The notes beneath the pieces were generated by a model. It saw only the letters and a program-made list of their open reading frames with translations, made no database searches and was not told the DNA's origin. This document shows positions 1 to 58,876 of a stretch of DNA of 58,876 nucleotides, piece by piece. The translations under genes were made by a program, and so were the position numbers. The stretch comes from Verrucomicrobiota bacterium. GTDB lineage: Bacteria; Auribacterota; JABMQX01; JAFGEW01. Positions within the stretch are counted from its first letter, which is position 1, and each line of letters opens with the position of its first letter. The DNA lies in assembly GCA_016931415.1 (NCBI GenBank), contig JAFGEW010000040.1, positions 1 to 58,876 on the forward strand. Direction: 5' to 3'.

Positions 1-971
1 GTCACGCGCAGCGCCTCGAGCCCGTCGCGGCCCGAGATGAGCGGCTCGCTGTCCCGGGTTATGCACTCGACGAAGTCGCGGATGAGGTAGAGGTCCATAT
101 TGTCGGCGATGCAGATCTCCTGGCCGACCGGACCGTCGTGAGCATAGAGCATAAGCTTCTGGTCGAACGCGTCGATGGTGAGCACGCCCTGGGTGCCGGT
201 GATCGCCATCGTCACATCCCCCCAGGTCGGATAGGCCTTGTTGCGCGACCACGAGGGGTCGAGCGTGGCGAACACCCCGTTGTCGAACGTCAGGGTCAGC
301 GTGGCACTGTCGTCAACGTCGTCGCCGTATATCATGTTGCCGATCTCGGCGTAGACCTCGCGAACCTCGGCGCCCATGAACCAGCGCATGAGATCGACGA
401 CGTGGCCGGTGTGGTCCATGACGGCGCCGCCGCCGGCGAGGTTCTTCTTGGTGAACCAGCCACCGGGCCGTGTGCCGCGATTGGTGCCTTTGATGGCGAG
501 GATGCGGCCGACCCGGCCGTCGTCGACCATGCGCTTGGCCATCTCGACAGCCAGGACGAACCGGCACGGGAACGCGATCTCAAGCTTGACCCCGTTGGCC
601 TCGCAGGCGGCGATCATCGCCTCGGCGTCCTCGAACGTCGTAGCGATCGGCTTCTCGCACAGCACGTGCTTCCCCGCCTCGGCCGCGGCGATGACGAGCT
701 CACGGTGCCGGGCATTCTCGCTGCACACGATGACGGCGTCGACGTCGCGCGCAAGCAGCACTTCGAGCTTGTCGACGAAGTCCGTGCTGAACCGCTGGGC
801 CATCATGCGGCCGCGGGTCTTGTCGCGGTCGAAGATCCCGGCAAGCTCGGCGCCCGGCGTCTGCCGGATGCAGGCCGCGTAGCTCTCGGCGTGCATGTGG
901 GCGAAGCTCAGGATGCCGATGCGCACGCCCCGGACGCCGCCCTTGGCCTCGCTCTTGGCCCGTTTGCTCAT
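1..971 (-). CDS. Gfo/Idh/MocA family oxidoreductase, C-terminus cut by window edge
   Basis: NAD(P)-dependent sugar or cyclitol dehydrogenase-like protein, probably cytoplasmic. The first 323 residues are visible and the reading frame runs off the left edge without a stop. An N-terminal Rossmann strand (RIGILSFAHMHAESY, about residues 17-31) lacks the usual GxGxxG glycines. The family signature CEKPIA follows near residue 100, and the alpha/beta C-terminal domain contains GGGAVMDHTGH. The ATG at 971 overlaps the stop of the upstream oxidoreductase gene as ATGA, so translation is probably coupled. It is the last visible gene of a carbohydrate-type operon with a second paralogous oxidoreductase and a GH2 glycosidase. 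The substrate cannot be assigned. Confidence 0.9.
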   Translation of the reverse strand, partial: MSKRAKSEAKGGVRGVRIGILSFAHMHAESYAACIRQTPGAELAGIFDRDKTRGRMMAQRFSTDFVDKLEVLLARDVDAVIVCSENARHRELVIAAAEAGKHVLCEKPIATTFEDAEAMIAACEANGVKLEIAFPCRFVLAVEMAKRMVDDGRVGRILAIKGTNRGTRPGGWFTKKNLAGGGAVMDHTGHVVDLMRWFMGAEVREVYAEIGNMIYGDDVDDSATLTLTFDNGVFATLDPSWSRNKAYPTWGDVTMAITGTQGVLTIDAFDQKLMLYAHDGPVGQEICIADNMDLYLIRDFVECITRDSEPLISGRDGLEALRV

Positions 972-1981
972 AGGGCCTCCGCTCCTGGCGCGACCGCCTC
1001 TCCCGTCCTGACCGAGCGTTCGGCCGCATCGGCTACGCGCAGCACGTCGAGGGCGAAATCGAACGAGATGGGAGGCTCGGCGTCGTTGCGGATTGCCTCG
1101 ACGAGAAGCCGCAGCTCGGTCACGTAGCCCGATTCGCGGAACGGCGATTGCGGGAGTTCGGCCCCGACGCGCTCTTTGGCGTCGCCGCCGGCCGGGCAGA
1201 ACACGAGCGGCCGCGTCGTGCGGCTGTCGTACTCGAGAATGCCGGCGCTGCCCGAGGCCTCGAACGCCATGTAGAAGCCGGCCGAGTAGAGCCAGCTCGC
1301 CTCGATGTGGGCGATCACGCCGCTTCTGAACCGGAGCGTCACGAGCGCGTAATCGCCGTTGTCTGGCACCTCGGCGTCGCTGGTCATGAGCCCCTTGGCG
1401 TAGACGCGCTCGACGGGCCCGAAGCACGCCATGCAGAAGTCCATGTCGTGGATGGCCAGGTCGTAGAGCACGCCGCCGCTGCGGTCGAAATCGACGAACC
1501 AGTTGTCCGCCGTCTTCGGGACGTAAAGGTTGCGCTCGGTGCGCACGACGGCCGGCGTGCCGATGCGCCCGGCGTCGAGCTGGCATTTGAGGGCCGCATA
1601 CTCAGGCAGGTAGCGCAACACGTGGCCGACCATCGCTTTGCCCTTGGCACGACGGGCCGCTTGGGCCATCTCGATGCCCTCGTCGAGCCTGCGCGCGATC
1701 GGCTTCTCACAGAAGACGTGTTTGCCCGCCTCGAGCGCCCGGAGGCAGACGGTCTTGTGCGACTCGGTGCTCGTGGTGCAGATCACCAGATCGATCGAGT
1801 CGTCGGCATAAATCGCCTCGGCGGTGCCAACGGCCGTGCCGCCGAAACGCTCGGCGAGCGTCTTGGCCTTGTCGGGGATCAGGTCGGCCACGGCGGCCAG
1901 CTCGATTCCGGGAATCTGGCGGATGCCGTCGGCATGAGCAGTTCCCATGCAGCCGGCGCCGACGATGGCCGCCTTGATCAC
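968..1981 (-). CDS. Gfo/Idh/MocA family oxidoreductase
   Basis: Predicted NAD(P)-dependent dehydrogenase of 337 residues, normal for the family. The Rossmann motif GAGCMG is at residues 8-13 and CEKP at 91-94. The second domain contains the substrate-site-type segment GGVLYDLAIHDMD. I chose the GTG at 1981 because it overlaps the stop of the upstream SurA/PpiD-like gene as GTGA and gives the standard N-terminus VIKAAIVGAG. An upstream in-frame extension would lie entirely inside that gene. The stop overlaps the next oxidoreductase start as ATGA. Three consecutive 4-bp overlaps imply one transcript. Sugar or inositol oxidation is inferred from family and from the nearby GH2 gene. Confidence 0.92.
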   Translation of the reverse strand: MIKAAIVGAGCMGTAHADGIRQIPGIELAAVADLIPDKAKTLAERFGGTAVGTAEAIYADDSIDLVICTTSTESHKTVCLRALEAGKHVFCEKPIARRLDEGIEMAQAARRAKGKAMVGHVLRYLPEYAALKCQLDAGRIGTPAVVRTERNLYVPKTADNWFVDFDRSGGVLYDLAIHDMDFCMACFGPVERVYAKGLMTSDAEVPDNGDYALVTLRFRSGVIAHIEASWLYSAGFYMAFEASGSAGILEYDSRTTRPLVFCPAGGDAKERVGAELPQSPFRESGYVTELRLLVEAIRNDAEPPISFDFALDVLRVADAAERSVRTGEAVAPGAEAL

Positions 1982-3993
1982 CGCGCCACTCCCCCTCCCT
2001 GCGCCTGCTGCTGCCGCTTGAGGAGATCCTCCTGGCGCGCCTGCTCGTACAGATCGACGATCGCCGCCCGGGCCTCGAGTGCGCTGACCCACTCGCGGAA
2101 GACCTCGCGCACATAGTCACGGCGCGCCGCTTGCTCAGTGAACCACGGCATCTCGCGCGCGCGGACCTGTGCGTTCGGCTCGCGCTCTTCGAGGATATGG
2201 AAGAACACGACACCCTTGTCGACCTGATAGACATAGAGATCCTCGGGCTCCAGGGAACCCTCGGTGATGCGCTTACTGAACTCGCGGCTCCTGGCGGCGC
2301 GCAGGATGAGCTGCCGGCTGTCGTCGAGGCCGACCACCTTCTCGTCGTTGATCCCCAGGAATCCCGTGGTGGTCAGGGTGATGTCCTGCCGCTCGCAGGC
2401 GGCAATGAAACCGAGGCCTTCCTCGTCCATCAACCGGCGCAGCTCCTTGTACGTATCGCGAGCCGCTTCGAGGATGGCCGGTCCGACTGTGGCGATGGCG
2501 GCGCCGCGCCGGGCCTCGCCCCGGACCATGTGGAACGGATAGAAAAGAGTAGCGTCGGGTGTCTCGTCGGGCTCGATGCGCAGCGGCGCGAGGACGCACC
2601 AGCCTTGGTCCACGCGGACAGGTCCTGGACTGACTTCGCCCAGATCGAGTGAGAAGGCCGCCTGGCGGAAGTCCTCCTCGTCTTCGCCGATCGTCTCATC
2701 GATCGGTCCTTCGACGCCGAACAGCGGCGTCGTGCGCAGCACGTACTGGTGTGCCGCGCCGGGCGCGGCGTTGATCTGCTCAACGGCCTCGATGAGGCGC
2801 TCCGAGCTGCGGACAACGGTGAACAGGTCGGTTGCCTTGTCGGCGGCCAAGGCGAGCGCCTTCCGCTGGACGACGGCAGCGCACACGGCGTCGCGGCACG
2901 CCTCGTAGGGCGGGACCGTACCCGAGGCATCGGCAAACTCGGTCTGGTGCGCCTCGTAGTAGTCTTTCAGGTCCGGCTCCTCGACCTCGACCTCGGCCTC
3001 GAAGTCCTTGCCCTCGACGAGCACGTAGAGCGCGGCGCGGCGCGGCGCGATCCTGAGCCCCTCCGCGGTCTTGCGGTTCTGCGCGTACCACGCGAGCACC
3101 TCATCGTCGCGAAGCGCCTTCGGATCGGCATACGGCTCGGTAGGCTCGAGGGAATAGGCAAGCTTGAAGCGGCGGAAGACGTCGTTGAACGCCTCGTCGG
3201 CTTCACCGGGCGGGATCTTGGCCGAGTCGAGCACGGTGCGCAGCAGCATGGTGATCCGGATGTTTGTGCGCAGCTCGTCCTCGTAGTCCGTGCGCTTGCG
3301 ACGCATCTGGCGTAGAACGGCTTGGTAGTGGTCTTCGTCGAGGCGGCCATCGTCGCCGGGGTAGAGAAAGTAGAGATAGTTGATGACGTCCTGATCGTCC
3401 ACGGGGATGCGGAGGCGCTCGGCCTCGTGAGCGAGCACAAGCCGGCGCCAAGTGCGGAGGCGCATGAACTCGGACGGGTTCCGGTCGTCCGGCTCGAGCA
3501 CGCCGGGCAGGCGCGTACGCAGCCAGTAGTCGTCCTTCAGCGCGTGCAGGTACTCCTCGTCGGTCATCCCCAGCTCGCGGCGCCGTCTATCGTAGGCGTC
3601 CTTATCGTAGCGGCCCGTTGCCCGATCGGTGAAGGTACGCTCGAGCACCTGACGGGACATAGACCGCTCCTGCCAGTCGGTCGCAGGGTCAAACCCAGCG
3701 CCGAACTCAGCCAGCAACGACTCACGGACTGTCGCAAGCACCCGATTCTGCGGCCGCCGGTAATCCATCCCCGGCAGTGCCCGGAGCAGCTCGTTCATCA
3801 GGTACCATTCGGCCCAGTATGCATCGCCGAACTGATCGGTTGTCACCGTCCTGCCGAACATCGAGCCGTAGTGCTGCTGCTGCTCCCGGTGCTGAAAATA
3901 CTGCGGCACGTAGAAGACAACGAACGCGGGCACGATCAGGATGATGATGATCCAAAAGACCACCTTCGTGTGCTTGCGCATCGCAACAAGCAT
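1978..3993 (-). CDS. SurA/PpiD-like membrane-anchored folding factor
   Basis: 671-residue protein with one N-terminal transmembrane helix (about residues 10-30, VVFWIIIILIVPAFVVFYV) and a large, probably periplasmic, charged helical part. The architecture matches PpiD/SurA N-terminal chaperone proteins: a membrane anchor, a long helical region with a GMTDEEY-type segment, then two mixed alpha/beta modules. I do not see a convincing catalytic parvulin core, so it may be a chaperone without isomerase activity. An AAGGGG ribosome site precedes ATG 3993; a second ATG four codons on is possible. The stop overlaps the next gene's GTG. Its place between a glycosidase and sugar dehydrogenases is unusual for a housekeeping chaperone. 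Confidence 0.75.
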   Translation of the reverse strand: MLVAMRKHTKVVFWIIIILIVPAFVVFYVPQYFQHREQQQHYGSMFGRTVTTDQFGDAYWAEWYLMNELLRALPGMDYRRPQNRVLATVRESLLAEFGAGFDPATDWQERSMSRQVLERTFTDRATGRYDKDAYDRRRRELGMTDEEYLHALKDDYWLRTRLPGVLEPDDRNPSEFMRLRTWRRLVLAHEAERLRIPVDDQDVINYLYFLYPGDDGRLDEDHYQAVLRQMRRKRTDYEDELRTNIRITMLLRTVLDSAKIPPGEADEAFNDVFRRFKLAYSLEPTEPYADPKALRDDEVLAWYAQNRKTAEGLRIAPRRAALYVLVEGKDFEAEVEVEEPDLKDYYEAHQTEFADASGTVPPYEACRDAVCAAVVQRKALALAADKATDLFTVVRSSERLIEAVEQINAAPGAAHQYVLRTTPLFGVEGPIDETIGEDEEDFRQAAFSLDLGEVSPGPVRVDQGWCVLAPLRIEPDETPDATLFYPFHMVRGEARRGAAIATVGPAILEAARDTYKELRRLMDEEGLGFIAACERQDITLTTTGFLGINDEKVVGLDDSRQLILRAARSREFSKRITEGSLEPEDLYVYQVDKGVVFFHILEEREPNAQVRAREMPWFTEQAARRDYVREVFREWVSALEARAAIVDLYEQARQEDLLKRQQQAQGGGVAR

Positions 3994-4140
3994 GGTCGAA
4001 AACCCCTTGGACGTGTAAGAATGCCGCCCGCCCTAAGCCGCGCCGCACAATGCCACGCTGCCCGGGCCGCCATGGGCGGACCGAAGCGCGTACTATAGGG
4101 CAGCCGCCCGGCCGCCGCAACTGTTTTGCCCCCGTTCAGG

Positions 4141-6927
4141 CTACCGGCACAGGTTCCGCAGCAACACGGCGGCCGCCGGGTCCTGTGTCAGGTTGCCCAG
4201 AATCCGGAACTGACAGATCGTCAGCGTGCCCGAGCCGTGCGCCAGCCGGACCAGGTCCGTCCCGAGCCGGGTGCCGAATGTCATCACCGTGCCGGCCACG
4301 GGCTTGACCTCGATCCCCATGACCGAGTTACGCGGGTAGACGTTGCGATAGAAGTCGTTCATCAGCCCGCCGGATGGCAGGCCGTCCAACAGCGCATCCT
4401 TGCGCGTCCAGTGGAATCCGCCGAGGAACAGCCCATAGCTCCACTCGACGCGGAACATGTACGGCCCGAGCGCGACGCTCGGATCGTCACTGCCGACCCG
4501 GGGCAACTCGAAGACGACCGCCTCCGCGCCGGCCTTGACCTGCTCGATCACGGCGTCGAGTGCGGCCCGGGCGGCGGCGTCGAGCGTCTCGAACGGCGGC
4601 ACGACGATGAGTTCGGCCACCTCGTCCGCCGACCACGGCGACCACAGCGCGCCCAAGGCATCAAGCGCCTTGGCCAGCTCGGTGCTCGGGTTGACAACGT
4701 GCATCGTGCGGCAGCCTTTGAGTGACACGGGCTCGAACACGCTCAGCGCGGTACGCGCAATGCGTGCCACGGTGCCCATGTAGATCAGGCGGGTTTCGAA
4801 CACATAATGACCGGGCTGAACGTCGAGGGCGACCTCAACCGGATCGAGCGTGGTGATGCCGGGGCCAAGCTGGGCGCCGAAGCGCTCCTTCTGCACCGGG
4901 TCGCCGTCCTCGTCGAGCAAGGCCCATTCCATCGTCACCTCGCCCTCGTAGCCGACCTCGTTGACAACCCAGAGTCCGACGCGCACCGTCTCACCAACGG
5001 TGACGTTGCGCCGTGGGCACCACGCCACGAGGAGCAACGGGCTGTTGGCCACGGCGAGTGCGCCAGCCACCACCTTGGGCCGGCGGAAGGCATCCACCAT
5101 GCCCGCGCCGAACTCGAACCCGGCGTCCTGGAACTGCGTGAAGCAGTAGCCGCCGATCTTCGGGTTGATGCGCATCGCCTCGATCTGCCGCTGTGCCGCA
5201 AGTGCCTGCACGTGCTGCGCCGCCTCGGCGAACGCCGTGAAGCTCGGGAAGATCTCGTACATGCCGAAGCGCTCCATGCCTTCGTCGAGCTTCTTGAAGC
5301 GTGCGGTCATCTCGACCTTGTCCTGGTAATCGGCATCGCCGTGCTTGGCGTATTCCTCGATCACGGTGCTCAGGTCGCCCAAGCCGCCGAAGCCGAACTC
5401 GCTCAGGTAGTTGAGTCGGCCCTCGGAGCCGGCCGTGCGGAAGTACTCGAAGATCGCCTCATCCACGGGCCCCGGCTTGTAGGGATGGTAGTCGTAGTAG
5501 GGCACGAACTCGGTCGTTCCCGGCGCGAGATACTTGGCTGTGTCCTTGGACCACTCGACGCCGCCGCTGTCATCGGTAATCACCCGCGTCGGGTCGTGGC
5601 GGCGCGCTTCGAGGCAGAGCTCGGCCTTGATCGTCTGCGCCCCGTCCTGGGTGCCGAAGAAGTTGCCCGTCTCGTTGAGCATGCCCCAGATGACGACGCT
5701 CGGGTGGTTGCGGTCGCGCAGCACCATCTCGCGCACCTCGCGCAGGCAGCGCTCGGTCATGTGCGGCGAGTTCTTCATCCAGCCGATGGGCGGCTCCTCC
5801 TGGACGAGCATGCCGAGCTTGTCGCAGAACTCGAGCGTCACCGGCGGCGGCGTCTTGATGTGCATGCGCAGGCAGTTGAAGCCGGCCTCCTTGGCGAGCC
5901 GCACCTCGCGCTCGGCGAACTCGCGGTCGAACGGGTACGCGAGCGTAATCGGGTAGCTCGGCTGGAACAGCGCCGCCTTGAGCACGATCGGCTCGCCGTT
6001 GAGGTGAAACTGGTTGTCCTCGATCGTGAACTCGCGCAGGCCGAAGACCTCTTTAACCGTATCTTCGCCACCCAGCGAGACGCTCAACGTGTAAACAAAA
6101 GGCGCCTCGGGCGACCAGAACAGGAAGTCCTCGAGCGCGACTGTGAACGTGTGGACGCTTTCGCCGGGCGCGAGCTCGAGGGTGTGCTCCTCGTCGGCAA
6201 GTACGGCGGGCGGAGCGAGATCCTCGGGCGCCAAGTCGTCGTCGAGCGAGGTTTCCTCGTCGACGAACTCCTCGACTTTGAGCCGCAAGGGGGCCTCGGC
6301 AGCCCGGCCCGTATCGTTCCGGAGCGTGACGTCGGCCGTGATCGAGCCGTCGTGGATGTTGGGCTTGATAAAGACATCGGCGATCCAGACCCGGTCGGTC
6401 GCGATGAGGTCAACGTCCTGCCACAGGCCGCCGAAGTTGCCGTAGTAGAACTGCTTTGAGTTGGCGACCTCCTCGAGCCTGAACCCATCGATGCCCTCCT
6501 TGGCCGTCGGCTCCCACGGTTCGAGGAAGTTGGCCGCCTCGGTCAACGGCGGCAGGAGCACGCGCACGACGAGCGTGTTCGTGTCGCCCGGGAGCAGCGC
6601 CTTGCCTGGGTCAAGAACGAACGGCGTGTAGCCGCCCTCGTGCGCGCCGATCGGTTGGCCGTTGAGCCAGACTTCGGCGTAGTGCGACGCCGCGCCGAAC
6701 TTGATCCGCACTACGCGGTCGGCCCACGCCTGGTCGGCGTCGAACTTGGTCCGGTACCACGCCACGCCCACGTAGCCGGGGCGCATCTCGTTCCAGACCG
6801 CCGGAACACGGATCTCCTCGACCACGGTGGGGAACTTCTCGGGCCATCCTTCGGCCTTGCCCACGTTGTCGGGGTCGAAGGCGATCTGCCACATCCCGTT
6901 CAGGCTGATAGTCTGCCGCTCAGGCAT
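4141..6927 (-). CDS. Glycoside hydrolase family 2 protein
   Basis: 928-residue clan GH-A glycosidase of the beta-galactosidase/beta-glucuronidase/beta-mannosidase group. Order: N-terminal sugar-binding jelly roll (LNGMWQ; WYRTKF; AEVWLNGQPIGAHEGGYTPF), an Ig-like domain with an acidic insertion, the TIM barrel, and C-terminal accessory domains. The acid/base Glu is in GMLNETG near residue 418 and the nucleophile is in LSEFGFGG near residue 509, so both catalytic residues are present. I chose ATG 6927 rather than an upstream ATG because AAGGAGG lies just before it. No signal peptide is visible, so action on imported oligosaccharides is likely. Substrate is unknown. Confidence 0.92.
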   Translation of the reverse strand: MPERQTISLNGMWQIAFDPDNVGKAEGWPEKFPTVVEEIRVPAVWNEMRPGYVGVAWYRTKFDADQAWADRVVRIKFGAASHYAEVWLNGQPIGAHEGGYTPFVLDPGKALLPGDTNTLVVRVLLPPLTEAANFLEPWEPTAKEGIDGFRLEEVANSKQFYYGNFGGLWQDVDLIATDRVWIADVFIKPNIHDGSITADVTLRNDTGRAAEAPLRLKVEEFVDEETSLDDDLAPEDLAPPAVLADEEHTLELAPGESVHTFTVALEDFLFWSPEAPFVYTLSVSLGGEDTVKEVFGLREFTIEDNQFHLNGEPIVLKAALFQPSYPITLAYPFDREFAEREVRLAKEAGFNCLRMHIKTPPPVTLEFCDKLGMLVQEEPPIGWMKNSPHMTERCLREVREMVLRDRNHPSVVIWGMLNETGNFFGTQDGAQTIKAELCLEARRHDPTRVITDDSGGVEWSKDTAKYLAPGTTEFVPYYDYHPYKPGPVDEAIFEYFRTAGSEGRLNYLSEFGFGGLGDLSTVIEEYAKHGDADYQDKVEMTARFKKLDEGMERFGMYEIFPSFTAFAEAAQHVQALAAQRQIEAMRINPKIGGYCFTQFQDAGFEFGAGMVDAFRRPKVVAGALAVANSPLLLVAWCPRRNVTVGETVRVGLWVVNEVGYEGEVTMEWALLDEDGDPVQKERFGAQLGPGITTLDPVEVALDVQPGHYVFETRLIYMGTVARIARTALSVFEPVSLKGCRTMHVVNPSTELAKALDALGALWSPWSADEVAELIVVPPFETLDAAARAALDAVIEQVKAGAEAVVFELPRVGSDDPSVALGPYMFRVEWSYGLFLGGFHWTRKDALLDGLPSGGLMNDFYRNVYPRNSVMGIEVKPVAGTVMTFGTRLGTDLVRLAHGSGTLTICQFRILGNLTQDPAAAVLLRNLCR

Positions 6928-7148
6928 ACGCTCCTCCTTGCGCATCAGGTGCTCTCAGGCCGCGATTATGGCACGCCTCTGGCCTGACGACAAACGGTGA
7001 CTGCCGCACGGCTGGACGCCAGGATTTGTATGATGGGCGTTGGCCTGTCGGGGGTGGGAGCTGGTCTGTCACTTCCCTTGCGCTTGACGGCGTGAGCGGG
7101 TACAGTGAGCACTCCTTGAACAACCCGAGGACGGAACGGGGTGTCGGT
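6928..7148. other. Divergent intergenic region
   Basis: 220 bp between the divergently transcribed GH2 and nitroreductase genes. It holds the probable nitroreductase promoter at 7078-7106. I see no convincing promoter for the GH2 operon and no gene. Confidence 0.5.
7078..7106 (+). promoter_or_regulatory. Probable sigma-70 promoter of the nitroreductase gene
   Basis: TTGCGC at 7078-7083, a 17-bp spacer and TACAGT at 7101-7106. Transcription would start about 35 bp before the ATG at 7149. Assigned by motif and position only. Confidence 0.4.
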
Positions 7149-7685
7149 ATGGACGTGATGGAAGCGATCCGCGCGCGGCGCAGTGTGCGCAGTTACGAGG
7201 CGAGGCCGGTTGACGAGGCGAAGCTGACCGCCGTGCTCGAGGCGGGGCGGTTGGCGCCGTCGGCCAAGAACCTGCAGGAATGGCGGTTCGTCGTTGTGCG
7301 CGATGCGGCGACGCGCCAGGAGCTGATGGCGGCGGCCAAGGGGCAGTCGTTTGTCGGCGAGGCGCCGGTGGTGATCGCCTGCTGCGCCGAGACGGACGAA
7401 CACGTCATGTCCTGCGGCCAGCTCTGCTACCCGATCGACGTGGCGATCGCCGTGGACCACATGACGCTCAAGGCGGTCGAGGAAGGGCTCGGCACGTGCT
7501 GGGTGGGCGCGTTCTACGAGGACCGGGCGAAAGCCGTGCTCGGCATCCCGGATGAGATCCGCGTCGTGGCGCTGCTGGCGCTCGGCTACCCGAAGTACGG
7601 AGAACCGGCGCGCGCCAAGGGCCGCCTCACGCTTGACGAGATCGTCCACTGGGAGCGTTGGGGCAACGCGCGCGAACAGGGATAG
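7149..7685 (+). CDS. Nitroreductase family protein
   Basis: 178-residue FMN-dependent NAD(P)H oxidoreductase, cytoplasmic. The opening DVMEAIRARRSVRSY is the classic family N-terminus whose Arg and Ser contact FMN phosphate, followed by RLAPSAKNLQEWRFVVV. The C-terminal part, GLGTCWVGAFYEDRAKAVLGIP...VVALLALGYP, completes the fold. The ATG at 7149 is chosen because the conserved N-terminus starts here and a purine-rich GGAACGGGG lies upstream. It starts a plus-strand run with the LOG-like, rph and prfB genes. The physiological substrate is unknown. Confidence 0.93.
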   Translation: MDVMEAIRARRSVRSYEARPVDEAKLTAVLEAGRLAPSAKNLQEWRFVVVRDAATRQELMAAAKGQSFVGEAPVVIACCAETDEHVMSCGQLCYPIDVAIAVDHMTLKAVEEGLGTCWVGAFYEDRAKAVLGIPDEIRVVALLALGYPKYGEPARAKGRLTLDEIVHWERWGNAREQG

Positions 7686-7741
7686 ACTCGCCGTGGCAGA
7701 CTCCGAGGACAAACAGACTTCTTAGACGAGAAGAGCACACG

Positions 7742-8269
7742 ATGATCGAAGACGAAGACATTGACCGGCGGGGAGCGGCGCGCTACCCCATCGTGGGCGT
7801 GATCGGCGCCGCGCGCACCGACGCGGAGGGGCGCGCGCTCGCCTATGACGTGGGGCGGCTGATTGCCGAGCGCGAGGCGATCCTGGTCTGCGGCGGGTTG
7901 AGCGGCGTGATGGAGGCGGCCTGCCAAGGCGCCTACGAGAACAGCGGGATCACGATCGGCATCTTGCCGACCGACGACACGTACGAAGCCAACCCGTACG
8001 TACAGGTGCCGATCGCGACCGGCTTCGGCATCGGGCGCAACGTGGTGATCGCGCGCACGGCCGACGTGTTTATCGCCATCGGCGGCTCGTACGGCACGCT
8101 GAGCGAGATCGGGCTGGCACTCAACCTCGGCAAGCGCGTCGTGCACTTGAACAGTTGGGACCTCGACCAGGCCGGCGCGGTGGACGCCGACCTCTACGTC
8201 GCGGTCGAAACACCCGAGGAGGCCGTCGAGCGCGCTCTCGAATTCCAGCCGGGACCGCAGTCGGAATGA
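7742..8269 (+). CDS. LOG/TIGR00725-like nucleotide-binding Rossmann protein
   Basis: 175 residues with the lysine-decarboxylase-like/LOG fold. VGVIGAA opens the Rossmann strand. LVCGGLSGVMEAACQGAYENSG and the phosphate-binding IAIGGSYGTLSEIGLAL are the diagnostic motifs. This subgroup (TIGR00725) is related to cytokinin-type LOG phosphoribohydrolases, but the bacterial members are mostly uncharacterised. ATG 7742 follows an AGACGAGAAGAG purine tract. It lies 56 bp after the nitroreductase and 106 bp before rph. Confidence 0.85.
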   Translation: MIEDEDIDRRGAARYPIVGVIGAARTDAEGRALAYDVGRLIAEREAILVCGGLSGVMEAACQGAYENSGITIGILPTDDTYEANPYVQVPIATGFGIGRNVVIARTADVFIAIGGSYGTLSEIGLALNLGKRVVHLNSWDLDQAGAVDADLYVAVETPEEAVERALEFQPGPQSE

Positions 8270-8375
8270 GCCTCCGACTGACACAGATGGCACAGGTCCG
8301 CGCCGATCGGCGGGGAGTTGTGGCTTCCCCACTGCTTGAGGTCCGTTCTCGACAGCTCGATAGGGAGACCGCTTC

Positions 8376-9128
8376 GTGAACACTTCTGTCCGTAAAGATG
8401 GCCGCGCGACCGACCAGTTGCGCGAGATCGCGATTACGCCGAACTTCCTCGAACAGCCGTACTCGTCGGTGCTCGTCGAGTTCGGGCTGACCAAGCTCGT
8501 GTGCGCCGTAACGATCGAGGACGCGATGCCACGCTGGATGCTCAACGAGCCGAAGGAGTTCTGGCGCGGCTGGATCACGAGCGAGTACTCGATGCTGCCC
8601 TACTCATCGGGCCAAGGCCGCATGCAGCGCGAGCGCATGCGCACGAGCGGGCGCACGCAGGAGATCCAGCGGCTCATCGGGCGCAGCTTCCGGTCCGTCG
8701 TACGGCTCGACCGGCTCGGCGAGCGCACGCTCTGGGTCGACTGCGACGTGCTCCAGGCCGACGGCGGCACGCGCACGGCGGCGATCACGGGCGGGTTCGT
8801 CGCGCTCGCCGTGGCGCTCGAGAAGATGGCGCGCGCCAAGAAAATCGACGGCCGGCCGTGGTCCGAATATGTCGCTGCGGTCAGCGTCGGCCTTGTCAAC
8901 GGCACGCCGGTGCTCGACCTGACCTACGAAGAGGACTACCGGGCCGACACGGACATGAACATCGTGATGACTGAGTCGGGCAGGTTCGTCGAGGTTCAGG
9001 GCACGGCCGAGGAAGAGCCGTTCTCGCAGGAGCAGCTCGACGAGCTGATCGAGCTCGGGCGCCGAGGCGTCGGCGAGCTCATCGAACTGCAGAAGGAAGC
9101 CTTCAACCTCGCCCTCGAAGAGCTCTGA
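8376..9128 (+). CDS. rph: Ribonuclease PH
   Basis: 250-residue phosphorolytic 3'-5' exoribonuclease that trims tRNA 3' ends, acting as a cytoplasmic hexamer. Family landmarks are RKDGRATDQLREI at the N-terminus, GWITSEYSMLPYSS, RTQEIQRLIGRSFRSVV with phosphate-binding arginines, DCDVLQADGGTRTAAITGGFVAL in the core, and DLTYEEDYRADTDMNIVMT near the end. The GTG at 8376 is preceded by TAGGGAGA at good spacing. The tRNA-Phe gene in this window encodes no CCA, so exact 3' trimming followed by CCA addition would matter here. It is followed at 63 bp by prfB. Confidence 0.96.
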   Translation: MNTSVRKDGRATDQLREIAITPNFLEQPYSSVLVEFGLTKLVCAVTIEDAMPRWMLNEPKEFWRGWITSEYSMLPYSSGQGRMQRERMRTSGRTQEIQRLIGRSFRSVVRLDRLGERTLWVDCDVLQADGGTRTAAITGGFVALAVALEKMARAKKIDGRPWSEYVAAVSVGLVNGTPVLDLTYEEDYRADTDMNIVMTESGRFVEVQGTAEEEPFSQEQLDELIELGRRGVGELIELQKEAFNLALEEL

Positions 9129-9191
9129 CCGCGCCCGTTGCGCCTCCTTGACTCTGCGACGCCTGCGACGCTTCAAGAGGATTCCTCGATC

Positions 9192-10311
9192 ATGCTCAGC
9201 GAGCTGAAAGACAGATACGACGAGCTGAAGGCCCGGAGCGATGAGCTTCGGGGGTTTCTTTGACCTCGCCACAAAGCAGACGGAGCTCGACGAGCTCGAG
9301 AAGCGCATGGCGGCGCCCGGCTTCTGGAACAACCAGGAGAAGGCGCAAGAGACCATCGCCGCGGCCAACGAGCTGAAGGGCTGGCTCGAACCGGCCAAGC
9401 AGATCGCGCAGAAGCTCGACGACGCCGCCATGCTCGTCGAGCTGGCCGAAGAGGCGGCTGGAACGTCGGCCGGCGAGGATGCCTCGACCGAGGGCGACGT
9501 GGCCACGGAACTCGACGCGGCCGAGAAGATACTCGGCGAGCTCGAGGTCAAGCGCATGCTCGGCGGGCCTAACGACGCGGGCAACGCGATCGTGAGCATC
9601 AACGCCGGCGCCGGCGGCACCGAGGCATGCGACTGGGCCGAGATGCTGCTCCGCATGTACAAGCACTGGGCCGACGACCACGGCTACGAGATGCACATCG
9701 ACGAGATCCTCGCCGGTGACGAGGCGGGGATCAAGAACGTCACCTTCCGCGTCAAGGGGCCGAACGCCTTCGGCTACCTCAAGGCCGAGCGCGGTGTGCA
9801 TCGCCTGGTCCGCATCTCGCCCTACGACGCCAACAAGCGGCGGCACACCTCGTTTGCGTCCGTCGACGTCGTGCCCGAGGTGACCGACGATATTGACATC
9901 GAGATCAACGAGAACGATCTGCGCGTCGACACCTATCGGGCTGGCGGCCACGGCGGCCAGCACGTCAATAAGACCGACTCGGCGGTGCGCGTCACGCATA
10001 TCCCGACGGGCGTCGTCGCCGCATGCCAGAACGAGCGCTCGCAGTTCCAGAACAAGGCCGTGGCGATGAAGCAGCTCCGCGCCAAGCTCTACCAACGCGA
10101 GCAGGACCGCCGTGACGAGGCACTCCAGAAGGAGTACGGCAAGAAGAAGCGCATCGAGTGGGGCAGCCAAATCCGCTCGTACGTCTTCCAGCCCTACACG
10201 CTCGTCAAGGATCACCGCACCGACGTCGAGTACTCCAGCGTCCACGCCGTCATGGACGGCGACATCGACCGCTTCATCCACGCCTACTTGAAGGAATACG
10301 GCGGGAATTAG
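9192..10311 (+). CDS. prfB: Peptide chain release factor 2 (programmed +1 frameshift)
   Basis: Releases nascent chains at UGA and UAA codons. Translation from ATG 9192 gives 23 codons, MLSELKDRYDEL...ELRGFL, and then meets an in-frame TGA at 9261-9263. Slipping +1 by skipping T9261 continues as DLATKQTELDELEKRM, for a total of about 372 residues, normal for RF2. The peptidyl-hydrolysis motif GGQ is present in YRAGGHGGQHVNKTDS. The stop-recognition tripeptide reads SPY (in VRISPYDANKRRHTS) instead of the usual SPF. The last 66 bp are nearly duplicated at 12674-12739. Confidence 0.95.
9249..9264 (+). promoter_or_regulatory. prfB: RF2 autoregulatory +1 frameshift site
   Basis: CGGGGGTTTCTTTGAC: an internal Shine-Dalgarno-like GGGGG, three bases, the slippery codon CTT, the in-frame stop TGA, then C. 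It differs from the Escherichia coli site (AGGGGGTATCTTTGAC) at only two positions. Known mechanism: scarce RF2 lets the ribosome stall at UGA and slip to the +1 frame, so the factor controls its own level. Confidence 0.95.
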
Positions 10312-10315
10312 GAGG

Positions 10316-10348
10316 GGTCACGCGGAGGGGCAAAGGCGCCAAGGAGTA
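10316..10348. repeat. Intergenic CACGCGGAGG/CAAAGGCGCC-type repeat fragment
   Basis: Between the convergent prfB and lipoprotein genes lies GGTCACGCGGAGGGGCAAAG followed by GCGCCAAGG. A similar stretch, CTCACGCAAAGACGCGAGGG, follows the prfB remnant at about 12748-12767. Both look like short members of the ACGCAAAGGCGCAAAG-type intergenic repeats of some environmental bacteria. Each copy lies directly after the prfB 3' end sequence. Confidence 0.4.
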
Positions 10349-12601
10349 TCATCGGGGCAGCAGGGGGACGGTGATACTGTCCACCGTCACGCGCTCGCTG
10401 CTGATTGCCGTGATCTCGCGGAGTGCGTAATCGACCCGGAGCGTGTCGCCAACCGCCATTCCCACGAACTCCTCGCGCGAGTCTCTCCCGTCCCACGAGA
10501 TCACCAGATCGGCATACGTCTCCTTGAGGGTCACCCATTGGCCGACGACGAGCCTGACCGGCTCACCGCCTGGCCGTTGGATCGTGAGCGCGTACTCCGT
10601 GCGGGGCTGCTGTCCGAGACCGCCCGGCACCTCAACCTTCTCGAGCGGGCCAAGCGCGTACCTGTGCCACGTGCTCGTCAGCGGGACGATGTCTGCCTGA
10701 CCCTCGCGACCGTAGCTCAACTGCACCTTCCAGAACTCGGGATCGATGGCTTCCGGGTCACCGCCCGCTCCGATAGCATAGCCCACGAAGCACACATCGA
10801 CCGGTGTCGTGTAGATGCGCTTGACGCGAAGGGACAAGGGCCGGGACTCCCGATCGTCGGGGTTGCTCCCGCCGAGGAACTCTTTGAGATTCCGCTGGTT
10901 GTCCCCGTCGTAGTCCCTGTCCGCATCGGCCTCGTATCGGTCGGTGTTCTCGTACTTGTCCTCCCAGTCATTGGGCATGCCGTCTTTGTCGTCGTCGTTC
11001 TCCAGCCACGCGAAGCAGTACGGGCAGTGGTCCATGTCGTCGGGGTAGATCCAGCCGCAGATCTCGCATTGCCTTTCGCCGCAGCCGGCAGTCGGCAGCC
11101 ACCCGTCGGGATCGCTGGCGATGTCGCGCAGGACGAACTCGGACGGCACGTTCTGGATAGCCATGTCGGCTCTCAAGGCCCGGATGCGGTCGTCGAGTGC
11201 TTTGGGATCCACCGGTTCGCCCCGCTTGTTCTGCGCGGCCGAGGGCGGTTTGTTCTCGTGCTGGAGGGGCTCCCGAATCTCCGGCCCGAAATCGATCATG
11301 GAGATGGTCATGGCGACGTGGAGCGTCGGGTAGAGCGGCATCCGCCCGGTGATCGGCGGCGAGTTGTAGCGCGTGCTGTCGTCGATGGGCTCCCGAAGCC
11401 AATGCCGTTCCGGCCCCCAGTTGGACGGGGTGTCCCTGACAACAAACGACAGGCTGTCGACGACCAGGAAGTTGCGCGGCAGTTCGAGGGTGTCCTCCCT
11501 TTTCAGAAACCACCATCGAGGCAAGACCTTCGTCTTCGGCTCCGTGGCGAGCTTCGCCAGGAACAACGCAAGCTGGGGGTACTTGCACGAGCACACGACG
11601 GTCATGGAGTACTCGTCGTGGAACTCGCCGCCCGTTGCCCGGCCGTGCCACTTGATCTCGTGGATCGCCAGCACCTTGCTGTGGACGAGCAGCAGGAACA
11701 CGTCGCTCATGAACGACGATTGCCTGAGGATGTCGGCCGCTGCGGCTCTGTCGCTTCGCAGGTTCAGGGGACGTTCGACGGGCCCGTACATCCAGACGTT
11801 CTCTGCACGGGCGTATGTTGGGATACGCGACCAGAACTGCTGCAAATTGCCGAGAGCGACGTGGGGGGACTCGACTTCTTCGTGCGCGGCGCTGTCCCAC
11901 CAGGTGAGAAGTCGTCCGACGAGTGCGCCGTAGGCGGCATCCACCTGGGACCGCCACATCAGCCGCTCGTCGGGCGTGCCGAGGTTTGCGGCTTGGGCGA
12001 GCGGCTCGACGCCGGGTCGCACAAGCCTGGCCGAGAACTCGAACGTCGCCAGGACCGTCGTCCCTGCCGCATTGTCGGCCTGCTGCCGGAACCTGACGGT
12101 GACGACGTTCCTGAGGAACGGGACGCGTGTCTCGAGGGTCTGCCGAAGCTGCTCGACGTTCGCGGCGAGCGCCGCCTCGTCGCCGTCGAATGCACCCTTG
12201 ATCGTGCCGCGCAGAACGATGCGCACGGCGTCGCGATGGCCCGGCGTGCTCGCGCGGAACGGGTTCTCGACCCGCAGGGCGTCCAGACGACCAGTGCCGT
12301 CAACGAGGATGCTCGTGAGGCAGGCGTTGTCCGGCTTGGCGTTCTGGAGCGACTCGATGAACCGAATCCAGAACAGCCGTCGCTGCGAGAACGCCTCGAT
12401 CTCGAGCACTCTGCGGCCCGTAAGCTCGATCTGACGCGCGAGAGCGTCCGTTTCGGTCTCGGTCGCGGTCTGCGCGCTTCGGTCCACGTCGGAATCGCCG
12501 TCTTCGGGGGCTTTCCCGCGCTTGCCGCAGCCGCCCGTCGTCGCGGCGCACACAGCCGCCGCGACGCCAAGGGACGCAAGGAATCGGGCACGGGGTTTCA
12601 T
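10349..12601 (-). CDS. Large lipoprotein with zinc-ribbon, calcium-repeat and conserved C-terminal domain
   Basis: 750 residues. A type II signal peptide with lipobox TTGGC puts the lipidated Cys at residue 25. A long N-terminal region (about 60-470) resembles pilus-assembly-like or Amuc_1100-like proteins only in general shape. It is followed by a probable zinc ribbon (CGERQCEICGWIYPDD...CPYC, about residues 505-530), then a thrombospondin type 3-like acidic segment (DDDKDGMPNDWED...DADRDYDGDNQ) with the Asp/Asn spacing of calcium sites. The last about 165 residues are homologous to the neighbouring 215-residue lipoprotein. The gene converges on prfB. Function is unknown; an envelope structural role is inferred from the architecture. 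Confidence 0.8.
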   Translation of the reverse strand: MKPRARFLASLGVAAAVCAATTGGCGKRGKAPEDGDSDVDRSAQTATETETDALARQIELTGRRVLEIEAFSQRRLFWIRFIESLQNAKPDNACLTSILVDGTGRLDALRVENPFRASTPGHRDAVRIVLRGTIKGAFDGDEAALAANVEQLRQTLETRVPFLRNVVTVRFRQQADNAAGTTVLATFEFSARLVRPGVEPLAQAANLGTPDERLMWRSQVDAAYGALVGRLLTWWDSAAHEEVESPHVALGNLQQFWSRIPTYARAENVWMYGPVERPLNLRSDRAAAADILRQSSFMSDVFLLLVHSKVLAIHEIKWHGRATGGEFHDEYSMTVVCSCKYPQLALFLAKLATEPKTKVLPRWWFLKREDTLELPRNFLVVDSLSFVVRDTPSNWGPERHWLREPIDDSTRYNSPPITGRMPLYPTLHVAMTISMIDFGPEIREPLQHENKPPSAAQNKRGEPVDPKALDDRIRALRADMAIQNVPSEFVLRDIASDPDGWLPTAGCGERQCEICGWIYPDDMDHCPYCFAWLENDDDKDGMPNDWEDKYENTDRYEADADRDYDGDNQRNLKEFLGGSNPDDRESRPLSLRVKRIYTTPVDVCFVGYAIGAGGDPEAIDPEFWKVQLSYGREGQADIVPLTSTWHRYALGPLEKVEVPGGLGQQPRTEYALTIQRPGGEPVRLVVGQWVTLKETYADLVISWDGRDSREEFVGMAVGDTLRVDYALREITAISSERVTVDSITVPLLPR

Positions 12602-12673
12602 CGTACCGGTCTCTCGGGCCGATCAACCACTCGGAGCCACCTCTAGTGGTATATACACCGGGAGCCGGCCACC
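12602..12673 (-). promoter_or_regulatory. Leader/promoter region of lipoprotein A, similar to that of lipoprotein B
   Basis: This stretch resembles 13428-13500 upstream of the paralogous lipoprotein: both contain GTACC-GTCTC next to the start, ATCAACCAC/ACCAACCAC, CCACCTCTAGTGGTATATA versus CCACCTGCAATGGTCTATA, then a GCCGG stretch. Shared upstream DNA supports duplication of the whole gene plus regulatory region. No clear -35/-10 pair was fixed. Confidence 0.4.
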
Positions 12674-12739
12674 GTCCAGACCGTCGTGGACGGCGACATC
12701 GACCGCTTCATCCACGCCTACTTAAAGGAGTACGGCGGG
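12674..12739 (+). pseudogene. Remnant of the prfB 3' end (66 bp)
   Basis: Gapless match to the last codons of prfB (10240-10305), identical at 61 of 66 positions by eye. It would encode VVDGDIDRFIHAYLKEYGG, against the true RF2 ending VMDGDIDRFIHAYLKEYGGN. It has no start, no upstream RF2 sequence and lacks the real stop. It lies between two paralogous lipoproteins, in the same position relative to lipoprotein B that the true prfB end holds relative to lipoprotein A. Confidence 0.9.
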
Positions 12740-12779
12740 TCGCGCGCCTCACGCAAAGACGCGAGGGGGTAACGGCTTC

Positions 12780-13427
12780 TCACTCGGGTGACACGCCGAG
12801 CGTGACGTCGCCTATCGTCACCCCGTCGGGGCCGATCGCCGAGATCAGGTAGAGGGCATCGTTGACGGCAAGGGTCTGGCCGACCGCTTTGCCCAAGAAC
12901 TCCCGCCCTTCGTCCTTGCCCCACGCGACGGCGAAGTCGGCGCACGTCTCGTTCGTCGTCGTCCATCGGTGCATGGCGAGTTGGATCGGCCTGTCGCCGG
13001 GCCGTTGAATAGTCAGAAGGTAGGCATGTCGCTGCGGAGGGAATTCGGGGCCAGGTTCTGGAGCCTCGACCTTCTCAAGCGGGCCGAGCTTGTAGCCGTG
13101 CCACACGCTGTCCAGCGGAACGATCTCGGTCTCTGATCCACGCGTGTAGTTGAGCAGAAGGTTCCAGAACCTGGGGTCGACCACCTGCGCGTTGCCGCCG
13201 GCCTTGACGATGTAGCCAGTGAACCGCAAGCCCACCGGCTTTGAGTAGATCTTCGTGACGCGCAATGGGATCGAGGGCGATAGCGGCTGCGCCGGTTGAG
13301 ATTCTGTCGTGTCTTTCTGGACCTTACCGCTGCGAGGAGCCTGGCCGCACCCGCAGCCCGAAGTCGTCAAGGCGCACTCAAGCACCGCCAGGCCAGACAA
13401 CACAAGAAATGAGCCGGGGAATCTCAT
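12780..13427 (-). CDS. Lipoprotein paralogous to the C-terminus of the upstream large lipoprotein
   Basis: 215 residues with a type II signal peptide (lipobox TTSGC, Cys at residue 25), then a short Ser/Thr/Gln linker and one domain of about 160 residues. That domain aligns along its length with the end of the 750-residue lipoprotein: LRVTKIYSKPV / LRVKRIYTTPV, EIVPLDSVWHGYKLGPLEKVE / DIVPLTSTWHRYALGPLEKVE, and LTIQRPGDRPIQL / LTIQRPGGEPVRL. Identity is very roughly 45 percent. The long N-terminal part, the zinc ribbon and the calcium repeat are absent. Function is unknown. Confidence 0.8.
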   Translation of the reverse strand: MRFPGSFLVLSGLAVLECALTTSGCGCGQAPRSGKVQKDTTESQPAQPLSPSIPLRVTKIYSKPVGLRFTGYIVKAGGNAQVVDPRFWNLLLNYTRGSETEIVPLDSVWHGYKLGPLEKVEAPEPGPEFPPQRHAYLLTIQRPGDRPIQLAMHRWTTTNETCADFAVAWGKDEGREFLGKAVGQTLAVNDALYLISAIGPDGVTIGDVTLGVSPE

Positions 13428-13526
13428 AGTACCTGTCTCCTGAACGGGTCAGGACTGACCAACCACCTGCAATGGTCTATAGCCGGAGAACGAGCCGTTG
13501 TCCAGGTCCGGCGGGCACCGCCTTCC

Positions 13527-14288
13527 TTACGCCCACTCGTATTCGATGAACTGGGGCGAGTAGACTATCTGCATGGGGAGGTTTTCGGAGTCGGTTTCGG
13601 GCTCTGGGGGCAGCGCGGCGAGGTTGTTGGGACCGGCCAGCGCGGTGACGGCGGCGGCGAGCGCGTCGAGGATGTCGTCGCGGGCGACGGCCGAGCGGGG
13701 GAAGGTGTCGAGGGCCTCGGCGATGATGTCGTAGGCGTGCGGGTGGACGTGCTCGAGCACGCCGGCGCGTTCGAGGTAGCCCTGCTCGGTGCTCTTGTGG
13801 TGGGTCATCGGGCGGCCGCCCGCAAACGCCCAGAAGCAGAGCTCGGGATGGACCTCGCGGACGCAGGCGCGAGCACGCGCGTCGCGGCGCAGCAGTTCGT
13901 CGAGCTCGCGGATGCGCGGGACAATAGCCCAAGTCTGCTTCGAGATGCGGTTGCCGGTGAGACGCTCGTTGACGTCGCACGCTTTCTTGTAGGTCGGGGC
14001 GTAGACGGCCTCGCGGCACGGGACGGGGAAGACACTTGAGCGGCGCTCGCCAAGCAGCTTGCGCGCCTCGGTATCGCAAAGCCGTTCGCGGTCGCCGAGC
14101 GACGCCGACGCGTCGCCTTGGCGCAATCCGATGGGGCTGTCGATGCAGATGATCTCGGCGTCGCCGTGCGCCTGCCAGAGCGCGTCCGTGTTTTCGCAAA
14201 CGGCGAGCGAGGGTTCCCCCAGTTTGGGGAACGCGACCGCGAACCACCCGGCCGGACAGCCGTCAACGCCGACAAATGAAGCTCCCAA
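13527..14288 (-). CDS. DUF429 family protein
   Basis: About 253 residues, predicted to have a ribonuclease H-like fold. The family N-terminus VGVDGCPAGWFAVAF carries the first acidic residue. IICIDSPIGLRQ carries the second, and the ERLCDTEARKLLG plus SSVFPVPCREAVYAPTYKKA segments are typical of DUF429. VHPELCFWAF and ARDDILDALAAAVTAL near the end complete the acidic set. The start is uncertain: TTG 14288 has AGGAGG five bases upstream, while GTG 14306 adds six residues and has no ribosome site. Function is unknown; nuclease activity is only a fold-based suggestion. Confidence 0.85.
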   Translation of the reverse strand: MGASFVGVDGCPAGWFAVAFPKLGEPSLAVCENTDALWQAHGDAEIICIDSPIGLRQGDASASLGDRERLCDTEARKLLGERRSSVFPVPCREAVYAPTYKKACDVNERLTGNRISKQTWAIVPRIRELDELLRRDARARACVREVHPELCFWAFAGGRPMTHHKSTEQGYLERAGVLEHVHPHAYDIIAEALDTFPRSAVARDDILDALAAAVTALAGPNNLAALPPEPETDSENLPMQIVYSPQFIEYEWA

Positions 14289-14331
14289 CACGACCTCCTG
14301 CTGCACTCATGAGGTTCTGAGGCGCCTATGC

Positions 14332-14337
14332 TATACT
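14332..14337 (+). promoter_or_regulatory. Possible -10 element upstream of the MgtC-like gene
   Basis: TATACT at 14332-14337, about 32 bp before the ATG, in the short region shared with the divergent DUF429 gene. No good -35 box is visible, so this is a weak call. Confidence 0.3.
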
Positions 14338-14369
14338 GCGCGGCGAGCGTGTGCAAGGAGGGCGACGCG

Positions 14370-15071
14370 ATGCTGGCGGCGATCGGCGATCTGTTCAGGG
14401 CAACGGAGGTCTCGACGGGTGTGGCGGCGCTGCGGCTGCTCGCGGCGGTGGTGGCGGGGGCGCTCATCGGGTTGGAGCGCGAGGCGCACGCCAAGCCAGC
14501 GGGATTCCGGACCTACATCATCATCTGCCTGGGCGCGGCGCTGCTCATGATCCTGTCGATCTACGTCCCGCAGACGTTCGTGGACTTCAAGAACGGCGAT
14601 CCGGGCCGGATCGCGGCGCAGGTGGTCACGGGCATCGGCTTTCTGGGCGCGGGGGCCATCTTCCGGCTCGGCGTCACGGTGCGCGGACTGACGACGGCAG
14701 CGGCGATCTGGACGACGGCGGCGATCGGTCTGGTGCTCGGCGCGGGGCTGTTCGTGATCGGCGCGTTCGCCCTGCTCCTCGTGCTGGTAACGCTCACCGT
14801 GCTCGACATCGTCGAGCGGCGCATCATCGGTGGAACCGAGTATCGTTCGCTGCTCATCGTGTCGGACCGGCGGCCGGGACAGATCCGCCAGCTCACGGAT
14901 GTGCTCGCCCACCACAACGTGCCGCCGCATAAGCTGTCGGTCTCCGAGGAGCTTGAGCACGGGCGGATCGAGATCCGCGCGGTGGCGCGGCTTGATCGCG
15001 ACATCGACGTGCGGAGCTTTTTTGACGAGATCGAGGCGATCGAGGGTATACGCCACGTCGAGATCGAGTGA
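14370..15071 (+). CDS. MgtC/SapB family membrane protein
   Basis: 233 residues. The N-terminal MgtC domain has four or five transmembrane helices with the family signatures RLLAAVVAGALIGLERE, AGFRTYIIICLGAALLM, GIGFLGAGAIFR and GLTTAAAIWTTAAIGL. The C-terminal about 80 residues (SLLIVSDRRPGQIRQL...HVEIE) form an ACT-like cytoplasmic domain common in MgtC/YhiD proteins. ATG 14370 is chosen over an upstream ATG because AAGGAGG sits at ideal distance. MgtC proteins act in magnesium homeostasis or acid and ATP-synthase regulation in some pathogens; the role here is unknown. Confidence 0.92.
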   Translation: MLAAIGDLFRATEVSTGVAALRLLAAVVAGALIGLEREAHAKPAGFRTYIIICLGAALLMILSIYVPQTFVDFKNGDPGRIAAQVVTGIGFLGAGAIFRLGVTVRGLTTAAAIWTTAAIGLVLGAGLFVIGAFALLLVLVTLTVLDIVERRIIGGTEYRSLLIVSDRRPGQIRQLTDVLAHHNVPPHKLSVSEELEHGRIEIRAVARLDRDIDVRSFFDEIEAIEGIRHVEIE

Positions 15072-15137
15072 GATCGAAGCCCTTCAACCACGGGGATGGG
15101 GAATCCGGCCTCCGTGTCTCCGGACGACTCGAGCCTG

Positions 15138-17450
15138 CTATTCTTCCCCGACGGGCGCCGCTCTGAGCTCGAGGGTGACGAAGACGATGGATGAGCCGGC
15201 CCGGACGATGCCGCGCGGGCGAGTGCCGATTGTCTCCTCGAGGATCGAGGTCCGGATGTCGAACTCAAGCTCCGGGCCGCGGCCGTACCCGAACGGCAGG
15301 ATCGGCTGGGCCTTCGCGGCGTGCGCGAAAAAGACAGGCCGGCCTGTTGCCTTGAGGCGCGCGACGAGTTGGCCCGCCTCGGCGGGATCAGCCCATTTGC
15401 CGTCGAGCACGATCGCATCGACGCCGTACCGGGTGTGGTAGAGGAGCTGCATCACAAGCGGCGCCTGGGTCACGACGAGGTCGGGATCGAAGAGCACGAT
15501 GGCGTTGGGCGGGAACGGCTCCTCCCTGAAGAAGGCGTCGTACTGGGCGAGCACGTTGCGGCCCGGCTCGTGACGCTTCCACGGTTCGATGAGCTGCTGC
15601 TCGCGCACGGTGACGGCCGGCAGCACGACGGCCAGGATCGCCACGAGCACCTTGACCGCCTCGCCGAGGATGAGGCGGCCGGAAACCTCACGCAGCGCGA
15701 ACAGCGAGTACGCCACGAAGAAGTAGGCGAACGGCAGGTAGATGGGCACCAGCCGCGCCGCGCCGTGCATAAGCACGCCGCTCGTCATCGGGTTCCAGAT
15801 CGCCGTCACGAGCGAGACGAAGAACACGGCGAACGGGAACGTCAGCCCCGGCCGACGCGGCCGCACGAGGCAGAAGTAGGCAAAGAGGCTGATCCCGAGC
15901 AGGAAGAAGCCGAAGCCGAGCTCGTCGATGAGCTGGTAGAACCATTTGCCGTGATAGACCACGGCGCCGGCCTCGACGAGATACGGCGGCTGCCGCGCGG
16001 CGAACACCACGACGTAGGCCAGCGCCACGGCCGCGCCCGCCAGCTTGAGCGCCAGTCCGCCGCGCCAGGCGAGCACGCCATCCACGGCGACGCGGAACGC
16101 CGTCCCCCGCCGGTAGGCGGACCGCCAAACCATCGTCCCAAACACGACCAGCCCCGCAATGCCGCCGAGCCGCGCGACGGCCGCGGGCAGCCGCGCCGTC
16201 CAGTCGCCGTCGGCCGACGGGGCGAGCGCTTCGGTCAGCCCGCGGGCGAAGTTGCGCGTGTAGTAAGTGCCGAGGAACGAATCGAACAGGAGGGGCTGAA
16301 ACACGAACAGGAGGAATGCGAAGACGATGAACCGGTACAGCTTCTTGGGGTGGTACCGGCCGTAGGTGCTGCACGCGAAGACGAGCCACCCGATGAGCAG
16401 CGCCGGGTAGAGGTGCTGACCCGTGAGCACGAGCTGGCCGAGGGCGACGCCCACGAGCATGCCGAACGGCTTCACCTCGAGCCGCACGAACAGCACGAAG
16501 AAGAAGAAGGCGGTCCACACGAGGAGCTGGGCGATGATGGCGGGCGACGACGTGCGAACGAAGTAGGCCTGCGCCCAATTGAGCCCCAACAGCGCGGCGG
16601 CAAGCAACGCGACCTTGACGCTCGTAATCGCACGCACGAAGAGGAAAAACATCACAATAGCCACGACGGCGGCGAGCGCCGTGACGTGCGTCGCCCCCCA
16701 TCGCCCGAGCAGCGCGTGCCCGATGCCGATCCAGGTTGCCGCGAAGTGCAGGAACGCCGGGTAGATGGCTGTGGGGTCCGCCGTGGCGACGCGGTAGTTG
16801 TCGTCCAGACGCGTGCGCTCGGCCAGGTTGGCGGGCGTCTCGCCCTGCCAGAGCACGGCGCCGATCGGGTCGTCGAGCCGGAACGAACCGCGCTCGGCCA
16901 GCACCATGCCGCACACGAGGTGGCGGCCGGACTGGTGGCCGCGCCAAACGGTACGCATCGGCGGCATAAACAGGAACGCGGCGATGACGATGAGCACGGG
17001 CGCGTAGAACCACTCGTTGCGGAGCGCGAAGGTGTTGATCACCTCCTTGACGCCGGACAGGAAGCCCTCGGCGCGCCGGGCCCGGTGCACCACGTCGCGA
17101 AAGGGACGCCCACGGCGCTCGGGCGGCTTGGCGCGCGGCGCGAGCAGCTCACGCGGCTTGAGCCTCGTCGCCAGCATCCCGAGCACAGAGAGCCCGGCGA
17201 CGACCCCGACGAGCAGGTGAAGCGAGAACACGCCGATCTCGCCCAGGACGAACCCGGCCCACCCGGTGATGAGCATCGAGATCGCCACCTGGACGATGAT
17301 CGATGTGACCGGGCCGAGCAACTCGCCCACGAGCCGGCGCACGCGCTCGTAGCGTTTCATCACGCTGCGCCACAGCACCGCGCCCGGCGCCATGAACAGC
17401 ACCAGCACGGCGATGCAGCCGAACACGGCTTTGAGCAGCGTGGTGAGCAC
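15138..17450 (-). CDS. Multi-pass membrane protein, GT-C glycosyltransferase-like
   Basis: 770 residues with roughly 14-16 hydrophobic helices and a short hydrophilic C-terminal domain. The pattern resembles GT39/ArnT-like lipid-linked sugar transferases: an extracytoplasmic loop with acidic and polar residues after an early helix (RTVWRGHQSGRHLVCGMVLAERGSFRLDDP), then many helices and a soluble end. No family motif is decisive. The GTG at 17450 has GGGAG about seven bases upstream and begins just before the first helix. An ATG at 17517-17519 would add 23 residues without a ribosome site. The gene converges on mgtC. A cell-surface glycosylation role is inference. Confidence 0.7.
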   Translation of the reverse strand: MLTTLLKAVFGCIAVLVLFMAPGAVLWRSVMKRYERVRRLVGELLGPVTSIIVQVAISMLITGWAGFVLGEIGVFSLHLLVGVVAGLSVLGMLATRLKPRELLAPRAKPPERRGRPFRDVVHRARRAEGFLSGVKEVINTFALRNEWFYAPVLIVIAAFLFMPPMRTVWRGHQSGRHLVCGMVLAERGSFRLDDPIGAVLWQGETPANLAERTRLDDNYRVATADPTAIYPAFLHFAATWIGIGHALLGRWGATHVTALAAVVAIVMFFLFVRAITSVKVALLAAALLGLNWAQAYFVRTSSPAIIAQLLVWTAFFFFVLFVRLEVKPFGMLVGVALGQLVLTGQHLYPALLIGWLVFACSTYGRYHPKKLYRFIVFAFLLFVFQPLLFDSFLGTYYTRNFARGLTEALAPSADGDWTARLPAAVARLGGIAGLVVFGTMVWRSAYRRGTAFRVAVDGVLAWRGGLALKLAGAAVALAYVVVFAARQPPYLVEAGAVVYHGKWFYQLIDELGFGFFLLGISLFAYFCLVRPRRPGLTFPFAVFFVSLVTAIWNPMTSGVLMHGAARLVPIYLPFAYFFVAYSLFALREVSGRLILGEAVKVLVAILAVVLPAVTVREQQLIEPWKRHEPGRNVLAQYDAFFREEPFPPNAIVLFDPDLVVTQAPLVMQLLYHTRYGVDAIVLDGKWADPAEAGQLVARLKATGRPVFFAHAAKAQPILPFGYGRGPELEFDIRTSILEETIGTRPRGIVRAGSSIVFVTLELRAAPVGEE

Positions 17451-17572
17451 CGAGCGTCTCCCGTCAGCGAGCGAACGCAACCGGGGATGAGTGTAGTGGA
17501 GCGCGCCGCGCACGGTCAATGTGTGTCATGGAACGACCCGTGCGCGCACATGCACTGCGGACGGCTTTTCGC

Positions 17573-17600
17573 TTGCCGACGAGGAGGCGCGTGATACCAT
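17573..17600 (+). promoter_or_regulatory. Possible promoter of the membrane protein-fmt-permease run
   Basis: TTGCCG at 17573-17578, a 16-bp spacer and TACCAT at 17595-17600, about 48 bp before the GTG at 17648. Weak match, supported by position in a divergent intergenic region. Confidence 0.3.
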
Positions 17601-17647
17601 CGGGGCCTTGAATCCGTTTCTCACGCCGAATCGGAGCACACACCGTC

Positions 17648-18523
17648 GTGGCTGAACAGAAAGAAAGCGCCGCGCAGGGAGCCACGGAGTTCTTCAAGAA
17701 CCTCGTACGCTCGTTCATGCCGGCGTCGTATCCCCAGCTCGCGGGCCGGCCCGCCTCGTCGAGCGCTGCCTATCTGGCCGGTGTGCTCTTCCTTGTTATG
17801 CTACTGCTCACGCCGCTGCTCTACACCGAGCACGAAAGCGCGGTCGCCATGCATCGCGCCTACATCGAGGCGGCATACCCCGAGGACCTGGCCTTCGAGA
17901 ACGGCGAGGCCGTCTACGACGGCGAGCAGCCATATGTCTATGACGAGACGGTCGGCGACATCCGGCGCGCCCTTGTCGTTGACACGACCGGGGCGACGAC
18001 CGAGCTGCCGAAGGAGTACGATGTCGGCACGCTGATCACCAAAGACAAGATCATCGACACAGCACGACCTGCCGAGGGCCCGGAAAGGAAGGCCGAGCAT
18101 CCCATTCCAGAGATCGAGGGCCGCGTCAGCGCGCGCCGGGTCTTTCTCGACGCGCTCGAGCGCAACAAGTGGCCGCAGTTTCTGCTCGGGCTCGGGTCGA
18201 GCTTTTTCGTCAGCGTGCTTCTCCTCTTCATCATCGCCGGGGTGGCCATGGCGATCACCTTCGGCTTCGAGGGATTCCGCAAGCAGGACGGCCTGCGCGC
18301 GGCCGTCTGCTTCGCCATTGTGGCACACGCCGCGACGCCGGTCGCGTTCATCCCGGCAAGCGCGCCCCTTGCCCCGTCGGCAACGTGGCAGTACATCCTC
18401 ATCGTGGTGCCGTTCATACTCTTCGTCACGCTATTGATCGGCGGCGCGCAGGCGTGCCGTACCGCGCAGCGGGCAAGCACCGGCGCAGCGCAGACGACAC
18501 CGAAGAAGCACCAGGCGAAATGA
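17648..18523 (+). CDS. Hypothetical multi-pass membrane protein (YIP1-like topology)
   Basis: 291 residues. One helix near residues 43-60 (LAGVLFLVMLLLTPLLY) is followed by about 110 polar residues and then four helices from about 175 (FLLGLGSSFFVSVLLLFIIAGVAMAI...; AAVCFAIVAHAATPVAFI; WQYILIVVPFILFVTLLIGG). The layout resembles YIP1/DUF1189-type membrane proteins, but no motif proves it. GTG 17648 is the only reasonable start. The stop overlaps the fmt start as ATGA, so it is co-translated with fmt. Function unknown. Confidence 0.75.
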   Translation: MAEQKESAAQGATEFFKNLVRSFMPASYPQLAGRPASSSAAYLAGVLFLVMLLLTPLLYTEHESAVAMHRAYIEAAYPEDLAFENGEAVYDGEQPYVYDETVGDIRRALVVDTTGATTELPKEYDVGTLITKDKIIDTARPAEGPERKAEHPIPEIEGRVSARRVFLDALERNKWPQFLLGLGSSFFVSVLLLFIIAGVAMAITFGFEGFRKQDGLRAAVCFAIVAHAATPVAFIPASAPLAPSATWQYILIVVPFILFVTLLIGGAQACRTAQRASTGAAQTTPKKHQAK

Positions 18524-19470
18524 AGCTGCTCTACATGGGAACGCCCGCGTCGGCGGCAACCTGCTTACGCCGACTGGCCCGCGAGGCGTGGCCGATTGCC
18601 GGCGTCGTCACCCAACCCGATCGCCCGAAAGGCCGCTCGCGCGTGCTCCAGCCGCCGCCGGTCAAAGAGGCCGCGCTCGAGCTCGGTCTCGACGTGTATC
18701 AACCCGAGAAGGCGTCGGCACCCGAGTTCATTGACATGATCCGCACCTTGGCGCCCGATCTCACCATCGTGTTCGCCTTCGGTGAGATCGTCAGTGACGC
18801 GTTCCTTGCTGCCGCGTCGATCTCGACAATCAACCTGCACCTGTCGCTGCTGCCGGCCTATCGTGGCGCGGCGCCTGTGCAGTGGGCGATCGTCAACGGC
18901 GAGACAGCGACAGGCGTCACGGTGATGCATCTGGCCAAGAGAATGGATGCCGGCGACATCATCCTCCAGCGCGCCGAGCCGGTCTGGTCCGATGACACGG
19001 GGGGGTCGCTCGAGGCGCGTCTGGCAACAACCGGCGCCGAGCTGCTCATCGAGGCTGTGCGCGCGCTCGAGGCCGGCAGCGCGCCTCGGACGCCGCAGGA
19101 CCACGCCCGGGCGACGTTCGCGCCGAAACTGACGAAGGACATGGGCCGCATCGACTGGACGCTGCCGGCCGCAGCGATCGAGCGGCGCGTGCGCGCGTTC
19201 ATCCCGTGGCCCGTGGCGCACACAGTCGTGCCTGCGGCGGGCGGCCACAAGCTGCTGCGCGTGCTGGAGGCCGGCGTGGTCGGCGGGCATCTGCCGCCGG
19301 GATCGGTCGCCATCGAGCACAAGGCGCTGCGCGTCGGCACGGGCGAGAGCCTGCTCGAACTGCGCCGTGTGCAGCTCGAGGGCCGACGCGAGATGACGGC
19401 GGCCGAGTTCCTCGCCGGGTTCCGGCTGCCCCCGGCCGCGACGTTCGGCGACCCCGAGGAGGACGGTTGA
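18520..19470 (+). CDS. fmt: Methionyl-tRNA formyltransferase
   Basis: 316 residues, the usual length. Formylates Met-tRNA(fMet) with 10-formyl-tetrahydrofolate for translation initiation. The N-terminal Rossmann-like domain begins MKLLYMGTPASAA. The formyl-folate and catalytic region reads INLHLSLLPAYRGAAPVQWAIVNGETATGVTVM, containing the catalytic Asn-His pair and the SLLPxYRGAAP signature, then MDAGDIIL. The C-terminal OB-like tRNA-binding domain follows KLTKDMGRIDW. The ATG overlaps the upstream stop as ATGA, and its own TGA shares one base with the next ATG. No def (peptide deformylase) is next to it. Confidence 0.96.
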   Translation: MKLLYMGTPASAATCLRRLAREAWPIAGVVTQPDRPKGRSRVLQPPPVKEAALELGLDVYQPEKASAPEFIDMIRTLAPDLTIVFAFGEIVSDAFLAAASISTINLHLSLLPAYRGAAPVQWAIVNGETATGVTVMHLAKRMDAGDIILQRAEPVWSDDTGGSLEARLATTGAELLIEAVRALEAGSAPRTPQDHARATFAPKLTKDMGRIDWTLPAAAIERRVRAFIPWPVAHTVVPAAGGHKLLRVLEAGVVGGHLPPGSVAIEHKALRVGTGESLLELRRVQLEGRREMTAAEFLAGFRLPPAATFGDPEEDG

Positions 19471-20576
19471 TGCCCACAGACGACCATGCAGCGCTGAAGG
19501 CCGAAGCGGTCGCGCGGCGTGGCCGCCTTGTCTGCGTCGTCCTGCTCATCGCCGTCATCGCCGCAGCGTTCGGGGTGATGCTCATCGAGACGCACGGGCT
19601 GACGCAGGCCGAGCGGCTGCCCGCCGGGACCGTGCTGCGCATCGTCGCGTCGCGCGTGCCGCTTGTCGGGCGCGTCATCGACGTGGGCGATGTCCACAAA
19701 AACGATATGCGGCGCGTGCTCGACCTGCGGCTCCCGCGCGTGCTGCTCGCCGTCGTCGTTGGCGCGGGGCTTGCCGTCGCGGGCGCCGTGATGCAGAGCT
19801 TCTTCCAGAACCCGATGGCGTCGCCGTACCTCCTGGGCGCGGCGTCCGGGGCGTCGCTCGGGGCGGCGATCGCGTTTACGACCGGCCTGGTAACGGCCGG
19901 CGCGCGCAGCGTGCTCGGGCTAAGCGTGCAATCGTGGTTCGCCTTCTGCGGCGCGGTCGGCGTCACGTTCCTCGTCTACGCGCTGGCTCGACGCGGCGGG
20001 CGGACGAACACGGCCGTGCTGCTGCTCACGGGCATCGCGGTGGGCACGTTCGCCGGCGGGCTCGCGTACCTCATCATGTTCCTGTCCGAGCAGCAGCACA
20101 TCGCCCAGGTGCTCGCCTGGGTGATGGGCACGTTGGACAACCGCGGCTGGCACGAGTTCGCGGTGGCCGGGTGCGCCACCGTCGCCGGCGTCGGCTTGGT
20201 GCGCGTCTTCGCGCGCGATCTCAACGTGATGCTCCTCGGCGCCGAGACGGCCCAGCATCTCGGCGTGCACGTTGAGCGCACGCGCCTCGTGCTGCTCGTG
20301 ATCGCTTCGTTGCTCACAGCGGTGGCCGTGGCAGCGGTCGGCATCCTGGGTTTTGTCGGGCTCGTGGTGCCGCATATCATGCGGCTCGTCGTCGGGCCCG
20401 ACCACCGCACGCTCATCCCGGCGAGCGTGCTCGGCGGCGCGCTGCTGGTGCTCGGGGCCGATGCGGCGGTCAAGGGCTTCTTTGCGGAACAGGTGCCGCT
20501 CGGCGTGCTCACGACGCTCGTCGGCTGCCCGTTCTTCGTCGCCCTCCTGATGCGCCGCGAGAAGACGTTTATCTAG
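19470..20576 (+). CDS. FecCD/BtuC family ABC transporter permease
   Basis: 368-residue permease of the iron-siderophore/cobalamin importer class with about 10 transmembrane helices. Family motifs are RLPRVLLAVVVGAGLAVAGAVMQSFFQNPMASPYLLGAASGASLGAAIA at the N-terminal half and the AVAAVGILGFVGLVVPHIMRLVVGPDHR coupling region in the C-terminal half. ATG 19470 shares one base with the fmt stop, and GAGGA lies upstream. No ATPase and no binding protein follow: the next gene is an SDR after 165 bp. It is therefore an orphan permease that would need partners encoded elsewhere. Confidence 0.92.
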   Translation: MPTDDHAALKAEAVARRGRLVCVVLLIAVIAAAFGVMLIETHGLTQAERLPAGTVLRIVASRVPLVGRVIDVGDVHKNDMRRVLDLRLPRVLLAVVVGAGLAVAGAVMQSFFQNPMASPYLLGAASGASLGAAIAFTTGLVTAGARSVLGLSVQSWFAFCGAVGVTFLVYALARRGGRTNTAVLLLTGIAVGTFAGGLAYLIMFLSEQQHIAQVLAWVMGTLDNRGWHEFAVAGCATVAGVGLVRVFARDLNVMLLGAETAQHLGVHVERTRLVLLVIASLLTAVAVAAVGILGFVGLVVPHIMRLVVGPDHRTLIPASVLGGALLVLGADAAVKGFFAEQVPLGVLTTLVGCPFFVALLMRREKTFI

Positions 20577-20741
20577 GAGGGTTTCGCGCGGACGCGCGGG
20601 TCCGCGGAGACGCGGAGCCCGCAGAGGCAGCGTCCTCTCCGCGAGCTCTGCGCGTACGTGCTTACACGCGCACCTGCGAGAGGCCTTGCGGTTCGGCCGG
20701 AAATGTGGTCATGTAGCCGGCGTGCACAACGCAGGAGCATT
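20577..20741. repeat. Intergenic repeat-like sequence (CGCGGAGACGCGGAG / CTCTCCGCGAGCTCTGCGC)
   Basis: 165 bp without a gene. It contains GCGCGGACGCGCGGGTCCGC followed by GGAGACGCGGAG, then CTCTCCGCGAGCTCTGCGCG around 20635-20654. The second block closely matches CTCTCTGCGAGCTCTGCGCA in the 131-bp tandem repeat at the right end (58833-58852), so this is a dispersed repeat family with at least two loci in the window. Confidence 0.55.
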
Positions 20742-21476
20742 ATGACCGACCTGACGGGCAGAGTTGTCTTCATCACCGGCGGCGGCAAGGGCATCGGCCG
20801 CGCGCTCGCGCTCGCCTTCGCGCGGGCCGGCGCCGACGTGGCGATCTGCGGACGCGACACCGGCGCGCTGAAGGAGACCGCGCGCGAGACCGAGGCCACA
20901 GGCCGGCGGGCGCTCGCCGTACGAGCCGACGTGGCCGACGAGGCCCAGGTCAATGCCGCTGTCGCCCAGGTGCTCGACGCGTTTGGCTCCATCGACGTGC
21001 TTATCAACAATGCGGGCGAGTTCCTGCTCAAGGAGTTCGTCGAGCTGACGGCCGAAGAGTGGGACCGCGTCCTCGGCACGAACCTGCGCGGCATGTTCCT
21101 GGTCTGCAAGACGGTGGTGGCACACATGATCGAGCGCGGCTCGGGCCACATCTTCAACGTTTCGTCACTCGGCGGGCGCCGCCCGCTCAAGCGCGCCACC
21201 GCGTACTGCGCGAGCAAGTACGGGGTGGTCGGGTTCTCCAAGGCGCTCGCGCGCGAGCTCAAGCCCCACGGCATCAAGCTCCAGATTGTCTACCCGTACT
21301 TTGTCGATTCCCACGGCGAGGTCGACTGGAGCGCCGAGGACCCGAAACTGACACAGTGGATCACGCCCGAGGAGATCGCCGCCGTGGTCGTCGAGAACGC
21401 GTGCCGGCCACACCGCGTGCTCATCGAGGACTTGGTCTTCGAGCCGGCCGTTGACGCGACGAAACGAGGGCGCTGA
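20742..21476 (+). CDS. Short-chain dehydrogenase/reductase, sepiapterin-reductase-like by context
   Basis: 244-residue classical SDR. TGGGKGIG at residues 12-19 binds NAD(P), NNAG is at 89-92, and the catalytic set is Asn114, Ser142, Tyr155 and Lys159 in YCASK. It reduces a carbonyl group, but the SDR fold alone does not give the substrate. ATG 20742 has GCAGGAG just upstream. The next gene, two bases away, is an animal-like 6-pyruvoyl-tetrahydropterin synthase, followed by GTP cyclohydrolase I. This context suggests the last reduction step to tetrahydrobiopterin or a relative. A fatty-acid or sugar SDR remains possible. Confidence 0.88.
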   Translation: MTDLTGRVVFITGGGKGIGRALALAFARAGADVAICGRDTGALKETARETEATGRRALAVRADVADEAQVNAAVAQVLDAFGSIDVLINNAGEFLLKEFVELTAEEWDRVLGTNLRGMFLVCKTVVAHMIERGSGHIFNVSSLGGRRPLKRATAYCASKYGVVGFSKALARELKPHGIKLQIVYPYFVDSHGEVDWSAEDPKLTQWITPEEIAAVVVENACRPHRVLIEDLVFEPAVDATKRGR

Positions 21477-21478
21477 CA

Positions 21479-21901
21479 ATGCCGAAGGCGAGGCTCACCA
21501 AACGCGTCTCGTTTTCGGCTGGCCACCGGCTGTTCAACCCGGCGCTGAGCGAAGACGAGAATGCGCGCCTGTACGGCAAGTGCGCCAACCCCGGCGGCCA
21601 CGGACACAACTACGTGCTCGAGGTCACCGTCGAGGGCGAGATCGACCCGCGCACGGGCATGGTCCTCAACTTCGCCCGGTTGAGCGAGACGATCCGCACC
21701 GAGGTGCTGGACCGCTTCGACCACAGGAACCTCAACACGGAGGTCGAGCCGATGCGCGGCCTGGTGCCGACGGCGGAGCACGTCGCCGTGGCGATCTGGC
21801 GATTGCTGGAGAGAAGAATGGTACCCGCGCGCCTCGTCGAAGTGCGTGTCGCCGAAACGGACACGAACATCGCCACCTATCGAGGTGAAGGAGAACTCTG
21901 A
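21479..21901 (+). CDS. 6-pyruvoyl-tetrahydropterin synthase (PTPS) family protein
   Basis: 140 residues. Converts dihydroneopterin triphosphate to 6-pyruvoyl-tetrahydropterin (BH4 route) or, in QueD relatives, to a queuosine precursor. Zinc ligands are His16, His41 and His43, with catalytic Cys35 in [14 protein letters not shown]. The segments [14 protein letters not shown] and [13 protein letters not shown], and the end [13 protein letters not shown], closely follow the animal PTPS pattern, including the five-residue gap from Cys to HGH. In QueD the Cys-to-HGH gap is shorter. It is placed between the SDR and folE with 2- and 4-bp gaps. Confidence 0.9.
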
Positions 21902-21905
21902 GCCG

Positions 21906-22460
21906 ATGCAGAAGCTGATCCGGGAGCTGTTGGTCAAACTGGGCGAGAACCCCGACCGTGAGGGCCTGCGCGAGACGCCGCGCCGTGTCGAGAACTCGTG
22001 GCGCTTCCTGACCGAGGGCTACACGGCCGACCTCCAGGCGCTCGTCAACGGGGCGATGTTCGAGGAGGACTACGACGAGATCATCATGCTGAAGGACATC
22101 GAGCTGTTCAGCCTCTGCGAGCACCACCTGCTGCCGTTCTACGGCAAATGCCACGTGGCCTACCTGCCCAAGGGGCGACTCATCGGACTGAGCAAGATCC
22201 CGCGCATCGTCGATATGTTTGCCCGGCGCCTCCAGCTCCAGGAACGACTCACCACGCAGATCGCCAACACGCTCAACGACCTGCTCAAGCCAATGGGCGT
22301 CGCCGTCATCATCGAGGCCTACCACCTCTGCATGGCGATGCGCGGCGTCGAAAAACAGCACGCGTTCGCCACCACGAGCTGCATGCTGGGCGCCTTCCGC
22401 TCGCACCGCGAAACCCGCCAGGAGTTTATCGACCTGCTCAAGGGCGACCGGATTACCTGA
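21906..22460 (+). CDS. folE: GTP cyclohydrolase I (type IA)
   Basis: 184 residues. Opens GTP to 7,8-dihydroneopterin triphosphate, the first step of folate, biopterin and queuosine synthesis. Zinc ligands are Cys71 and His74 in [10 protein letters not shown] and Cys142 in [50 protein letters not shown] and the [12 protein letters not shown]-terminus are typical. ATG 21906 lies four bases after the PTPS stop, with AAGGAG in the end of that gene as the ribosome site. An in-frame upstream ATG would overlap PTPS and adds a non-conserved tail. No zinc-independent FolE2 is seen. Confidence 0.95.
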
Positions 22461-22579
22461 TCCGGGGCAAGTCGGCACGGAGAATCACCGCTCAAAGCCG
22501 TTCGGCCTCCGTCAAGGCCCCCCTTACTTACACGCCGCGTTATGCTTACACGCTGGCTTGAATATTCCTAATAAATGGC

Positions 22580-22608
22580 TTGACTTTATTTAGCTTATGC
22601 CCTAGTTT
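22580..22608 (+). promoter_or_regulatory. Promoter of the DUF2089 cassette
   Basis: TTGACT at 22580-22585, a 17-bp spacer and TAGTTT at 22603-22608, in an AT-rich island (about 22555-22625) that stands out from the GC-rich surroundings. The -10 box lies inside the loop of the palindrome at 22595-22617, the usual position of a repressor operator. Confidence 0.55.
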
Positions 22609-22617
22609 ATGGCATAA
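22595..22617 (+). promoter_or_regulatory. Palindromic operator upstream of the DUF2089 gene
   Basis: Perfect 7-bp inverted repeat TTATGCC (22595-22601) / GGCATAA (22611-22617) with a 9-bp spacer that overlaps the -10 box. It ends 14 bp before the ATG at 22632. Position and symmetry suggest a dimeric repressor site, possibly autoregulation by the helix-turn-helix part of the DUF2089 protein. Confidence 0.55.
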
Positions 22618-22631
22618 TTCGGGAGGCGATC

Positions 22632-23177
22632 ATGGATATTTCGAATGCGAAATGCCCGGAATGTGGAAAGCCGATGACCCCGGTGGTGTGTATGTGCGGA
22701 CGGTGCAACGTGCGCCTTGAAGGGGAGTTTGAGGTGTCGCCCCTGGCACGGCTCAGCAGCGAGGACCAGGCACTGGCGATCGCGTTCATTCGCAGCTACG
22801 GCTCGATCAAGGCGCTACAGGAGAGCCTGGGTGTGAGCTACCCGACGGCCCGAAATCGCCTCGAGACGCTTGTGGCCCAACTCGACAAGGCGATGGCGCC
22901 GCCGAAGAACCCCGGCGCAGACTTCGGCAGGTCGTTGGCGGACGAGATCCGGCGCGGTCTGGAACCTCTCAGGAACATGAGGGAGCAGCTTCACAGGGGT
23001 CTCGAACCGCTCAGGCACGCGGGCAGGCACATCCACACCGACATCAGGAAGAACGTTGGGATCCACCTGAAAGGACAGCCCGAGGAGCAGGAAGAACGCG
23101 CCCAACAGGTGAACGAAGTTCTTCGCAAGCTGGAGTCGGGCGAGATCAACATCAAGCAGGCGCTGGAGGAACTGTGA
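22632..23177 (+). CDS. DUF2089 zinc-ribbon/helix-turn-helix regulator with SHOCT-like tail
   Basis: 181 residues. The N-terminal zinc ribbon has Cys8, Cys11, Cys20, Cys22 and Cys25. A helix-turn-helix of the DUF2089 type covers about residues 45-80 (LARLSSEDQALAIAFIRSYGSIKALQESLGVSYPTARNRL). A charged linker follows with a twice-repeated RGLEPLR motif, and a SHOCT-like C-terminal helix pair, VNEVLRKLESGEINIKQALEEL. GGGAGG precedes ATG 22632. It starts a three-gene cassette with a small membrane protein (one-base stop/start overlap) and another SHOCT-like protein. A DNA-binding role is inferred from the HTH and the operator-like palindrome. Confidence 0.85.
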   Translation: MDISNAKCPECGKPMTPVVCMCGRCNVRLEGEFEVSPLARLSSEDQALAIAFIRSYGSIKALQESLGVSYPTARNRLETLVAQLDKAMAPPKNPGADFGRSLADEIRRGLEPLRNMREQLHRGLEPLRHAGRHIHTDIRKNVGIHLKGQPEEQEERAQQVNEVLRKLESGEINIKQALEEL

Positions 23178-23443
23178 TGCGAAGCCTCGTCGCCGGGTCG
23201 TTCCCCTCGACCCTGCTGGTCGTCAGGATCGACCGCTTTGTGCTGCTTGTCCCGTGGGTGCTCGTCTGGGCCATGGCGGCCATGCTGATGCCCGTGTTCT
23301 GGGCAGCGGCGCAGGACTCCCGCAGCTCCGGGCGTCGGGTCCTGCGCAACTGGCACCTCATCGTGCTGCTCTTGATCATGATGCGAGGGACTCTGATCGC
23401 GGCTCGGGGCAGAGGGCATAGCGTGTACTTGAGATGGCTCTGA
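23177..23443 (+). CDS. Small membrane protein
   Basis: 88 residues. One clear hydrophobic helix at about residues 22-44 (FVLLVPWVLVWAMAAMLMPVFWA) is followed by a shorter one at about 60-69 (HLIVLLLIMM), with basic residues between and after. The ATG shares one base with the stop of the DUF2089 gene, so it is translationally coupled. No family recognised. It probably anchors or signals for the two soluble SHOCT-like neighbours. Confidence 0.65.
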   Translation: MRSLVAGSFPSTLLVVRIDRFVLLVPWVLVWAMAAMLMPVFWAAAQDSRSSGRRVLRNWHLIVLLLIMMRGTLIAARGRGHSVYLRWL

Positions 23444-23504
23444 CCAGCGGGCCTGGACCTGGAACAAGGACATGAGGGAATACCGACTGCAGGGGAAGAC
23501 GACA

Positions 23505-23972
23505 ATGGACGATCCGAAGAAGAAGATTCTCGAGATGGTGGCAAGCGGCAAGATCTCCGTCGAGGAGGCTACCGCCCTGCTCGACAGAATCGGCCCGATC
23601 ACGCCGGGCCCGCGGCAGATCGAAGGACCGGACGTCGAGACACCGCGCGCGGAGGACGTACCATCCGCGACGGAGACAGCGGAGCCTGTGCCGCGTGAAC
23701 GGCGAACGAGGACACCGCGATACCTGCGCGTCATGGTTGAGGACGCCGGTGGGGACGAAGTAAACATCCGCGTGCCCCTGAGCCTGATCAGGACCGGCAT
23801 CAAGCTCGGGTCACTGATACCGGACCAGGCTTCAGAGGCGATCAGCAGGTCGGGGTTCGACTTCTCGAAGCTCGCCAACCTCGAGGGCGACGAGCTCATG
23901 GAGGCCTTGAGCGAGCTGGAGGTTCACATCGAATCCGCCGGCGGCGACGAGGTGCAGATCTTCTGCGAATAG
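23505..23972 (+). CDS. SHOCT-like domain protein
   Basis: 155 residues. The N-terminus KKKILEMVASGKISVEEATALLDRIG is a SHOCT/YvlB-like oligomerisation motif, the same type as at the end of the DUF2089 protein. A Pro/Glu-rich linker of about 40 residues follows, then an alpha/beta domain (RYLRVMVEDAGGDEVNIRVPLSLIRTGIKLGSLIP...). The last stretch IESAGGDEVQIFCE echoes the start of that domain. ATG 23505 has AGGGGAAGA upstream. Third member of the DUF2089 cassette. Molecular function unknown. Confidence 0.75.
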   Translation: MDDPKKKILEMVASGKISVEEATALLDRIGPITPGPRQIEGPDVETPRAEDVPSATETAEPVPRERRTRTPRYLRVMVEDAGGDEVNIRVPLSLIRTGIKLGSLIPDQASEAISRSGFDFSKLANLEGDELMEALSELEVHIESAGGDEVQIFCE

Positions 23973-23979
23973 GGCCGCT

Positions 23980-23997
23980 ACGAGCCGTTCGGCTCGT
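23980..23997. other. Short GC-rich hairpin after the DUF2089 cassette
   Basis: ACGAGCCG TT CGGCTCGT: eight perfect base pairs around a two-base loop, 8 bp after the stop of the SHOCT-like gene. No T tract follows, so it may act as a Rho-assisted or mRNA-stabilising end rather than a classical intrinsic terminator. Confidence 0.4.
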
Positions 23998-24048
23998 GGG
24001 ACAACGTGCAAGGACACGAGCGCAGCCGACAGGTGTTGAGGAGACGAT

Positions 24049-26013
24049 ATGAATCGCAATAATGTCCCCCTGATCCCGCGTAAGGCTCTTTTCGGTAACC
24101 CGGATCGTGCGGCGGTGCAGATCAGCCCGGACGGCAAGCACCTGGCGTGGTTGGCGCCGCTCGACGGTGTGCTCAACGTGTGGATCGCCCCGCGTGACGA
24201 CCTGGAGGCCGTCCGCCCGGTGACGCACGACACCGGCCAAGGCATTCGCATCTACTGGTGGGCCTATACGAACACCCACGTCCTGTGTTTGCAGGACAAG
24301 GACGGTGACGAGAACTGGCGTCTCTATGCCGTCAACCTCACAACCAATGCGGTGAAGGACCTAACCCCATTCGACGGGGTGCAGGCCCAGCCAATGCAGG
24401 TCAGCCACAAGACCCCGGCGGAGATCATCGTCGGCCTGAACAAGCGCGACGCGAAATGGCACGACATCTACCGTGCCAACATCGTGACCGGTGACCTGAC
24501 CCCGCTGCTGGAGCACGATCGGTTCGCAGACGTCGATGTCGATGACGACTACCGCGTGCGCTACGCCCACGAGAACACGTCCGACGGCGGCATGCAGGTC
24601 TATGAGTATGCGACTGGCGAGTGGCGACCCTACGACACCATCCCGCCCGAGGACACGCTGACCACGCGGCTTGTGGGCTTCGACAAGGCGAACCGGTGCC
24701 TCTACATGAAAGACAGCCGCGGGCGCAACACCTCAGCTCTCGTGGAGATCGACCCCGCAACGAAAGCGATGCGCGTGCTGGCCGCCGACTCCCAGGTCGA
24801 CGTGGGCGAGGTGCTGCGGCATCCCATCGAGAAACACGTGCAGGCGGTCTCGTTCGTCTACGACCGCAAGCGTTGGTACGTGCTTGATCCAGCCGTCGAG
24901 CCCGATCTGGCCTACCTCCAGACCGTGGCTGACGGCGAGATCGGGATACGCAGTCGGACGCTCGACGACCGGTTCTGGATCGTGATCTGCACAGTGGACA
25001 ACGGGCCGGCGCGCTACTATCTCTATGACCGCACACAACGGGAAGCGCGCTTCCTGTTCTCCAACCGCCAGGCCCTCGAGGGCCGGCCGCTCGTCAAGAT
25101 GCACTCGACCGCCATCAAGTCACGCGACGGTCTCAACCTCGTGACGTACTACTCGCTCCCCGCCGGCAGCGACGCCAACGGCGACGGCATCCCCGACGAG
25201 CCCATCCCCATGGTGCTCACCCCACACGGCGGCCCGTGGGGGCGCGACCACTGGGGCTACAACTCCGAGCACCAATGGCTCGCCAACCGTGGCTATGCGG
25301 TGCTGAGCGTGAACTTCCGGGCGTCCACCGGCTTCGGCAAGTCGTTCGTGAACGACGGCGACCTCGAATGGGGCGGTAAGATCATCGACGATCAGGTGGA
25401 CGCTGTTCGATGGGCGATTCAGGCAGGGATCGCGGACCCGAAGCGCGTGGCCGTGATGGGTGGGAGCTTCGGCGGTTACTCCACCCTCGCCGGAGTGACG
25501 TTGACGCCGGAGTTGTTCGCCTGCGGCGTGGACCTTTTCGGTCCATCGAACTTGATCACCTTCATGGAGTCCATCCCCCCGTACTGGAAGCCGATGCTGG
25601 AACTGTTCGCGAAACGCATCGGCGACCACCGAACTGAGGAGGGTCGTGCCCTGCTGACGAAGCATTCGCCGTTGACCTATGTGGATCGCATCTGCCGGCC
25701 GCTCCTCATCGGTCAGGGCGCCAATGACCCGCGCGTGAGGAAAGCCGAGTCCGACCAGATCGTCGAGGCCATGCAGTCCAGGAGCATTCCCGTGACCTAC
25801 GTGCTCTACCCCGACGAGGGCCACGGCTTCTACCGCCCCGAGAACGACATCTCCTTCAATGCAATCGCCGAAGGGTTCTTGGCGCAATGCCTCGGTGGCC
25901 GCTGCGAGCCGTTCGGCGATGATCTGAAGGGCGCCAGCCTGCAGGTCGTCACCGGCGCCGACCATGTCCCCGGCCTGCCGGAGGCTCTGGAACTGCTGCG
26001 GAGACACGAGTGA
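24049..26013 (+). CDS. S9 family prolyl oligopeptidase-like peptidase
   Basis: 654 residues. The N-terminal about 370 residues form a WD/beta-propeller-type region (QISPDGKHLAWLAPLDGVLNVWIA repeats). The C-terminal alpha/beta hydrolase domain has the catalytic Ser in VMGGSFGGYSTLAGV, the Asp in NDPRVRKAESDQ and the His in PDEGHGFYRPEN. The oxyanion-hole region is TPHGGPWGRDHWGYN. GAGGAG precedes ATG 24049. No signal peptide is visible, so a cytoplasmic oligopeptidase or acyl-aminoacyl peptidase is most likely. Monocistronic by spacing. Confidence 0.93.
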   Translation: MNRNNVPLIPRKALFGNPDRAAVQISPDGKHLAWLAPLDGVLNVWIAPRDDLEAVRPVTHDTGQGIRIYWWAYTNTHVLCLQDKDGDENWRLYAVNLTTNAVKDLTPFDGVQAQPMQVSHKTPAEIIVGLNKRDAKWHDIYRANIVTGDLTPLLEHDRFADVDVDDDYRVRYAHENTSDGGMQVYEYATGEWRPYDTIPPEDTLTTRLVGFDKANRCLYMKDSRGRNTSALVEIDPATKAMRVLAADSQVDVGEVLRHPIEKHVQAVSFVYDRKRWYVLDPAVEPDLAYLQTVADGEIGIRSRTLDDRFWIVICTVDNGPARYYLYDRTQREARFLFSNRQALEGRPLVKMHSTAIKSRDGLNLVTYYSLPAGSDANGDGIPDEPIPMVLTPHGGPWGRDHWGYNSEHQWLANRGYAVLSVNFRASTGFGKSFVNDGDLEWGGKIIDDQVDAVRWAIQAGIADPKRVAVMGGSFGGYSTLAGVTLTPELFACGVDLFGPSNLITFMESIPPYWKPMLELFAKRIGDHRTEEGRALLTKHSPLTYVDRICRPLLIGQGANDPRVRKAESDQIVEAMQSRSIPVTYVLYPDEGHGFYRPENDISFNAIAEGFLAQCLGGRCEPFGDDLKGASLQVVTGADHVPGLPEALELLRRHE

Positions 26014-26059
26014 GGCCGTCCAGTTTGTCACGTCGGGCGATCACTCCGACTCGTTGGCC

Positions 26060-26088
26060 TTGACAGGAGTGGGTTGATTCCCTAGGCT
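26060..26088 (+). promoter_or_regulatory. Probable promoter of the GuaB3-like/PHP operon
   Basis: TTGACA at 26060-26065, a 17-bp spacer and TAGGCT at 26083-26088. The leader to the ATG at 26191 would be about 95 nt. Good -35 and spacing, moderate -10. Confidence 0.5.
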
Positions 26089-26190
26089 ACCGCATCCGCC
26101 AACCTGCGCAGTCGGCAGCCGGCTTCACACCAGGCGGAGATCAACCTGAAGCAGACCGGTTTCCTGTACGGGTCAAGGAGGACCTTACTC

Positions 26191-27351
26191 ATGGGCATGT
26201 GGGTCGGACGCGGTCGCAAAGCGCGCCGCTGCTACGGATTCGATGAGATCGCGCTCGTGCCGGGGGACGTGACGGTCAACCCGGACGAGGTCGATTGCAC
26301 CTGGACGATCGACAATCAGACGTACGCGGTGCCGATCCTGGCCGCCGCGATGGACGGCGTGGTCGACGTCAGGTTCGCCGTCGAGATGGGGCGGTTCGGC
26401 GGCATTGCGGTGCTGAACCTGGAAGGCGTGCAGACCCGCTACACCAACCCCGAGGAGGTGCTCGACCGTATCGGCAAGGCCACGCCCGACGAGGCGACCG
26501 AGCTTGTCCAGGGCCTTTACCGCGAGCCGATCAACGAGCAGCTCATCTCGACGCGCATCGAGCAGATCAAGAAGGGCGGCGCGCCGGCCGTGGTGTCGGC
26601 CATTCCGCAGCGGGCCGCACGCTTCGGGGCGATCGCCCAGGAAGCGGGCGCGGACATGTTCGTCGTGCAATCGACAGTCACGACCGTCAAGCACATCTCG
26701 ACGGCGTACGAGACGCTCGACTTCACCAAGCTCTGCGCGGCGATGAAGATCCCGGTCATCGTCGGCAACACGTGCAGCTACTCGACAGCGCTCCAGCTCA
26801 TGGAGACCGGCATTGACGGACTCCTGGTCGGCATCGGCCCGGGCGCGGCGTGCACGACGCGCGGCGTGCTCGGCATCGGCGTGCCGCAGGTGACGGCCAC
26901 GTGCGATTGCGCGGCCGCGCGCGACGCCTACTTCCTCAAGACGCGCCGCTATGTGCCCATCATCACCGACGGCGGCATGAACGCCGGCGGCGACATCTGC
27001 AAGGCGTTCGCCTGCGGGGCCGACGCGGTCATGGTCGGCTCGGCGTTCGCCGCCGCCAAGGAGGCGCCCGGCCGCGGCTATCACTGGGGTATGGCGACGC
27101 CGCACCACAACCTGCCGCGCGGCACGCGCATCAAGGTGGGCACCACCGGGACGCTCGAACAGATCCTCGTCGGGCCGGCGACGCTCGACGACGGTTCGCA
27201 GAACCTCGTTGGCGCACTCAAGACCTCGATGGGCAATCTCGGCGCGGCGACGATCCGCGAGATGCACAACGTCGAGCTGATCATCGCGCCGGCGATCAAG
27301 ACCGAGGGCAAGGTGTTCCAGAAGGCCCAGCACGTCGGCATGGCCAAGTAG
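26191..27351 (+). CDS. GuaB3-family IMP dehydrogenase-related protein
   Basis: 386 residues forming an IMPDH/GMP-reductase TIM barrel without CBS domains. YGFDEIALVPGDVT resembles the family N-terminus. The catalytic-loop Cys lies in GIGPGAACTTRGVLGIG and the phosphate-binding loops in ITDGGMNAGGDICKAFACGADAVMVGSAFA. It ends with IAPAIKTEGKVFQKAQ. GuaB3 proteins were long annotated as IMP dehydrogenases; some cyanobacterial GuaB3 enzymes act as GMP reductases. AAGGAGGA precedes ATG 26191. The PHP gene follows at 32 bp. Confidence 0.88.
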   Translation: MGMWVGRGRKARRCYGFDEIALVPGDVTVNPDEVDCTWTIDNQTYAVPILAAAMDGVVDVRFAVEMGRFGGIAVLNLEGVQTRYTNPEEVLDRIGKATPDEATELVQGLYREPINEQLISTRIEQIKKGGAPAVVSAIPQRAARFGAIAQEAGADMFVVQSTVTTVKHISTAYETLDFTKLCAAMKIPVIVGNTCSYSTALQLMETGIDGLLVGIGPGAACTTRGVLGIGVPQVTATCDCAAARDAYFLKTRRYVPIITDGGMNAGGDICKAFACGADAVMVGSAFAAAKEAPGRGYHWGMATPHHNLPRGTRIKVGTTGTLEQILVGPATLDDGSQNLVGALKTSMGNLGAATIREMHNVELIIAPAIKTEGKVFQKAQHVGMAK

Positions 27352-27383
27352 GCGGGGCGCGCACCGTCCCCGAGGGGCCTCCT

Positions 27384-28184
27384 ATGAGCAACACGCCACG
27401 GCTGCCGGCTGATCTGCACGTCCATTCGTCGTGTTCGGTGGACGGCAAGTCGACCATTGACGAGCTGTGCGAAGCAGCGATCGCCCTCGGGCTGGGCGCC
27501 GTCTGTCTTACCGACCATTGGGAATTCGATCCGCAGGATGCCGGGTTCGGCCGCTTTGACTACGAGGCCTACACCGCCCTCGTCGAGGGCGCGAAGGCCA
27601 AGTATGCCGGGCGGCTCGTCGTGTTCAGGGGCGTCGAGATCGATTACCAGCACCGGTTCGAGGACGAGATCCGCCGGGCGCTCGACGGCAAGCGATTCGA
27701 CCACCTGCTCGGCGCCGTGCACTACGTCGAAGGCCGGATATTGAGCGAGGCGCTGCTTGCCGAGCGGCGGCTCGAGGCCGTCTACGCATCGTACCTCGAC
27801 GAGGTGGCCGCCTCGGCGCGCAGCGGGCTTTTCGCCGCCATCGCCCATTTCGACTACGTGAGCAAACACGCCGGCCCGAACAAGGTGCTGCTGCGCGACG
27901 AGTCGCTGCGGCGCCGGCTTCACGAGTGCCTCTACGAGATCATCAAGTCCGGCGCGGCGCTCGAGATCAACACGCGCGGCCTCGTGCGCGCCCCGCGCAA
28001 TTTCTACCCCTCCGTCGAGCTGCTGCGGCCATACCGCGAGTTGGGCGGCAAGCGGGTCACCGTCGGCTCGGATGCGCACGAGGCTTCCGAGATCGGCCTC
28101 GGCATCGGCGCAGCGTATGCCTTGGTCGAGGCGCTCGGCTTCCGCGCCTACACGCCCGGGCCGACCGCGGACCTCACGCCATGA
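27384..28184 (+). CDS. PHP domain phosphoesterase, histidinol-phosphatase (HisK)-like
   Basis: 266 residues. Metal-binding PHP motifs: DLHVHSS at the N-terminus, LTDHWEFD, GVEIDYQ, LGAVHYVEG, IAHFDYVSKH and the C-terminal GSDAHEASEIG. The layout matches histidinol-phosphatases of the HisK/HisJ type, which dephosphorylate histidinol phosphate. No other his genes are nearby, so another phosphate ester is possible. GAGGGG precedes ATG 27384. The stop overlaps the next start as ATGA. Confidence 0.88.
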   Translation: MSNTPRLPADLHVHSSCSVDGKSTIDELCEAAIALGLGAVCLTDHWEFDPQDAGFGRFDYEAYTALVEGAKAKYAGRLVVFRGVEIDYQHRFEDEIRRALDGKRFDHLLGAVHYVEGRILSEALLAERRLEAVYASYLDEVAASARSGLFAAIAHFDYVSKHAGPNKVLLRDESLRRRLHECLYEIIKSGAALEINTRGLVRAPRNFYPSVELLRPYRELGGKRVTVGSDAHEASEIGLGIGAAYALVEALGFRAYTPGPTADLTP

Positions 28185-28654
28185 GGTACCGTGTTCCACG
28201 ACTGCCGGCCCAACCAGGGGCGGCGGTGTGGATCACGGACCTCGACGAGAGCCGCCTCGTCCGCCTCGAAACGGTCCCCCACGGGCGCTCGCTTGCCGTG
28301 CTTGTCGGCTCGGAGGATGGGGAGGGCCTTGCCGCCATCCGCCTCCAGCGCCGGCTCACGGGCACAACGGCTGCCGTCGAACTCGGTGGCGCGCTCTTCG
28401 CCACACTGAGTCTCGAGGGGCGCAAGCACAAGGGCGCCGTGCGCGTGCGGTGCGAACACGGGGAATACATCATCGCCGGCGACTTCGAGGCGTGGGATTT
28501 TCACGTTCTCCTCAACACGAGCCCCGTCGCCGACGTCGCGCCGCGCCGGAGCGAGGACGGCGTCGCGCTGATCGAAACGAGCGATCACGAGGAACAGCTT
28601 CCCTTGCTCGCCCTCATCCTCGCCGTCGACCTGCTTGTTCAGGCAACACGATAG
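28181..28654 (+). CDS. Hypothetical protein, LURP-one/YxjI-like fold suspected
   Basis: 157 residues, translationally coupled to the PHP gene by an ATGA overlap. The strand-rich pattern (AVWITDLDESRLVRLET, VRVRCEHGEYIIAGDFEAWDFHVLL) followed by a hydrophobic C-terminal helix, LPLLALILAVDLLVQ, resembles LOR/YxjI tubby-like proteins, which also end with an acidic stretch and an ALVLAID-type helix. No strict motif was found; the fold call is an inference. Function unknown. Confidence 0.7.
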   Translation: MRYRVPRLPAQPGAAVWITDLDESRLVRLETVPHGRSLAVLVGSEDGEGLAAIRLQRRLTGTTAAVELGGALFATLSLEGRKHKGAVRVRCEHGEYIIAGDFEAWDFHVLLNTSPVADVAPRRSEDGVALIETSDHEEQLPLLALILAVDLLVQATR

Positions 28655-28722
28655 AGTGGCAAGCGTCGCGCGTTCCGCACACGCAGCAACACGCCGTCTT
28701 TCGCCTTGGATCCTTTCCGGCT

Positions 28723-28750
28723 TTGCGTGAGGCGCCCTCTCTGGTATCGT
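28723..28750 (+). promoter_or_regulatory. Possible promoter of the 28.8-31.8 kb run
   Basis: TTGCGT at 28723-28728, a 16-bp spacer and TATCGT at 28745-28750, 31 bp before the ATG at 28782. Confidence 0.35.
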
Positions 28751-28781
28751 GGACCTGCACGCGCACCGGACGGACACGACC

Positions 28782-29234
28782 ATGGCTGAAGACCGCGTCA
28801 TCGAGATCAACATCGACGGCATCGACACCGACGAGATCATGCGCCAGATCCGCGCGCGCATCGAGGCGAAGCGCGCCGCCGGCGTCTACGACAGGTATAA
28901 CCTGACCGGCATCACCAAGCTCGAAGTGACGGAGGCCAAGAGCGAGGAGGACTTCATCCGCTACTCGCTCAAGATGCTCCAGCGCACGCACGAGATCGAC
29001 ATCGCCGACTTCCCGATCCCGAACAAGGGCGGGCCGTTCGGCTGGCTCGAGGTGCTCGTCAAAAAGGTGCTCTGGCATCTACTCAAGTTCTACACCTGGC
29101 GCATGTGGACCCAGCAGCGCGAGTTCAACGCCCAGGTGGTCAATACCCTACGCGCCCTCAACCGCAAGCTCGACACCCTCAAGCGCACGGTTGACGAGGG
29201 CGATCGCAGCGAAGACGGCCCAGCCGGCACGTAA
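28782..29234 (+). CDS. Hypothetical protein with an O-antigen-methyltransferase-type N-terminus
   Basis: 150 residues. The start EINIDGIDTDEIMRQIRARIEAKRAAG matches the short helical IDVEEIMxRIRxxI module often found before methyltransferase or glycosyltransferase domains in polysaccharide clusters. Here no catalytic domain follows. Instead there is an amphipathic or membrane-associated stretch, GWLEVLVKKVLWHLLKFYTW, and a coiled-coil-like end (VVNTLRALNRKLDTLKRTV). ATG 28782 is used; a GTG at 28749 would add 11 unconserved residues. It lies 15 bp before the peptide-binding protein gene. Confidence 0.65.
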   Translation: MAEDRVIEINIDGIDTDEIMRQIRARIEAKRAAGVYDRYNLTGITKLEVTEAKSEEDFIRYSLKMLQRTHEIDIADFPIPNKGGPFGWLEVLVKKVLWHLLKFYTWRMWTQQREFNAQVVNTLRALNRKLDTLKRTVDEGDRSEDGPAGT

Positions 29235-29249
29235 CGAGGGAGAAACGGC

Positions 29250-30845
29250 ATGGGCAAGTCGGGCCTCGGTCTCCTCGCGCTCCTCGCCTTCAATGTGCTT
29301 GTCGGGGCGATGGCGATCAGCGGCAGTTGGACGCCCCGCGGCGAGACCCTCGTCTACCGTTTCAAGACCGACGCACCGACGCTCGATCCGGCCTACGCGC
29401 ACGACACAACGTCTTCTACTGTACTCCAGTGCATCGTGGACGGGTTGACCGAGCTCGACGCCGAGACGCTCGAGGTCAAGCCCGAGTTGGCGGAGTCGTG
29501 GGAGATCAGCGAGGACGGCACGGTCTACACCTTTCACCTGCGGCGCGGTGTCAAGTTCCACAACGGCCGCGAGGTGACCGCCGAGGACTTCAAGTACTCG
29601 ATGGAGCGCCTGCTCGATCCCGCCACAGCCGCCGACCAGCGTTGGGTGCTCGAGGAGATCAGGGGCGCCGACACCTTCAACGGCAAGACGGTCAAGCACG
29701 TCGAGGGCATCGAGGTCGTTGACCGCTATACGCTGCGCATCACAATCAACCGCCCGTACACGCCGTTTCTCGGTCTGCTCTCGATGGAGGCCGCGTCGCC
29801 CGTGCCGCGCGAGGAGGTCGAGCGCCTCGGCGAGGACTTCGCAGGCCGCCCCATCGGGTGCGGACCGTATCGTTTTGTCAGTTGGACGCGCGACGCCATC
29901 ATCATCCTCGAGCGCTTCGACAAGTACTGGGGCGAACCGGCCAGGATCCGCTACATCAAGTTCAAGGTGATTCCCGAGGACACACTCGCGTTCGAGAAGT
30001 ACCGCCACGGCGAGCTCGACATGCTCATGGAGCTGCCGGTCAAACGCGTACGCGAGCTGCTCAAGGCCCACCCCGACGAGGCGCAGCTCTGGCCTATGCT
30101 CGGCGTCTACTACATGGGCTTCATGCACACGAAGCCGCCGTTCAAAGACAACGTCACGCTGCGGCAGGCGCTCAACTGCGCCGTCGATAAGCAGGCGATC
30201 TGCGATGTCATCCTCGAGGGGGTGCCGATCCCGGCGCGCGGCGTCTTGCCGCCGGGGTTCGCGAGCTTCGACGACTCAGTCGAGGGCTACCCGTACGACA
30301 CCGCCAAGGCGAAGGCCTTGCTCGCCGAGGCCGGTTACCCGAACGGCGAAGGGCTGCCGGTGCTCACGCTCCAGTACAACACGAGCGAGGCACACGAGGC
30401 GATCTGCGAGGCGATCAAGAACGATCTGGCCGACATCGGCGTCAGGGTCCGGCTCAAAAACCTCGAGTGGGGCACGCACCTCGCCTCGCTCAAGGCCCGT
30501 GAGCCGGAGCTGTTCCGCGCCGGCTGGCTGGCCGACGTGCCGAGCGAGGACAACTTCCTCCAATTGCTCGTCACGGGCAAGGAGACGAACTACAGCGGCT
30601 ACTCGAATCCCGAGTTCGACGCGCTCTTCGAGCGCGCGCGTTTCGCCACCGATCCCGACGAGCAGCGCCGCCTCTACCGCGAGGCCAACCGGCTCGCCGT
30701 CGAGCAGGCCGCCTGGCTCTTCGTCTACTGGTACCGCGATGTCATGATGGTTAAGCCGTACGTGAAAGGCGGGCTGCGCCCCGTGCAGGGCGACTTCCGC
30801 ATGCCGCTGCACAAGCTCTATTTCACTTCACCTCCAGGCTCGTAG
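29250..30845 (+). CDS. ABC transporter substrate-binding protein, family 5 (peptide/nickel type)
   Basis: 531 residues. An N-terminal hydrophobic segment (about 5-24) is a signal peptide or anchor. Family 5 landmarks: LVYRFKTDAPTLDPAYAHDT, LAESWEISEDGTVYTFHLRRGVKFHNGREVTAEDFKYSMERLLDP and FKDNVTLRQALNCAVDKQAICD, with a typical KPYVKG end. Delivers oligopeptides or similar solutes to an ABC importer. GAGGGAGA precedes ATG 29250. One permease gene follows at 6 bp. No second permease or ATPase is present. Confidence 0.93.
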   Translation: MGKSGLGLLALLAFNVLVGAMAISGSWTPRGETLVYRFKTDAPTLDPAYAHDTTSSTVLQCIVDGLTELDAETLEVKPELAESWEISEDGTVYTFHLRRGVKFHNGREVTAEDFKYSMERLLDPATAADQRWVLEEIRGADTFNGKTVKHVEGIEVVDRYTLRITINRPYTPFLGLLSMEAASPVPREEVERLGEDFAGRPIGCGPYRFVSWTRDAIIILERFDKYWGEPARIRYIKFKVIPEDTLAFEKYRHGELDMLMELPVKRVRELLKAHPDEAQLWPMLGVYYMGFMHTKPPFKDNVTLRQALNCAVDKQAICDVILEGVPIPARGVLPPGFASFDDSVEGYPYDTAKAKALLAEAGYPNGEGLPVLTLQYNTSEAHEAICEAIKNDLADIGVRVRLKNLEWGTHLASLKAREPELFRAGWLADVPSEDNFLQLLVTGKETNYSGYSNPEFDALFERARFATDPDEQRRLYREANRLAVEQAAWLFVYWYRDVMMVKPYVKGGLRPVQGDFRMPLHKLYFTSPPGS

Positions 30846-30851
30846 CGAGCG

Positions 30852-31775
30852 ATGGGCACCTACATCCTGCGCCGACTTCTTTTCGCGATCCCCGTGCTCT
30901 GGGGAATCGCCACGGTGGTGTTCTTCCTCATCTTCGCGATCCCGGGCGACCCGGCCGACACGCTCATGGGCCACCATCCGACTGAGGAGGCCCGCCAAGC
31001 CATCAACGCCAAGTACCATCTCGACAGGCCCATCCTCGTCCAGTACGGCCACTTCATGTGGCGTCTCGCCCAACTCGACCTCGGCCGCTCGTACGCCCAC
31101 AAGGCGCGCGTCAGCGACATCCTGCTCGAGCGGGCGGGGGCGACCGTGCTGCTCGCGCTCACGGCGCTCGTCGTGGCGATTCTCGTTGGGATGACGCTCG
31201 GGTTTCTGGCCGCCTACAGGCAGGGCTCGTGGCTTGACGGCCTCGTCATGGCAGTCTCCGTGCTCGGCATCTCGACGCCCGTGTTCTGGCTCGGGTTGAT
31301 GGCCGTGCTGCTGTTCTGCAGCGTGCTGTGGCTGCTGCCGCTGCCGGATCCCGAGATCACGCTGCGCCACCTCATCCTGCCGTCGCTGACGCTCTCGGCG
31401 CTGCTGGTCGGCTACATCGCGCGCATGACGCGTTCGAGCCTGCTCGAGGTGGCGCGGCAGGACTTCATGCGAACCGCCCAAGCCAAGGGCCTCTCGCGGC
31501 TCAGCGTGTTCTACCGCCACGGCCTGCGCAATGCGCTCATCCCCGTTGTCACCATCATCGGGCTCAACTTCGCCTCGCTGCTCGGCGGGGCCATCGCTAC
31601 TGAGACCGTTTTCGCCTGGCCCGGCATCGGGCGGGCAATGTTCCAGGCGGTGCTCGAGCGCGACGTGCCGCTCATCGAGGGCGGCGTGATCCTGCTCGCC
31701 TTCGTCTTCGTCCTCGCCAACATCGTCGTTGACGTGAGCTACGCCGTTCTCGACCCACGCATCCGGCTCAAGTAG
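30852..31775 (+). CDS. DppB/OppB-type ABC transporter permease
   Basis: 307 residues with six transmembrane helices. The N-terminus MGTYILRRLLFAIPVLWGIATVVFFLI, GDPADTLMG, LDRPILVQYGHFMWRLAQLDLGRSY and the EAA coupling loop ARQDFMRTAQAKGLSRLSVFYRHGLRNALIPVVT are diagnostic of the inner-membrane B subunit. It ends with the usual YAVLDPRIRLK. A DppC partner would normally follow, but the next gene is a purine enzyme, so this transporter is incomplete here. Confidence 0.95.
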   Translation: MGTYILRRLLFAIPVLWGIATVVFFLIFAIPGDPADTLMGHHPTEEARQAINAKYHLDRPILVQYGHFMWRLAQLDLGRSYAHKARVSDILLERAGATVLLALTALVVAILVGMTLGFLAAYRQGSWLDGLVMAVSVLGISTPVFWLGLMAVLLFCSVLWLLPLPDPEITLRHLILPSLTLSALLVGYIARMTRSSLLEVARQDFMRTAQAKGLSRLSVFYRHGLRNALIPVVTIIGLNFASLLGGAIATETVFAWPGIGRAMFQAVLERDVPLIEGGVILLAFVFVLANIVVDVSYAVLDPRIRLK

Positions 31776-31819
31776 GATGGCCAAGTCAAGCGGTCGCCTG
31801 AAGGGAGGGAGCCCGACTG

Positions 31820-32995
31820 ATGTCACGTGACGAACTGGCCCTGCGCTATGGCTGCAACCCGCATCAAACGCCGGCACACGTCCGGATGAACGATGGCCGC
31901 CTCCCCTTCCGCGTGGTCCACGGGCAGCCGGGCTACATCAACCTGCTCGACGCGCTCAACTCGTGGCAGCTCGTGAAGGAACTCAGCGCGGCCGTGTGTC
32001 TCCCCGCAGCGGCGTCGTTTAAGCACGTGAGTCCGGCAGGCGCTGCGGTGGGATTGCCGCTCCGCGAGGAGCTCGCGCAGGCGTACTTCGTCGAGGATCT
32101 CGACCTTTCGCCTCTGGCGTGCGCATACGCACGGGCTCGTGGTGCAGACCGGATGTCCTCTCTCGGCGACTGGATCGCTTTGAGCGATCGGGTCGACCTT
32201 TCGTGTGCGCAGTTGATCCGGCGCGAGGTTTCACACGGCATCATCGCCCCGGGCTTCGACGAGGCGGCCATCCCGATCCTGAGCTCCAAGCTCGGCGGCA
32301 GTTATGTGCTCATCGAAATCGATCCGAGCTATGAACCGGGTGCGATGGAAACGCGCGAGGTGTTCGGCATCACCTTCCAGCAGTGCCGCAATGATCGCCC
32401 CATCGCGGTGAACCTGCTGTCAGACGTCGTGACACAGAATCGTGAGCTTCCGGACACCGCCAAGCGCGACATGCTCGTGGCGCTCGTCGCGCTCAAGTAC
32501 ACGCAGTCGAACTCGGTGTGCTTCGCCGTCGAGGGGCAGATCATCGGGATGGGCGCAGGCCAGCAGTCGCGCATCCACTGCACGCGCCTCGCCGGCGAGA
32601 AGGCGGATAAGTGGTGGCTGCGCCAGCATCCGGCGGTCCGAGCCCTCCTCTTCGAGGAGGGTCTCAGACGTCCCGAACGCGACAACGCGATCGACCTGTT
32701 CCTCACGGAAGGGATCACGCCGACCGAACAGACGATCCTCGATGCAGCCTTCAGGCAACAGCCCGAACGCCTGACGGCCGACCAGAGGAGCCAATGGCTC
32801 GACCGGCTCAGCGGCGTGGTGCTCGGCTCCGACGCCTACATTCCGTTCCGCGACAATATCGACCGCGCGGTCCGGAGCGGTGCTCGGTACATTGTCCAGC
32901 CCGGCGGCTCGTTACGCGACGAGGACGTGATCGGCGCGTGCAATGAGTACGGCATAGCGATGGTGTTCTCGGGCCTGCGCCTGTTCCACCACTAG
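31820..32995 (+). CDS. Stand-alone AICAR transformylase (PurH formyltransferase domain only)
   Basis: 391 residues matching the formyltransferase domain of PurH without the N-terminal IMP cyclohydrolase domain. It transfers a formyl group from 10-formyl-THF to AICAR in purine synthesis. Motifs: LRYGCNPHQTPA, GYINLLDALNSWQLVKEL, the catalytic Lys68-His69 in SFKHVSPAG, LKYTQSNSVCFA, GAGQQSRIHCTRLAGEKAD and the end GIAMVFSGLRLFHH. AAGGGAGGGAG precedes ATG 31820. IMP cyclohydrolase must come from another gene. Confidence 0.9.
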   Translation: MSRDELALRYGCNPHQTPAHVRMNDGRLPFRVVHGQPGYINLLDALNSWQLVKELSAAVCLPAAASFKHVSPAGAAVGLPLREELAQAYFVEDLDLSPLACAYARARGADRMSSLGDWIALSDRVDLSCAQLIRREVSHGIIAPGFDEAAIPILSSKLGGSYVLIEIDPSYEPGAMETREVFGITFQQCRNDRPIAVNLLSDVVTQNRELPDTAKRDMLVALVALKYTQSNSVCFAVEGQIIGMGAGQQSRIHCTRLAGEKADKWWLRQHPAVRALLFEEGLRRPERDNAIDLFLTEGITPTEQTILDAAFRQQPERLTADQRSQWLDRLSGVVLGSDAYIPFRDNIDRAVRSGARYIVQPGGSLRDEDVIGACNEYGIAMVFSGLRLFHH

Positions 32996-33027
32996 GCAAC
33001 GGAAGTCGATACTCGAGAAACCCCAGG

Positions 33028-34317
33028 TCAGCCCGCTTTCGGTCTGAGCCGCTTCGGCGGCTTGTACTGCGTGCCGTGGAGGCCCTCGACGTAGCGGTCC
33101 AGATCCTTCTTCATCTCGTCGGCGATCTCGCGCTTGAAGGGGAACGTGATCGCGTTGCCGACGCGGCGCAGGAACGTGAGGATGTAGCGGCCCGTGATCG
33201 CCAGGTGCTCGCCGTCGACGTCGTCGAGCTCGTCGCCCGAGGTATGGATCTCGCAGCAGTAGCCGCCGCCGCGCGTGATGGCGCACGCCGGGATGCCCGC
33301 GGCGCTGAACGGCACGTTGTCGCTCGAGTACGTCGCCGTCGAGACCTTGTAGCCCATGCCGAACTCCTTGCCCATCGCGTCGAGGTACCAGCGCAGCGAG
33401 TCGGGGCCGGTGACGAAGCACGAGTTGTTGCCGAAGATCGCGCCGGCGATGTCGCAGTTGATGCAGAGCCGGAAGTTCTCGAGGTCGTCCTTGTGGCGAG
33501 CCGCGTAGGCGCGGCTGCCGTGGAGGCCCGACTCCTCGCCGCCGCATAACACGAGGCGTACGGTGCGCTTGAGCGGCTCGGCGGCGACGCAGCGCATGAT
33601 CTCGGTCATGACCGCGGTGCCCGTGGCGTTGTCGTGGCCGCCCATGCTCCGGCTGATGCTGTCGTAGTGGGCAACGAGCACGATGACCTCGTCGGGGAAC
33701 TCGGTGCCGCGCACTTCGGCCACCACGTTCTGCGACGTACCTTCGCGCTCGTCCTGCCTGATGCGCACGCGCACGCGGCTCGCCTTCTCGCGGATCAGCT
33801 CGAGCGCGTCGCCGAACTCGAGGTCGAGGCTTGGGATCTTGCCGACGCGCAGCCGCCGCGGCTCCGTCCACGACTTGCGGTTCGGGAGCCGGTGCGGGTT
33901 GCCGCCCGTGGTAATGAGGGCGGCAACCCCCTTGTCGATCAACTCGCGCGCCTTCTCGTAGGACACCCCATAAGCGCCGATGAGCACCGCCTTGCCGTCG
34001 ACGCCGACCAGGTATTGGCTCGAGCCGTCCTCGATGTACTGGAAGCCGCACTCGAGGCCCTCGGGCGGCGTGGCGCCGCTCAGGCCGACGACGGCGCCCG
34101 TGTACGTCTTCGTGTACGGCGTGAGCACCTCGACGCTCGCCTCGTCGTCCACGTAGGTCCAGATTCGAAACTCCTCGAGCGTTGCCTCGAGCCCGTGGCC
34201 GCGCACGTGGCCGGCGAGCGTCTCGGCCGCCTTGCGTTCGCCAGGCGTGGCGGCGAAGCGCTCGTAGGCGATGGATTCGAGGATGCGATAGGCGTTGTCA
34301 CCGTCGAACTCAACCAT
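33028..34317 (-). CDS. M28 family zinc aminopeptidase
   Basis: 429 residues. PA-like insertion in the first half, M28 metal site in the second: His in LVAHYDS, Asp in GGHDNATG, Glu pair in CGGEESG, Asp in NCDIAG and His in CCEIHTSGD, so all five ligands are present. No signal peptide, so a cytoplasmic enzyme is likely. GGGAGC precedes the ATG at 34317. It is 24 bp downstream of a homologous M28 gene, with which it shares the FDGDNAYRIL start and the YKP-rich tail, so they are tandem duplicates. Confidence 0.93.
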   Translation of the reverse strand: MVEFDGDNAYRILESIAYERFAATPGERKAAETLAGHVRGHGLEATLEEFRIWTYVDDEASVEVLTPYTKTYTGAVVGLSGATPPEGLECGFQYIEDGSSQYLVGVDGKAVLIGAYGVSYEKARELIDKGVAALITTGGNPHRLPNRKSWTEPRRLRVGKIPSLDLEFGDALELIREKASRVRVRIRQDEREGTSQNVVAEVRGTEFPDEVIVLVAHYDSISRSMGGHDNATGTAVMTEIMRCVAAEPLKRTVRLVLCGGEESGLHGSRAYAARHKDDLENFRLCINCDIAGAIFGNNSCFVTGPDSLRWYLDAMGKEFGMGYKVSTATYSSDNVPFSAAGIPACAITRGGGYCCEIHTSGDELDDVDGEHLAITGRYILTFLRRVGNAITFPFKREIADEMKKDLDRYVEGLHGTQYKPPKRLRPKAG

Positions 34318-34341
34318 CGATTGCTCCCAGGTGCTGCTCGG

Positions 34342-35652
34342 TTACCGCGTCCGTTTCCGTGCCGGCTTCGTGCCGCCCGCCGGCGGCTTGAGCTTGGCGA
34401 GCGGCTTGTACTGCCGCCCGTGCATGTGCTCGACGTACTCGTCGACCTTCTTCTTGTGCTCGTCGGGGATCTCGCGTTTGAACGGGAACTCGACGGCATT
34501 GCCGACCCGCTTGAGGAACTCGAGCATGAAGCGGCCCGTGATCGCCAGGTGCTCGGCGTCGATGTCCTCGATGCCGTCGCGGACCGTGTGCCCTTCGGAG
34601 ACGTAGCCGCCGTAGCGCGCGAACGAGGCGGCCGGCACGCCCTCGGCGCTGAACGGGATGTTGTCGCTCGAATAGGCGTCCGTGCCGACGCCGCAGCCGA
34701 AGCCCAGCTCGTGGCTCATGCCTTCGAGATACCAGCGCAGCGAATCGGGGCCGGTCACCTCGATCCGGTTCCTGCCGATAATCATGCCGGCAACGTCGCA
34801 GTTGAGGCAGAGCCGGTAGTTGTCGAGCTCGCCCTTGTGCCGTTGGACGTAGTGGCGGCTGCCGTACAGACCGTACTCCTCGCCCGCCATGCACGCAAAC
34901 CTCACGGTGCGCTTGAGCGGGTTCTTCGCGAGGCAGCGGGCGATCTCAACGATGATCGCCGTGCCGGCGCCGTTGTCATGGCCGCCGACGGCGCCGCTCA
35001 CGGTGTCGTAGTGAGCGACGATGACGATCGCCTCGTCGGGGACCTCCGTGCCGCGCACTTCGGCGGTCACGTTGTTCGAGACCGCCTCGAAGTTGTTCAG
35101 GTCCATCTTGAGCCGGACGCGGCTCGCTTTCTTCTTGACCATCTCGAGCGCGTCCTCGAAGCGCAGGTTGAGCCCCGGCAGAGCACCGACCTTGGTGAGC
35201 ATCGGTTCACCCACCATGCCCCGGAAGGGCAGCAGGTGCGGTGCGCCGACCCGGAGTATGGCGAGGGCGCCGCGATCGAGGAGCTGCTTCATCTGTTCGA
35301 AACCGCCGCCGGTGAGCAGCACGGCTTTGCCCTTGACCTTGGCGAGGTATTGCGGGGAGCCGTCCTCGGCGTAGACGAAGCCGCACTCGAGTCCGCCCTT
35401 GGGCAAGTCGGGGCTCCTCCCGACAACGGCCGCCTCGTATTTCTTCTTGTACGGTTCGAGAACCTCGACGGTGCCGTTGTCGTTCGTGTAGGTCCAGATT
35501 CGGTATGGCTCGAGCGTGCCGTCGAGACCATACGACGTGAAGTGCTTGGCCAGCATCTTGGCCGCCTTGTGTTCGCCCTCGGTGCCCGTCTGGCGCGGGT
35601 AGGCAATCGACGTGAGCACCTTGTACGCGTTGTCGCCTCTGAACTCGTTCAT
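34342..35652 (-). CDS. M28 family zinc aminopeptidase (tandem paralog)
   Basis: 436 residues and full-length homology to the next gene. Metal ligands are in VAHYDT, GGHDNGAG, AGEEYG, NCDVAG and SEGHTVRD. ATG 35652 is chosen because MNEFRGDNAYKVLTSIAY then aligns with the paralog's N-terminus and AGGTG lies upstream; a GTG four codons earlier is possible. The C-terminus ends with a Lys/Pro-rich PLAKLKPPAGGTKPARKRTR tail. It sits between the ADP-ribosylglycohydrolase and the second M28 gene in one minus-strand run. Substrate unknown. Confidence 0.92.
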   Translation of the reverse strand: MNEFRGDNAYKVLTSIAYPRQTGTEGEHKAAKMLAKHFTSYGLDGTLEPYRIWTYTNDNGTVEVLEPYKKKYEAAVVGRSPDLPKGGLECGFVYAEDGSPQYLAKVKGKAVLLTGGGFEQMKQLLDRGALAILRVGAPHLLPFRGMVGEPMLTKVGALPGLNLRFEDALEMVKKKASRVRLKMDLNNFEAVSNNVTAEVRGTEVPDEAIVIVAHYDTVSGAVGGHDNGAGTAIIVEIARCLAKNPLKRTVRFACMAGEEYGLYGSRHYVQRHKGELDNYRLCLNCDVAGMIIGRNRIEVTGPDSLRWYLEGMSHELGFGCGVGTDAYSSDNIPFSAEGVPAASFARYGGYVSEGHTVRDGIEDIDAEHLAITGRFMLEFLKRVGNAVEFPFKREIPDEHKKKVDEYVEHMHGRQYKPLAKLKPPAGGTKPARKRTR

Positions 35653-35683
35653 GATCGTCTGCACCTGTTCTGTGGGGTCTGTG

Positions 35684-37015
35684 CTATTCCTTGGTTACCG
35701 CGACCTTGAGCGTGCGCTCGGCCAGCTCGCTGATCGCGTTCGTGTGCTCGCCCGCCACGGCGCTTTCGAGCCGGTCGTGAAGCGGTTCGATCCACTTGGC
35801 CGGCAATGCCTCGGCGCCCAGGAGCGCGCCGAGCAGCGAACCCGCCGTCGCACCGTTGCAGTCGGTATCAAGGCCGCTCATGACGGCGATACTGATCGTT
35901 CGGGAGAAGTCGTGCCGGCCAAGCAGCACGGCCATAAGCGTAATCATGGCGTTGTTGATCGTATGAATCCAGTGCATACCGCCGCAGGAGTCCATAATCC
36001 GCTGCCAGACGTGCTCCCACGCCTCGGGTCCGGCGTCCGCGCACCACTCGACGACGTGCTGTAATGCATCGGCCAGCCGGCAGTGGGCCGGGATCGCATT
36101 CAGGCCGCTGGCAACGATCGTATCGAGATCGTCGGTCACGAACGCTTGGGCGATCGCGGCGGCAAAGAACAACTCGCCGTAGATGCCGTTGCGCGTGTGT
36201 GAGATCGAGGCGTCGCGCCAGGCGTACTCGGCCGCCGTCGCCGGATCGCCCGGGTTGACCCAGGCCCAGATGTCGGCCCGGATCTGTGCGCCGATCCACT
36301 CGCGGAACGGATTACGGAACGCGGCGCTACGCGGCGGCGTCAGACCGTTGACGAGGTTGCGGTACGCGACCCGCTCGGCGGTGTAGACTGTCAGATACGG
36401 AAACGACCTCAGCCACTCGTCGGCGACGTCCTGCGGCGCAAACGCGCGGCTCGTGCGCTCGAGCACCTTGAGGCCCACGATCGGGTAGTCGGTGTCGTCG
36501 TCGCGCACGGCGTGCGTGATGAAGCCCGTGTGCCACGATTTCGGCCCCGGCGCGAACTCGACGCCCGCGGGCCGCCTCTCGATGTAAGGGAAGTAGTCGT
36601 CGAGCGGCCAGGCGCCGACGGACCGGGCGAGCGCCTCGATCACGGCGCGCGGCTGGCCCTCGACCGGCTTGCCCAACATGCAGCCCGCGCACCGGCCGAG
36701 CCACGCCCCAAGGAGCTTGTCGCGCAGAACGGCTTCGGCCGGCCGTGCGGTCGCTCCCGGAAACGGCGCGGGCCGGGCGGCGACGATGCCGTCGAGGTCG
36801 CTCGGCTCGTGACAGGGGAGACCGTCGCGCACAGGCAGCGCGTCGAGCTCATCGACAATGGCGAGCACCTGCCGGCGAGACGTCTCGTCCGTGGGCGAGC
36901 CGAGCGCGGCGGCACGGGCCTGCAGCGCCTCGACGTGCGCCGAGTCGCGGCCTTCGTCGGCGGCCTGCTGGAACGCGACCGCAAGCAGCTCATTGTATTC
37001 TCTGACAAGGTCCAC
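35684..37015 (-). CDS. ADP-ribosylglycohydrolase (DraG-like) family protein
   Basis: 443 residues. The N-terminal about 100 residues are helical and family-atypical, then the ADP-ribosylglycohydrolase fold starts with LRDKLLGAWLGRCAGCMLGKPVEG. Metal-binding pairs are in RDDDTDY and in the C-terminal GLDTDCNGATAGSLLGALLG, with HTRNGIYGELFFAAAIA between. These proteins remove ADP-ribose from proteins or small molecules. GTG 37015 is used because AAGGAGG lies just upstream; a longer frame upstream lacks a ribosome site. It is upstream of the M28 pair. Confidence 0.88.
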   Translation of the reverse strand: MDLVREYNELLAVAFQQAADEGRDSAHVEALQARAAALGSPTDETSRRQVLAIVDELDALPVRDGLPCHEPSDLDGIVAARPAPFPGATARPAEAVLRDKLLGAWLGRCAGCMLGKPVEGQPRAVIEALARSVGAWPLDDYFPYIERRPAGVEFAPGPKSWHTGFITHAVRDDDTDYPIVGLKVLERTSRAFAPQDVADEWLRSFPYLTVYTAERVAYRNLVNGLTPPRSAAFRNPFREWIGAQIRADIWAWVNPGDPATAAEYAWRDASISHTRNGIYGELFFAAAIAQAFVTDDLDTIVASGLNAIPAHCRLADALQHVVEWCADAGPEAWEHVWQRIMDSCGGMHWIHTINNAMITLMAVLLGRHDFSRTISIAVMSGLDTDCNGATAGSLLGALLGAEALPAKWIEPLHDRLESAVAGEHTNAISELAERTLKVAVTKE

Positions 37016-37140
37016 GGCCTCCTCCTTCAGGCGCAGACGGGGCCAGAGGATAACACGCTGGGCGGCGATGGCAACATTATCCCGCCGCGCGCCCCCGCGC
37101 GACGCTATACTGGCATCGCACACGCACACGGGAGAACGCC

Positions 37141-40134
37141 ATGGGACACCGCAGCACGACCCTTACCTTCGCCATTGTCATGCTCGCCGTCGTTGTCGTC
37201 TGGCTCATGTACAGAAACGCCGGCAAGAAACCGCACGAGGACTCACCCCAAGGCACCGAAACCGTCGACCGGACGCCGACCGCGACGGCGACGGCAACGA
37301 CGCCCAGGATCATCGTGGACGACGACTCGGCCGCCCCCGAGGTCGAGCCGGCTCGCGTCGGGCCAGGCCTGAGCGCCCTCAGGGTGTTCGTCATCGAGCG
37401 CGACGGCGCCCGCCCACCGGCACTTGCCGCGGCACTGGTCCCGCTTGTCGGCAACGGCCCGATCATCTATGCCCGGCTGCCGGGCAGGAACGCACGCACG
37501 GCTGACGTGGCCCCCGGCCGGTACCTGGTCGCCGTGCTCACGGCGAGCGAGGCATCAGAGCTCGCTGAGCCTTCGGCCGCCACCGTCCGCGTTGTCCGCG
37601 AGATCACGCTACGTCCCGGCCGGGTCGAGACGCTCGCGCTGCAGCTCGGCCCTCAACCGGCCGTGCGCGGCACCGTACGCAATCTCGACGCATGGCCCGT
37701 CGCCGACGCGACCGTGCTCGTGCAACCGGCGCTGCTCGCGTCCGCCGAGGCCCAGCGCCCGTCGTGGCTCACCTGGTTCGGCCGCACCAACACGGCCGGC
37801 GAGTTCCGCATCACGGCCGTGCCCGGCGGCAACCTCGTGGTTACCGCCGCCGCCAGGAACGGGACGCAGTGCAAGCGCGAACACCAAGCCGAGTTCGGCG
37901 ACGAGCTCGTCATGCATCTCGTCATGGGCGACGGCTCGGGACTGACCGGCACGGTAGTTGGCGAGGCAGGTGAGCCGATCGCCGCCGCCTCGGTGTTCGT
38001 CTGCGGCCGGGCCTCAGCACCGCGGCCAGGCTATGCCCTGGAGTGGGGCGACGTTCTCGCGCGTACGACAACGGACGCCGACGGACGGTACAAGACCGAT
38101 TCCCTGCCGCTTGCGGAGACGCTCCGCGTCGTCTTCGTCGCCAGTGGGTACGCCGCCACTGAGATCTCGTTCTCACTCGGCGCGCCCGACGGAGAAACGC
38201 ATGCAGGCACCTACACCAGCGACGGTCTGTGGGATCTCGGCGAGACACGCCTTGCACCCGAACAGCCCGTGATGGGCCGCGTGGTGTACTCTGACGATTC
38301 GCCCGTGGCCGGGGCCGAGCTGCGCGTGCGGCGCCTGGTTCGGGCCCGATCGGCCTCCGGCGTGGAATCCATGCTGATGGAGCCCGCGTTCCCCGAGGGG
38401 ATTGTGAGCGCCACGTCGGACAGCGAGGGCCGCTTCACCATCCGCGGACTCGGCCGGGGCGTCTGGCTGCTCGAAGCCCGAGACCTCGTCACGGGCCAGA
38501 CAGCGACAAAGGAAACAACGGGCACAGCGGACGAGACGGTGATCACCCTCCCTATAGGGCTGAAGCTCGCGGGCCGGATCACCGATGAAGCGACCCGCTC
38601 GCCAATCGCCGGCGCGGTCATCACAGCGGCCGACTCGAGGGCGACGTCGGATCCCCAGGGCCGTTACGAGCTGTGGCTTGGCTCCGGTCTGGGCGAGACT
38701 GACGTCGCCGCCCAGGCCGACGGCTACGAGCCACGCGTCGAGGAAAAGGTACAGCTCGCGGCGCACGAGACCGGGCTTGATCTGGCCCTCGCCCCCACGC
38801 GCGTGGCGCGGATCTGGCTCATCGACGAGAAGGACAAGGCGCCCGTGATCGGCGCGCCGGTGCGGTGGCGGCTCGTCGACGAACCCTTCGCACAGTCCTT
38901 GCTCCGGAGCTCGCTCGAGGGCGAGGTTGTCTTCTACAACGCCCGCCTCGACGATACGGTGCACATCGAGGTGGTCGACACGCGGTTCGTCCCCTACATC
39001 GCCGATGTGACGCTCACCGAGATCGACGGCAGGGAGATCGTCCTGCGCATGGGCGCAGCGATCCGCGGCCGCGTCGTCAACACCGCCGACGAGCCGATTG
39101 CCGGTGCCGAGATCTACGTGGGCGAGAGCTACCTCAACTTCGCCGACCCGTTCGTCAGGCGCGTCCGCTCGCTCGACGACGGCGCCTACGAGATGCCCGG
39201 CATGCCCGAGGGCATGTTCCAGCTCACCGCCGCGCATCCCGACTACATGACGACACAGTCGGAGGCCGTGGATACGCGCCATCGCAATGTGATCGACGGG
39301 GTCGATATCGTCATGGACACCGGTGTGACGATCTCGGGCCGCGTCGTGGATGAGACCGGCAACCCGATTGCCGCCGCCGTCGTGTGCGGCTGGGGCGATT
39401 TCAACTACGACCGCGACACGCCGGGCTACAAACGCTCGGCGACGTCCGACGCGCAAGGCCATTTCGAGCTGGGCGGCCTGCGGCGCACCACGGGCGGCCC
39501 GATCGTGATCTCGGCCTCGGCGCGCGGGTATGCCACCCGGACCGTATCGGTCGAGGTTGGCCCGGCGGCCGATGCTCCCGACGAGGAGGCTGTGATCGCT
39601 CTACGCCCGGAAGTCGTGTTGCGCGGCCGCACGGTGACCACCGACGGCATGCCCGTGGCCGGCGTACGCGTCTACGGGCAGATCAACGAACTCGAGAGCC
39701 GCGAGACTCACACGGACGCCGACGGTCGTTTCACCTTCGAGGGCGTGCAGGCCGGACAGCACACGCTCATCTTCACCCGCTCGGGCTTTCTCTACAAAAA
39801 GGCCGACCTCGTCGCCCTGCCTGAAGAGGAGCCGGCGGAGGCCGAGATCGTGCTCGAACCCGGCGCGCTCGTCGGCGGCCGCATCGTCAACGCGCGCTCC
39901 GGCGAGCCGATCCCCATCTTCAGCGGTCTGATCGCCACGCCCGACCGCATGCGCTCGTGGCGTCTCCACGTCCTCGGCGAGGGCCGGTTCACGACCGACA
40001 CCGTCCCCGACGGCGACTACGTGCTGATCATTGATTCGAAGAACATGCGCCCCACCACCGTCGAAGGGGTGGCGGTGCAGAACCACACCGGCCCGGAGCA
40101 CCTCGAAATCCGGATGGAGCCCCTACCGGACTGA
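37141..40134 (+). CDS. Long membrane-anchored protein of CarboxypepD_reg-type repeats
   Basis: 997 residues. One N-terminal transmembrane helix (about 8-23) is followed by a Thr/Glu-rich linker and about eight beta-sandwich modules of 80-100 residues. Each contains the hallmark G-x-V-x-x-x-x-G-x-P-x-x-x-A pattern (GTVVGEAGEPIAAASVFV, GRVVYSDDSPVAGAELRV, GRITDEATRSPIAGAVIT, GRVVNTADEPIAGAEIYV, GRVVDETGNPIAAAVV, GRTVTTDGMPVAGVRV) and a TDADGRF/SDSEGRF turn. Likely an extracytoplasmic adhesive or carbohydrate-binding protein. TATACT at 37106-37111 may be its -10 box, without a good -35. Confidence 0.85.
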   Translation: MGHRSTTLTFAIVMLAVVVVWLMYRNAGKKPHEDSPQGTETVDRTPTATATATTPRIIVDDDSAAPEVEPARVGPGLSALRVFVIERDGARPPALAAALVPLVGNGPIIYARLPGRNARTADVAPGRYLVAVLTASEASELAEPSAATVRVVREITLRPGRVETLALQLGPQPAVRGTVRNLDAWPVADATVLVQPALLASAEAQRPSWLTWFGRTNTAGEFRITAVPGGNLVVTAAARNGTQCKREHQAEFGDELVMHLVMGDGSGLTGTVVGEAGEPIAAASVFVCGRASAPRPGYALEWGDVLARTTTDADGRYKTDSLPLAETLRVVFVASGYAATEISFSLGAPDGETHAGTYTSDGLWDLGETRLAPEQPVMGRVVYSDDSPVAGAELRVRRLVRARSASGVESMLMEPAFPEGIVSATSDSEGRFTIRGLGRGVWLLEARDLVTGQTATKETTGTADETVITLPIGLKLAGRITDEATRSPIAGAVITAADSRATSDPQGRYELWLGSGLGETDVAAQADGYEPRVEEKVQLAAHETGLDLALAPTRVARIWLIDEKDKAPVIGAPVRWRLVDEPFAQSLLRSSLEGEVVFYNARLDDTVHIEVVDTRFVPYIADVTLTEIDGREIVLRMGAAIRGRVVNTADEPIAGAEIYVGESYLNFADPFVRRVRSLDDGAYEMPGMPEGMFQLTAAHPDYMTTQSEAVDTRHRNVIDGVDIVMDTGVTISGRVVDETGNPIAAAVVCGWGDFNYDRDTPGYKRSATSDAQGHFELGGLRRTTGGPIVISASARGYATRTVSVEVGPAADAPDEEAVIALRPEVVLRGRTVTTDGMPVAGVRVYGQINELESRETHTDADGRFTFEGVQAGQHTLIFTRSGFLYKKADLVALPEEEPAEAEIVLEPGALVGGRIVNARSGEPIPIFSGLIATPDRMRSWRLHVLGEGRFTTDTVPDGDYVLIIDSKNMRPTTVEGVAVQNHTGPEHLEIRMEPLPD

Positions 40135-40187
40135 CCGAAAACGGGCACGCACGCGCGTGGTGTTCTTTGGCAGGCGAATGCGCCCGG

Positions 40188-40952
40188 CTACCTGACCGGC
40201 AGCGTCATGGTCACCGTCGTGCCGGCGCCGGCGTCAGACGAAACCTCGAGCATGCCGCCATGGTCGTGCACGGCGGCGGCTGCGTATGCTAGGCCGTAGC
40301 CGCGCCCCGTGTTTTCGACGGGACTCGATCGGTAGCAGTCGCCTTCGAGCGTCGTGAAGCCCGGGTCGAACACCCGGGGCAGGAGTTCGGACGAGATGCC
40401 GCAGCCGGTATCCGCCACGCTGAGCGTCGCCGCGCCCCCCTGCAGGGCTGTCGAGATCACCAGGCGCGGCGCGGCGCCGGTGCGCAGCGCGATGACAGCG
40501 TTCTCAACGACGGCTCGGAACGCCCCGGCGAGCGCACCGTACATGGCCGTGATCGCGGGCAACCCGGCGGCCAAGCGGAGGTCGGTTTCGATCTCGTGCT
40601 TGAAGTGGCGGTCGAAGCACATGAACGCGCATTCACGCCCGACGAGGTCGTTGAGATCGACGAGTCGGGGATCCGGCTCGGCCTCGAGCGCGAGCGTGCC
40701 TGTCACCTGGTGCAGCATGCCGTTGATGCGCTCGCATTCCCCGACGATCTCGTGCATCGACTCGCCCAGCCCCGGATTGCGGATCCCGACCAACTCGGCG
40801 CGCCCCATAACGGCTGTCAGCGGGCTACGCAGGTTGTGGGCCAGGCCGCCGGCCAGTGTCATGAGCACGCGAAGCTGCTCGCGGCGGGCCTCGGCGTAGA
40901 GCGGCGGCAGCACGGGCGGGGCTTGATCAGACGCAAACACAACAATCGGCAT
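40188..40952 (-). CDS. Histidine kinase without sensor domain
   Basis: 254 residues. The H-box is LAGGLAHNLRSPLTAVMGRAEL, followed by a DHp helix and the HATPase domain with N-box VENAVIAL, G1 VADTGCGIS and G2 GRGYGLAYAAAAVHDHGG. There is no transmembrane helix and no N-terminal sensor, so it is a soluble kinase probably controlled by a partner. ATG 40952 follows AAAGGAGAA; an upstream extension has no ribosome site. No response regulator is adjacent. It lies downstream of tRNA-Phe on the same strand. Confidence 0.9.
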   Translation of the reverse strand: MPIVVFASDQAPPVLPPLYAEARREQLRVLMTLAGGLAHNLRSPLTAVMGRAELVGIRNPGLGESMHEIVGECERINGMLHQVTGTLALEAEPDPRLVDLNDLVGRECAFMCFDRHFKHEIETDLRLAAGLPAITAMYGALAGAFRAVVENAVIALRTGAAPRLVISTALQGGAATLSVADTGCGISSELLPRVFDPGFTTLEGDCYRSSPVENTGRGYGLAYAAAAVHDHGGMLEVSSDAGAGTTVTMTLPVR

Positions 40953-41078
40953 GGCGCGGGCTTCTCCTTTCAGTTCCTCTTCGGCGCGCGGGACGCCGCT
41001 ACGCGAACCGCCGGGGCGCCAAATGCGGGCGCCTCGAAATAGTGGCATAGGATGGACGCCTCGAGGGCATAAAAAAAG

Positions 41079-41151
41079 TGCCGGGAGTCAGAGTCGAACT
41101 GACGACACGGGGATTTTCAGTCCCCTGCTCTACCACCTGAGCTATCCCGGC
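41079..41151 (-). tRNA. tRNA-Phe (GAA)
   Basis: 73 nt, reading from 41151 down to 41079. Acceptor stem GCCGGGA/TCCCGGC, D-arm GCTC...GAGC, anticodon stem GGGGA/TCCCC with loop CTGAAAA (anticodon GAA), five-base variable loop GTGTC, T-stem GTCAG/CTGAC with loop TTCGACT, discriminator A. CCA is not encoded. A T7 run follows within three bases and may terminate transcription. Confidence 0.97.
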
Positions 41152-41184
41152 ACACCGGCCCGAAGAACCGGGTCGAGCCTGGAC

Positions 41185-41213
41185 CGTATAGCGTATGAAA
41201 GGGGCTGTGTCAA
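41185..41213 (-). promoter_or_regulatory. Promoter of tRNA-Phe
   Basis: On the minus strand TTGACA (41213-41208), exactly 17 bp, then TATACG (41190-41185), followed 34 bp later by the tRNA 5' end. Perfect -35 box and near-consensus -10 box; the strongest sigma-70 promoter in the window. Confidence 0.8.
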
Positions 41214-41291
41214 GCGCAGGCGCGACGCCCGCCTTGAGGCAGCCAGATGGACCAAGACAGTGACGGGAGGTGAGAGACGCTCCAAATTCCG

Positions 41292-41321
41292 TTGACACCT
41301 TCCCGACGGCAGACCTACTGT
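41292..41321 (+). promoter_or_regulatory. Probable promoter of the secreted-protein gene
   Basis: TTGACA at 41292-41297, an 18-bp spacer and TACTGT at 41316-41321. It is divergent from the tRNA promoter. Leader of about 120 nt before the ATG at 41449. Confidence 0.5.
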
Positions 41322-41367
41322 TATGGCCTCAATCGGACCATGGGCAGGGCCGAACGAGGTCAGCATA

Positions 41368-41387
41368 GGCTGCCGGTATCGGCAGCC
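41368..41387 (+). promoter_or_regulatory. Leader hairpin before the secreted-protein gene
   Basis: GGCTGCCG (41368-41375), loop GTAT, CGGCAGCC (41380-41387): eight perfect base pairs in the predicted 5' untranslated region, ending 61 bp before the ATG. No T tract. It could stabilise the mRNA or bind a regulator. Confidence 0.45.
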
Positions 41388-41448
41388 GTGTGCAGAAACC
41401 CCCAATGAACTTATAGGCACGCACCGAACGAATCGAAGGAGAGACGTG

Positions 41449-42492
41449 ATGAAACGCAATGGAATCGCACTCGCAACCCTTCTGACGGCTGTCCTGTTGG
41501 CGCTCGCCTCGGCCCAGGCGGCACTGCCGTCACTGTCCATCGTCGCGGGCGGCGTCGATATCGCCCAGTACATGCCGAAGGACTCGACCTTCCTCGTCAC
41601 CATCAACGTGGGCAAGCTCGCTGAGACGGGCCTGTTCGAGACGGTCCAGCAGATGGGCGGCGAGGACGCATTCGCGGAGCTCGAAGCGCTTGGCATCGAC
41701 CCGGCCAAGGATATCGAGCAGTTCATGATCGGCATCGTGGTCGACCGCGAGAACCCGGACAATGACCCCAGCGTGTTCATGGCCCTGTCGGGCACGTTCC
41801 CGTCGGCGGACAAGTTCGTCGAGGCCTACAAGGCCGAACAGGAGGAGGACCCAGAGACACGCGAGGTTGACGGGAAGACCGTCTACACGATGGACGATGT
41901 CGATTTCTGTTTCCTCGACGGTGTGATCCTCGCCGTGCCGCTGGAGAGCGACGCCTCGGACATCGAGAAGATGCTTGGCGGCGCCGCCCAGAGCGTGGCG
42001 AGCAACGCCGAGCTGACGGCGCTCATGGCAAAGGTCAACAAGAAGGCCACCATGTGGGCCGTGGCCAGCCTGCCCGAGGAGCTGCGCGCGATGATGGCTG
42101 AGGATGCCGAGGACGCCCCGTTTGACGTCTCGACGCTCCAGACGCTGACCGGCGCGTTCGACTACGCCCAGAAGGTCGTGCTCGACGTCGCCCTTGGTTT
42201 CACCGAAGAGGACGGGGCCCAGAGCCTTGTCGACTTCTGGACCGCCCAGGTCAAGCCGATGGCCGAGATGATGGGCGAGCAGATGCCGGCGGTCGCCGAT
42301 CTCATTGGGGCGTGCGAGATGAAGGCCTCGGGCAAGATGGCCACTCTCAGCCTCAACATGGACAAAGCGGACTTCGACAGCGCCATCGAGAGCATGGTCC
42401 AGATGATCGCCGCTCCCATGATGGGCGGCGGCATGATGGAAGACGACACGATGGAAGACGACACGATGGAAGACGAGGACGCGGAATGGTAG
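41449..42492 (+). CDS. Secreted protein with acidic Met-Glu-Asp repeat tail
   Basis: 347 residues. A typical signal peptide (KRNGIALATLLTAVLLALASAQA) is cleaved near residue 24, releasing the protein to the periplasm or outside. The mature part is mixed alpha/beta with the opening IAQYMPKDSTFLVTINVGKLAETGLFETV, of the kind seen in DUF3352-like proteins of Planctomycetota-type genomes. The C-terminus carries three 5-residue MEDDT/MEDED units after a MMGGGM motif. CGAAGGAGAG precedes ATG 41449. A perfect 12-bp hairpin terminator follows. Function unknown. Confidence 0.85.
   Translation: MKRNGIALATLLTAVLLALASAQAALPSLSIVAGGVDIAQYMPKDSTFLVTINVGKLAETGLFETVQQMGGEDAFAELEALGIDPAKDIEQFMIGIVVDRENPDNDPSVFMALSGTFPSADKFVEAYKAEQEEDPETREVDGKTVYTMDDVDFCFLDGVILAVPLESDASDIEKMLGGAAQSVASNAELTALMAKVNKKATMWAVASLPEELRAMMAEDAEDAPFDVSTLQTLTGAFDYAQKVVLDVALGFTEEDGAQSLVDFWTAQVKPMAEMMGEQMPAVADLIGACEMKASGKMATLSLNMDKADFDSAIESMVQMIAAPMMGGGMMEDDTMEDDTMEDEDAEW
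42436..42480 (+). repeat. 15-bp tandem repeat in the secreted-protein gene
   Basis: Three in-frame units: ATGGAAGACGACACG at 42436-42450 and 42451-42465 (identical), and ATGGAAGACGAGGAC at 42466-42480. They encode the acidic tail and could vary in number between strains. Confidence 0.85.
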
Positions 42493-42540
42493 TCGGCCTC
42501 CTCGCCGTCTGACCGGTGTGTCGTTACACGGTGCACAAAC

Positions 42541-42580
42541 GCCCCCTGGGTCGTTACGGACCCAGGGGGCTTGCTTGTCT
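42541..42580 (+). terminator. Intrinsic terminator after the secreted-protein gene
   Basis: GCCCCCTGGGTC (42541-42552), loop GTTACG, GACCCAGGGGGC (42559-42570): a perfect 12-bp stem followed by TTGCTTGTCT. The T tract is interrupted, but the stem is very strong. Confidence 0.8.
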
Positions 42581-42610
42581 CTGGGTCTGGCGCGGCGCTG
42601 GGCAAAGGGG

Positions 42611-42639
42611 TTGACGAGCGGCCCACAAACATATATAGA
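42611..42639 (+). promoter_or_regulatory. Promoter of the GlmL-like operon
   Basis: TTGACG at 42611-42616, a 17-bp spacer and TATAGA at 42634-42639, placed shortly after the terminator of the preceding gene. Good match to the sigma-70 consensus. Confidence 0.65.
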
Positions 42640-42805
42640 GCATGGTTCCAGCCGCCTGAAGCAAGCGCCGCGGGGCGCAGGACCGAGTCCGGAACGGGCC
42701 GCGTCCGCCGCACAGGTTCCCGCCGGCGTCCCGTGGGCCGGCCGGCACACTTCGTCGAAGGCGGCGACCTCGTCCGAAACGGCGACCACCAAGCCAGGAG
42801 CGACC

Positions 42806-44629
42806 GTGGACATCGAGAAATCCGATTCCTTCCTGATCACCGATTGCGGCAGCACGACAACCAAGGCGATCCTCATCCTGAAGAAGGAAGGCTCGTACCG
42901 CCTGATCGATCGCGGTGAGGCGCCGACAACGGTCGAGGCACCGTTCGACGATGTCACCGTGGGCGTGATCACGGCCGTGACCGAGCTTCAGGAGATCACG
43001 GGCCGCACGTTGCTCGACGGCAACAAGATCATCTGCCCCAAGCGCGGGCCCGACGAGGGCGTCGACCTGTTTCTGTCGACCTCGAGCGCCGGCGGCGGCC
43101 TGCAGATGTGCGTTGCGGGCGTAATCAAGACCATGACGGCCGAAAGCGCCGAACGCGCCGCGCTCGGCGCGGGTGCCATCGTCATCGACGTACTCGCCGT
43201 CGACGACGGCCGCAAGGAATACGAGCGCATCGAGCGCATCCGCCACTTGCGGCCCGACATGTTCCTTCTGGCCGGCGGCACCGACGGCGGCACCAAGACA
43301 CACCTGGCCGACTTGGCCGCCACGCTGCTGGCGGCCGACACCAAGCCGCGCTTCGGCGTCGGCTACCAGCTCCCGGTGATCTACGCCGGCAACGTGGACG
43401 CGCGCGAAGCCGTGCATGACATCATCGGGGCCAAGATGGCCGTCCAGGACGTGGCCAACATCCGCCCGCGCCTCGAGGAGGAGAACCTCGGCCCGGCGCG
43501 CGAGGCCATCCACGACGTCTTCCTCGAACACGTTATGCAGCAGGCGCCCGGCTACAGCAAGCTCATGGGTTGGGTCAGCGGCGAGATCATGCCGACGCCG
43601 ATGGCCGTCGGCCGCGCGGTGCAGACGTTTGCCGACGACGAGAAGGCCAACGTGCTCGCCGTCGACATCGGCGGCGCCACGACGGACATCTTCTCGGTCT
43701 TCGGCGACGCGCGCACCGGCGAGCAAGTCTTCAACCGCACCGTGAGCGCCAACTACGGGATGAGCTACTCGATCTGCAACGTGCTCAAGGAGGCCGGCAT
43801 CGCGAACGTGGCCAAGTGGGTGCCGTTCGAGATTGATGAGCCGCACCTGCGCAACATGCTGCGCAACAAGATGATCCGGCCGACCACCATCCCCTCGTCG
43901 CTCAGTGACCTGCTTATCGAGCAGGCGATCTCGCGCGAGGCGCTCCGCCTGAGTCTCGATCACCACAAACTGCTCGCCGTCGGCCTCAAGGGCGTCCAGC
44001 AGCAGCGCAGCGTCTCGGACGCCTTTGCCCAGACCGACAGCGGTGGAACGCTGGTCAACTTGATGGATCTCGACTGGGTCATCGGCAGCGGCGGCGTGCT
44101 TAGCCACGCGCCGAGCCGCACCCAGGCGGCTTGGATGATGCTCGACGGCTTCCAGCCCCAGGGCGTGACCCACTTGGCGGTGGACTCGATCTTCATGATG
44201 CCGCAGATCGGCATCCTGAGCGAGCTGCACCCGGCGGCGGCGAGCGAGGTCTTCCGGCGCGACTGCCTTATCGTGCTTGGCTCGGCGGTGGCGGCCGTCG
44301 GCCATGCCAAGAAGGACGGGGCGCCGTGCCTGACCCTGAACCTGAGCACGAGCGACGGCCGCACGATCAGCGAGACGGTCAACTACGGCCAGATGCGCCT
44401 GATCCCGCTTGCCTTGGGCCAAACGGCCCAGGGAACGATCTCGCCGGCGAAGCACTTCGACATTGGCAGTGGGCCGGGCCGGACGCGCGAGGTCAAGCTG
44501 CGCGGCGGCGTGGTTGGCCTGATCATCGACTGCCGCGGCATCCCGAGGCGGCTGCCCGAGGCCGACGGGACGCGGCGCTCCAAGCTCAACGAGTGGGCCG
44601 AGGCGCTCGGCCTGCCGCGCGTCGAATAA
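42806..44629 (+). CDS. GlmL/MutL-like ASKHA ATPase
   Basis: 607 residues. Phosphate-binding loop 1 is LITDCGSTTTKAILI (about 10-24) and the second is VLAVDIGGATTDIFSVFGD, the actin/HSP70-fold ATPase pattern. DMFLLAGGTDGGTKTHL and WVIGSGGVLSHAP are shared with the MutL/GlmL proteins that accompany glutamate mutase and ornithine aminomutase in clostridia. Those act as reactivating or chaperone-type ATPases for B12 enzymes. No mutase gene is nearby. GTG 42806 follows AGGAG. The partner gene follows at 54 bp. Confidence 0.85.
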   Translation: MDIEKSDSFLITDCGSTTTKAILILKKEGSYRLIDRGEAPTTVEAPFDDVTVGVITAVTELQEITGRTLLDGNKIICPKRGPDEGVDLFLSTSSAGGGLQMCVAGVIKTMTAESAERAALGAGAIVIDVLAVDDGRKEYERIERIRHLRPDMFLLAGGTDGGTKTHLADLAATLLAADTKPRFGVGYQLPVIYAGNVDAREAVHDIIGAKMAVQDVANIRPRLEEENLGPAREAIHDVFLEHVMQQAPGYSKLMGWVSGEIMPTPMAVGRAVQTFADDEKANVLAVDIGGATTDIFSVFGDARTGEQVFNRTVSANYGMSYSICNVLKEAGIANVAKWVPFEIDEPHLRNMLRNKMIRPTTIPSSLSDLLIEQAISREALRLSLDHHKLLAVGLKGVQQQRSVSDAFAQTDSGGTLVNLMDLDWVIGSGGVLSHAPSRTQAAWMMLDGFQPQGVTHLAVDSIFMMPQIGILSELHPAAASEVFRRDCLIVLGSAVAAVGHAKKDGAPCLTLNLSTSDGRTISETVNYGQMRLIPLALGQTAQGTISPAKHFDIGSGPGRTREVKLRGGVVGLIIDCRGIPRRLPEADGTRRSKLNEWAEALGLPRVE

Positions 44630-44683
44630 CCACCGGAGCCGAAGCGGGACGACAAACGCAACGACTGAAGGAGCGACGAGCAC

Positions 44684-45796
44684 GTGGGCACAGCCTATAC
44701 ACCGGGACTGACCGTCACCTCGAACACGATCGTTCGCAAGACGCGCAAGCTGCCGATCAAGGGCACGGTCCTCGTCAACGTGGGCGACCGGGTTGAGCCC
44801 GATTCGACTGTGGCGCGCGCCGACTTGCCCGGTGACCTCGACCAGATCAAGGTGGCCCACATGCTTGGAGCCAATCCCGCCGAGGTGCCCGGCAAGATGC
44901 TCTTCAAGCTCGGGGACCGGGTCGAGCAGGGCCAGGTCATCGCCCGCACGACGTACTTCTTCGGCTGGTTCAAGTCCGAGGCGAAGGCGCCGAGCACGGG
45001 CACAATCGAGTACATCAGCGACGTCTCGGGCAACGTCGGCGTCCGCCTTCCGCCGCGGCCTGTCGAGCTCACCGCCTACGTGCAGGGCACCGTGGTCGAA
45101 GTGATCCCGGATGAAGGCGTTGTCATCGAGACGCCCGCGGCGCTCGTGCAAGGCATCTTCGGGATCGGCGGCGAACGGGAGGGCCGTCTGCACGTCATGC
45201 CCGAGCCCGACCGCACGATCGAAGAGCGCGACATCACCAAGGAGCTGGCCGGCCGGATCATCATCGGCAGACGGCTCATCACCGGCGCCGCGCTTCGGCG
45301 CGCAGGCCAGACCGGCGTGGTCGGCGTCGTCGTCGGGGGCATAGTCGACAAGGAACTCGTCGATCTGCTCGGCTACGAGATCGGCGTGGCCATCACGGGC
45401 GATGAACAGGTCGGCGTCACCCTCGTGCTGACCGAGGGCTTCGGCGAGATCGAGATGGCCCATAAGACCTTCGAGCTGCTCAGGTCGCTCGAGGGGCGCG
45501 ACGGCTCGATCAACGGCGCGACGCAGATCCGCGCGGGCGTGATCCGGCCCGAGGTCATCGTGCCGCATCCGGGCAGCGCCTCGGACGCCACGGTGGCCGT
45601 CGGCGGCGGCGAGCTCAAGATCGGGTCGCATATCCGCGTCATCCGCGAGCCCAACTTCGGCCATCTTGGCACGGTCACGGCGCTGCCGCACGAGCTCGTC
45701 CTCATCGAGACAGGCGCCAAGGTCCGCGTGCTTCGGGCTGACCTCGACAGCGGCGAGGCCGTTGTGGTCCCGCGCGCCAACGTCGAACTGCTCTGA
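44684..45796 (+). CDS. Conserved partner of the GlmL-like ATPase, barrel-sandwich type
   Basis: 370 residues, no family recognised. Two lipoyl/biotinyl-like hammerhead halves can be seen: LPIKGTVLVNVGDRVEPDSTVARADLPG and MLFKLGDRVEQGQVIART...KAPSTGTIEYISDVSGNV, the arrangement of RnfC- or HlyD-like barrel-sandwich domains. A Gly-rich IIIGRRLITGAALRRAGQTGVVGVVVGGIVDKELVDLLGY stretch and a KOW-like end (IGSHIRVIREPNFGHLGTVTALP) follow. No lipoylated Lys in a DK pattern is visible. GTG 44684 has GAAGGAG upstream. It is co-directional with the ATPase and probably forms a complex with it. Confidence 0.75.
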   Translation: MGTAYTPGLTVTSNTIVRKTRKLPIKGTVLVNVGDRVEPDSTVARADLPGDLDQIKVAHMLGANPAEVPGKMLFKLGDRVEQGQVIARTTYFFGWFKSEAKAPSTGTIEYISDVSGNVGVRLPPRPVELTAYVQGTVVEVIPDEGVVIETPAALVQGIFGIGGEREGRLHVMPEPDRTIEERDITKELAGRIIIGRRLITGAALRRAGQTGVVGVVVGGIVDKELVDLLGYEIGVAITGDEQVGVTLVLTEGFGEIEMAHKTFELLRSLEGRDGSINGATQIRAGVIRPEVIVPHPGSASDATVAVGGGELKIGSHIRVIREPNFGHLGTVTALPHELVLIETGAKVRVLRADLDSGEAVVVPRANVELL

Positions 45797-45842
45797 GTGA
45801 CGCCGCCCGGGTTGGGCGGCTGCGTATGGAGGAAAGGACACC

Positions 45843-46946
45843 ATGGACGAAGCCCTGTGCAGGGAACACATCGCCAAGGCACGCGCCGAGCTCGATCGGA
45901 GCAACGTCGACGTGCTCTATGTCTCGTCGGCGGCCAATAACCTGTACTTCACCGGAGCAGCCGTCGGACCGGGCGACCGCGTCGTCGCGCTGTTGCTCAC
46001 GCGCGACGGTGAGCCGTCGCTCGTCGTCCCGGGCTTCGAGGCCAACCGCATCCGGCAAGACCGCCTCGTCGGCGACATCGTCTCCTGGGAGGAGCACGAG
46101 AGCCCGTTTGCGCTGATCGCCGACATCCTGCACGAGAAGGGCCTCGCGTCGGGTCGTATTGCCCTCGACGGCCAGACTTGGTACTGGGTCGTCCAGGGGT
46201 TGCGCGAGGCCCTGCCCCAAGTCGAGTTCGTCAACGGCGAGCCTCTGATCAACCGCTGCCGCATGCGCAAGAACGAGCGCGAGATCGGCTTCCTCGAGCA
46301 GGCCTGCGCCATCACGGCCAAGGTGCTGACCGCCGCGGTGGCCCAGTTTCGCCCAGGGATGACTGAACTCGAATTCGCCGAAGTGATCTCGAACAACTAC
46401 CTCGAACGCGGTCATCAGAGCGGCTCGCTCGTCCAGAGCGGCCCGCGCGCCTCCGACCCCCACGCCCCCGCCGGCGACCGGCCGATCGTCCTCGGCGACG
46501 CCGTCGTGCTCGACAGCGGCTGCCGGGTCGAGGGCTTCTGTTCGGACATCTCGCGCACCCTTCTGGTGGGCAAGGTCTCCGGCGAGATCAGCAAGGCCTG
46601 GAGCGTGCTCAAAGACGCCCAGCAGGCGGCCCTCGACGCCATCCGGCCCGGCGCCACCTGCGAGTCCATCGACGCCACCGCGCGCAACTGGCTCGCCGAA
46701 CGCGGCTACGGCGACTACTTCCTCCACCGGCTTGGCCACGGCATCGGCATCGAGGGTCACGAGTATCCCTATCTCGTCGGCGGCAACACGCTGCCGCTCG
46801 AGCCGGGCGTGACCACGAGCGTCGAACCGGGCATCTATGTGCCCGGCAAGTTCGGCATGCGCATCGAGGACGTCATGGTTGTCACCGACGACGGCTGCCG
46901 CGTGCTGTCGCCCACAGCTCCCCGCGACATGGCCTGGTCGGCGTAG
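45843..46946 (+). CDS. M24 family aminopeptidase (Xaa-Pro peptidase)
   Basis: 367 residues with the pita-bread fold. The N-terminal creatinase-like domain (about 1-125) is followed by the catalytic domain with metal ligands Asp and Asp in VVLDSGCRVEGFCSDISRTLLVG, His in HRLGHGIGIEGHEYP, Glu in TSVEPGIYVPGKFG and Glu in RIEDVMVVTDDG. It cleaves N-terminal residues before proline. GGAGGAAAGG precedes ATG 45843, 46 bp after the GlmL-partner gene, so it may share their transcript. Confidence 0.94.
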   Translation: MDEALCREHIAKARAELDRSNVDVLYVSSAANNLYFTGAAVGPGDRVVALLLTRDGEPSLVVPGFEANRIRQDRLVGDIVSWEEHESPFALIADILHEKGLASGRIALDGQTWYWVVQGLREALPQVEFVNGEPLINRCRMRKNEREIGFLEQACAITAKVLTAAVAQFRPGMTELEFAEVISNNYLERGHQSGSLVQSGPRASDPHAPAGDRPIVLGDAVVLDSGCRVEGFCSDISRTLLVGKVSGEISKAWSVLKDAQQAALDAIRPGATCESIDATARNWLAERGYGDYFLHRLGHGIGIEGHEYPYLVGGNTLPLEPGVTTSVEPGIYVPGKFGMRIEDVMVVTDDGCRVLSPTAPRDMAWSA

Positions 46947-47049
46947 ACCCCTTTCAGGGTTTCGCCGCCATCAGTCCAAGTGGCCGTCAGGCGCACATCG
47001 GTGGCCGGTGCGGCAGTCAGCGCCCGACGCATCGCCGTGCGTTTTCCAT

Positions 47050-47078
47050 TTGACTTGATCCCATCCTCCGCCTATCTC
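47050..47078 (+). promoter_or_regulatory. Possible promoter of the 47.1 kb gene
   Basis: TTGACT at 47050-47055, a 17-bp spacer and TATCTC at 47073-47078 in the 206-bp intergenic region, with a leader of about 70 nt. Moderate -35, weak -10. Confidence 0.35.
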
Positions 47079-47152
47079 ATACGCGCAACCAGCACCGAGC
47101 TCTGCTTGCTGCCGGCAAGCACGACCACCATCAGTCTGAGGGGGAAAGGGCA

Positions 47153-47944
47153 ATGACATCCGTACGCGATCGGTTCTGGATCTGGGGACACGAGGCGGGC
47201 AGCCACACGACCGAGGAATGGGGTGTGCCCGAGCCGTCGCGCATCACGCCCGTCGAGGGCGCCTTCTACATGGGCGTGCCCAACGTCATCCTCGTCCGTT
47301 ACGGAGGCAAACCCGAGCCACCCTACCACCAATGCGCCGTGCCATACCGCGCGCTGCGCAGCGTCGTCTGGTCTATCGTCGGCGCCGGCGGCAAGACCGA
47401 CGCCGCCGACCGGGCGCACGTGCTCGATCTCGCCCGCGAACTGCCCAACATGAGCGGCGTGATGATGGACGACTTCTTTCACGACAAACCGGGCGAGAAG
47501 GGCTTCGGAATGCTGTCGCTTGACGAGGTGCGTGCCCTTCGCCGGCAGCTTGTTCTGCCCGACCGTCAGCTCGATCTCTGGGCCGTTATCTACGACCGCC
47601 AGCTCACCCTGCCGCTCGGCGAACACCTCAGCTTGTGCGACAAGGTGACCCAGTGGTTCTGGCGCGCCGCCGAGCTCGAGCACCTCGAACAGACGTTCGA
47701 CCAACTCGAAGCCCTTGCCCCACAGCCGGCTAAGCTGCTTGGCTGCTACATGTTCGATTATGGTGAGCGCCGTCCCATGCCGCTCGACCTGCTCGAGTAC
47801 GAGTGCGAGACCGGCCTCAAGTGGCTCCGCGAAGGCCGCATCGAGGGCATGATTTTCCTCGCCACCTGCATCTGCGACCTCGATCTCGAAGCCGTTGAGT
47901 GGACCCGCCGCTGGATCGCCAAGGTCGGCGGTGAGAAGCTGTGA
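47153..47944 (+). CDS. Hypothetical protein, probable TIM-barrel-like
   Basis: 263 residues, cytoplasmic, no signal peptide. Patterns such as FWIWGHEAGSHTTEEWGVP, ITPVEGAFYMGVPNVILVRYGG, MSGVMMDDFFHD and LLGCYMFDYGERRPMP look like strand-helix units of a sugar-enzyme barrel, with MMDDFF and FDYGE carrying possible catalytic acids. No family is assigned. GAGGGGGAAAGGG lies before ATG 47153. It precedes a GH172 enzyme and an MFS transporter, which suggests a carbohydrate-related role. Confidence 0.7.
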   Translation: MTSVRDRFWIWGHEAGSHTTEEWGVPEPSRITPVEGAFYMGVPNVILVRYGGKPEPPYHQCAVPYRALRSVVWSIVGAGGKTDAADRAHVLDLARELPNMSGVMMDDFFHDKPGEKGFGMLSLDEVRALRRQLVLPDRQLDLWAVIYDRQLTLPLGEHLSLCDKVTQWFWRAAELEHLEQTFDQLEALAPQPAKLLGCYMFDYGERRPMPLDLLEYECETGLKWLREGRIEGMIFLATCICDLDLEAVEWTRRWIAKVGGEKL

Positions 47945-48036
47945 GGGATCCCCGCGACGGGCGATTCCCCTTGCATCGCCATCAATCGGTGCCGATGATG
48001 GCGTCCACCCGACCGGCATGAATGGAGGAGATACTG

Positions 48037-49104
48037 ATGGCGTTCCTGAGCACCTCTTTAGCGGACCTGGCGCGGCTGCGAGACGGCGTGCGGCGGCAGC
48101 GGGTGTCGAGCTATGACGTCAAGGGCGGCAACGCGGACTGGTGGGACGTCGCCGCCGGCGAGAGAAAGACGCTCGCCGAGCTCGACGGGCCGGGCGTCAT
48201 TGCCCACATCTGGATGACGATGCACTCGGAGGACAAGCACGTGCTGCGCCGCGCCGTGCTCCGGATGTACTGGGACGGCGAGACCACACCATGCGTCGAG
48301 ACACCGATCGGCGACTTCTTCGGCATGGGCCACGCGATGTGCAAGGATTTCTGGTCGATGCCGCTGACGATGAGCCCGGACCGGGGCCGCGGGTTCAACT
48401 CGTTCTGGGTGATGCCGTTCTACACGCACGCGCGCATCGAGGTGGAGAATCAGGCCGAGGCGAAGCTCAGCCTCTACTTCTACATCGACTACGAATCGCA
48501 CCGCGCGCTCGAGCCGGGGCTGGGCCACTTCCACGCCCAGTGGCGGCGCGAGAACCCGACCGACGGCTTCGGCGACAAGAAGCCGCCCTCAATCGTCGGA
48601 ATCGACAAGCTGCGCGAGATCTGGCGCACGCCCAACCTCGACGGCAAGGGCAACTACGTCATCCTCGAGGCCGAGGGCAAGGGCCACTACGTCGGTTGCC
48701 ACCTCGACATCGACTGCTTCGAGCCGGACAACAACCTGTGGTACGGCGAGGGCGACGACATGATCTTCATCGACGGCGAGCCGCTCCCGTCGCTGAGCGG
48801 CACGGGGACGGAGGACTACTTCAACACGGCCTTCTGCCCGAGCACGGAGTTCTCGACGCCCTTCCACGGCATCGTGCTCAACAGCGGCGGCGCCCACTGG
48901 CGCTGGGGCGGCAAGAACACCGTCTACCGCTACCACGTCACCGACCCGATCATGTTCGACAAGTCGATCCGGGTGACCATCGAGCACGGCCACGCGAACA
49001 ACCTGTCGTACGACTACTCCTCGACGGCCTACTGGTACCAGACGCTGCCGCACGCGGCGTTCCCGATGTTGCCGCCGCCCGAGGCGCGCCTGCCGAGGGA
49101 GTAG
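48037..49104 (+). CDS. DUF2961 / glycoside hydrolase family 172 enzyme
   Basis: 355 residues with no signal peptide. GH172 enzymes act on alpha-linked fructose or arabinose units (difructose dianhydride and D-arabinan hydrolases). Characteristic stretches: SSYDVKGGNADWWDVAAGE, PGVIAHIWMTMHSED, RMYWDGETTPCVETPIGDFFGMGH, GDDMIFIDGEPLPSLSGTGTEDYFNTAF, where an acidic catalytic Glu is expected, and FHGIVLNSGGAHWRWGGKNTVYRYHVTDPIMF. GGAGGAG precedes ATG 48037. The MFS transporter that follows may import the substrate or export the product. Confidence 0.9.
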   Translation: MAFLSTSLADLARLRDGVRRQRVSSYDVKGGNADWWDVAAGERKTLAELDGPGVIAHIWMTMHSEDKHVLRRAVLRMYWDGETTPCVETPIGDFFGMGHAMCKDFWSMPLTMSPDRGRGFNSFWVMPFYTHARIEVENQAEAKLSLYFYIDYESHRALEPGLGHFHAQWRRENPTDGFGDKKPPSIVGIDKLREIWRTPNLDGKGNYVILEAEGKGHYVGCHLDIDCFEPDNNLWYGEGDDMIFIDGEPLPSLSGTGTEDYFNTAFCPSTEFSTPFHGIVLNSGGAHWRWGGKNTVYRYHVTDPIMFDKSIRVTIEHGHANNLSYDYSSTAYWYQTLPHAAFPMLPPPEARLPRE

Positions 49105-49179
49105 GAGCATCCGGGCCGCACGGCGGCACGGCGCCGTTTCCCCCACGGCTCTTCGGCACGCATCGCCATCAGGGATTCC

Positions 49180-50583
49180 GTGTTGTCGGCCATGGCACAC
49201 AAGGCGAAACCCAACGCGAATCAGACCGGCATTCCCGTGCGGCTTTCCCCCGTACGCGTGCTGCTCGACCGCTACTTCGCCCGGCGCGTCGTCTATCCCT
49301 GGGAACGCCCGGGCATCATGCGCAAGCACATCTACACGGGTGTCCTGGGCAGTATCTGGATGGAGCTGATCTTCGGCCTGCTGTTCGTGTACTTCGGCAC
49401 GAGCATCGGCCTGACCCGGTTCCAGTGGGGAGTGCTGGCGGCGATTTCATCGTGGTTGCTCTCAGCACAGCTCGTTTCGGCCTTGATCACGCAACGCACG
49501 GGCCGGAGAAAGGCTCTCTGGTTCTGGTTCTCCATCACCGACCGCGCACTGCGGCTTGCAGGCATTCTGCTCGCGTTCTGGCTCTGGCAGGCCGGCCTGC
49601 CCTGCGCCGCCGTCGTGTTCATCGTGGCCATCTGCCTGTCGGACCTGTTCAGCACCATGGCCTCGCCGCCGTGGCTCTCCTGGCTGGCCGACATCATCCC
49701 GCCCGACGAGCATGGGACCTTCTGGGGCCGCCGCTCAGCATGGATCTCGTTGGCGAGCGTGGCGGTGATCATCGCTGCCGCCGTGATCGCCAAGTGCACA
49801 CCAGATCGCCACAAGCTCGACGTCATTGCCGGGCTCTTCGCCGTCGCCACCATCATCGGCATTGCCGACCTGCTGATCCACGGCACGATCCCCGAGCCGC
49901 AGATGATGTTGCCCGCGCGCAGCCACTTCTGGCGGCAGATGCTCGAGCCGTTGCGCGACCGCGCCTTCCGGCCTTGGCTGACGTTCAACGTGGCATGGAC
50001 CTTCTCGATGACGCTCGGCGGCGGCCTGGCCGCGCTCTATTTCCTCGACGAGCTCGACTTCAAGAACGACTTCGTGGGCGGCGTCATCGTGGTGACCTGC
50101 ATCCCCTTGCTCGGTGCGACGGTGTCGGGCAAGTGGTCGGGCCGGCTCGTGGACCGCCTCGGCGCCAAGCCCGTGCTGTTCTGGGGCCATATGGCGTGGA
50201 CGATTCTCCCGCTGCTATGGCTTCTGGCGACACCCGGGACAGCCCTCGTGATGGTGGCCACATCAAGTGTGGCCGCCGGCGTGGGCTACACGGCGGCGAC
50301 GACGGCCGCCAACAAGCTCATCGTTCGCGTGCCGCCGCCCGAACACTGCCCGATCTACACGGCCGTGTCGACGAGCCTTGCGAGCATCGTCGGGGGCATC
50401 GCCGTGCTGGTCTCCGGCGCCCTCCTGAGCGCACTCAGCGGCTGGAGTCTCACTATTGCCGGGCGGTCTTTCGGCGCGTTCCACCTGCTGTTCGCCATCT
50501 CGTTCCTCCTGCGCTTCGCCTCGACCGTCCTCCTCGTGCCGCGGGTCTGTGAACACACCCAGCGCACAACCCCCGCGTCATGA
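49180..50583 (+). CDS. MFS transporter (copy 1)
   Basis: 467 residues with about 12 transmembrane helices. The N-terminal cytoplasmic segment contains LDRYFARRVVYPWERPGIMRKHIYTG, nearly repeated in the second transporter at 57.2 kb. The loop ITQRTGRRKALWFW is the MFS motif A region after helix 2, and SGKWSGRLVDRLGAKPVLF lies between helices 8 and 9. The start is uncertain: GTG 49180 has AGGGA at short distance, ATG 49192 has none closer. Drug, sugar or phosphate-ester specificity cannot be told. Confidence 0.9.
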   Translation: MLSAMAHKAKPNANQTGIPVRLSPVRVLLDRYFARRVVYPWERPGIMRKHIYTGVLGSIWMELIFGLLFVYFGTSIGLTRFQWGVLAAISSWLLSAQLVSALITQRTGRRKALWFWFSITDRALRLAGILLAFWLWQAGLPCAAVVFIVAICLSDLFSTMASPPWLSWLADIIPPDEHGTFWGRRSAWISLASVAVIIAAAVIAKCTPDRHKLDVIAGLFAVATIIGIADLLIHGTIPEPQMMLPARSHFWRQMLEPLRDRAFRPWLTFNVAWTFSMTLGGGLAALYFLDELDFKNDFVGGVIVVTCIPLLGATVSGKWSGRLVDRLGAKPVLFWGHMAWTILPLLWLLATPGTALVMVATSSVAAGVGYTAATTAANKLIVRVPPPEHCPIYTAVSTSLASIVGGIAVLVSGALLSALSGWSLTIAGRSFGAFHLLFAISFLLRFASTVLLVPRVCEHTQRTTPAS

Positions 50584-50797
50584 CGGTTTGCCAAGAACGG
50601 CGAGAGCGATATGCTCGGCTATGGGCACTGGCCTCATGCGCCTGCCCGAGCGTGTGCGAGAAGCCGATGCGGAACACGATCGAGTACCGCGCCGCGGCCG
50701 GCTTGTCATATGATGCCTGGGACACCCCCCAGACGGCTTCCGACAAGGTGCCCGGGTTGCGCGCCTGCTGAGACGAGCGCACAGAGGGATCGTTCCG

Positions 50798-52252
50798 ATG
50801 CGCACGCCGATATGGCTTCGAATCCTGATCGCGGTTGACCTGCTGGTCATCGTCGCCGCGCTGGCCATCGGCTGGTTCTCGAGCGAGATCGCCGGCCGGG
50901 TCGTCGAGGAACATCTGATCCGGCAGGCCTCTCGAAAAACGGGCGAATTCCTCGAAGGCCAGAACCTTCCCTTCACCGACACACTCATGGGCAGCCTCAA
51001 CCGCATGCACGGCACCCACTTCGTCACCGCTCGCGAGCGCGACCGCGCCGTGCTTGGCACAAGCTTCCCCACCGAGTTGCGCGAGGAGCTCGATGGGCGC
51101 ACCGACTCGCTAGGAGCCGCCGGTGTCGTCAGCCTCGGCGACGTGCGATACCGCTACGATTCGCATCTTCTCGAGATCCGGACCGAGCCGTACGGGCGCG
51201 AGACCGAACCCGCCAGACTCTATGCGTTCGTGCCCCAGGACGAGTTTGACGACGCGCGCACCCTGGCCGCGCGCCGCATCGCCAAGGCAACCCTCCCGGT
51301 GCTGGCCTCCGCCAGTCTCATCGCCATCGTCCTTGCCCTCACCGTCGCTCGACCCATCAGCAAGCTGGCCGCCAGAATGCAGGCGACCGAAACGGGTCGC
51401 CTCGACCGGCTCGCCAACAGCGAGTCAACGCCCACGCCAGACGGAGCCCGCCTGCGCGGACCGCGCGAGGTTGCTGAGCTCGCGTGCGCCTTCGACCGTC
51501 TCATGGCCCGCCTCGCGCAGGCCCAGACCGATCTGGCGCGTCACGAGCGGCTGGCGACGTTGGGGCGCGTCGCGGCCAGCGTCGTGCACGAGCTGCGCAA
51601 TCCGCTCAGCGGCATTCGGATGAACGTGCGCGTCCTCCAGGAGGAACTGGGCGACCGCGACATTCACAGCGAGAGCCTCGATGCAAGCCTGCGCGAGATC
51701 GAGCGTATGGGCGTCTATCTCGATGAGCTGACGGATCTCGCCTCCGCCCCCGGCGCGGCCGCCGAGTCCTTGCCGCTCCGGCTCGGGGCGCTGGCACTCG
51801 TTCGTCTCGAGGCGTTGGCCGGCTCGGTGCTCGCCGTGTTCTCGGGCCGATGCCGGCACGCGGGAGTCAAGGTCGTGACCGGCACCGATCCGCCGGTGCC
51901 GCACGTGCGCGCCGATGCGGAACGATTGCGCCAGGTCTTGATGAACCTGATCGTGAACGCGCTCGACGCGATGCCGTCGGGCGGAACGCTCGACGTCTCG
52001 GTGGGCTTCACGGGCGGCCGCGTTCGGTGTACGATCACCGACACTGGCGCGGGCATCCAGGCCTCCGAGCGCGAGAGCCTGTTCGAGCCGTTCGTCACGA
52101 CGAAGAGCCACAGCGCGGGCCTGGGCCTCTACGTGTGCAAGCGCATCGTCGAGGCGCACGGCGGTGCGATCGGGTGCCACAATACGGAACGCGGCGCGGC
52201 GTTCTGGTTCGAGATTCCGACAGCCGTGGAACCCGACGAACCGGGGAGCTGA
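50798..52252 (+). CDS. Sensor histidine kinase of an NtrB-type pair
   Basis: 484 residues. TM1 about 7-26, an extracytoplasmic sensor of about 135 residues, TM2 about 165-186, HAMP, then HisKA with phosphoacceptor His264 in RVAASVVHELRNPLSGIRMNV. The HATPase domain has the N-box MNLIVNALDAMPSGG, G1 ITDTGAGIQ and G2 SAGLGLYVCKRIVEAHGG. The periplasmic sensor has no recognised fold. AGAGGGA precedes ATG 50798. It is 7 bp upstream of the response regulator, so they are cotranscribed, and it senses the signal for the sigma-54 locus. Confidence 0.95.
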   Translation: MRTPIWLRILIAVDLLVIVAALAIGWFSSEIAGRVVEEHLIRQASRKTGEFLEGQNLPFTDTLMGSLNRMHGTHFVTARERDRAVLGTSFPTELREELDGRTDSLGAAGVVSLGDVRYRYDSHLLEIRTEPYGRETEPARLYAFVPQDEFDDARTLAARRIAKATLPVLASASLIAIVLALTVARPISKLAARMQATETGRLDRLANSESTPTPDGARLRGPREVAELACAFDRLMARLAQAQTDLARHERLATLGRVAASVVHELRNPLSGIRMNVRVLQEELGDRDIHSESLDASLREIERMGVYLDELTDLASAPGAAAESLPLRLGALALVRLEALAGSVLAVFSGRCRHAGVKVVTGTDPPVPHVRADAERLRQVLMNLIVNALDAMPSGGTLDVSVGFTGGRVRCTITDTGAGIQASERESLFEPFVTTKSHSAGLGLYVCKRIVEAHGGAIGCHNTERGAAFWFEIPTAVEPDEPGS

Positions 52253-52259
52253 ACGCAAC

Positions 52260-53714
52260 ATGACCGACGCGCACGCCGGCAAAAGCATGCTTATCATCGA
52301 CGACGAGGAATCGATCTGCCTCGCCTTCCAGCGCTTCTTCGAACGCCGCCAGTGGCAGGTGCGGATCGCCTCGTCGGCGGCCCAGGGCTTTGTCGAGTTC
52401 GCCGCGTCCCGCCCGTCCATCGTCTTTCTGGACATCCGCCTGCCCGACGCCGACGGGCTCGATGTGCTCAAGCGGCTGCGCGCCATCGCCCCGCAGGTCC
52501 CCGTCATCATGATCACGGCCTACGGCGGGATCGAGGCCGTCGTCGGTTCTTTCGAGGGCGAAGCGTTCGACTACCTGCCCAAGCCCATCGACCTCGATCA
52601 GGCCGAACGGCTTGTCGCGCGGGCCCTCGAGGCCGGCGGCAGCGGCGCGGCTCAAAGCGAACACACCGTCGAGCGCAGCAACGAACCCGTCGAGCTGATC
52701 GGATCCTCCCCCGCCATGCAGCACGTGTTCAAGCGGATCGCCGTGCTCTCCAAGAGCGACTGCAGCGTGCTCATCCTGGGCGCCACGGGCACCGGCAAGG
52801 AGGTCGTCGCCCGCGCCATCCATCGCCACAGCCGGCGCGCGGCCCGGCCGTTCTTCGCCGTGAACTGCGGCGCGCTTCCCGAAAACCTGGTCGAGAGCGA
52901 GCTGTTCGGCCACGCGCGCGGCGCGTTCACGGGCGCCGACGCCGACCGGACCGGCAAGTTCGAGGCCGCCGACAGCGGCACGCTGTTTCTCGACGAGGTC
53001 GGCGAACTCCCGGGCGCGGCGCAGGTCAAGCTCCTCCGCTTCCTCGATTCGCAGACCATCGAGCGGGTCGGCTCGACCGAACCGCGCCAGCTCGATGTGC
53101 GCGTCATCGCCGCGACAAACCGCGACCTGCCCGCCGACGTGCGCACCGGCCGGTTCCGCGCCGACCTCTATTACCGGCTCGCCGTCGTCCAGGTCGAGGT
53201 ACCGCCGCTCGCCGAACGGCCCGAAGACATCATTCCGCTCGCCCGGCACTTCCTCGCGCACGGCCTCAAGGCAAGCCGTGGCCCCCAGCGAGGCCGCGCC
53301 GTACCGCAACTCGCCCCCGAGGCCGAGCACGCCCTGCTCCGGCACACATGGCCGGGCAACGTCCGCGAGCTCCGCAACGCCATCGCCCACGCGCTCGCTA
53401 TCGCGCCCGGCGGCCGCATCCGCGTCGAGGACCTTTCGGAGGCCGTGCGCTCCCAAGTCGCGCGTGACGCCCGGCCTGACGCCGGGTACAACGATCTCGC
53501 CAGGCAGTACATCAAGAGCGTCTCCGGCTCTGGCGGCGATCTCTATGCGCGCGCCATCAGACCGATCGAAGCGGCCCTCATCCGCTCGGCCATGAAGCGA
53601 TGCCGCGGCAACCAGTCCGAAGCCTCCGCCCTGCTCGGGCTGCATCGCAACACGCTCCGCAAGAAACTGCGTGAGCTGTTCAGTCCCGGGGACCTCGACG
53701 ACCTCGCACAATAG
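52260..53714 (+). CDS. Sigma-54-dependent NtrC-type response regulator
   Basis: 484 residues. Receiver: acidic pair Asp14-Asp15, phosphoacceptor Asp58, Lys108 in YLPKPID. AAA+ domain: Walker A GATGTGKE (174-181), GAFTGA sigma-54 contact loop (221-226), Walker B TLFLDEVGEL (241-250), arginine region RTGRFRADLYYRL. C-terminal Fis-type helix-turn-helix GNQSEASALLGLHRNTLRKKLREL. All elements for sigma-54 activation are intact. The gene ends 116 bp before a near-consensus sigma-54 promoter, the evident target. Confidence 0.96.
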   Translation: MTDAHAGKSMLIIDDEESICLAFQRFFERRQWQVRIASSAAQGFVEFAASRPSIVFLDIRLPDADGLDVLKRLRAIAPQVPVIMITAYGGIEAVVGSFEGEAFDYLPKPIDLDQAERLVARALEAGGSGAAQSEHTVERSNEPVELIGSSPAMQHVFKRIAVLSKSDCSVLILGATGTGKEVVARAIHRHSRRAARPFFAVNCGALPENLVESELFGHARGAFTGADADRTGKFEAADSGTLFLDEVGELPGAAQVKLLRFLDSQTIERVGSTEPRQLDVRVIAATNRDLPADVRTGRFRADLYYRLAVVQVEVPPLAERPEDIIPLARHFLAHGLKASRGPQRGRAVPQLAPEAEHALLRHTWPGNVRELRNAIAHALAIAPGGRIRVEDLSEAVRSQVARDARPDAGYNDLARQYIKSVSGSGGDLYARAIRPIEAALIRSAMKRCRGNQSEASALLGLHRNTLRKKLRELFSPGDLDDLAQ

Positions 53715-53718
53715 GCGT

Positions 53719-53751
53719 GCACGCCTGCACAATGTCTGTGCATTGGCGTGC
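53719..53751 (+). promoter_or_regulatory. Palindromic enhancer (UAS) candidate
   Basis: Left arm GCACGCCTGCACA (53719-53731), spacer ATGTC, right arm TGTGCATTGGCGTGC (53737-53751). The arms pair fully apart from a two-base bulge. It lies about 80-110 bp upstream of the -24 box, the normal distance for an NtrC-type enhancer. A role as a terminator for the regulator gene is possible, but no T tract follows. Confidence 0.65.
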
Positions 53752-53829
53752 CCCGCATCTGGCCCGCGTCATAGGCCTCTTGGACCGCAAGCTGCTGGCA
53801 TACAACCTCTTCCGTCTCGACCGCCGGCA

Positions 53830-53845
53830 TGGCACCTGCCTTGCA
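53830..53845 (+). promoter_or_regulatory. Sigma-54 (-24/-12) promoter
   Basis: TGGCACCTGCCTTGCA. It matches the consensus TGGCACG-N4-TTGCW at all but the seventh position, with the GG and GC dinucleotides at exact spacing. Transcription would start near 53857 and run into the TonB-dependent receptor gene. No such motif was noticed elsewhere in the window. Confidence 0.85.
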
Positions 53846-53848
53846 CAT

Positions 53849-53869
53849 GCACACGCCAGACACGTGTGC
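53849..53869 (+). promoter_or_regulatory. Inverted repeat near the predicted sigma-54 start site
   Basis: GCACACG (53849-53855), spacer CCAGACA, CGTGTGC (53863-53869): seven perfect base pairs. Its half site resembles the GCACGCC/TGCACA arms of the upstream palindrome. It could be a second regulator site or an mRNA hairpin. Confidence 0.45.
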
Positions 53870-54038
53870 CCTCGCGAGGCCCGGCCGCCGGCCCAAGCCG
53901 TTCCCGATACAACGCTATGGCGGCCGATCGAGCCAGCGCAGCGGGCGCTCACCCGGATATCGCCTCCTACGAGGCTGCCATGGTGTTCGAGGCGGATCAC
54001 GAACCAACGACACGGAGAGAGGGAAGGAAGCGATCACG

Positions 54039-56183
54039 ATGTTGCGAGCACCTGTTCTTGCCGTCGGCGCGTTGATACTGACAGCGCTCTGCATGCTGAT
54101 GGCATGCGCCGCCGCCCTAGGCGCCGAGACGGACACGACGACGGAGCCGACATGGCTCGACACGGTCTTCGTCACCGCCACACGCATGGCCAAGGCGATT
54201 CTCGACACGCCGAACACGGTGCAGTCGCTCACGAGCACCGACATCCAGGCGCGCACGCTGTCGCGCTCGACGCCCGAGGCGCTGCGCGAGATGCCGGGCG
54301 TGATGGTCCAGAAGACCTCCAACGGCCAAGGCTCGCCCTACATGCGTGGCTTCACGGGATTCCGCACACTGTTCCTTCTCGACGGAATCCGACTCAATAA
54401 CTCCGTCTTTCGCGATGGGCCAAATCAATACTGGAACACGGTGGATCCGTTCAGCATCAGCCGGCTCGAGGTCGTCAAAGGCCCCGGCTCGGTCACCTAC
54501 GGCAACGACGCGATCGGCGGCACGGTCAACGCGATCTCGCGCGGCCCCGAAGGCTACGGCGACGGGCTGCGCACGAGCGAGCGGCTCTTCTACCGCGTCA
54601 GCAGCGCCGAGAACTCGCACATTGCGCGCTTCGACTTCGACCTGACCCAGGACGCCGACTACGGCCTGCACGTCGGAGGCACGTGGAAGCAGTTCGGCGA
54701 CGTCGAGGCCGGCGGCGACGTCGGCCGCCAACGCAAGACGGGCTACGACGAGTGGGACGCCGATCTCAAGTTCGAGTACTTCCTCGATCCCGACACGGTC
54801 GTGAGCGTCGCCCACCAGCATGTGGACCTCGACGACGCGTGGCGCACGCACAAGACCATCTACGGCATAAGCTGGAAAGGCACGACTATCGGCGACGAGC
54901 TCGAGCGCAGCCTCGACCAGAGCCGTGGCCTCACCGCCGTCCAGTACCACTCGACCGATCGCGCCTCGTTCATCGACGCAATCTCGGCCAGCCTCTCGTA
55001 CCACGTGCAGGAGGAGTCGCAGTTCCGCATCCGGACCGACGAGCGCTACGACCGCCAGGGCTTCGACGTCGGCACGGTCGGCGCCTCGATCCAGCTCGAA
55101 ACGCCGAGCGCGATCGGCCGCTGGGCCTATGGCATCGAGTATTATCACGACGACGTCGACTCGTTTGCCGACAAGCTCAACGCCGATGGATCAGTCAAAT
55201 CCTCGAGCATTCAAGGCCCTGTCGCCGACGACGCGACCTACGGCCTGCTCGGTGTGTTCGTCGAGGACGACGTCCAGGTGCACGACAAGGTCAACCTGAT
55301 CTTCGGCGCGCGCTACACGTATGCGAGCGTCGACGCCGGCCGCGTTGAGGACCCGATAACGGGCGGCGCGATCTCGCTCGACGAGACCTGGGACACGGCC
55401 GTCGGCAGCGCGCGCGTCCTCTACGCCCTCGGCGAGGCGGAGCAGTGGCGCCTGTTCGGCGGCGTCTCGCAGGGCGTCCGCGCGCCGAACCTCTCGGACC
55501 TCACACGCCTGGACACGGCGCGCTCGAACGAGATCGAAACGCCCTCGCCTAACCTCGACCCCGAGCAGTTCATCTCGTACGAGATCGGCATCAAGGGCGC
55601 GACCGAAGCGTGCACGACGCAGCTCGCCTGGTTCTACACGGACATCAGCAACATGATCGTGCGCACGCCGACCGGCCGCGTCATCGACGAGAGCATCGAA
55701 GTAACCAAGCGCAACGCGGGCGACGGCTACGTCCAGGGCGTCGAACTCTCGGCCAGCTACCGGTTCCATCCGCAACTGAACGCGGTCGGCTCGGTCGCCT
55801 GGACCGACGGCGAGGTGGACGCCTACCCGACGTCCGAGCCAGTCGAAGTGCGCGAGCCGCTCAGCCGCCTCATGCCGACAACCGGCATCCTCGGCCTGCA
55901 CTGGGACCACCCGGCAAAGGGCTGCTGGGCCGAAGCGCTCGTGACGATCGCCGACCGGCAGGACGACCTCTCCTCCGACGACCGGCGCGACACGCAGCGC
56001 ATCCCGCCTGACGGCACACCGGGCTACACGGTGCTCACTGTGCGCGGCGGCTGGGAGGTCGCGCGCCACTTCACTGTAACAGCCGCCGTCGAGAACGTGA
56101 CGGACGAGGAATACCGCATCCACGGCTCGGGCCAGAATGAGCCGGGCCGCAGCTTCGTGCTCGCTCTCGACTACACATTCTGA
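54039..56183 (+). CDS. TonB-dependent outer membrane receptor
   Basis: 714 residues. Signal peptide about 1-28 and TonB-box-like DTVFVTATRM near the mature N-terminus. Plug domain with STPEALREMPGVMVQ, MRGFTGFRTLFLLDGIRLNN and ISRLEVVKGPGSVTYGNDAIGGTVN, then a 22-strand-type barrel ending in the outer-membrane signature SFVLALDYTF with terminal Phe. It imports siderophores, vitamin B12 or other large solutes; the ligand is unknown. GGGAAGGAAG precedes ATG 54039. The sigma-54 promoter drives it, and a tonB gene follows at 144 bp. Confidence 0.96.
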   Translation: MLRAPVLAVGALILTALCMLMACAAALGAETDTTTEPTWLDTVFVTATRMAKAILDTPNTVQSLTSTDIQARTLSRSTPEALREMPGVMVQKTSNGQGSPYMRGFTGFRTLFLLDGIRLNNSVFRDGPNQYWNTVDPFSISRLEVVKGPGSVTYGNDAIGGTVNAISRGPEGYGDGLRTSERLFYRVSSAENSHIARFDFDLTQDADYGLHVGGTWKQFGDVEAGGDVGRQRKTGYDEWDADLKFEYFLDPDTVVSVAHQHVDLDDAWRTHKTIYGISWKGTTIGDELERSLDQSRGLTAVQYHSTDRASFIDAISASLSYHVQEESQFRIRTDERYDRQGFDVGTVGASIQLETPSAIGRWAYGIEYYHDDVDSFADKLNADGSVKSSSIQGPVADDATYGLLGVFVEDDVQVHDKVNLIFGARYTYASVDAGRVEDPITGGAISLDETWDTAVGSARVLYALGEAEQWRLFGGVSQGVRAPNLSDLTRLDTARSNEIETPSPNLDPEQFISYEIGIKGATEACTTQLAWFYTDISNMIVRTPTGRVIDESIEVTKRNAGDGYVQGVELSASYRFHPQLNAVGSVAWTDGEVDAYPTSEPVEVREPLSRLMPTTGILGLHWDHPAKGCWAEALVTIADRQDDLSSDDRRDTQRIPPDGTPGYTVLTVRGGWEVARHFTVTAAVENVTDEEYRIHGSGQNEPGRSFVLALDYTF

Positions 56184-56327
56184 CAGATGTGAGGACCGCA
56201 TTCGCGCCACGTCAGGGAGACGCTTTGGCAGCCGAATGGCGCGCGGGTGTCCCCGCGGCCGCCGAGACGCCGAATCTACGGCCGGACCCCAGTGGCGGGG
56301 ACAGATGCCGGAGAACACTGAGGACTG

Positions 56328-56999
56328 ATGCGACGTGCATGGCTCATCGCGTTGGCATTCTCGCTGACCGCCCACGCGGCCATCGTCGTCGTGTGCCTGC
56401 AGAAGCTCATCATCCCGGCCCGCGTGGAGATCGCGCCCGGCGACGGTGGCGATCAGCCTTTCCACGTCGCCCTCGTCGAGGTCGCGGTGCGCGACGAGTT
56501 GACCGCCGCGCGCCGTGACGAGCTGACCGTCGCACCGCCCGCGCCCGACATCGTCGTGGAACCCGATCCTCCCGATGAGCTCATCGTGTTCAAGGCCCCG
56601 CCCGACGCAGAGCCCAAGACCATCACGGGCGACAACACTGCAACCGCCGAGTCGGAGCGCCTCCCGCTCGTGTCACAAGCCGCGCCGGAGAAGCCATCGG
56701 CCGACGCCGGCGCGCCCGGCACGCGGGCCGAGCCGCTCTCGCGGCGCAACCGGCCGCCCGCCTACCCGGTGATCGCCCGGCGCCAGGGCTGGGAAGGCAC
56801 CGTGGTGCTCGACGTCGACGTGCTCGCCGACGGCCGCGTCAGCGCCGTAACCGTCGCCTGCTCGTCGGGCCACGAGGTGCTCGACCGCGCCGCGACCGAC
56901 GCCGTGCGCCGCTGGCTGTTTCGGCCCGCGATGCGCCTGGGCGAACCGATTGCCGATGCCGTTCGCGTGCCCGTCCGCTTCCAGCTCGTTCCGCGCTAG
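56328..56999 (+). CDS. TonB family energy transducer
   Basis: 223 residues. One N-terminal transmembrane helix (ALAFSLTAHAAIVVVCLQKLI) with the characteristic SLTAHA start, an acidic/Pro-containing periplasmic linker, and a C-terminal TonB domain (about 140-223) with PPAYPVIARRQGWEGTVVLDVDVLADGRVSAVTV, GHEVLDRAATDAVRRWLFRPA and VPVRFQLV. It passes proton-motive force from ExbBD to the adjacent receptor. GAGG precedes ATG 56328. No exbB/exbD is present in the window, so it relies on a distant ExbBD pair. Confidence 0.95.
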   Translation: MRRAWLIALAFSLTAHAAIVVVCLQKLIIPARVEIAPGDGGDQPFHVALVEVAVRDELTAARRDELTVAPPAPDIVVEPDPPDELIVFKAPPDAEPKTITGDNTATAESERLPLVSQAAPEKPSADAGAPGTRAEPLSRRNRPPAYPVIARRQGWEGTVVLDVDVLADGRVSAVTVACSSGHEVLDRAATDAVRRWLFRPAMRLGEPIADAVRVPVRFQLVPR

Positions 57000-57241
57000 T
57001 GCTTCCCTGCAGGAGATTGCACGAGGCCATCAGGACATCGGGGCCGGGAGGCCCCGTCGAAGGTGCCTCCGCAGATCCAACGGGAAAAACCTCGCATTCG
57101 GCCGGTTTCTGCTACCATGCCCCCCGGACCAACGGCCCGCCGCGTCCGGGCGCGGCACTCTGCCACAGCATCGCGCCGCCCGGAGAAATCACGGTATGAG
57201 GCGGCGCCCGTGCTTGCAGCATCAGCTTACGTGCACCGACC
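57000..57241. other. Intergenic region before MFS copy 2
   Basis: 242 bp with no gene. I see no clear promoter or terminator. Confidence 0.4.
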
Positions 57242-58612
57242 ATGAATGGAGTCAGTGAAAGGGAGGCAGGCCCTCCGGGGCGGCCCGTCGTTTTACGGGC
57301 GTGGCTCGACCGCTACTTCGGCCGACGCGTCGTCTACGCGTGGGAACGGCCGAGCATCATGCGCAAGCACATCTACACGGGCGCGATGGGCAACGTCTGG
57401 GCCTCGCTCATCAGCGGCATCTTCTTCGTCTACTTCGGCACCACGATCGGCCTGACCCGCTTCCAGTGGGGCGTCATGGCCGGCATCTCGTCGTGGCTGA
57501 TCGCCACGCAGCTCCTCTCGGCGCTGCTGACCCAGCGCACCGGCCGGCGCAAGGTGATCTGGTTCTGGTTCGCCATCGGCGAGCGCAGCCTGCGCCTCCT
57601 CGGCATTCTGATCGCGTTTGCTCTCTGGCACACGGGCTGGCCCCACGCCGGCGTCGTGCTCATCGCGGCCATCTGCCTGGCAAACCTCTGCGGCACGATG
57701 GCCACGCCGCCGTGGCTGTCGTGGCTCGCCGATATCATCCCGCACGACGAACACGGCGCGTTCTGGGGACGGCGCACCGCGTGGATCGCCGTGACGGTCG
57801 TCATTGTGGTCGTGGCCGCCGGCTTGCTCGCCGACAAGATCCCGCCCGCCTATAAGCTCCAAGCCATCGTCGGCATCTTCATCGTCGCCACGGTCGTGGG
57901 CATCCTCGACCTGGTGATCCACGGCACGATCCCTGAGCCCTCGATGCTGCTGCCCGTGCGCAACCACTTCTGGCAGCACGTGCTCGAGCCGCTGCGCGAC
58001 CCCGCGTTCCGGCCCTGGCTGCTGTTCAACGTGGCGTGGACGTTCGCGATGACCATCGGCGGAGCGCTCGCCACGATCTACTTCCTCGACGAGCTCCACC
58101 TGCGCGAGAACTTCTTCGGCGGCGTCATCGTCGTCACGTGTATCCCGCTGCTCGGCACCTTGCTCTCGGGCAAGTGGTCGGGCAAGCTCGTGGACCGCTT
58201 AGGCACAAAGCCCGTGCTCTACTGGGCCCATATCGCGTGGGCGCTGCTGCCCGTGTTCTGGTTTGCCGCGTCGCCTGCGACGGCGCTCGTCGTGCTCGGG
58301 ATCTCGAGCGCGCAGGCCGGCGTGGCGTGCACGGCAGCGGCCACGGCGGCCAACAAGCTCATCACCCGCGTGCCCCCGCCCCAGCTCTGCCCGATGTACA
58401 CCGCCGTCTCGACGAGCCTCGGGAGCATGGCCGCCGGCCTCGGCGCACTCGGCGCCGGCAGCCTGCTGGGCGCGCTCGGCGACTGGCATGTCACGACCAG
58501 TGCCGGCACGTTCGGCGGTTTCCACGTACTCTTCGCGATCTCGCTTGTGCTCCGCCTCGCAGCAGCCCTCGTGCTCGTGCCGCGCCTGCACGCCGGCTCG
58601 CCGAAGGAATAA
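57242..58612 (+). CDS. MFS transporter (copy 2)
   Basis: 456 residues with about 12 transmembrane helices, homologous end to end to the transporter at 49.2 kb. Shared landmarks: LDRYFGRRVVYAWERPSIMRKHIYTG, TIGLTRFQWGVMAGISSWL, TQRTGRRKVIWFWF, PPWLSWLADIIPHDEHGAFWGRR, IHGTIPEPSMLLP, and SGKWSGKLVDRLGTKPVLYW. By eye well over half the residues are identical. ATG 57242 has no Shine-Dalgarno site, and the N-terminus is shorter than in copy 1. Its stop lies inside the 131-bp tandem repeat. Confidence 0.9.
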   Translation: MNGVSEREAGPPGRPVVLRAWLDRYFGRRVVYAWERPSIMRKHIYTGAMGNVWASLISGIFFVYFGTTIGLTRFQWGVMAGISSWLIATQLLSALLTQRTGRRKVIWFWFAIGERSLRLLGILIAFALWHTGWPHAGVVLIAAICLANLCGTMATPPWLSWLADIIPHDEHGAFWGRRTAWIAVTVVIVVVAAGLLADKIPPAYKLQAIVGIFIVATVVGILDLVIHGTIPEPSMLLPVRNHFWQHVLEPLRDPAFRPWLLFNVAWTFAMTIGGALATIYFLDELHLRENFFGGVIVVTCIPLLGTLLSGKWSGKLVDRLGTKPVLYWAHIAWALLPVFWFAASPATALVVLGISSAQAGVACTAAATAANKLITRVPPPQLCPMYTAVSTSLGSMAAGLGALGAGSLLGALGDWHVTTSAGTFGGFHVLFAISLVLRLAAALVLVPRLHAGSPKE

Positions 58613-58876
58613 CAAACCACGGGGAACACCAGGAGCACTGGGAATGGGAATCCTCCTTACCCCGTGTCCCCCGTGCGCCCCGTGGTTGATAGCCTCTCTG
58701 CCAGCTCTGCGCACACGCGCGTCCCGGCGTGCCGAGGGAATGACAGACCACGGGGAACACCGGGAGCACTGGGAATGGGAATCCTCCTTACCCCGTGTCC
58801 CCTGTGCGCCCCGTGGTTGATAGCCTCTCTGCGAGCTCTGCGCACACGCGCGTCCCCGCGTGCCGAGGGAATAACA
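58600..58876. repeat. 131-bp tandem repeat, two copies plus the start of a third
   Basis: Period 131 bp: GCCGAAGGAATAAC at 58600, GCCGAGGGAATGAC at 58731 and GCCGAGGGAATAAC-A at 58862, cut by the window edge. The first unit begins inside the MFS stop-codon region. Each unit has inverted ends: AACCACGGGG (58615-58624) pairs with CCCCGTGGTT (58678-58687). In between is CTGGGAATGGGAATCCTCCT, then CTCTGCGAGCTCTGCGCAC. Translation gives the NHGEHREHWEWESS-type motif known from intergenic repeats, so it is not a gene. Confidence 0.92.

Follow-up and report, generated by a model that had tools for sequence, protein, structure and literature searches.

A GlmL-type ATPase and its barrel-sandwich partner travel with a DUF6754 membrane cassette in many bacterial phyla

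The window analysed here, a whole stretch of 58,876 nucleotides (contig JAFGEW010000040.1 of a Verrucomicrobiota bacterium, GTDB phylum Auribacterota), carries adjacent genes for a MutL-family protein and a partner with a predicted barrel-sandwich region. We refer to these proteins as MutLx and BSH, and to further proteins introduced below as M6, C4a, C4b, C7 and C8; all seven names are working labels of this analysis. The features at the locus are as follows:

42541..42570, forward strand: terminator-like hairpin, whose 12-pair stem leads into a T-rich stretch, between the upstream gene (end 42492) and the pair
42806..44629, forward strand: MutLx, a predicted 607 aa MutL-family ASKHA-type ATPase (PF13941, 422.5 bits)
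44684..45796, forward strand: BSH partner, 370 aa, characterised by an AlphaFold2 model and fold matches
45843..46946, forward strand: M24 peptidase of the Xaa-Pro type (PF00557 and PF01321 above cut-off)

Both open reading frames of the pair lie where the original prediction had placed them. Each begins with GTG, with AGGAG 5 nt upstream in MutLx and AAGGAG 10 nt upstream in BSH, and BSH begins 54 nt downstream of MutLx. The pair had also been credited with its own terminator-insulated promoter. The terminator part of this claim is supported: the hairpin folds as RNA with a z of −2.81, 4 of 200 shuffles folding equally well, and it is plausibly a strong terminator candidate for the upstream gene. 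The promoter part is so far unsupported, a consensus scan having returned 0 sigma-70-like sites. The M24 peptidase gene lies 46 nt 3' of BSH and is possibly co-transcribed with it. We rejected the peptidase as a member of the system because a homolog occurs in 0 of 149 fetched loci.

MutLx matches the Pfam MutL family (PF13941) far above its cut-off of 27 bits, with residues 10–487 covering model positions 2–450 of 450, and about 120 aa extend past the MutL/GlmL profile at the C-terminus. The motifs DCGSTTTK (residues 13–20), DIGGATTD (287–294) and a later GSGG, which we take to be the ASKHA phosphate loops and adenosine motif, are invariant in a nine-row alignment. We therefore predict MutLx to be an ASKHA-type ATPase with two phosphate loops and the adenosine motif, in agreement with its earlier description as a full-length GlmL/MutL member. 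Sequence and profile searches found no convincing relative of solved structure for MutLx, and no PilM-type ASKHA protein is among the Pfam scan matches.

A helper role at mutases is attributed to GlmL relatives. MutLx could be an ordinary accessory protein of the GlmL/Or-4 type, serving as chaperone or reactivase to some B12-dependent mutase encoded elsewhere in the genome. It does belong to the same Pfam family, and the GlmL, Or-4 and glmL_fam models match it strongly (E 2e-67, 2e-64 and 2e-49). However, it scores below all three NCBIfam cut-offs (NF040745, 227.8 bits against 475; NF040744, 217.9 against 600; TIGR01319, 168.7 against 204.05). In a quick tree of 79 rows, reduced to 70 after removal of near-duplicates, a branch with SH-aLRT 98 sets 59 MutLx rows apart, and four canonical GlmL/Or-4 rows sit on a separate branch with SH-aLRT 99; the long-branch warnings concerned other rows. 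MutLx thus appears to form its own clade apart from GlmL/Or-4.

The genomes point the same way. The original prediction had noted that no mutase is near the pair, and the observation extends to the whole genome: with their own family models, neither MCM-type mutase (PF01642) nor glutamate mutase E (PF06368) is found anywhere in it, these two being the mutase families covered by the search. The 10 B12-binding-domain matches in this genome, counted at domain level, speak for a mutase helper. Among 44 genomes of the window's phylum, MutL is present in 15 and MCM mutase in 7, with an overlap of 0 (Fisher p 0.08). The pair could have turned out to stand consistently beside B12 mutases; with MCM mutase in 0 of the 15 MutL genomes, we find it to be independent of B12 mutases. 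In other phyla, MCM mutase occurs in 27 of 50 BSH genomes (drawn from the best 80 of 575 relatives) and is no commoner there than in controls (8 of 14), which also counts against a mutase helper.

Canonical relatives provide a direct comparison. As positive controls we used PF13941 proteins of other BSH-bearing genomes, which score about 145–177 bits with the MutLx HMM, compared with 787–1078 bits for MutLx rows. An ornithine/lysine aminomutase subunit adjoins the control gene in L209, L210 and L212, and a B12-binding protein adjoins it in L213. The Or-4 cut-off is exceeded by L209 and L210, and the GlmL cut-off by L213; L212 scores too low for the Or-4 equivalog cut-off and clears that of the subfamily only. 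L210, a partial match, was lost before the tree and is absent from it. Like the GlmL/Or-4 proteins encoded in operons for glutamate mutase and ornithine 4,5-aminomutase, MutLx belongs to PF13941 and has ASKHA-type phosphate loops. Unlike the controls, which are 450–540 aa long and lie beside B12 enzymes, it is about 600 aa long with a C-terminal extension, scores below their NCBIfam thresholds and is found paired with BSH and DUF6754. Given the cut-offs, the genome searches, the control loci and the tree, we rejected a mutase helper as the main reading and consider it very improbable.

The partner had been described as two hammerhead-like halves with a KOW-like end. Our AlphaFold2 model of BSH (pLDDT 88.8, pTM 0.71, from 52 sequences) bears out the KOW end but the two halves only in part, suggesting one barrel-sandwich region (residues ~11–130), a swivel-like alpha/beta domain (~130–300) and the KOW domain (~310–370). 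Because a typical best background Z in this fold search is 7–8 and most matches lie near it, the KOW end alone is firm: residues 309–370 superpose on NusG/Spt5 KOW domains over 49–54 residues at 1.0–1.9 Å (Z ~8), with a weak match by sequence profile (SPT5, E 0.47). Residues 49–123 resemble the RnfC/NqrA-type barrel-sandwich domain at near-background level (RnfC 8rbq_C, Z 7.8, 64 residues, 2.4 Å), and there is a sub-threshold match to RnfC_N (22.2 bits, cut-off 25.6; NCBIfam RsxC, 12.2 bits, cut-off 345). Unlike RnfC, BSH shows no Fer4 match in the Pfam scan, and its remainder consists of the swivel-like domain and KOW. With RnfC_N under its cut-off and no iron-sulphur domain, we rejected its assignment as RnfC/RsxC.

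The middle of BSH (residues 129–302) shares a fold likeness, barely over background Z, with RraA (1j3l_A, Z 9.4, 133 residues, 4.4 Å), with AF_0055 (2hi6, Z 9.2, 110 residues, 2.5 Å), which we take to be the aconitase-X small subunit, and with the swivel domains of PEP-utilising enzymes (rifampin phosphotransferase 5hv2, Z 7.8, 101 residues, 3.1 Å); the profile match of this domain to RraA 3c8o has an E of 0.27. PEP-utilising enzymes carry a phosphohistidine stretch. By eye, this stretch seems to be lost in BSH, making phosphotransfer unlikely. BSH is highly conserved: across the aligned set, sequences are 41–59% identical to the window protein, and QGIF, TEGFG and RAGV are among the invariant stretches. 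In sequence and profile searches BSH has no convincing relative of solved structure, and Pfam and NCBIfam profile searches place it in no named family above threshold, so that it did not prove to be a known family under another name.

BSH occurs in 14 of the 44 genomes of the window's phylum, and in all 20 phylum loci fetched as regions around its other 28 matches MutLx lies upstream, with about 2 kb between the two in L040 and an incomplete region in L039. One genus of this phylum carries up to three paralogous MutLx-BSH pairs per genome, in differing surroundings. A search of genome collections with BSH confirmed 575 relatives, of which we studied the loci of the best 80; these come from Armatimonadota, Zixibacteria, WOR-3, Eisenbacteria, Poribacteria, Latescibacterota, Bacillota and others. 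Against a general linkage, MutLx is present in 32 of these best 80 loci, in 30 of them as the same-strand neighbour of BSH; counting only loci where over 2.5 kb precede BSH, same-strand adjacency is seen in 26 of 64. In six loci from six genomes (L214–L218 and L220), the two proteins are fused into chains of 849–1158 aa, MutLx N-terminal and BSH C-terminal. These fusions are the best evidence that MutLx and BSH work together and, with the upstream order in 20 of 20 phylum loci, establish a genuine pair. The suggestion that the pair is distinct to this lineage has to be abandoned in view of the 575 relatives in many phyla. A plasmid or phage origin was also rejected, since the pair's DNA has no plasmid match and the BSH protein neither a plasmid nor a phage match, and 0 of 8 proteins match PADLOC models at E 0.01, a set of models outside which undescribed defence types fall.

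The pair was further thought to be a two-protein system; we find instead that it travels with a four-gene membrane cassette whose first gene encodes DUF6754 (PF20539), in the order DUF6754-M6-C4a-C4b. After copies sharing the same 100-residue stretch were dropped, 85 distinct DUF6754 genes remained, and the full series follows in 73 of them, or in 67 of the 69 that are followed by over 3.5 kb of sequence. The two exceptions are L200, where the C4a match is split in two, and L201, where the order is altered. A C4a-C4b fusion is found in L035, L042 and L045. Two small proteins, C7 and C8, often accompany the cassette as accessories. The window itself contains 0 DUF6754 matches, and no cassette gene, C7 or C8 was seen adjoining its pair; all four copies lie elsewhere in the same genome (230–275 bits, cut-off 27), giving one pair and four unlinked cassettes (L200 on contig C61, L201 and L203 on contig C99, L202 on contig C68). 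Physical linkage of the window pair is accordingly by analogy only.

By hydropathy, the family domain of DUF6754 is flanked by two transmembrane helices, and C4a has a helix at either end; M6 has about five helices and C4b about 3–4. Longer DUF6754 proteins carry, by eye, an N-terminal signal peptide and an FnIII-like stretch followed by a single transmembrane helix before the domain, an arrangement that would make the family domain cytoplasmic. The charge pattern, again by eye, probably puts the central domain of C4a on the outer side. In a model of the L203 protein (pLDDT 87.4, pTM 0.81), DUF6754 is predicted to form a Rossmann-like domain between its two transmembrane helices. Its fold matches are led by a Sir2 enzyme (Z 11.9), followed by phosphoglycerate kinase, RCK domains and phosphoheptose isomerase, and were too generic to name the domain. 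Profile searches found no convincing relative of solved structure for DUF6754 and no curated family name for the cassette beyond it. No substrate gene recurs beside the cassettes, the commonest neighbour cluster appearing at 6 of 51 cassette loci.

Co-occurrence links the pair and the cassette. Gene counts at the loci rest on family HMM matches to stop-to-stop frames, since antisense ORFs in G+C-rich DNA led the home-made gene calls astray; the HMMs were built from part of the same loci. In the window's phylum (n = 44), MutL is found in 15 genomes, BSH in 14 and DUF6754 in 13, and all 13 also have BSH and MutL, so that DUF6754 is present in 13 of 14 BSH genomes and 0 of 30 without BSH (Fisher p ~3e-10, not corrected for relatedness). 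In a second phylum (n = 299), again without correction for relatedness, 25 genomes have DUF6754, 24 BSH and 23 both, which places DUF6754 in 23 of 24 BSH genomes and in 2 of 275 without BSH. The exceptions are G102, with BSH and MutLx but no DUF6754, and G112 and G187, with the cassette but no BSH; without three preselected genomes the counts are 20 with both, 1 with BSH only, 2 with DUF6754 only and 273 with neither. Among 50 BSH genomes of other phyla, from the best 80 of 575 relatives, MutL exceeds its cut-off in 46 and DUF6754 in 44, leaving 4 and 6 of the 50 (genome completeness not given) without an over-cut-off match. DUF6754 was found in 0 of 14 control genomes.

It is conceivable that this association reflects only common ancestry and lifestyle, with old genes retained in the same lineages and no joint machine. 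The samples are not tree-corrected, system parts are scattered in Armatimonadota, and the genes are mostly unlinked both there and in WOR-3. Yet in the second phylum the overlap reaches 23 of 24 among 299 genomes where about 8% have either gene, and tight same-strand linkage recurs in varied orders and phyla. Cassette genes are present in only 12 of the best 80 of 575 BSH loci, but 10 of these 12 lie on one strand with gaps of 76–543 nt. In L229–L233, C7-DUF6754-M6-C4a-C4b-MutLx-BSH forms a single gene run. The Bacillota loci L071, L088, L118 and L121, and also L234, have the cassette followed by two tandem MutLx-BSH pairs, and the Zixibacteria locus L089 has C35-C8-C7-MutLx-BSH ahead of two complete cassettes and an incomplete third. 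Taken together, linked orders other than that of L229–L233 are found in L032, L033, L037, L038, L071, L088, L089, L118, L121, L127 and L128. In the genus with paralogous pairs, a DUF6754 gene adjoins two of three types of pair. We thus give shared ancestry alone very little credence. We take pair and cassette to be one system of 6–8 genes, supported by adjacency, fusion, fixed order, co-occurrence and single-operon arrangements.

We consider it likely that MutLx and BSH serve in the cytoplasm as the common ATPase and adaptor of a bacterial envelope machine, widespread and undescribed, with the four-gene cassette as its membrane part. In such a machine, MutLx would hydrolyse ATP in the cytoplasm, and BSH would bridge it to the cytoplasmic domain of DUF6754, passing on motion or recognition. 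The nucleotide cycle of MutLx could then alter the state of the membrane module by opening, loading or assembling it, and the module would act across the cytoplasmic membrane with the C4a domain on the far side. One pair may serve several interchangeable modules, given that the window's genome has a single pair and four cassettes. The device once proposed for the pair, driven by ATP and used for assembly or energy coupling, may still be right, and a definite membrane module can now be named for it. As to function, our leading guess is transport or export across the envelope, a tentative one that we regard as less likely than not, and we are similarly guarded about the fuller picture, in which an actin-fold GlmL-type ATPase with BSH powers several interchangeable DUF6754-M6-C4a-C4b modules that export or move material across the cytoplasmic membrane in many phyla.

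The main rival is an assembly or chaperone role: MutLx-BSH would be a general cytoplasmic factor with several clients, the DUF6754 cassettes being one frequent client, and would use ATP for assembly only. One pair per several cassettes, as in the window's genome, would fit such a factor, and at least two DUF6754 matches, some of them fragments, are present in 22 of 44 DUF6754-positive genomes from the best 80 of 575. In L219, the neighbours of a diverged MutLx-BSH pair are FtsX-type permeases and an ABC ATPase, and GlmL relatives are credited with a helper role at mutases. Near-complete co-occurrence with DUF6754 in two samples nevertheless suggests one main partner, and compact single operons favour a stoichiometric complex. 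Both observations are still compatible with an assembly role, which on balance we regard as rather unlikely. If MutLx-BSH instead powers the modules, ECF transporters, in which a common energising module serves many substrate modules, offer an analogy in how such a system works and nothing closer, one ATPase pair facing several membrane modules per genome. The ECF ATPase is of the ABC type, whereas here the ATPase has a predicted actin fold, the modules have four subunits and transport is only conjectural.

Our literature searches, with most subscription journals outside their reach, gave nothing relevant on PF13941/PF20539 or the GlmL/MutL families and no described function for DUF6754. With no curated family for the partner or for the cassette beyond DUF6754, no solved structure convincingly related by sequence and no account in the literature covered, the system would be new, while both how it works and what it broadly does are matters that we infer. 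What looked like a mutase accessory protein without a mutase becomes a defined system of 6–8 genes whose parts, order and distribution are known. PF13941 proteins in these genomes are easily mistaken for glutamate mutase parts; they and DUF6754 would both acquire a common context. If the ATPase does power membrane modules, the actin fold would have gained a new role in membrane energetics. The modules themselves vary in the N-terminal extensions of DUF6754 (whole proteins of 256–976 aa) and M6 (whole proteins of ~205–645 aa), which suggests that they are fitted to differing loads.

Single-chain fusions of MutLx, the MutL-family ATPase, with its partner protein BSH occur at loci L214, L215, L216, L217, L218 and L220 and measure 849-1158 aa. 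The genomes that carry them have unfused MutLx and BSH genes as well, and the fusions are a paralogous group.

A diverged MutLx-BSH pair (L219:2878-9411) scores 384 bits for MutLx and about 171 bits for BSH against our family profiles, which were built from some of the loci surveyed here. Two permeases of the FtsX type lie next to this pair, as does an ABC ATPase; further up there is an AraC-type response regulator. In Bacillota, two MutLx-BSH pairs stand in tandem (L063, L071, L088, L107, L117, L118, L121, L130), and the barrel-sandwich part is matched twice in one BSH copy (about 450-480 aa), which looks as if it had been duplicated.

Two small partners, C7 and C8, are positioned upstream of MutLx or of DUF6754, a gene of the four-gene membrane cassette:

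L089:7404-7817, C7, about 100-140 aa, conserved stretch PA-x-x-x-LE-x-x-KP
L089:6948-7403, C8, with two TM helices in about 150 aa

One C7 (L096) showed weak likeness to CCDC47 (17.2 bits, below the cut-off).

Some pairs or cassettes have envelope genes nearby, in cases too few for a link:

L037:10393-14365, L203:13989-15875 and L206:7563-8655, Omp85/POTRA, OmpH-like and GNA1162-like genes

The window also contains:

37141-40134, 997-aa protein with many carboxypeptidase regulatory-like (beta-sandwich) repeats
41078-41151, minus strand, tRNA-Phe (gaa), about 1.7 kb upstream of the MutLx-BSH pair
42554-45904, minus strand, 1116-aa open frame, antisense to the entire pair

Length-based gene calls are misled by this last frame, which is a high-G+C artefact.

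Follow-up and report, generated by a model that had tools for sequence, protein, structure and literature searches.

A probable sigma-54 switch for a TonB-dependent receptor gene: sensor kinase, NtrC-like regulator and tandem enhancer recur together in planctomycete genomes

We report that a TonB-dependent receptor gene in the window (the whole stretch of DNA analysed, 58,876 nucleotides) is very probably controlled by a dedicated sigma-54 switch, consisting of a sensor histidine kinase, an NtrC-type activator, a tandem enhancer and a -24/-12 promoter in front of the receptor. The gene content, the sequences of the sites, their recurrence together with orthologous kinase/regulator pairs in other genomes and the presence of rpoN were read directly from the sequences. 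Moreover, the data lead us to favour, by a modest degree, that the module (the kinase with its NtrC-like regulator and the tandem enhancer of NtrC-box type) represents a dedicated type of two-component sigma-54 circuit, a family so far undescribed, that occurs in planctomycetes and in the small phylum to which the window belongs. Such a family would control outer-envelope functions, namely the TonB receptor with tonB, proteins with squalene-cyclase repeats and an ABC transporter, and would probably do so through ligand-induced positive feedback on import.

The unit covers positions 50798-56999, with all genes on the + strand in the order kinase, NtrC-type regulator, TonB-dependent receptor and TonB. 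The sensor histidine kinase (50798-52252, +) has Pfam HisKA and HATPase domains and a HAMP match slightly under the cut-off, and its layout is an N-terminal helix, an extracytoplasmic PAS-like sensor of ~110 residues, HAMP, HisKA and HATPase. For the sensor there was neither a Pfam match nor a PDB sequence match, and an AlphaFold model of the sensor alone gave a PAS-like fold (pLDDT 84) with a histidine kinase PAS domain as the top fold match (3cwf; E 8e-4, with a weak TM of 0.46). The modelled fold would be consistent with sensing of a small molecule or of the envelope state.

The response regulator (52260-53714, +) was annotated, on the basis of its reading frame and Pfam, with a receiver, a sigma-54 AAA+ domain carrying Walker A/B motifs and GAFTGA, and a Fis-type HTH, i.e. 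with the features of group I NtrC-family enhancer-binding proteins; the original prediction of an intact NtrC-type activator is thereby borne out. Its AAA+ sequence is ESELFGHARGAFTGA, an AAA+ lid was also found (Pfam), and the HTH ends in LGLHRNTLRKKLREL. The best NCBIfam model is ntrC (TIGR01818), and because the score of 478 bits is below the equivalog cut-off of 558.6 the regulator is, by this measure, NtrC-like and is not classed as a true NtrC.

Downstream are the TonB-dependent receptor (54039-56183, +; Pfam plug and barrel), the N-terminus of which, MLRAPVLAVGALILTALCMLMACAAALGAE, looks like a signal peptide, and a TonB-like energy-transducing protein (56328-56999, +; TonB_C, and TIGR01352 above cut-off), in the order that had been predicted. 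Identity as a heme receptor was considered and rejected: the nearest NCBIfam model, TIGR01785 (heme/hemoglobin receptor), gave 201 bits with a cut-off of 316.85, and the FRAP/NPNL-like stretch of the receptor is without His. The unit is flanked by two MFS genes (49180-50583 and 57242-58612), which had been described as nearly identical; with 63.8% identity between the proteins and 75% between the DNA sequences they are, on these values, paralogues and not near-copies. On the 5' side of the first MFS gene a 263-aa protein (47153-47944), without any Pfam or NCBIfam match, adjoins a DUF2961 protein (48022-49104). At the contig end (58593-58876) a 131-bp unit is present in 2.2 copies (93% match); the assembly probably stopped here at an interspersed repeat.

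The sigma-54 promoter TGGCACCTGCCTTGCA (53830-53845, +) matches TGGCAC-N5-TTGCW with 0 mismatches (GG at 53831-53832, GC at 53843-53844), where a near-perfect site had been predicted, and it is the sole 0-mismatch site in the 58.9-kb window. The genome from which the window derives (G000; 4.06 Mb, 134 contigs, 98.9% complete) also carries rpoN, the sigma-54 gene on which the original prediction depended, so that both the TGGCAC-N5-TTGCW sequence and its sigma factor are found in the same genome. Pattern searches of the whole 4.06-Mb genome identified 17 perfect TGGCAC-N5-TTGCW sites vs 7 for the reversed pattern, and for this reason a perfect -24/-12 match alone is suggestive and not proof. 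Based on the -12 GC at 53843-53844, +1 is predicted near 53856, which would give a leader of ~183 nt to the ATG at 54039. The start near 53857 in the original prediction is practically the same, while the footprint region proposed with it (53849-53869) misses the hexamers.

Upstream of the promoter, the main enhancer site TGCACAATGTCTGTGCA (53726-53742) is a perfect TGCAC-N7-GTGCA of 17 bp with NtrC-box geometry. A second site, CGCACAATAGGCGTGCA (53705-53721), 21 bp upstream of the main site, matches TGCAC-N7-GTGCA in 9/10 positions and overlaps the last codons and the stop codon of the regulator gene. In view of this second site the enhancer is, as judged from the DNA, a tandem pair of 17-bp sites with centres 21 bp apart. 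The 33-bp imperfect palindrome (53719-53751; outer arms GCACGCC/GGCGTGC) originally noted here does exist, but only its inner 17 bp is conserved elsewhere, the outer arms not being conserved in the compared loci, and the second site had been overlooked. Enhancers of the glnA type have paired sites ~120-145 bp upstream of the start, and the site centres in the window are at about -143 and -122 relative to the predicted +1; being two helical turns apart they would, by analogy with NtrC, allow a pair of dimers to bind the same face of the helix. In its 17-bp geometry the window enhancer matches the E. coli NtrC box TGCACCAnnnTGGTGCA (PMC8743547).

Within the window's own genome, the enhancer-like matches at the other perfect -24/-12 sites are all ≤7/10, vs 10 and 9 in the window, and none of three other plug-domain receptors has the enhancer; the circuit therefore looks dedicated to the window's single receptor unit. 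On another contig of this genome (C27) a second TonB receptor (L153:1755-3776) is located near an NtrC-like regulator (L153:5243-6586) with GAFPGA replacing GAFTGA; neither the enhancer nor a convincing -24/-12 site was found at this receptor locus.

Relatives of the receptor were obtained from 80 loci, mainly in Verrucomicrobiota, Lentisphaerota, Kiritimatiellota and Planctomycetota, and 77 upstream regions were compared. As far as sequence relationship goes, the receptor family is widespread in PVC bacteria. TGCAC-N7-GTGCA is present in 3/77 upstream regions (the window and loci L036 and L097), and the same three have the top sigma-54 scores among the 77 (18.0, 18.7 and 15.9, respectively); other half-site spacings gave 0 to 2 scattered matches. 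That all receptor relatives are sigma-54 controlled was rejected, given that 74/77 upstream regions are without the enhancer and that the neighbouring regulators in verrucomicrobia are without GAFTGA. The enhancer-bearing receptors do not form one clade in the tree, and since, in addition, most relatives lack the enhancer, the enhancer-receptor pairing is not universal; a single origin of the enhancer-bearing receptors is possible.

The -24/-12-like sites of L047, L051 and L055 were discarded, being without an enhancer, and the L047 site sits within the upstream reading frame. Also discarded was L028 (Desulfobacterium), which has a kinase, a GAFTGA regulator, the receptor and a good -24/-12 site, and from which the window-type enhancer is absent; a long inverted repeat (L028:9740-9800), possibly a leader hairpin, is situated right 3' of the sigma-54-like promoter of this receptor. 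Members of the receptor family also adjoin regulators without GAFTGA (L051, L067, L074, L080, L082 and L105; verrucomicrobia) and short regulators consisting of a receiver and a Fis-type HTH (L029 and L043; planctomycetes). With these neighbours, the receptor family has three kinds of regulatory output beside it; its two-component control seems to be recurrent, the predicted sigma-54 version being one among several.

For a search based on DNA only we used the pattern TGCAC-N7-GTGCA, 80-110 bp, TGGCA-N6-TTGC. In 397 planctomycete genomes, from the class holding L097, this gave 12 matches in 10 genomes and 0 for the reversed pattern; a slightly altered pattern matched in 2 of 392 genomes spread across the planctomycete phylum, and the pattern search of 388 genomes of the Verrucomicrobiota, the phylum of L051, gave 0 matches. 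In six genomes (G044, G045, G474, G602, G530 and G565) the enhancer is within ~150 bp of orthologues of the kinase and the regulator. Two of these, G044 (with L036) and G045 (with L097), had supplied the search pattern, while the other four are new. The kinase orthologues are full-length, sensor included, and 38-43% identical, and the regulator orthologues beside the same enhancer are 49-60% identical with a nearly invariant HTH stretch (LGLHRNTLRKKLREL). In all six loci the enhancer is followed, at 80-107 bp, by a -24/-12 promoter. The gene order is as in the window in G474 and G602 (kinase, regulator, enhancer, promoter, target); in G044, G045, G530 and G565 it is divergent, with kinase and regulator facing away from the promoter. 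Judged by these positions, the enhancer tracks the kinase/regulator pair rather than the regulator gene's 3' end.

Alignment of seven loci on the main site placed the second site 21-22 bp away in 7/7 (five upstream, two downstream), with a mean match of 8.3/10 compared to 4.2 ± 0.9 (SD) over all spacings of 5-69, and in none of the loci does another secondary match score higher. The window and the six genomes have in common the orthologous pair, the enhancer, a second site at 21-22 bp and a -24/-12 site at 80-107 bp. This recurrence supports the originally predicted combination of an NtrC-type two-component regulator, enhancer, -24/-12 promoter and TonB receptor, and by way of its 17-bp core the palindrome proved to be conserved in related genomes.

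The compared genomes are draft assemblies. In G044 the contig with the kinase and regulator genes (C84) breaks off near where the receptor gene begins; the receptor is on another contig, together with an upstream region that is 86% identical and a 49-bp piece of the kinase gene. This is one locus copy, split or chimeric, and G044 was counted once. Among the remaining matches, that in G469 (L145:4634-6715) combines this enhancer with a -24/-12-like site in front of a secretin gene; inspection of ~6 kb per side (13 kb surroundings) revealed no orthologues of the kinase and regulator. The matches in G401 (two near-identical copies within coding sequence), G583 and G585 resemble chance occurrences and were set aside. 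A separate kinase search of 392 planctomycete genomes, with four candidates scored per genome, yielded G045 alone and does not imply absence elsewhere.

Could a true NtrC bind the sites, so that the receptor gene would belong to the nitrogen-starvation response and the adjacent two-component pair would act elsewhere? The NtrC-box geometry of the enhancer would fit, as would the 478 bits that the regulator itself has with the ntrC model, yet we consider this unlikely: no protein at the ntrC cut-off was found in the own genome and the six others searched, where the window regulator is the own genome's top ntrC scorer, the site accompanies kinase/regulator orthologues in six genomes, and the kinase, a membrane sensor that has an extracytoplasmic domain, is not NtrB-like. 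Very unlikely is that the palindrome, instead of binding a protein, forms the terminator hairpin of the regulator gene. It does start ≤12 bp after the stop codon and a hairpin is possible, but there is no T-run 3' of it, and the enhancer's tracking of the kinase/regulator pair argues against a terminator, with the 17-bp core upstream of divergent kinase genes in G044, G045, G530 and G565 and the distances to the -24/-12 promoter and to the second site kept. Least likely of all are chance motifs and a receptor that uses another promoter (sigma-70, ECF or Fur-controlled), for although the motifs are short and the 17 perfect sites vs 7 reversed imply that some occur by chance, when the 700 bp in front of the receptor were Markov-shuffled 20,000 times, the promoter pattern turned up in 0.06% of the shuffles, the palindrome in 0.08% of them and the two together in 0/20,000 (joint probability <1/20,000), and the motifs recur with orthologous genes in six genomes. 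An additional basal promoter for the receptor is possible.

The target belongs to the receptor family in the window, G044, G045 and G474. A TonB homologue follows the receptor also in G044 and G045, and in G474 it is followed by a TonB-like frame, without Pfam match, that stops at the contig end. Other targets were found for 3/6 orthologous circuits: a squalene-cyclase-repeat protein in G602 (L148:3717-4973), an ABC ATPase, an FtsX-type permease and, as third gene, a squalene-cyclase-repeat protein (L143:491-1750) in G530, and in G565 a protein without Pfam match that is probably secreted. Squalene-cyclase-repeat proteins also adjoin the receptor in L028, L035, L037, L042 and L047. Being neighbours in these five loci and targets of the same circuit in G602 and G530, squalene-cyclase-repeat proteins and the receptor are linked via position and regulation.

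In 44 genomes of the window's own phylum, strict thresholds revealed no other species with the receptor or the regulator. The tetranucleotide profile of 50798-57000 has a correlation of 0.98 with a sample of the remaining genome, and on this ground contamination or recent import of the window copy was rejected. With the receptor and regulator otherwise absent from the phylum genomes and a host-like composition, an old horizontal acquisition of the locus is the likely, and simplest, reading.

As a dedicated sigma-54 switch the circuit may be pictured as follows. A ligand or the envelope state would reach the PAS-like extracytoplasmic sensor of the membrane kinase; our guess is that what is sensed is either the ligand imported by the receptor itself or the state of the envelope. 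By what is known of the protein families, the kinase would phosphorylate the neighbouring NtrC-type activator, which would bind the tandem sites (53705-53721 and 53726-53742) and oligomerise. DNA looping and ATP hydrolysis via the GAFTGA loop would then open sigma-54 RNA polymerase at 53830-53845, and the expected transcript would cover the receptor and probably also tonB behind it.

The mechanism as such is textbook; the novelty lies in the module, its target and where it occurs. A single receptor appears to have an energy-demanding and strictly activator-dependent sigma-54 promoter dedicated to it, and distant genomes contain the module as well. Because the enhancer is distinctive enough for a plain-DNA search, its regulon can be collected in uncultured genomes, and the other targets provide a handle on the ligand of a receptor family present in Planctomycetota, Verrucomicrobiota, Lentisphaerota and others.

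Control of TonB receptors is usually described in terms of Fur, ECF-sigma or SusR/AraC-type regulation, and in the openly accessible literature that we searched we found no dedicated sigma-54/NtrC circuit for a TonB receptor. The window circuit resembles NtrB/NtrC, AtoSC and ZraSR in having a regulator with receiver, AAA+ (GAFTGA) and Fis HTH, paired upstream sites and a -24/-12 promoter. It differs from them in the extracytoplasmic PAS-like sensor of the kinase, in its target (a TonB receptor and tonB), in a regulator below the ntrC equivalog cut-off and in enhancer sites 21 bp apart. In Paracoccus denitrificans, loss of the NtrC-family two-component system NtrYX alters the levels of several TonB-dependent transporters (PMC9409073); NtrYX is a global regulator with many targets, whereas the window has a dedicated enhancer/promoter beside one receptor. 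The sections drawn on here of a study covering Planctomycetota predict many NtrC-family regulators and sigma-54 promoters in this phylum (PMC12316311); in these sections TonB is mentioned for Flavobacteriia only, sigma-54 control there being called unconfirmed, and the predicted regulons they present include no Planctomycetota TonB-receptor circuit. In the PfeS/PfeR-PfeA system of Pseudomonas aeruginosa, the receptor for a ferri-siderophore is induced when the imported compound is sensed in the periplasm, and the likeness to the window lies in an inner-membrane kinase with periplasmic sensing and in two-component control of a TonB-dependent receptor (PMC8001512). The window circuit departs from it in its NtrC-type regulator and in the predicted use of sigma-54. 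PfeR is an OmpR-type regulator. PfeS/PfeR-PfeA may thus serve, as an analogy only, as the closest working model for the circuit in the window.
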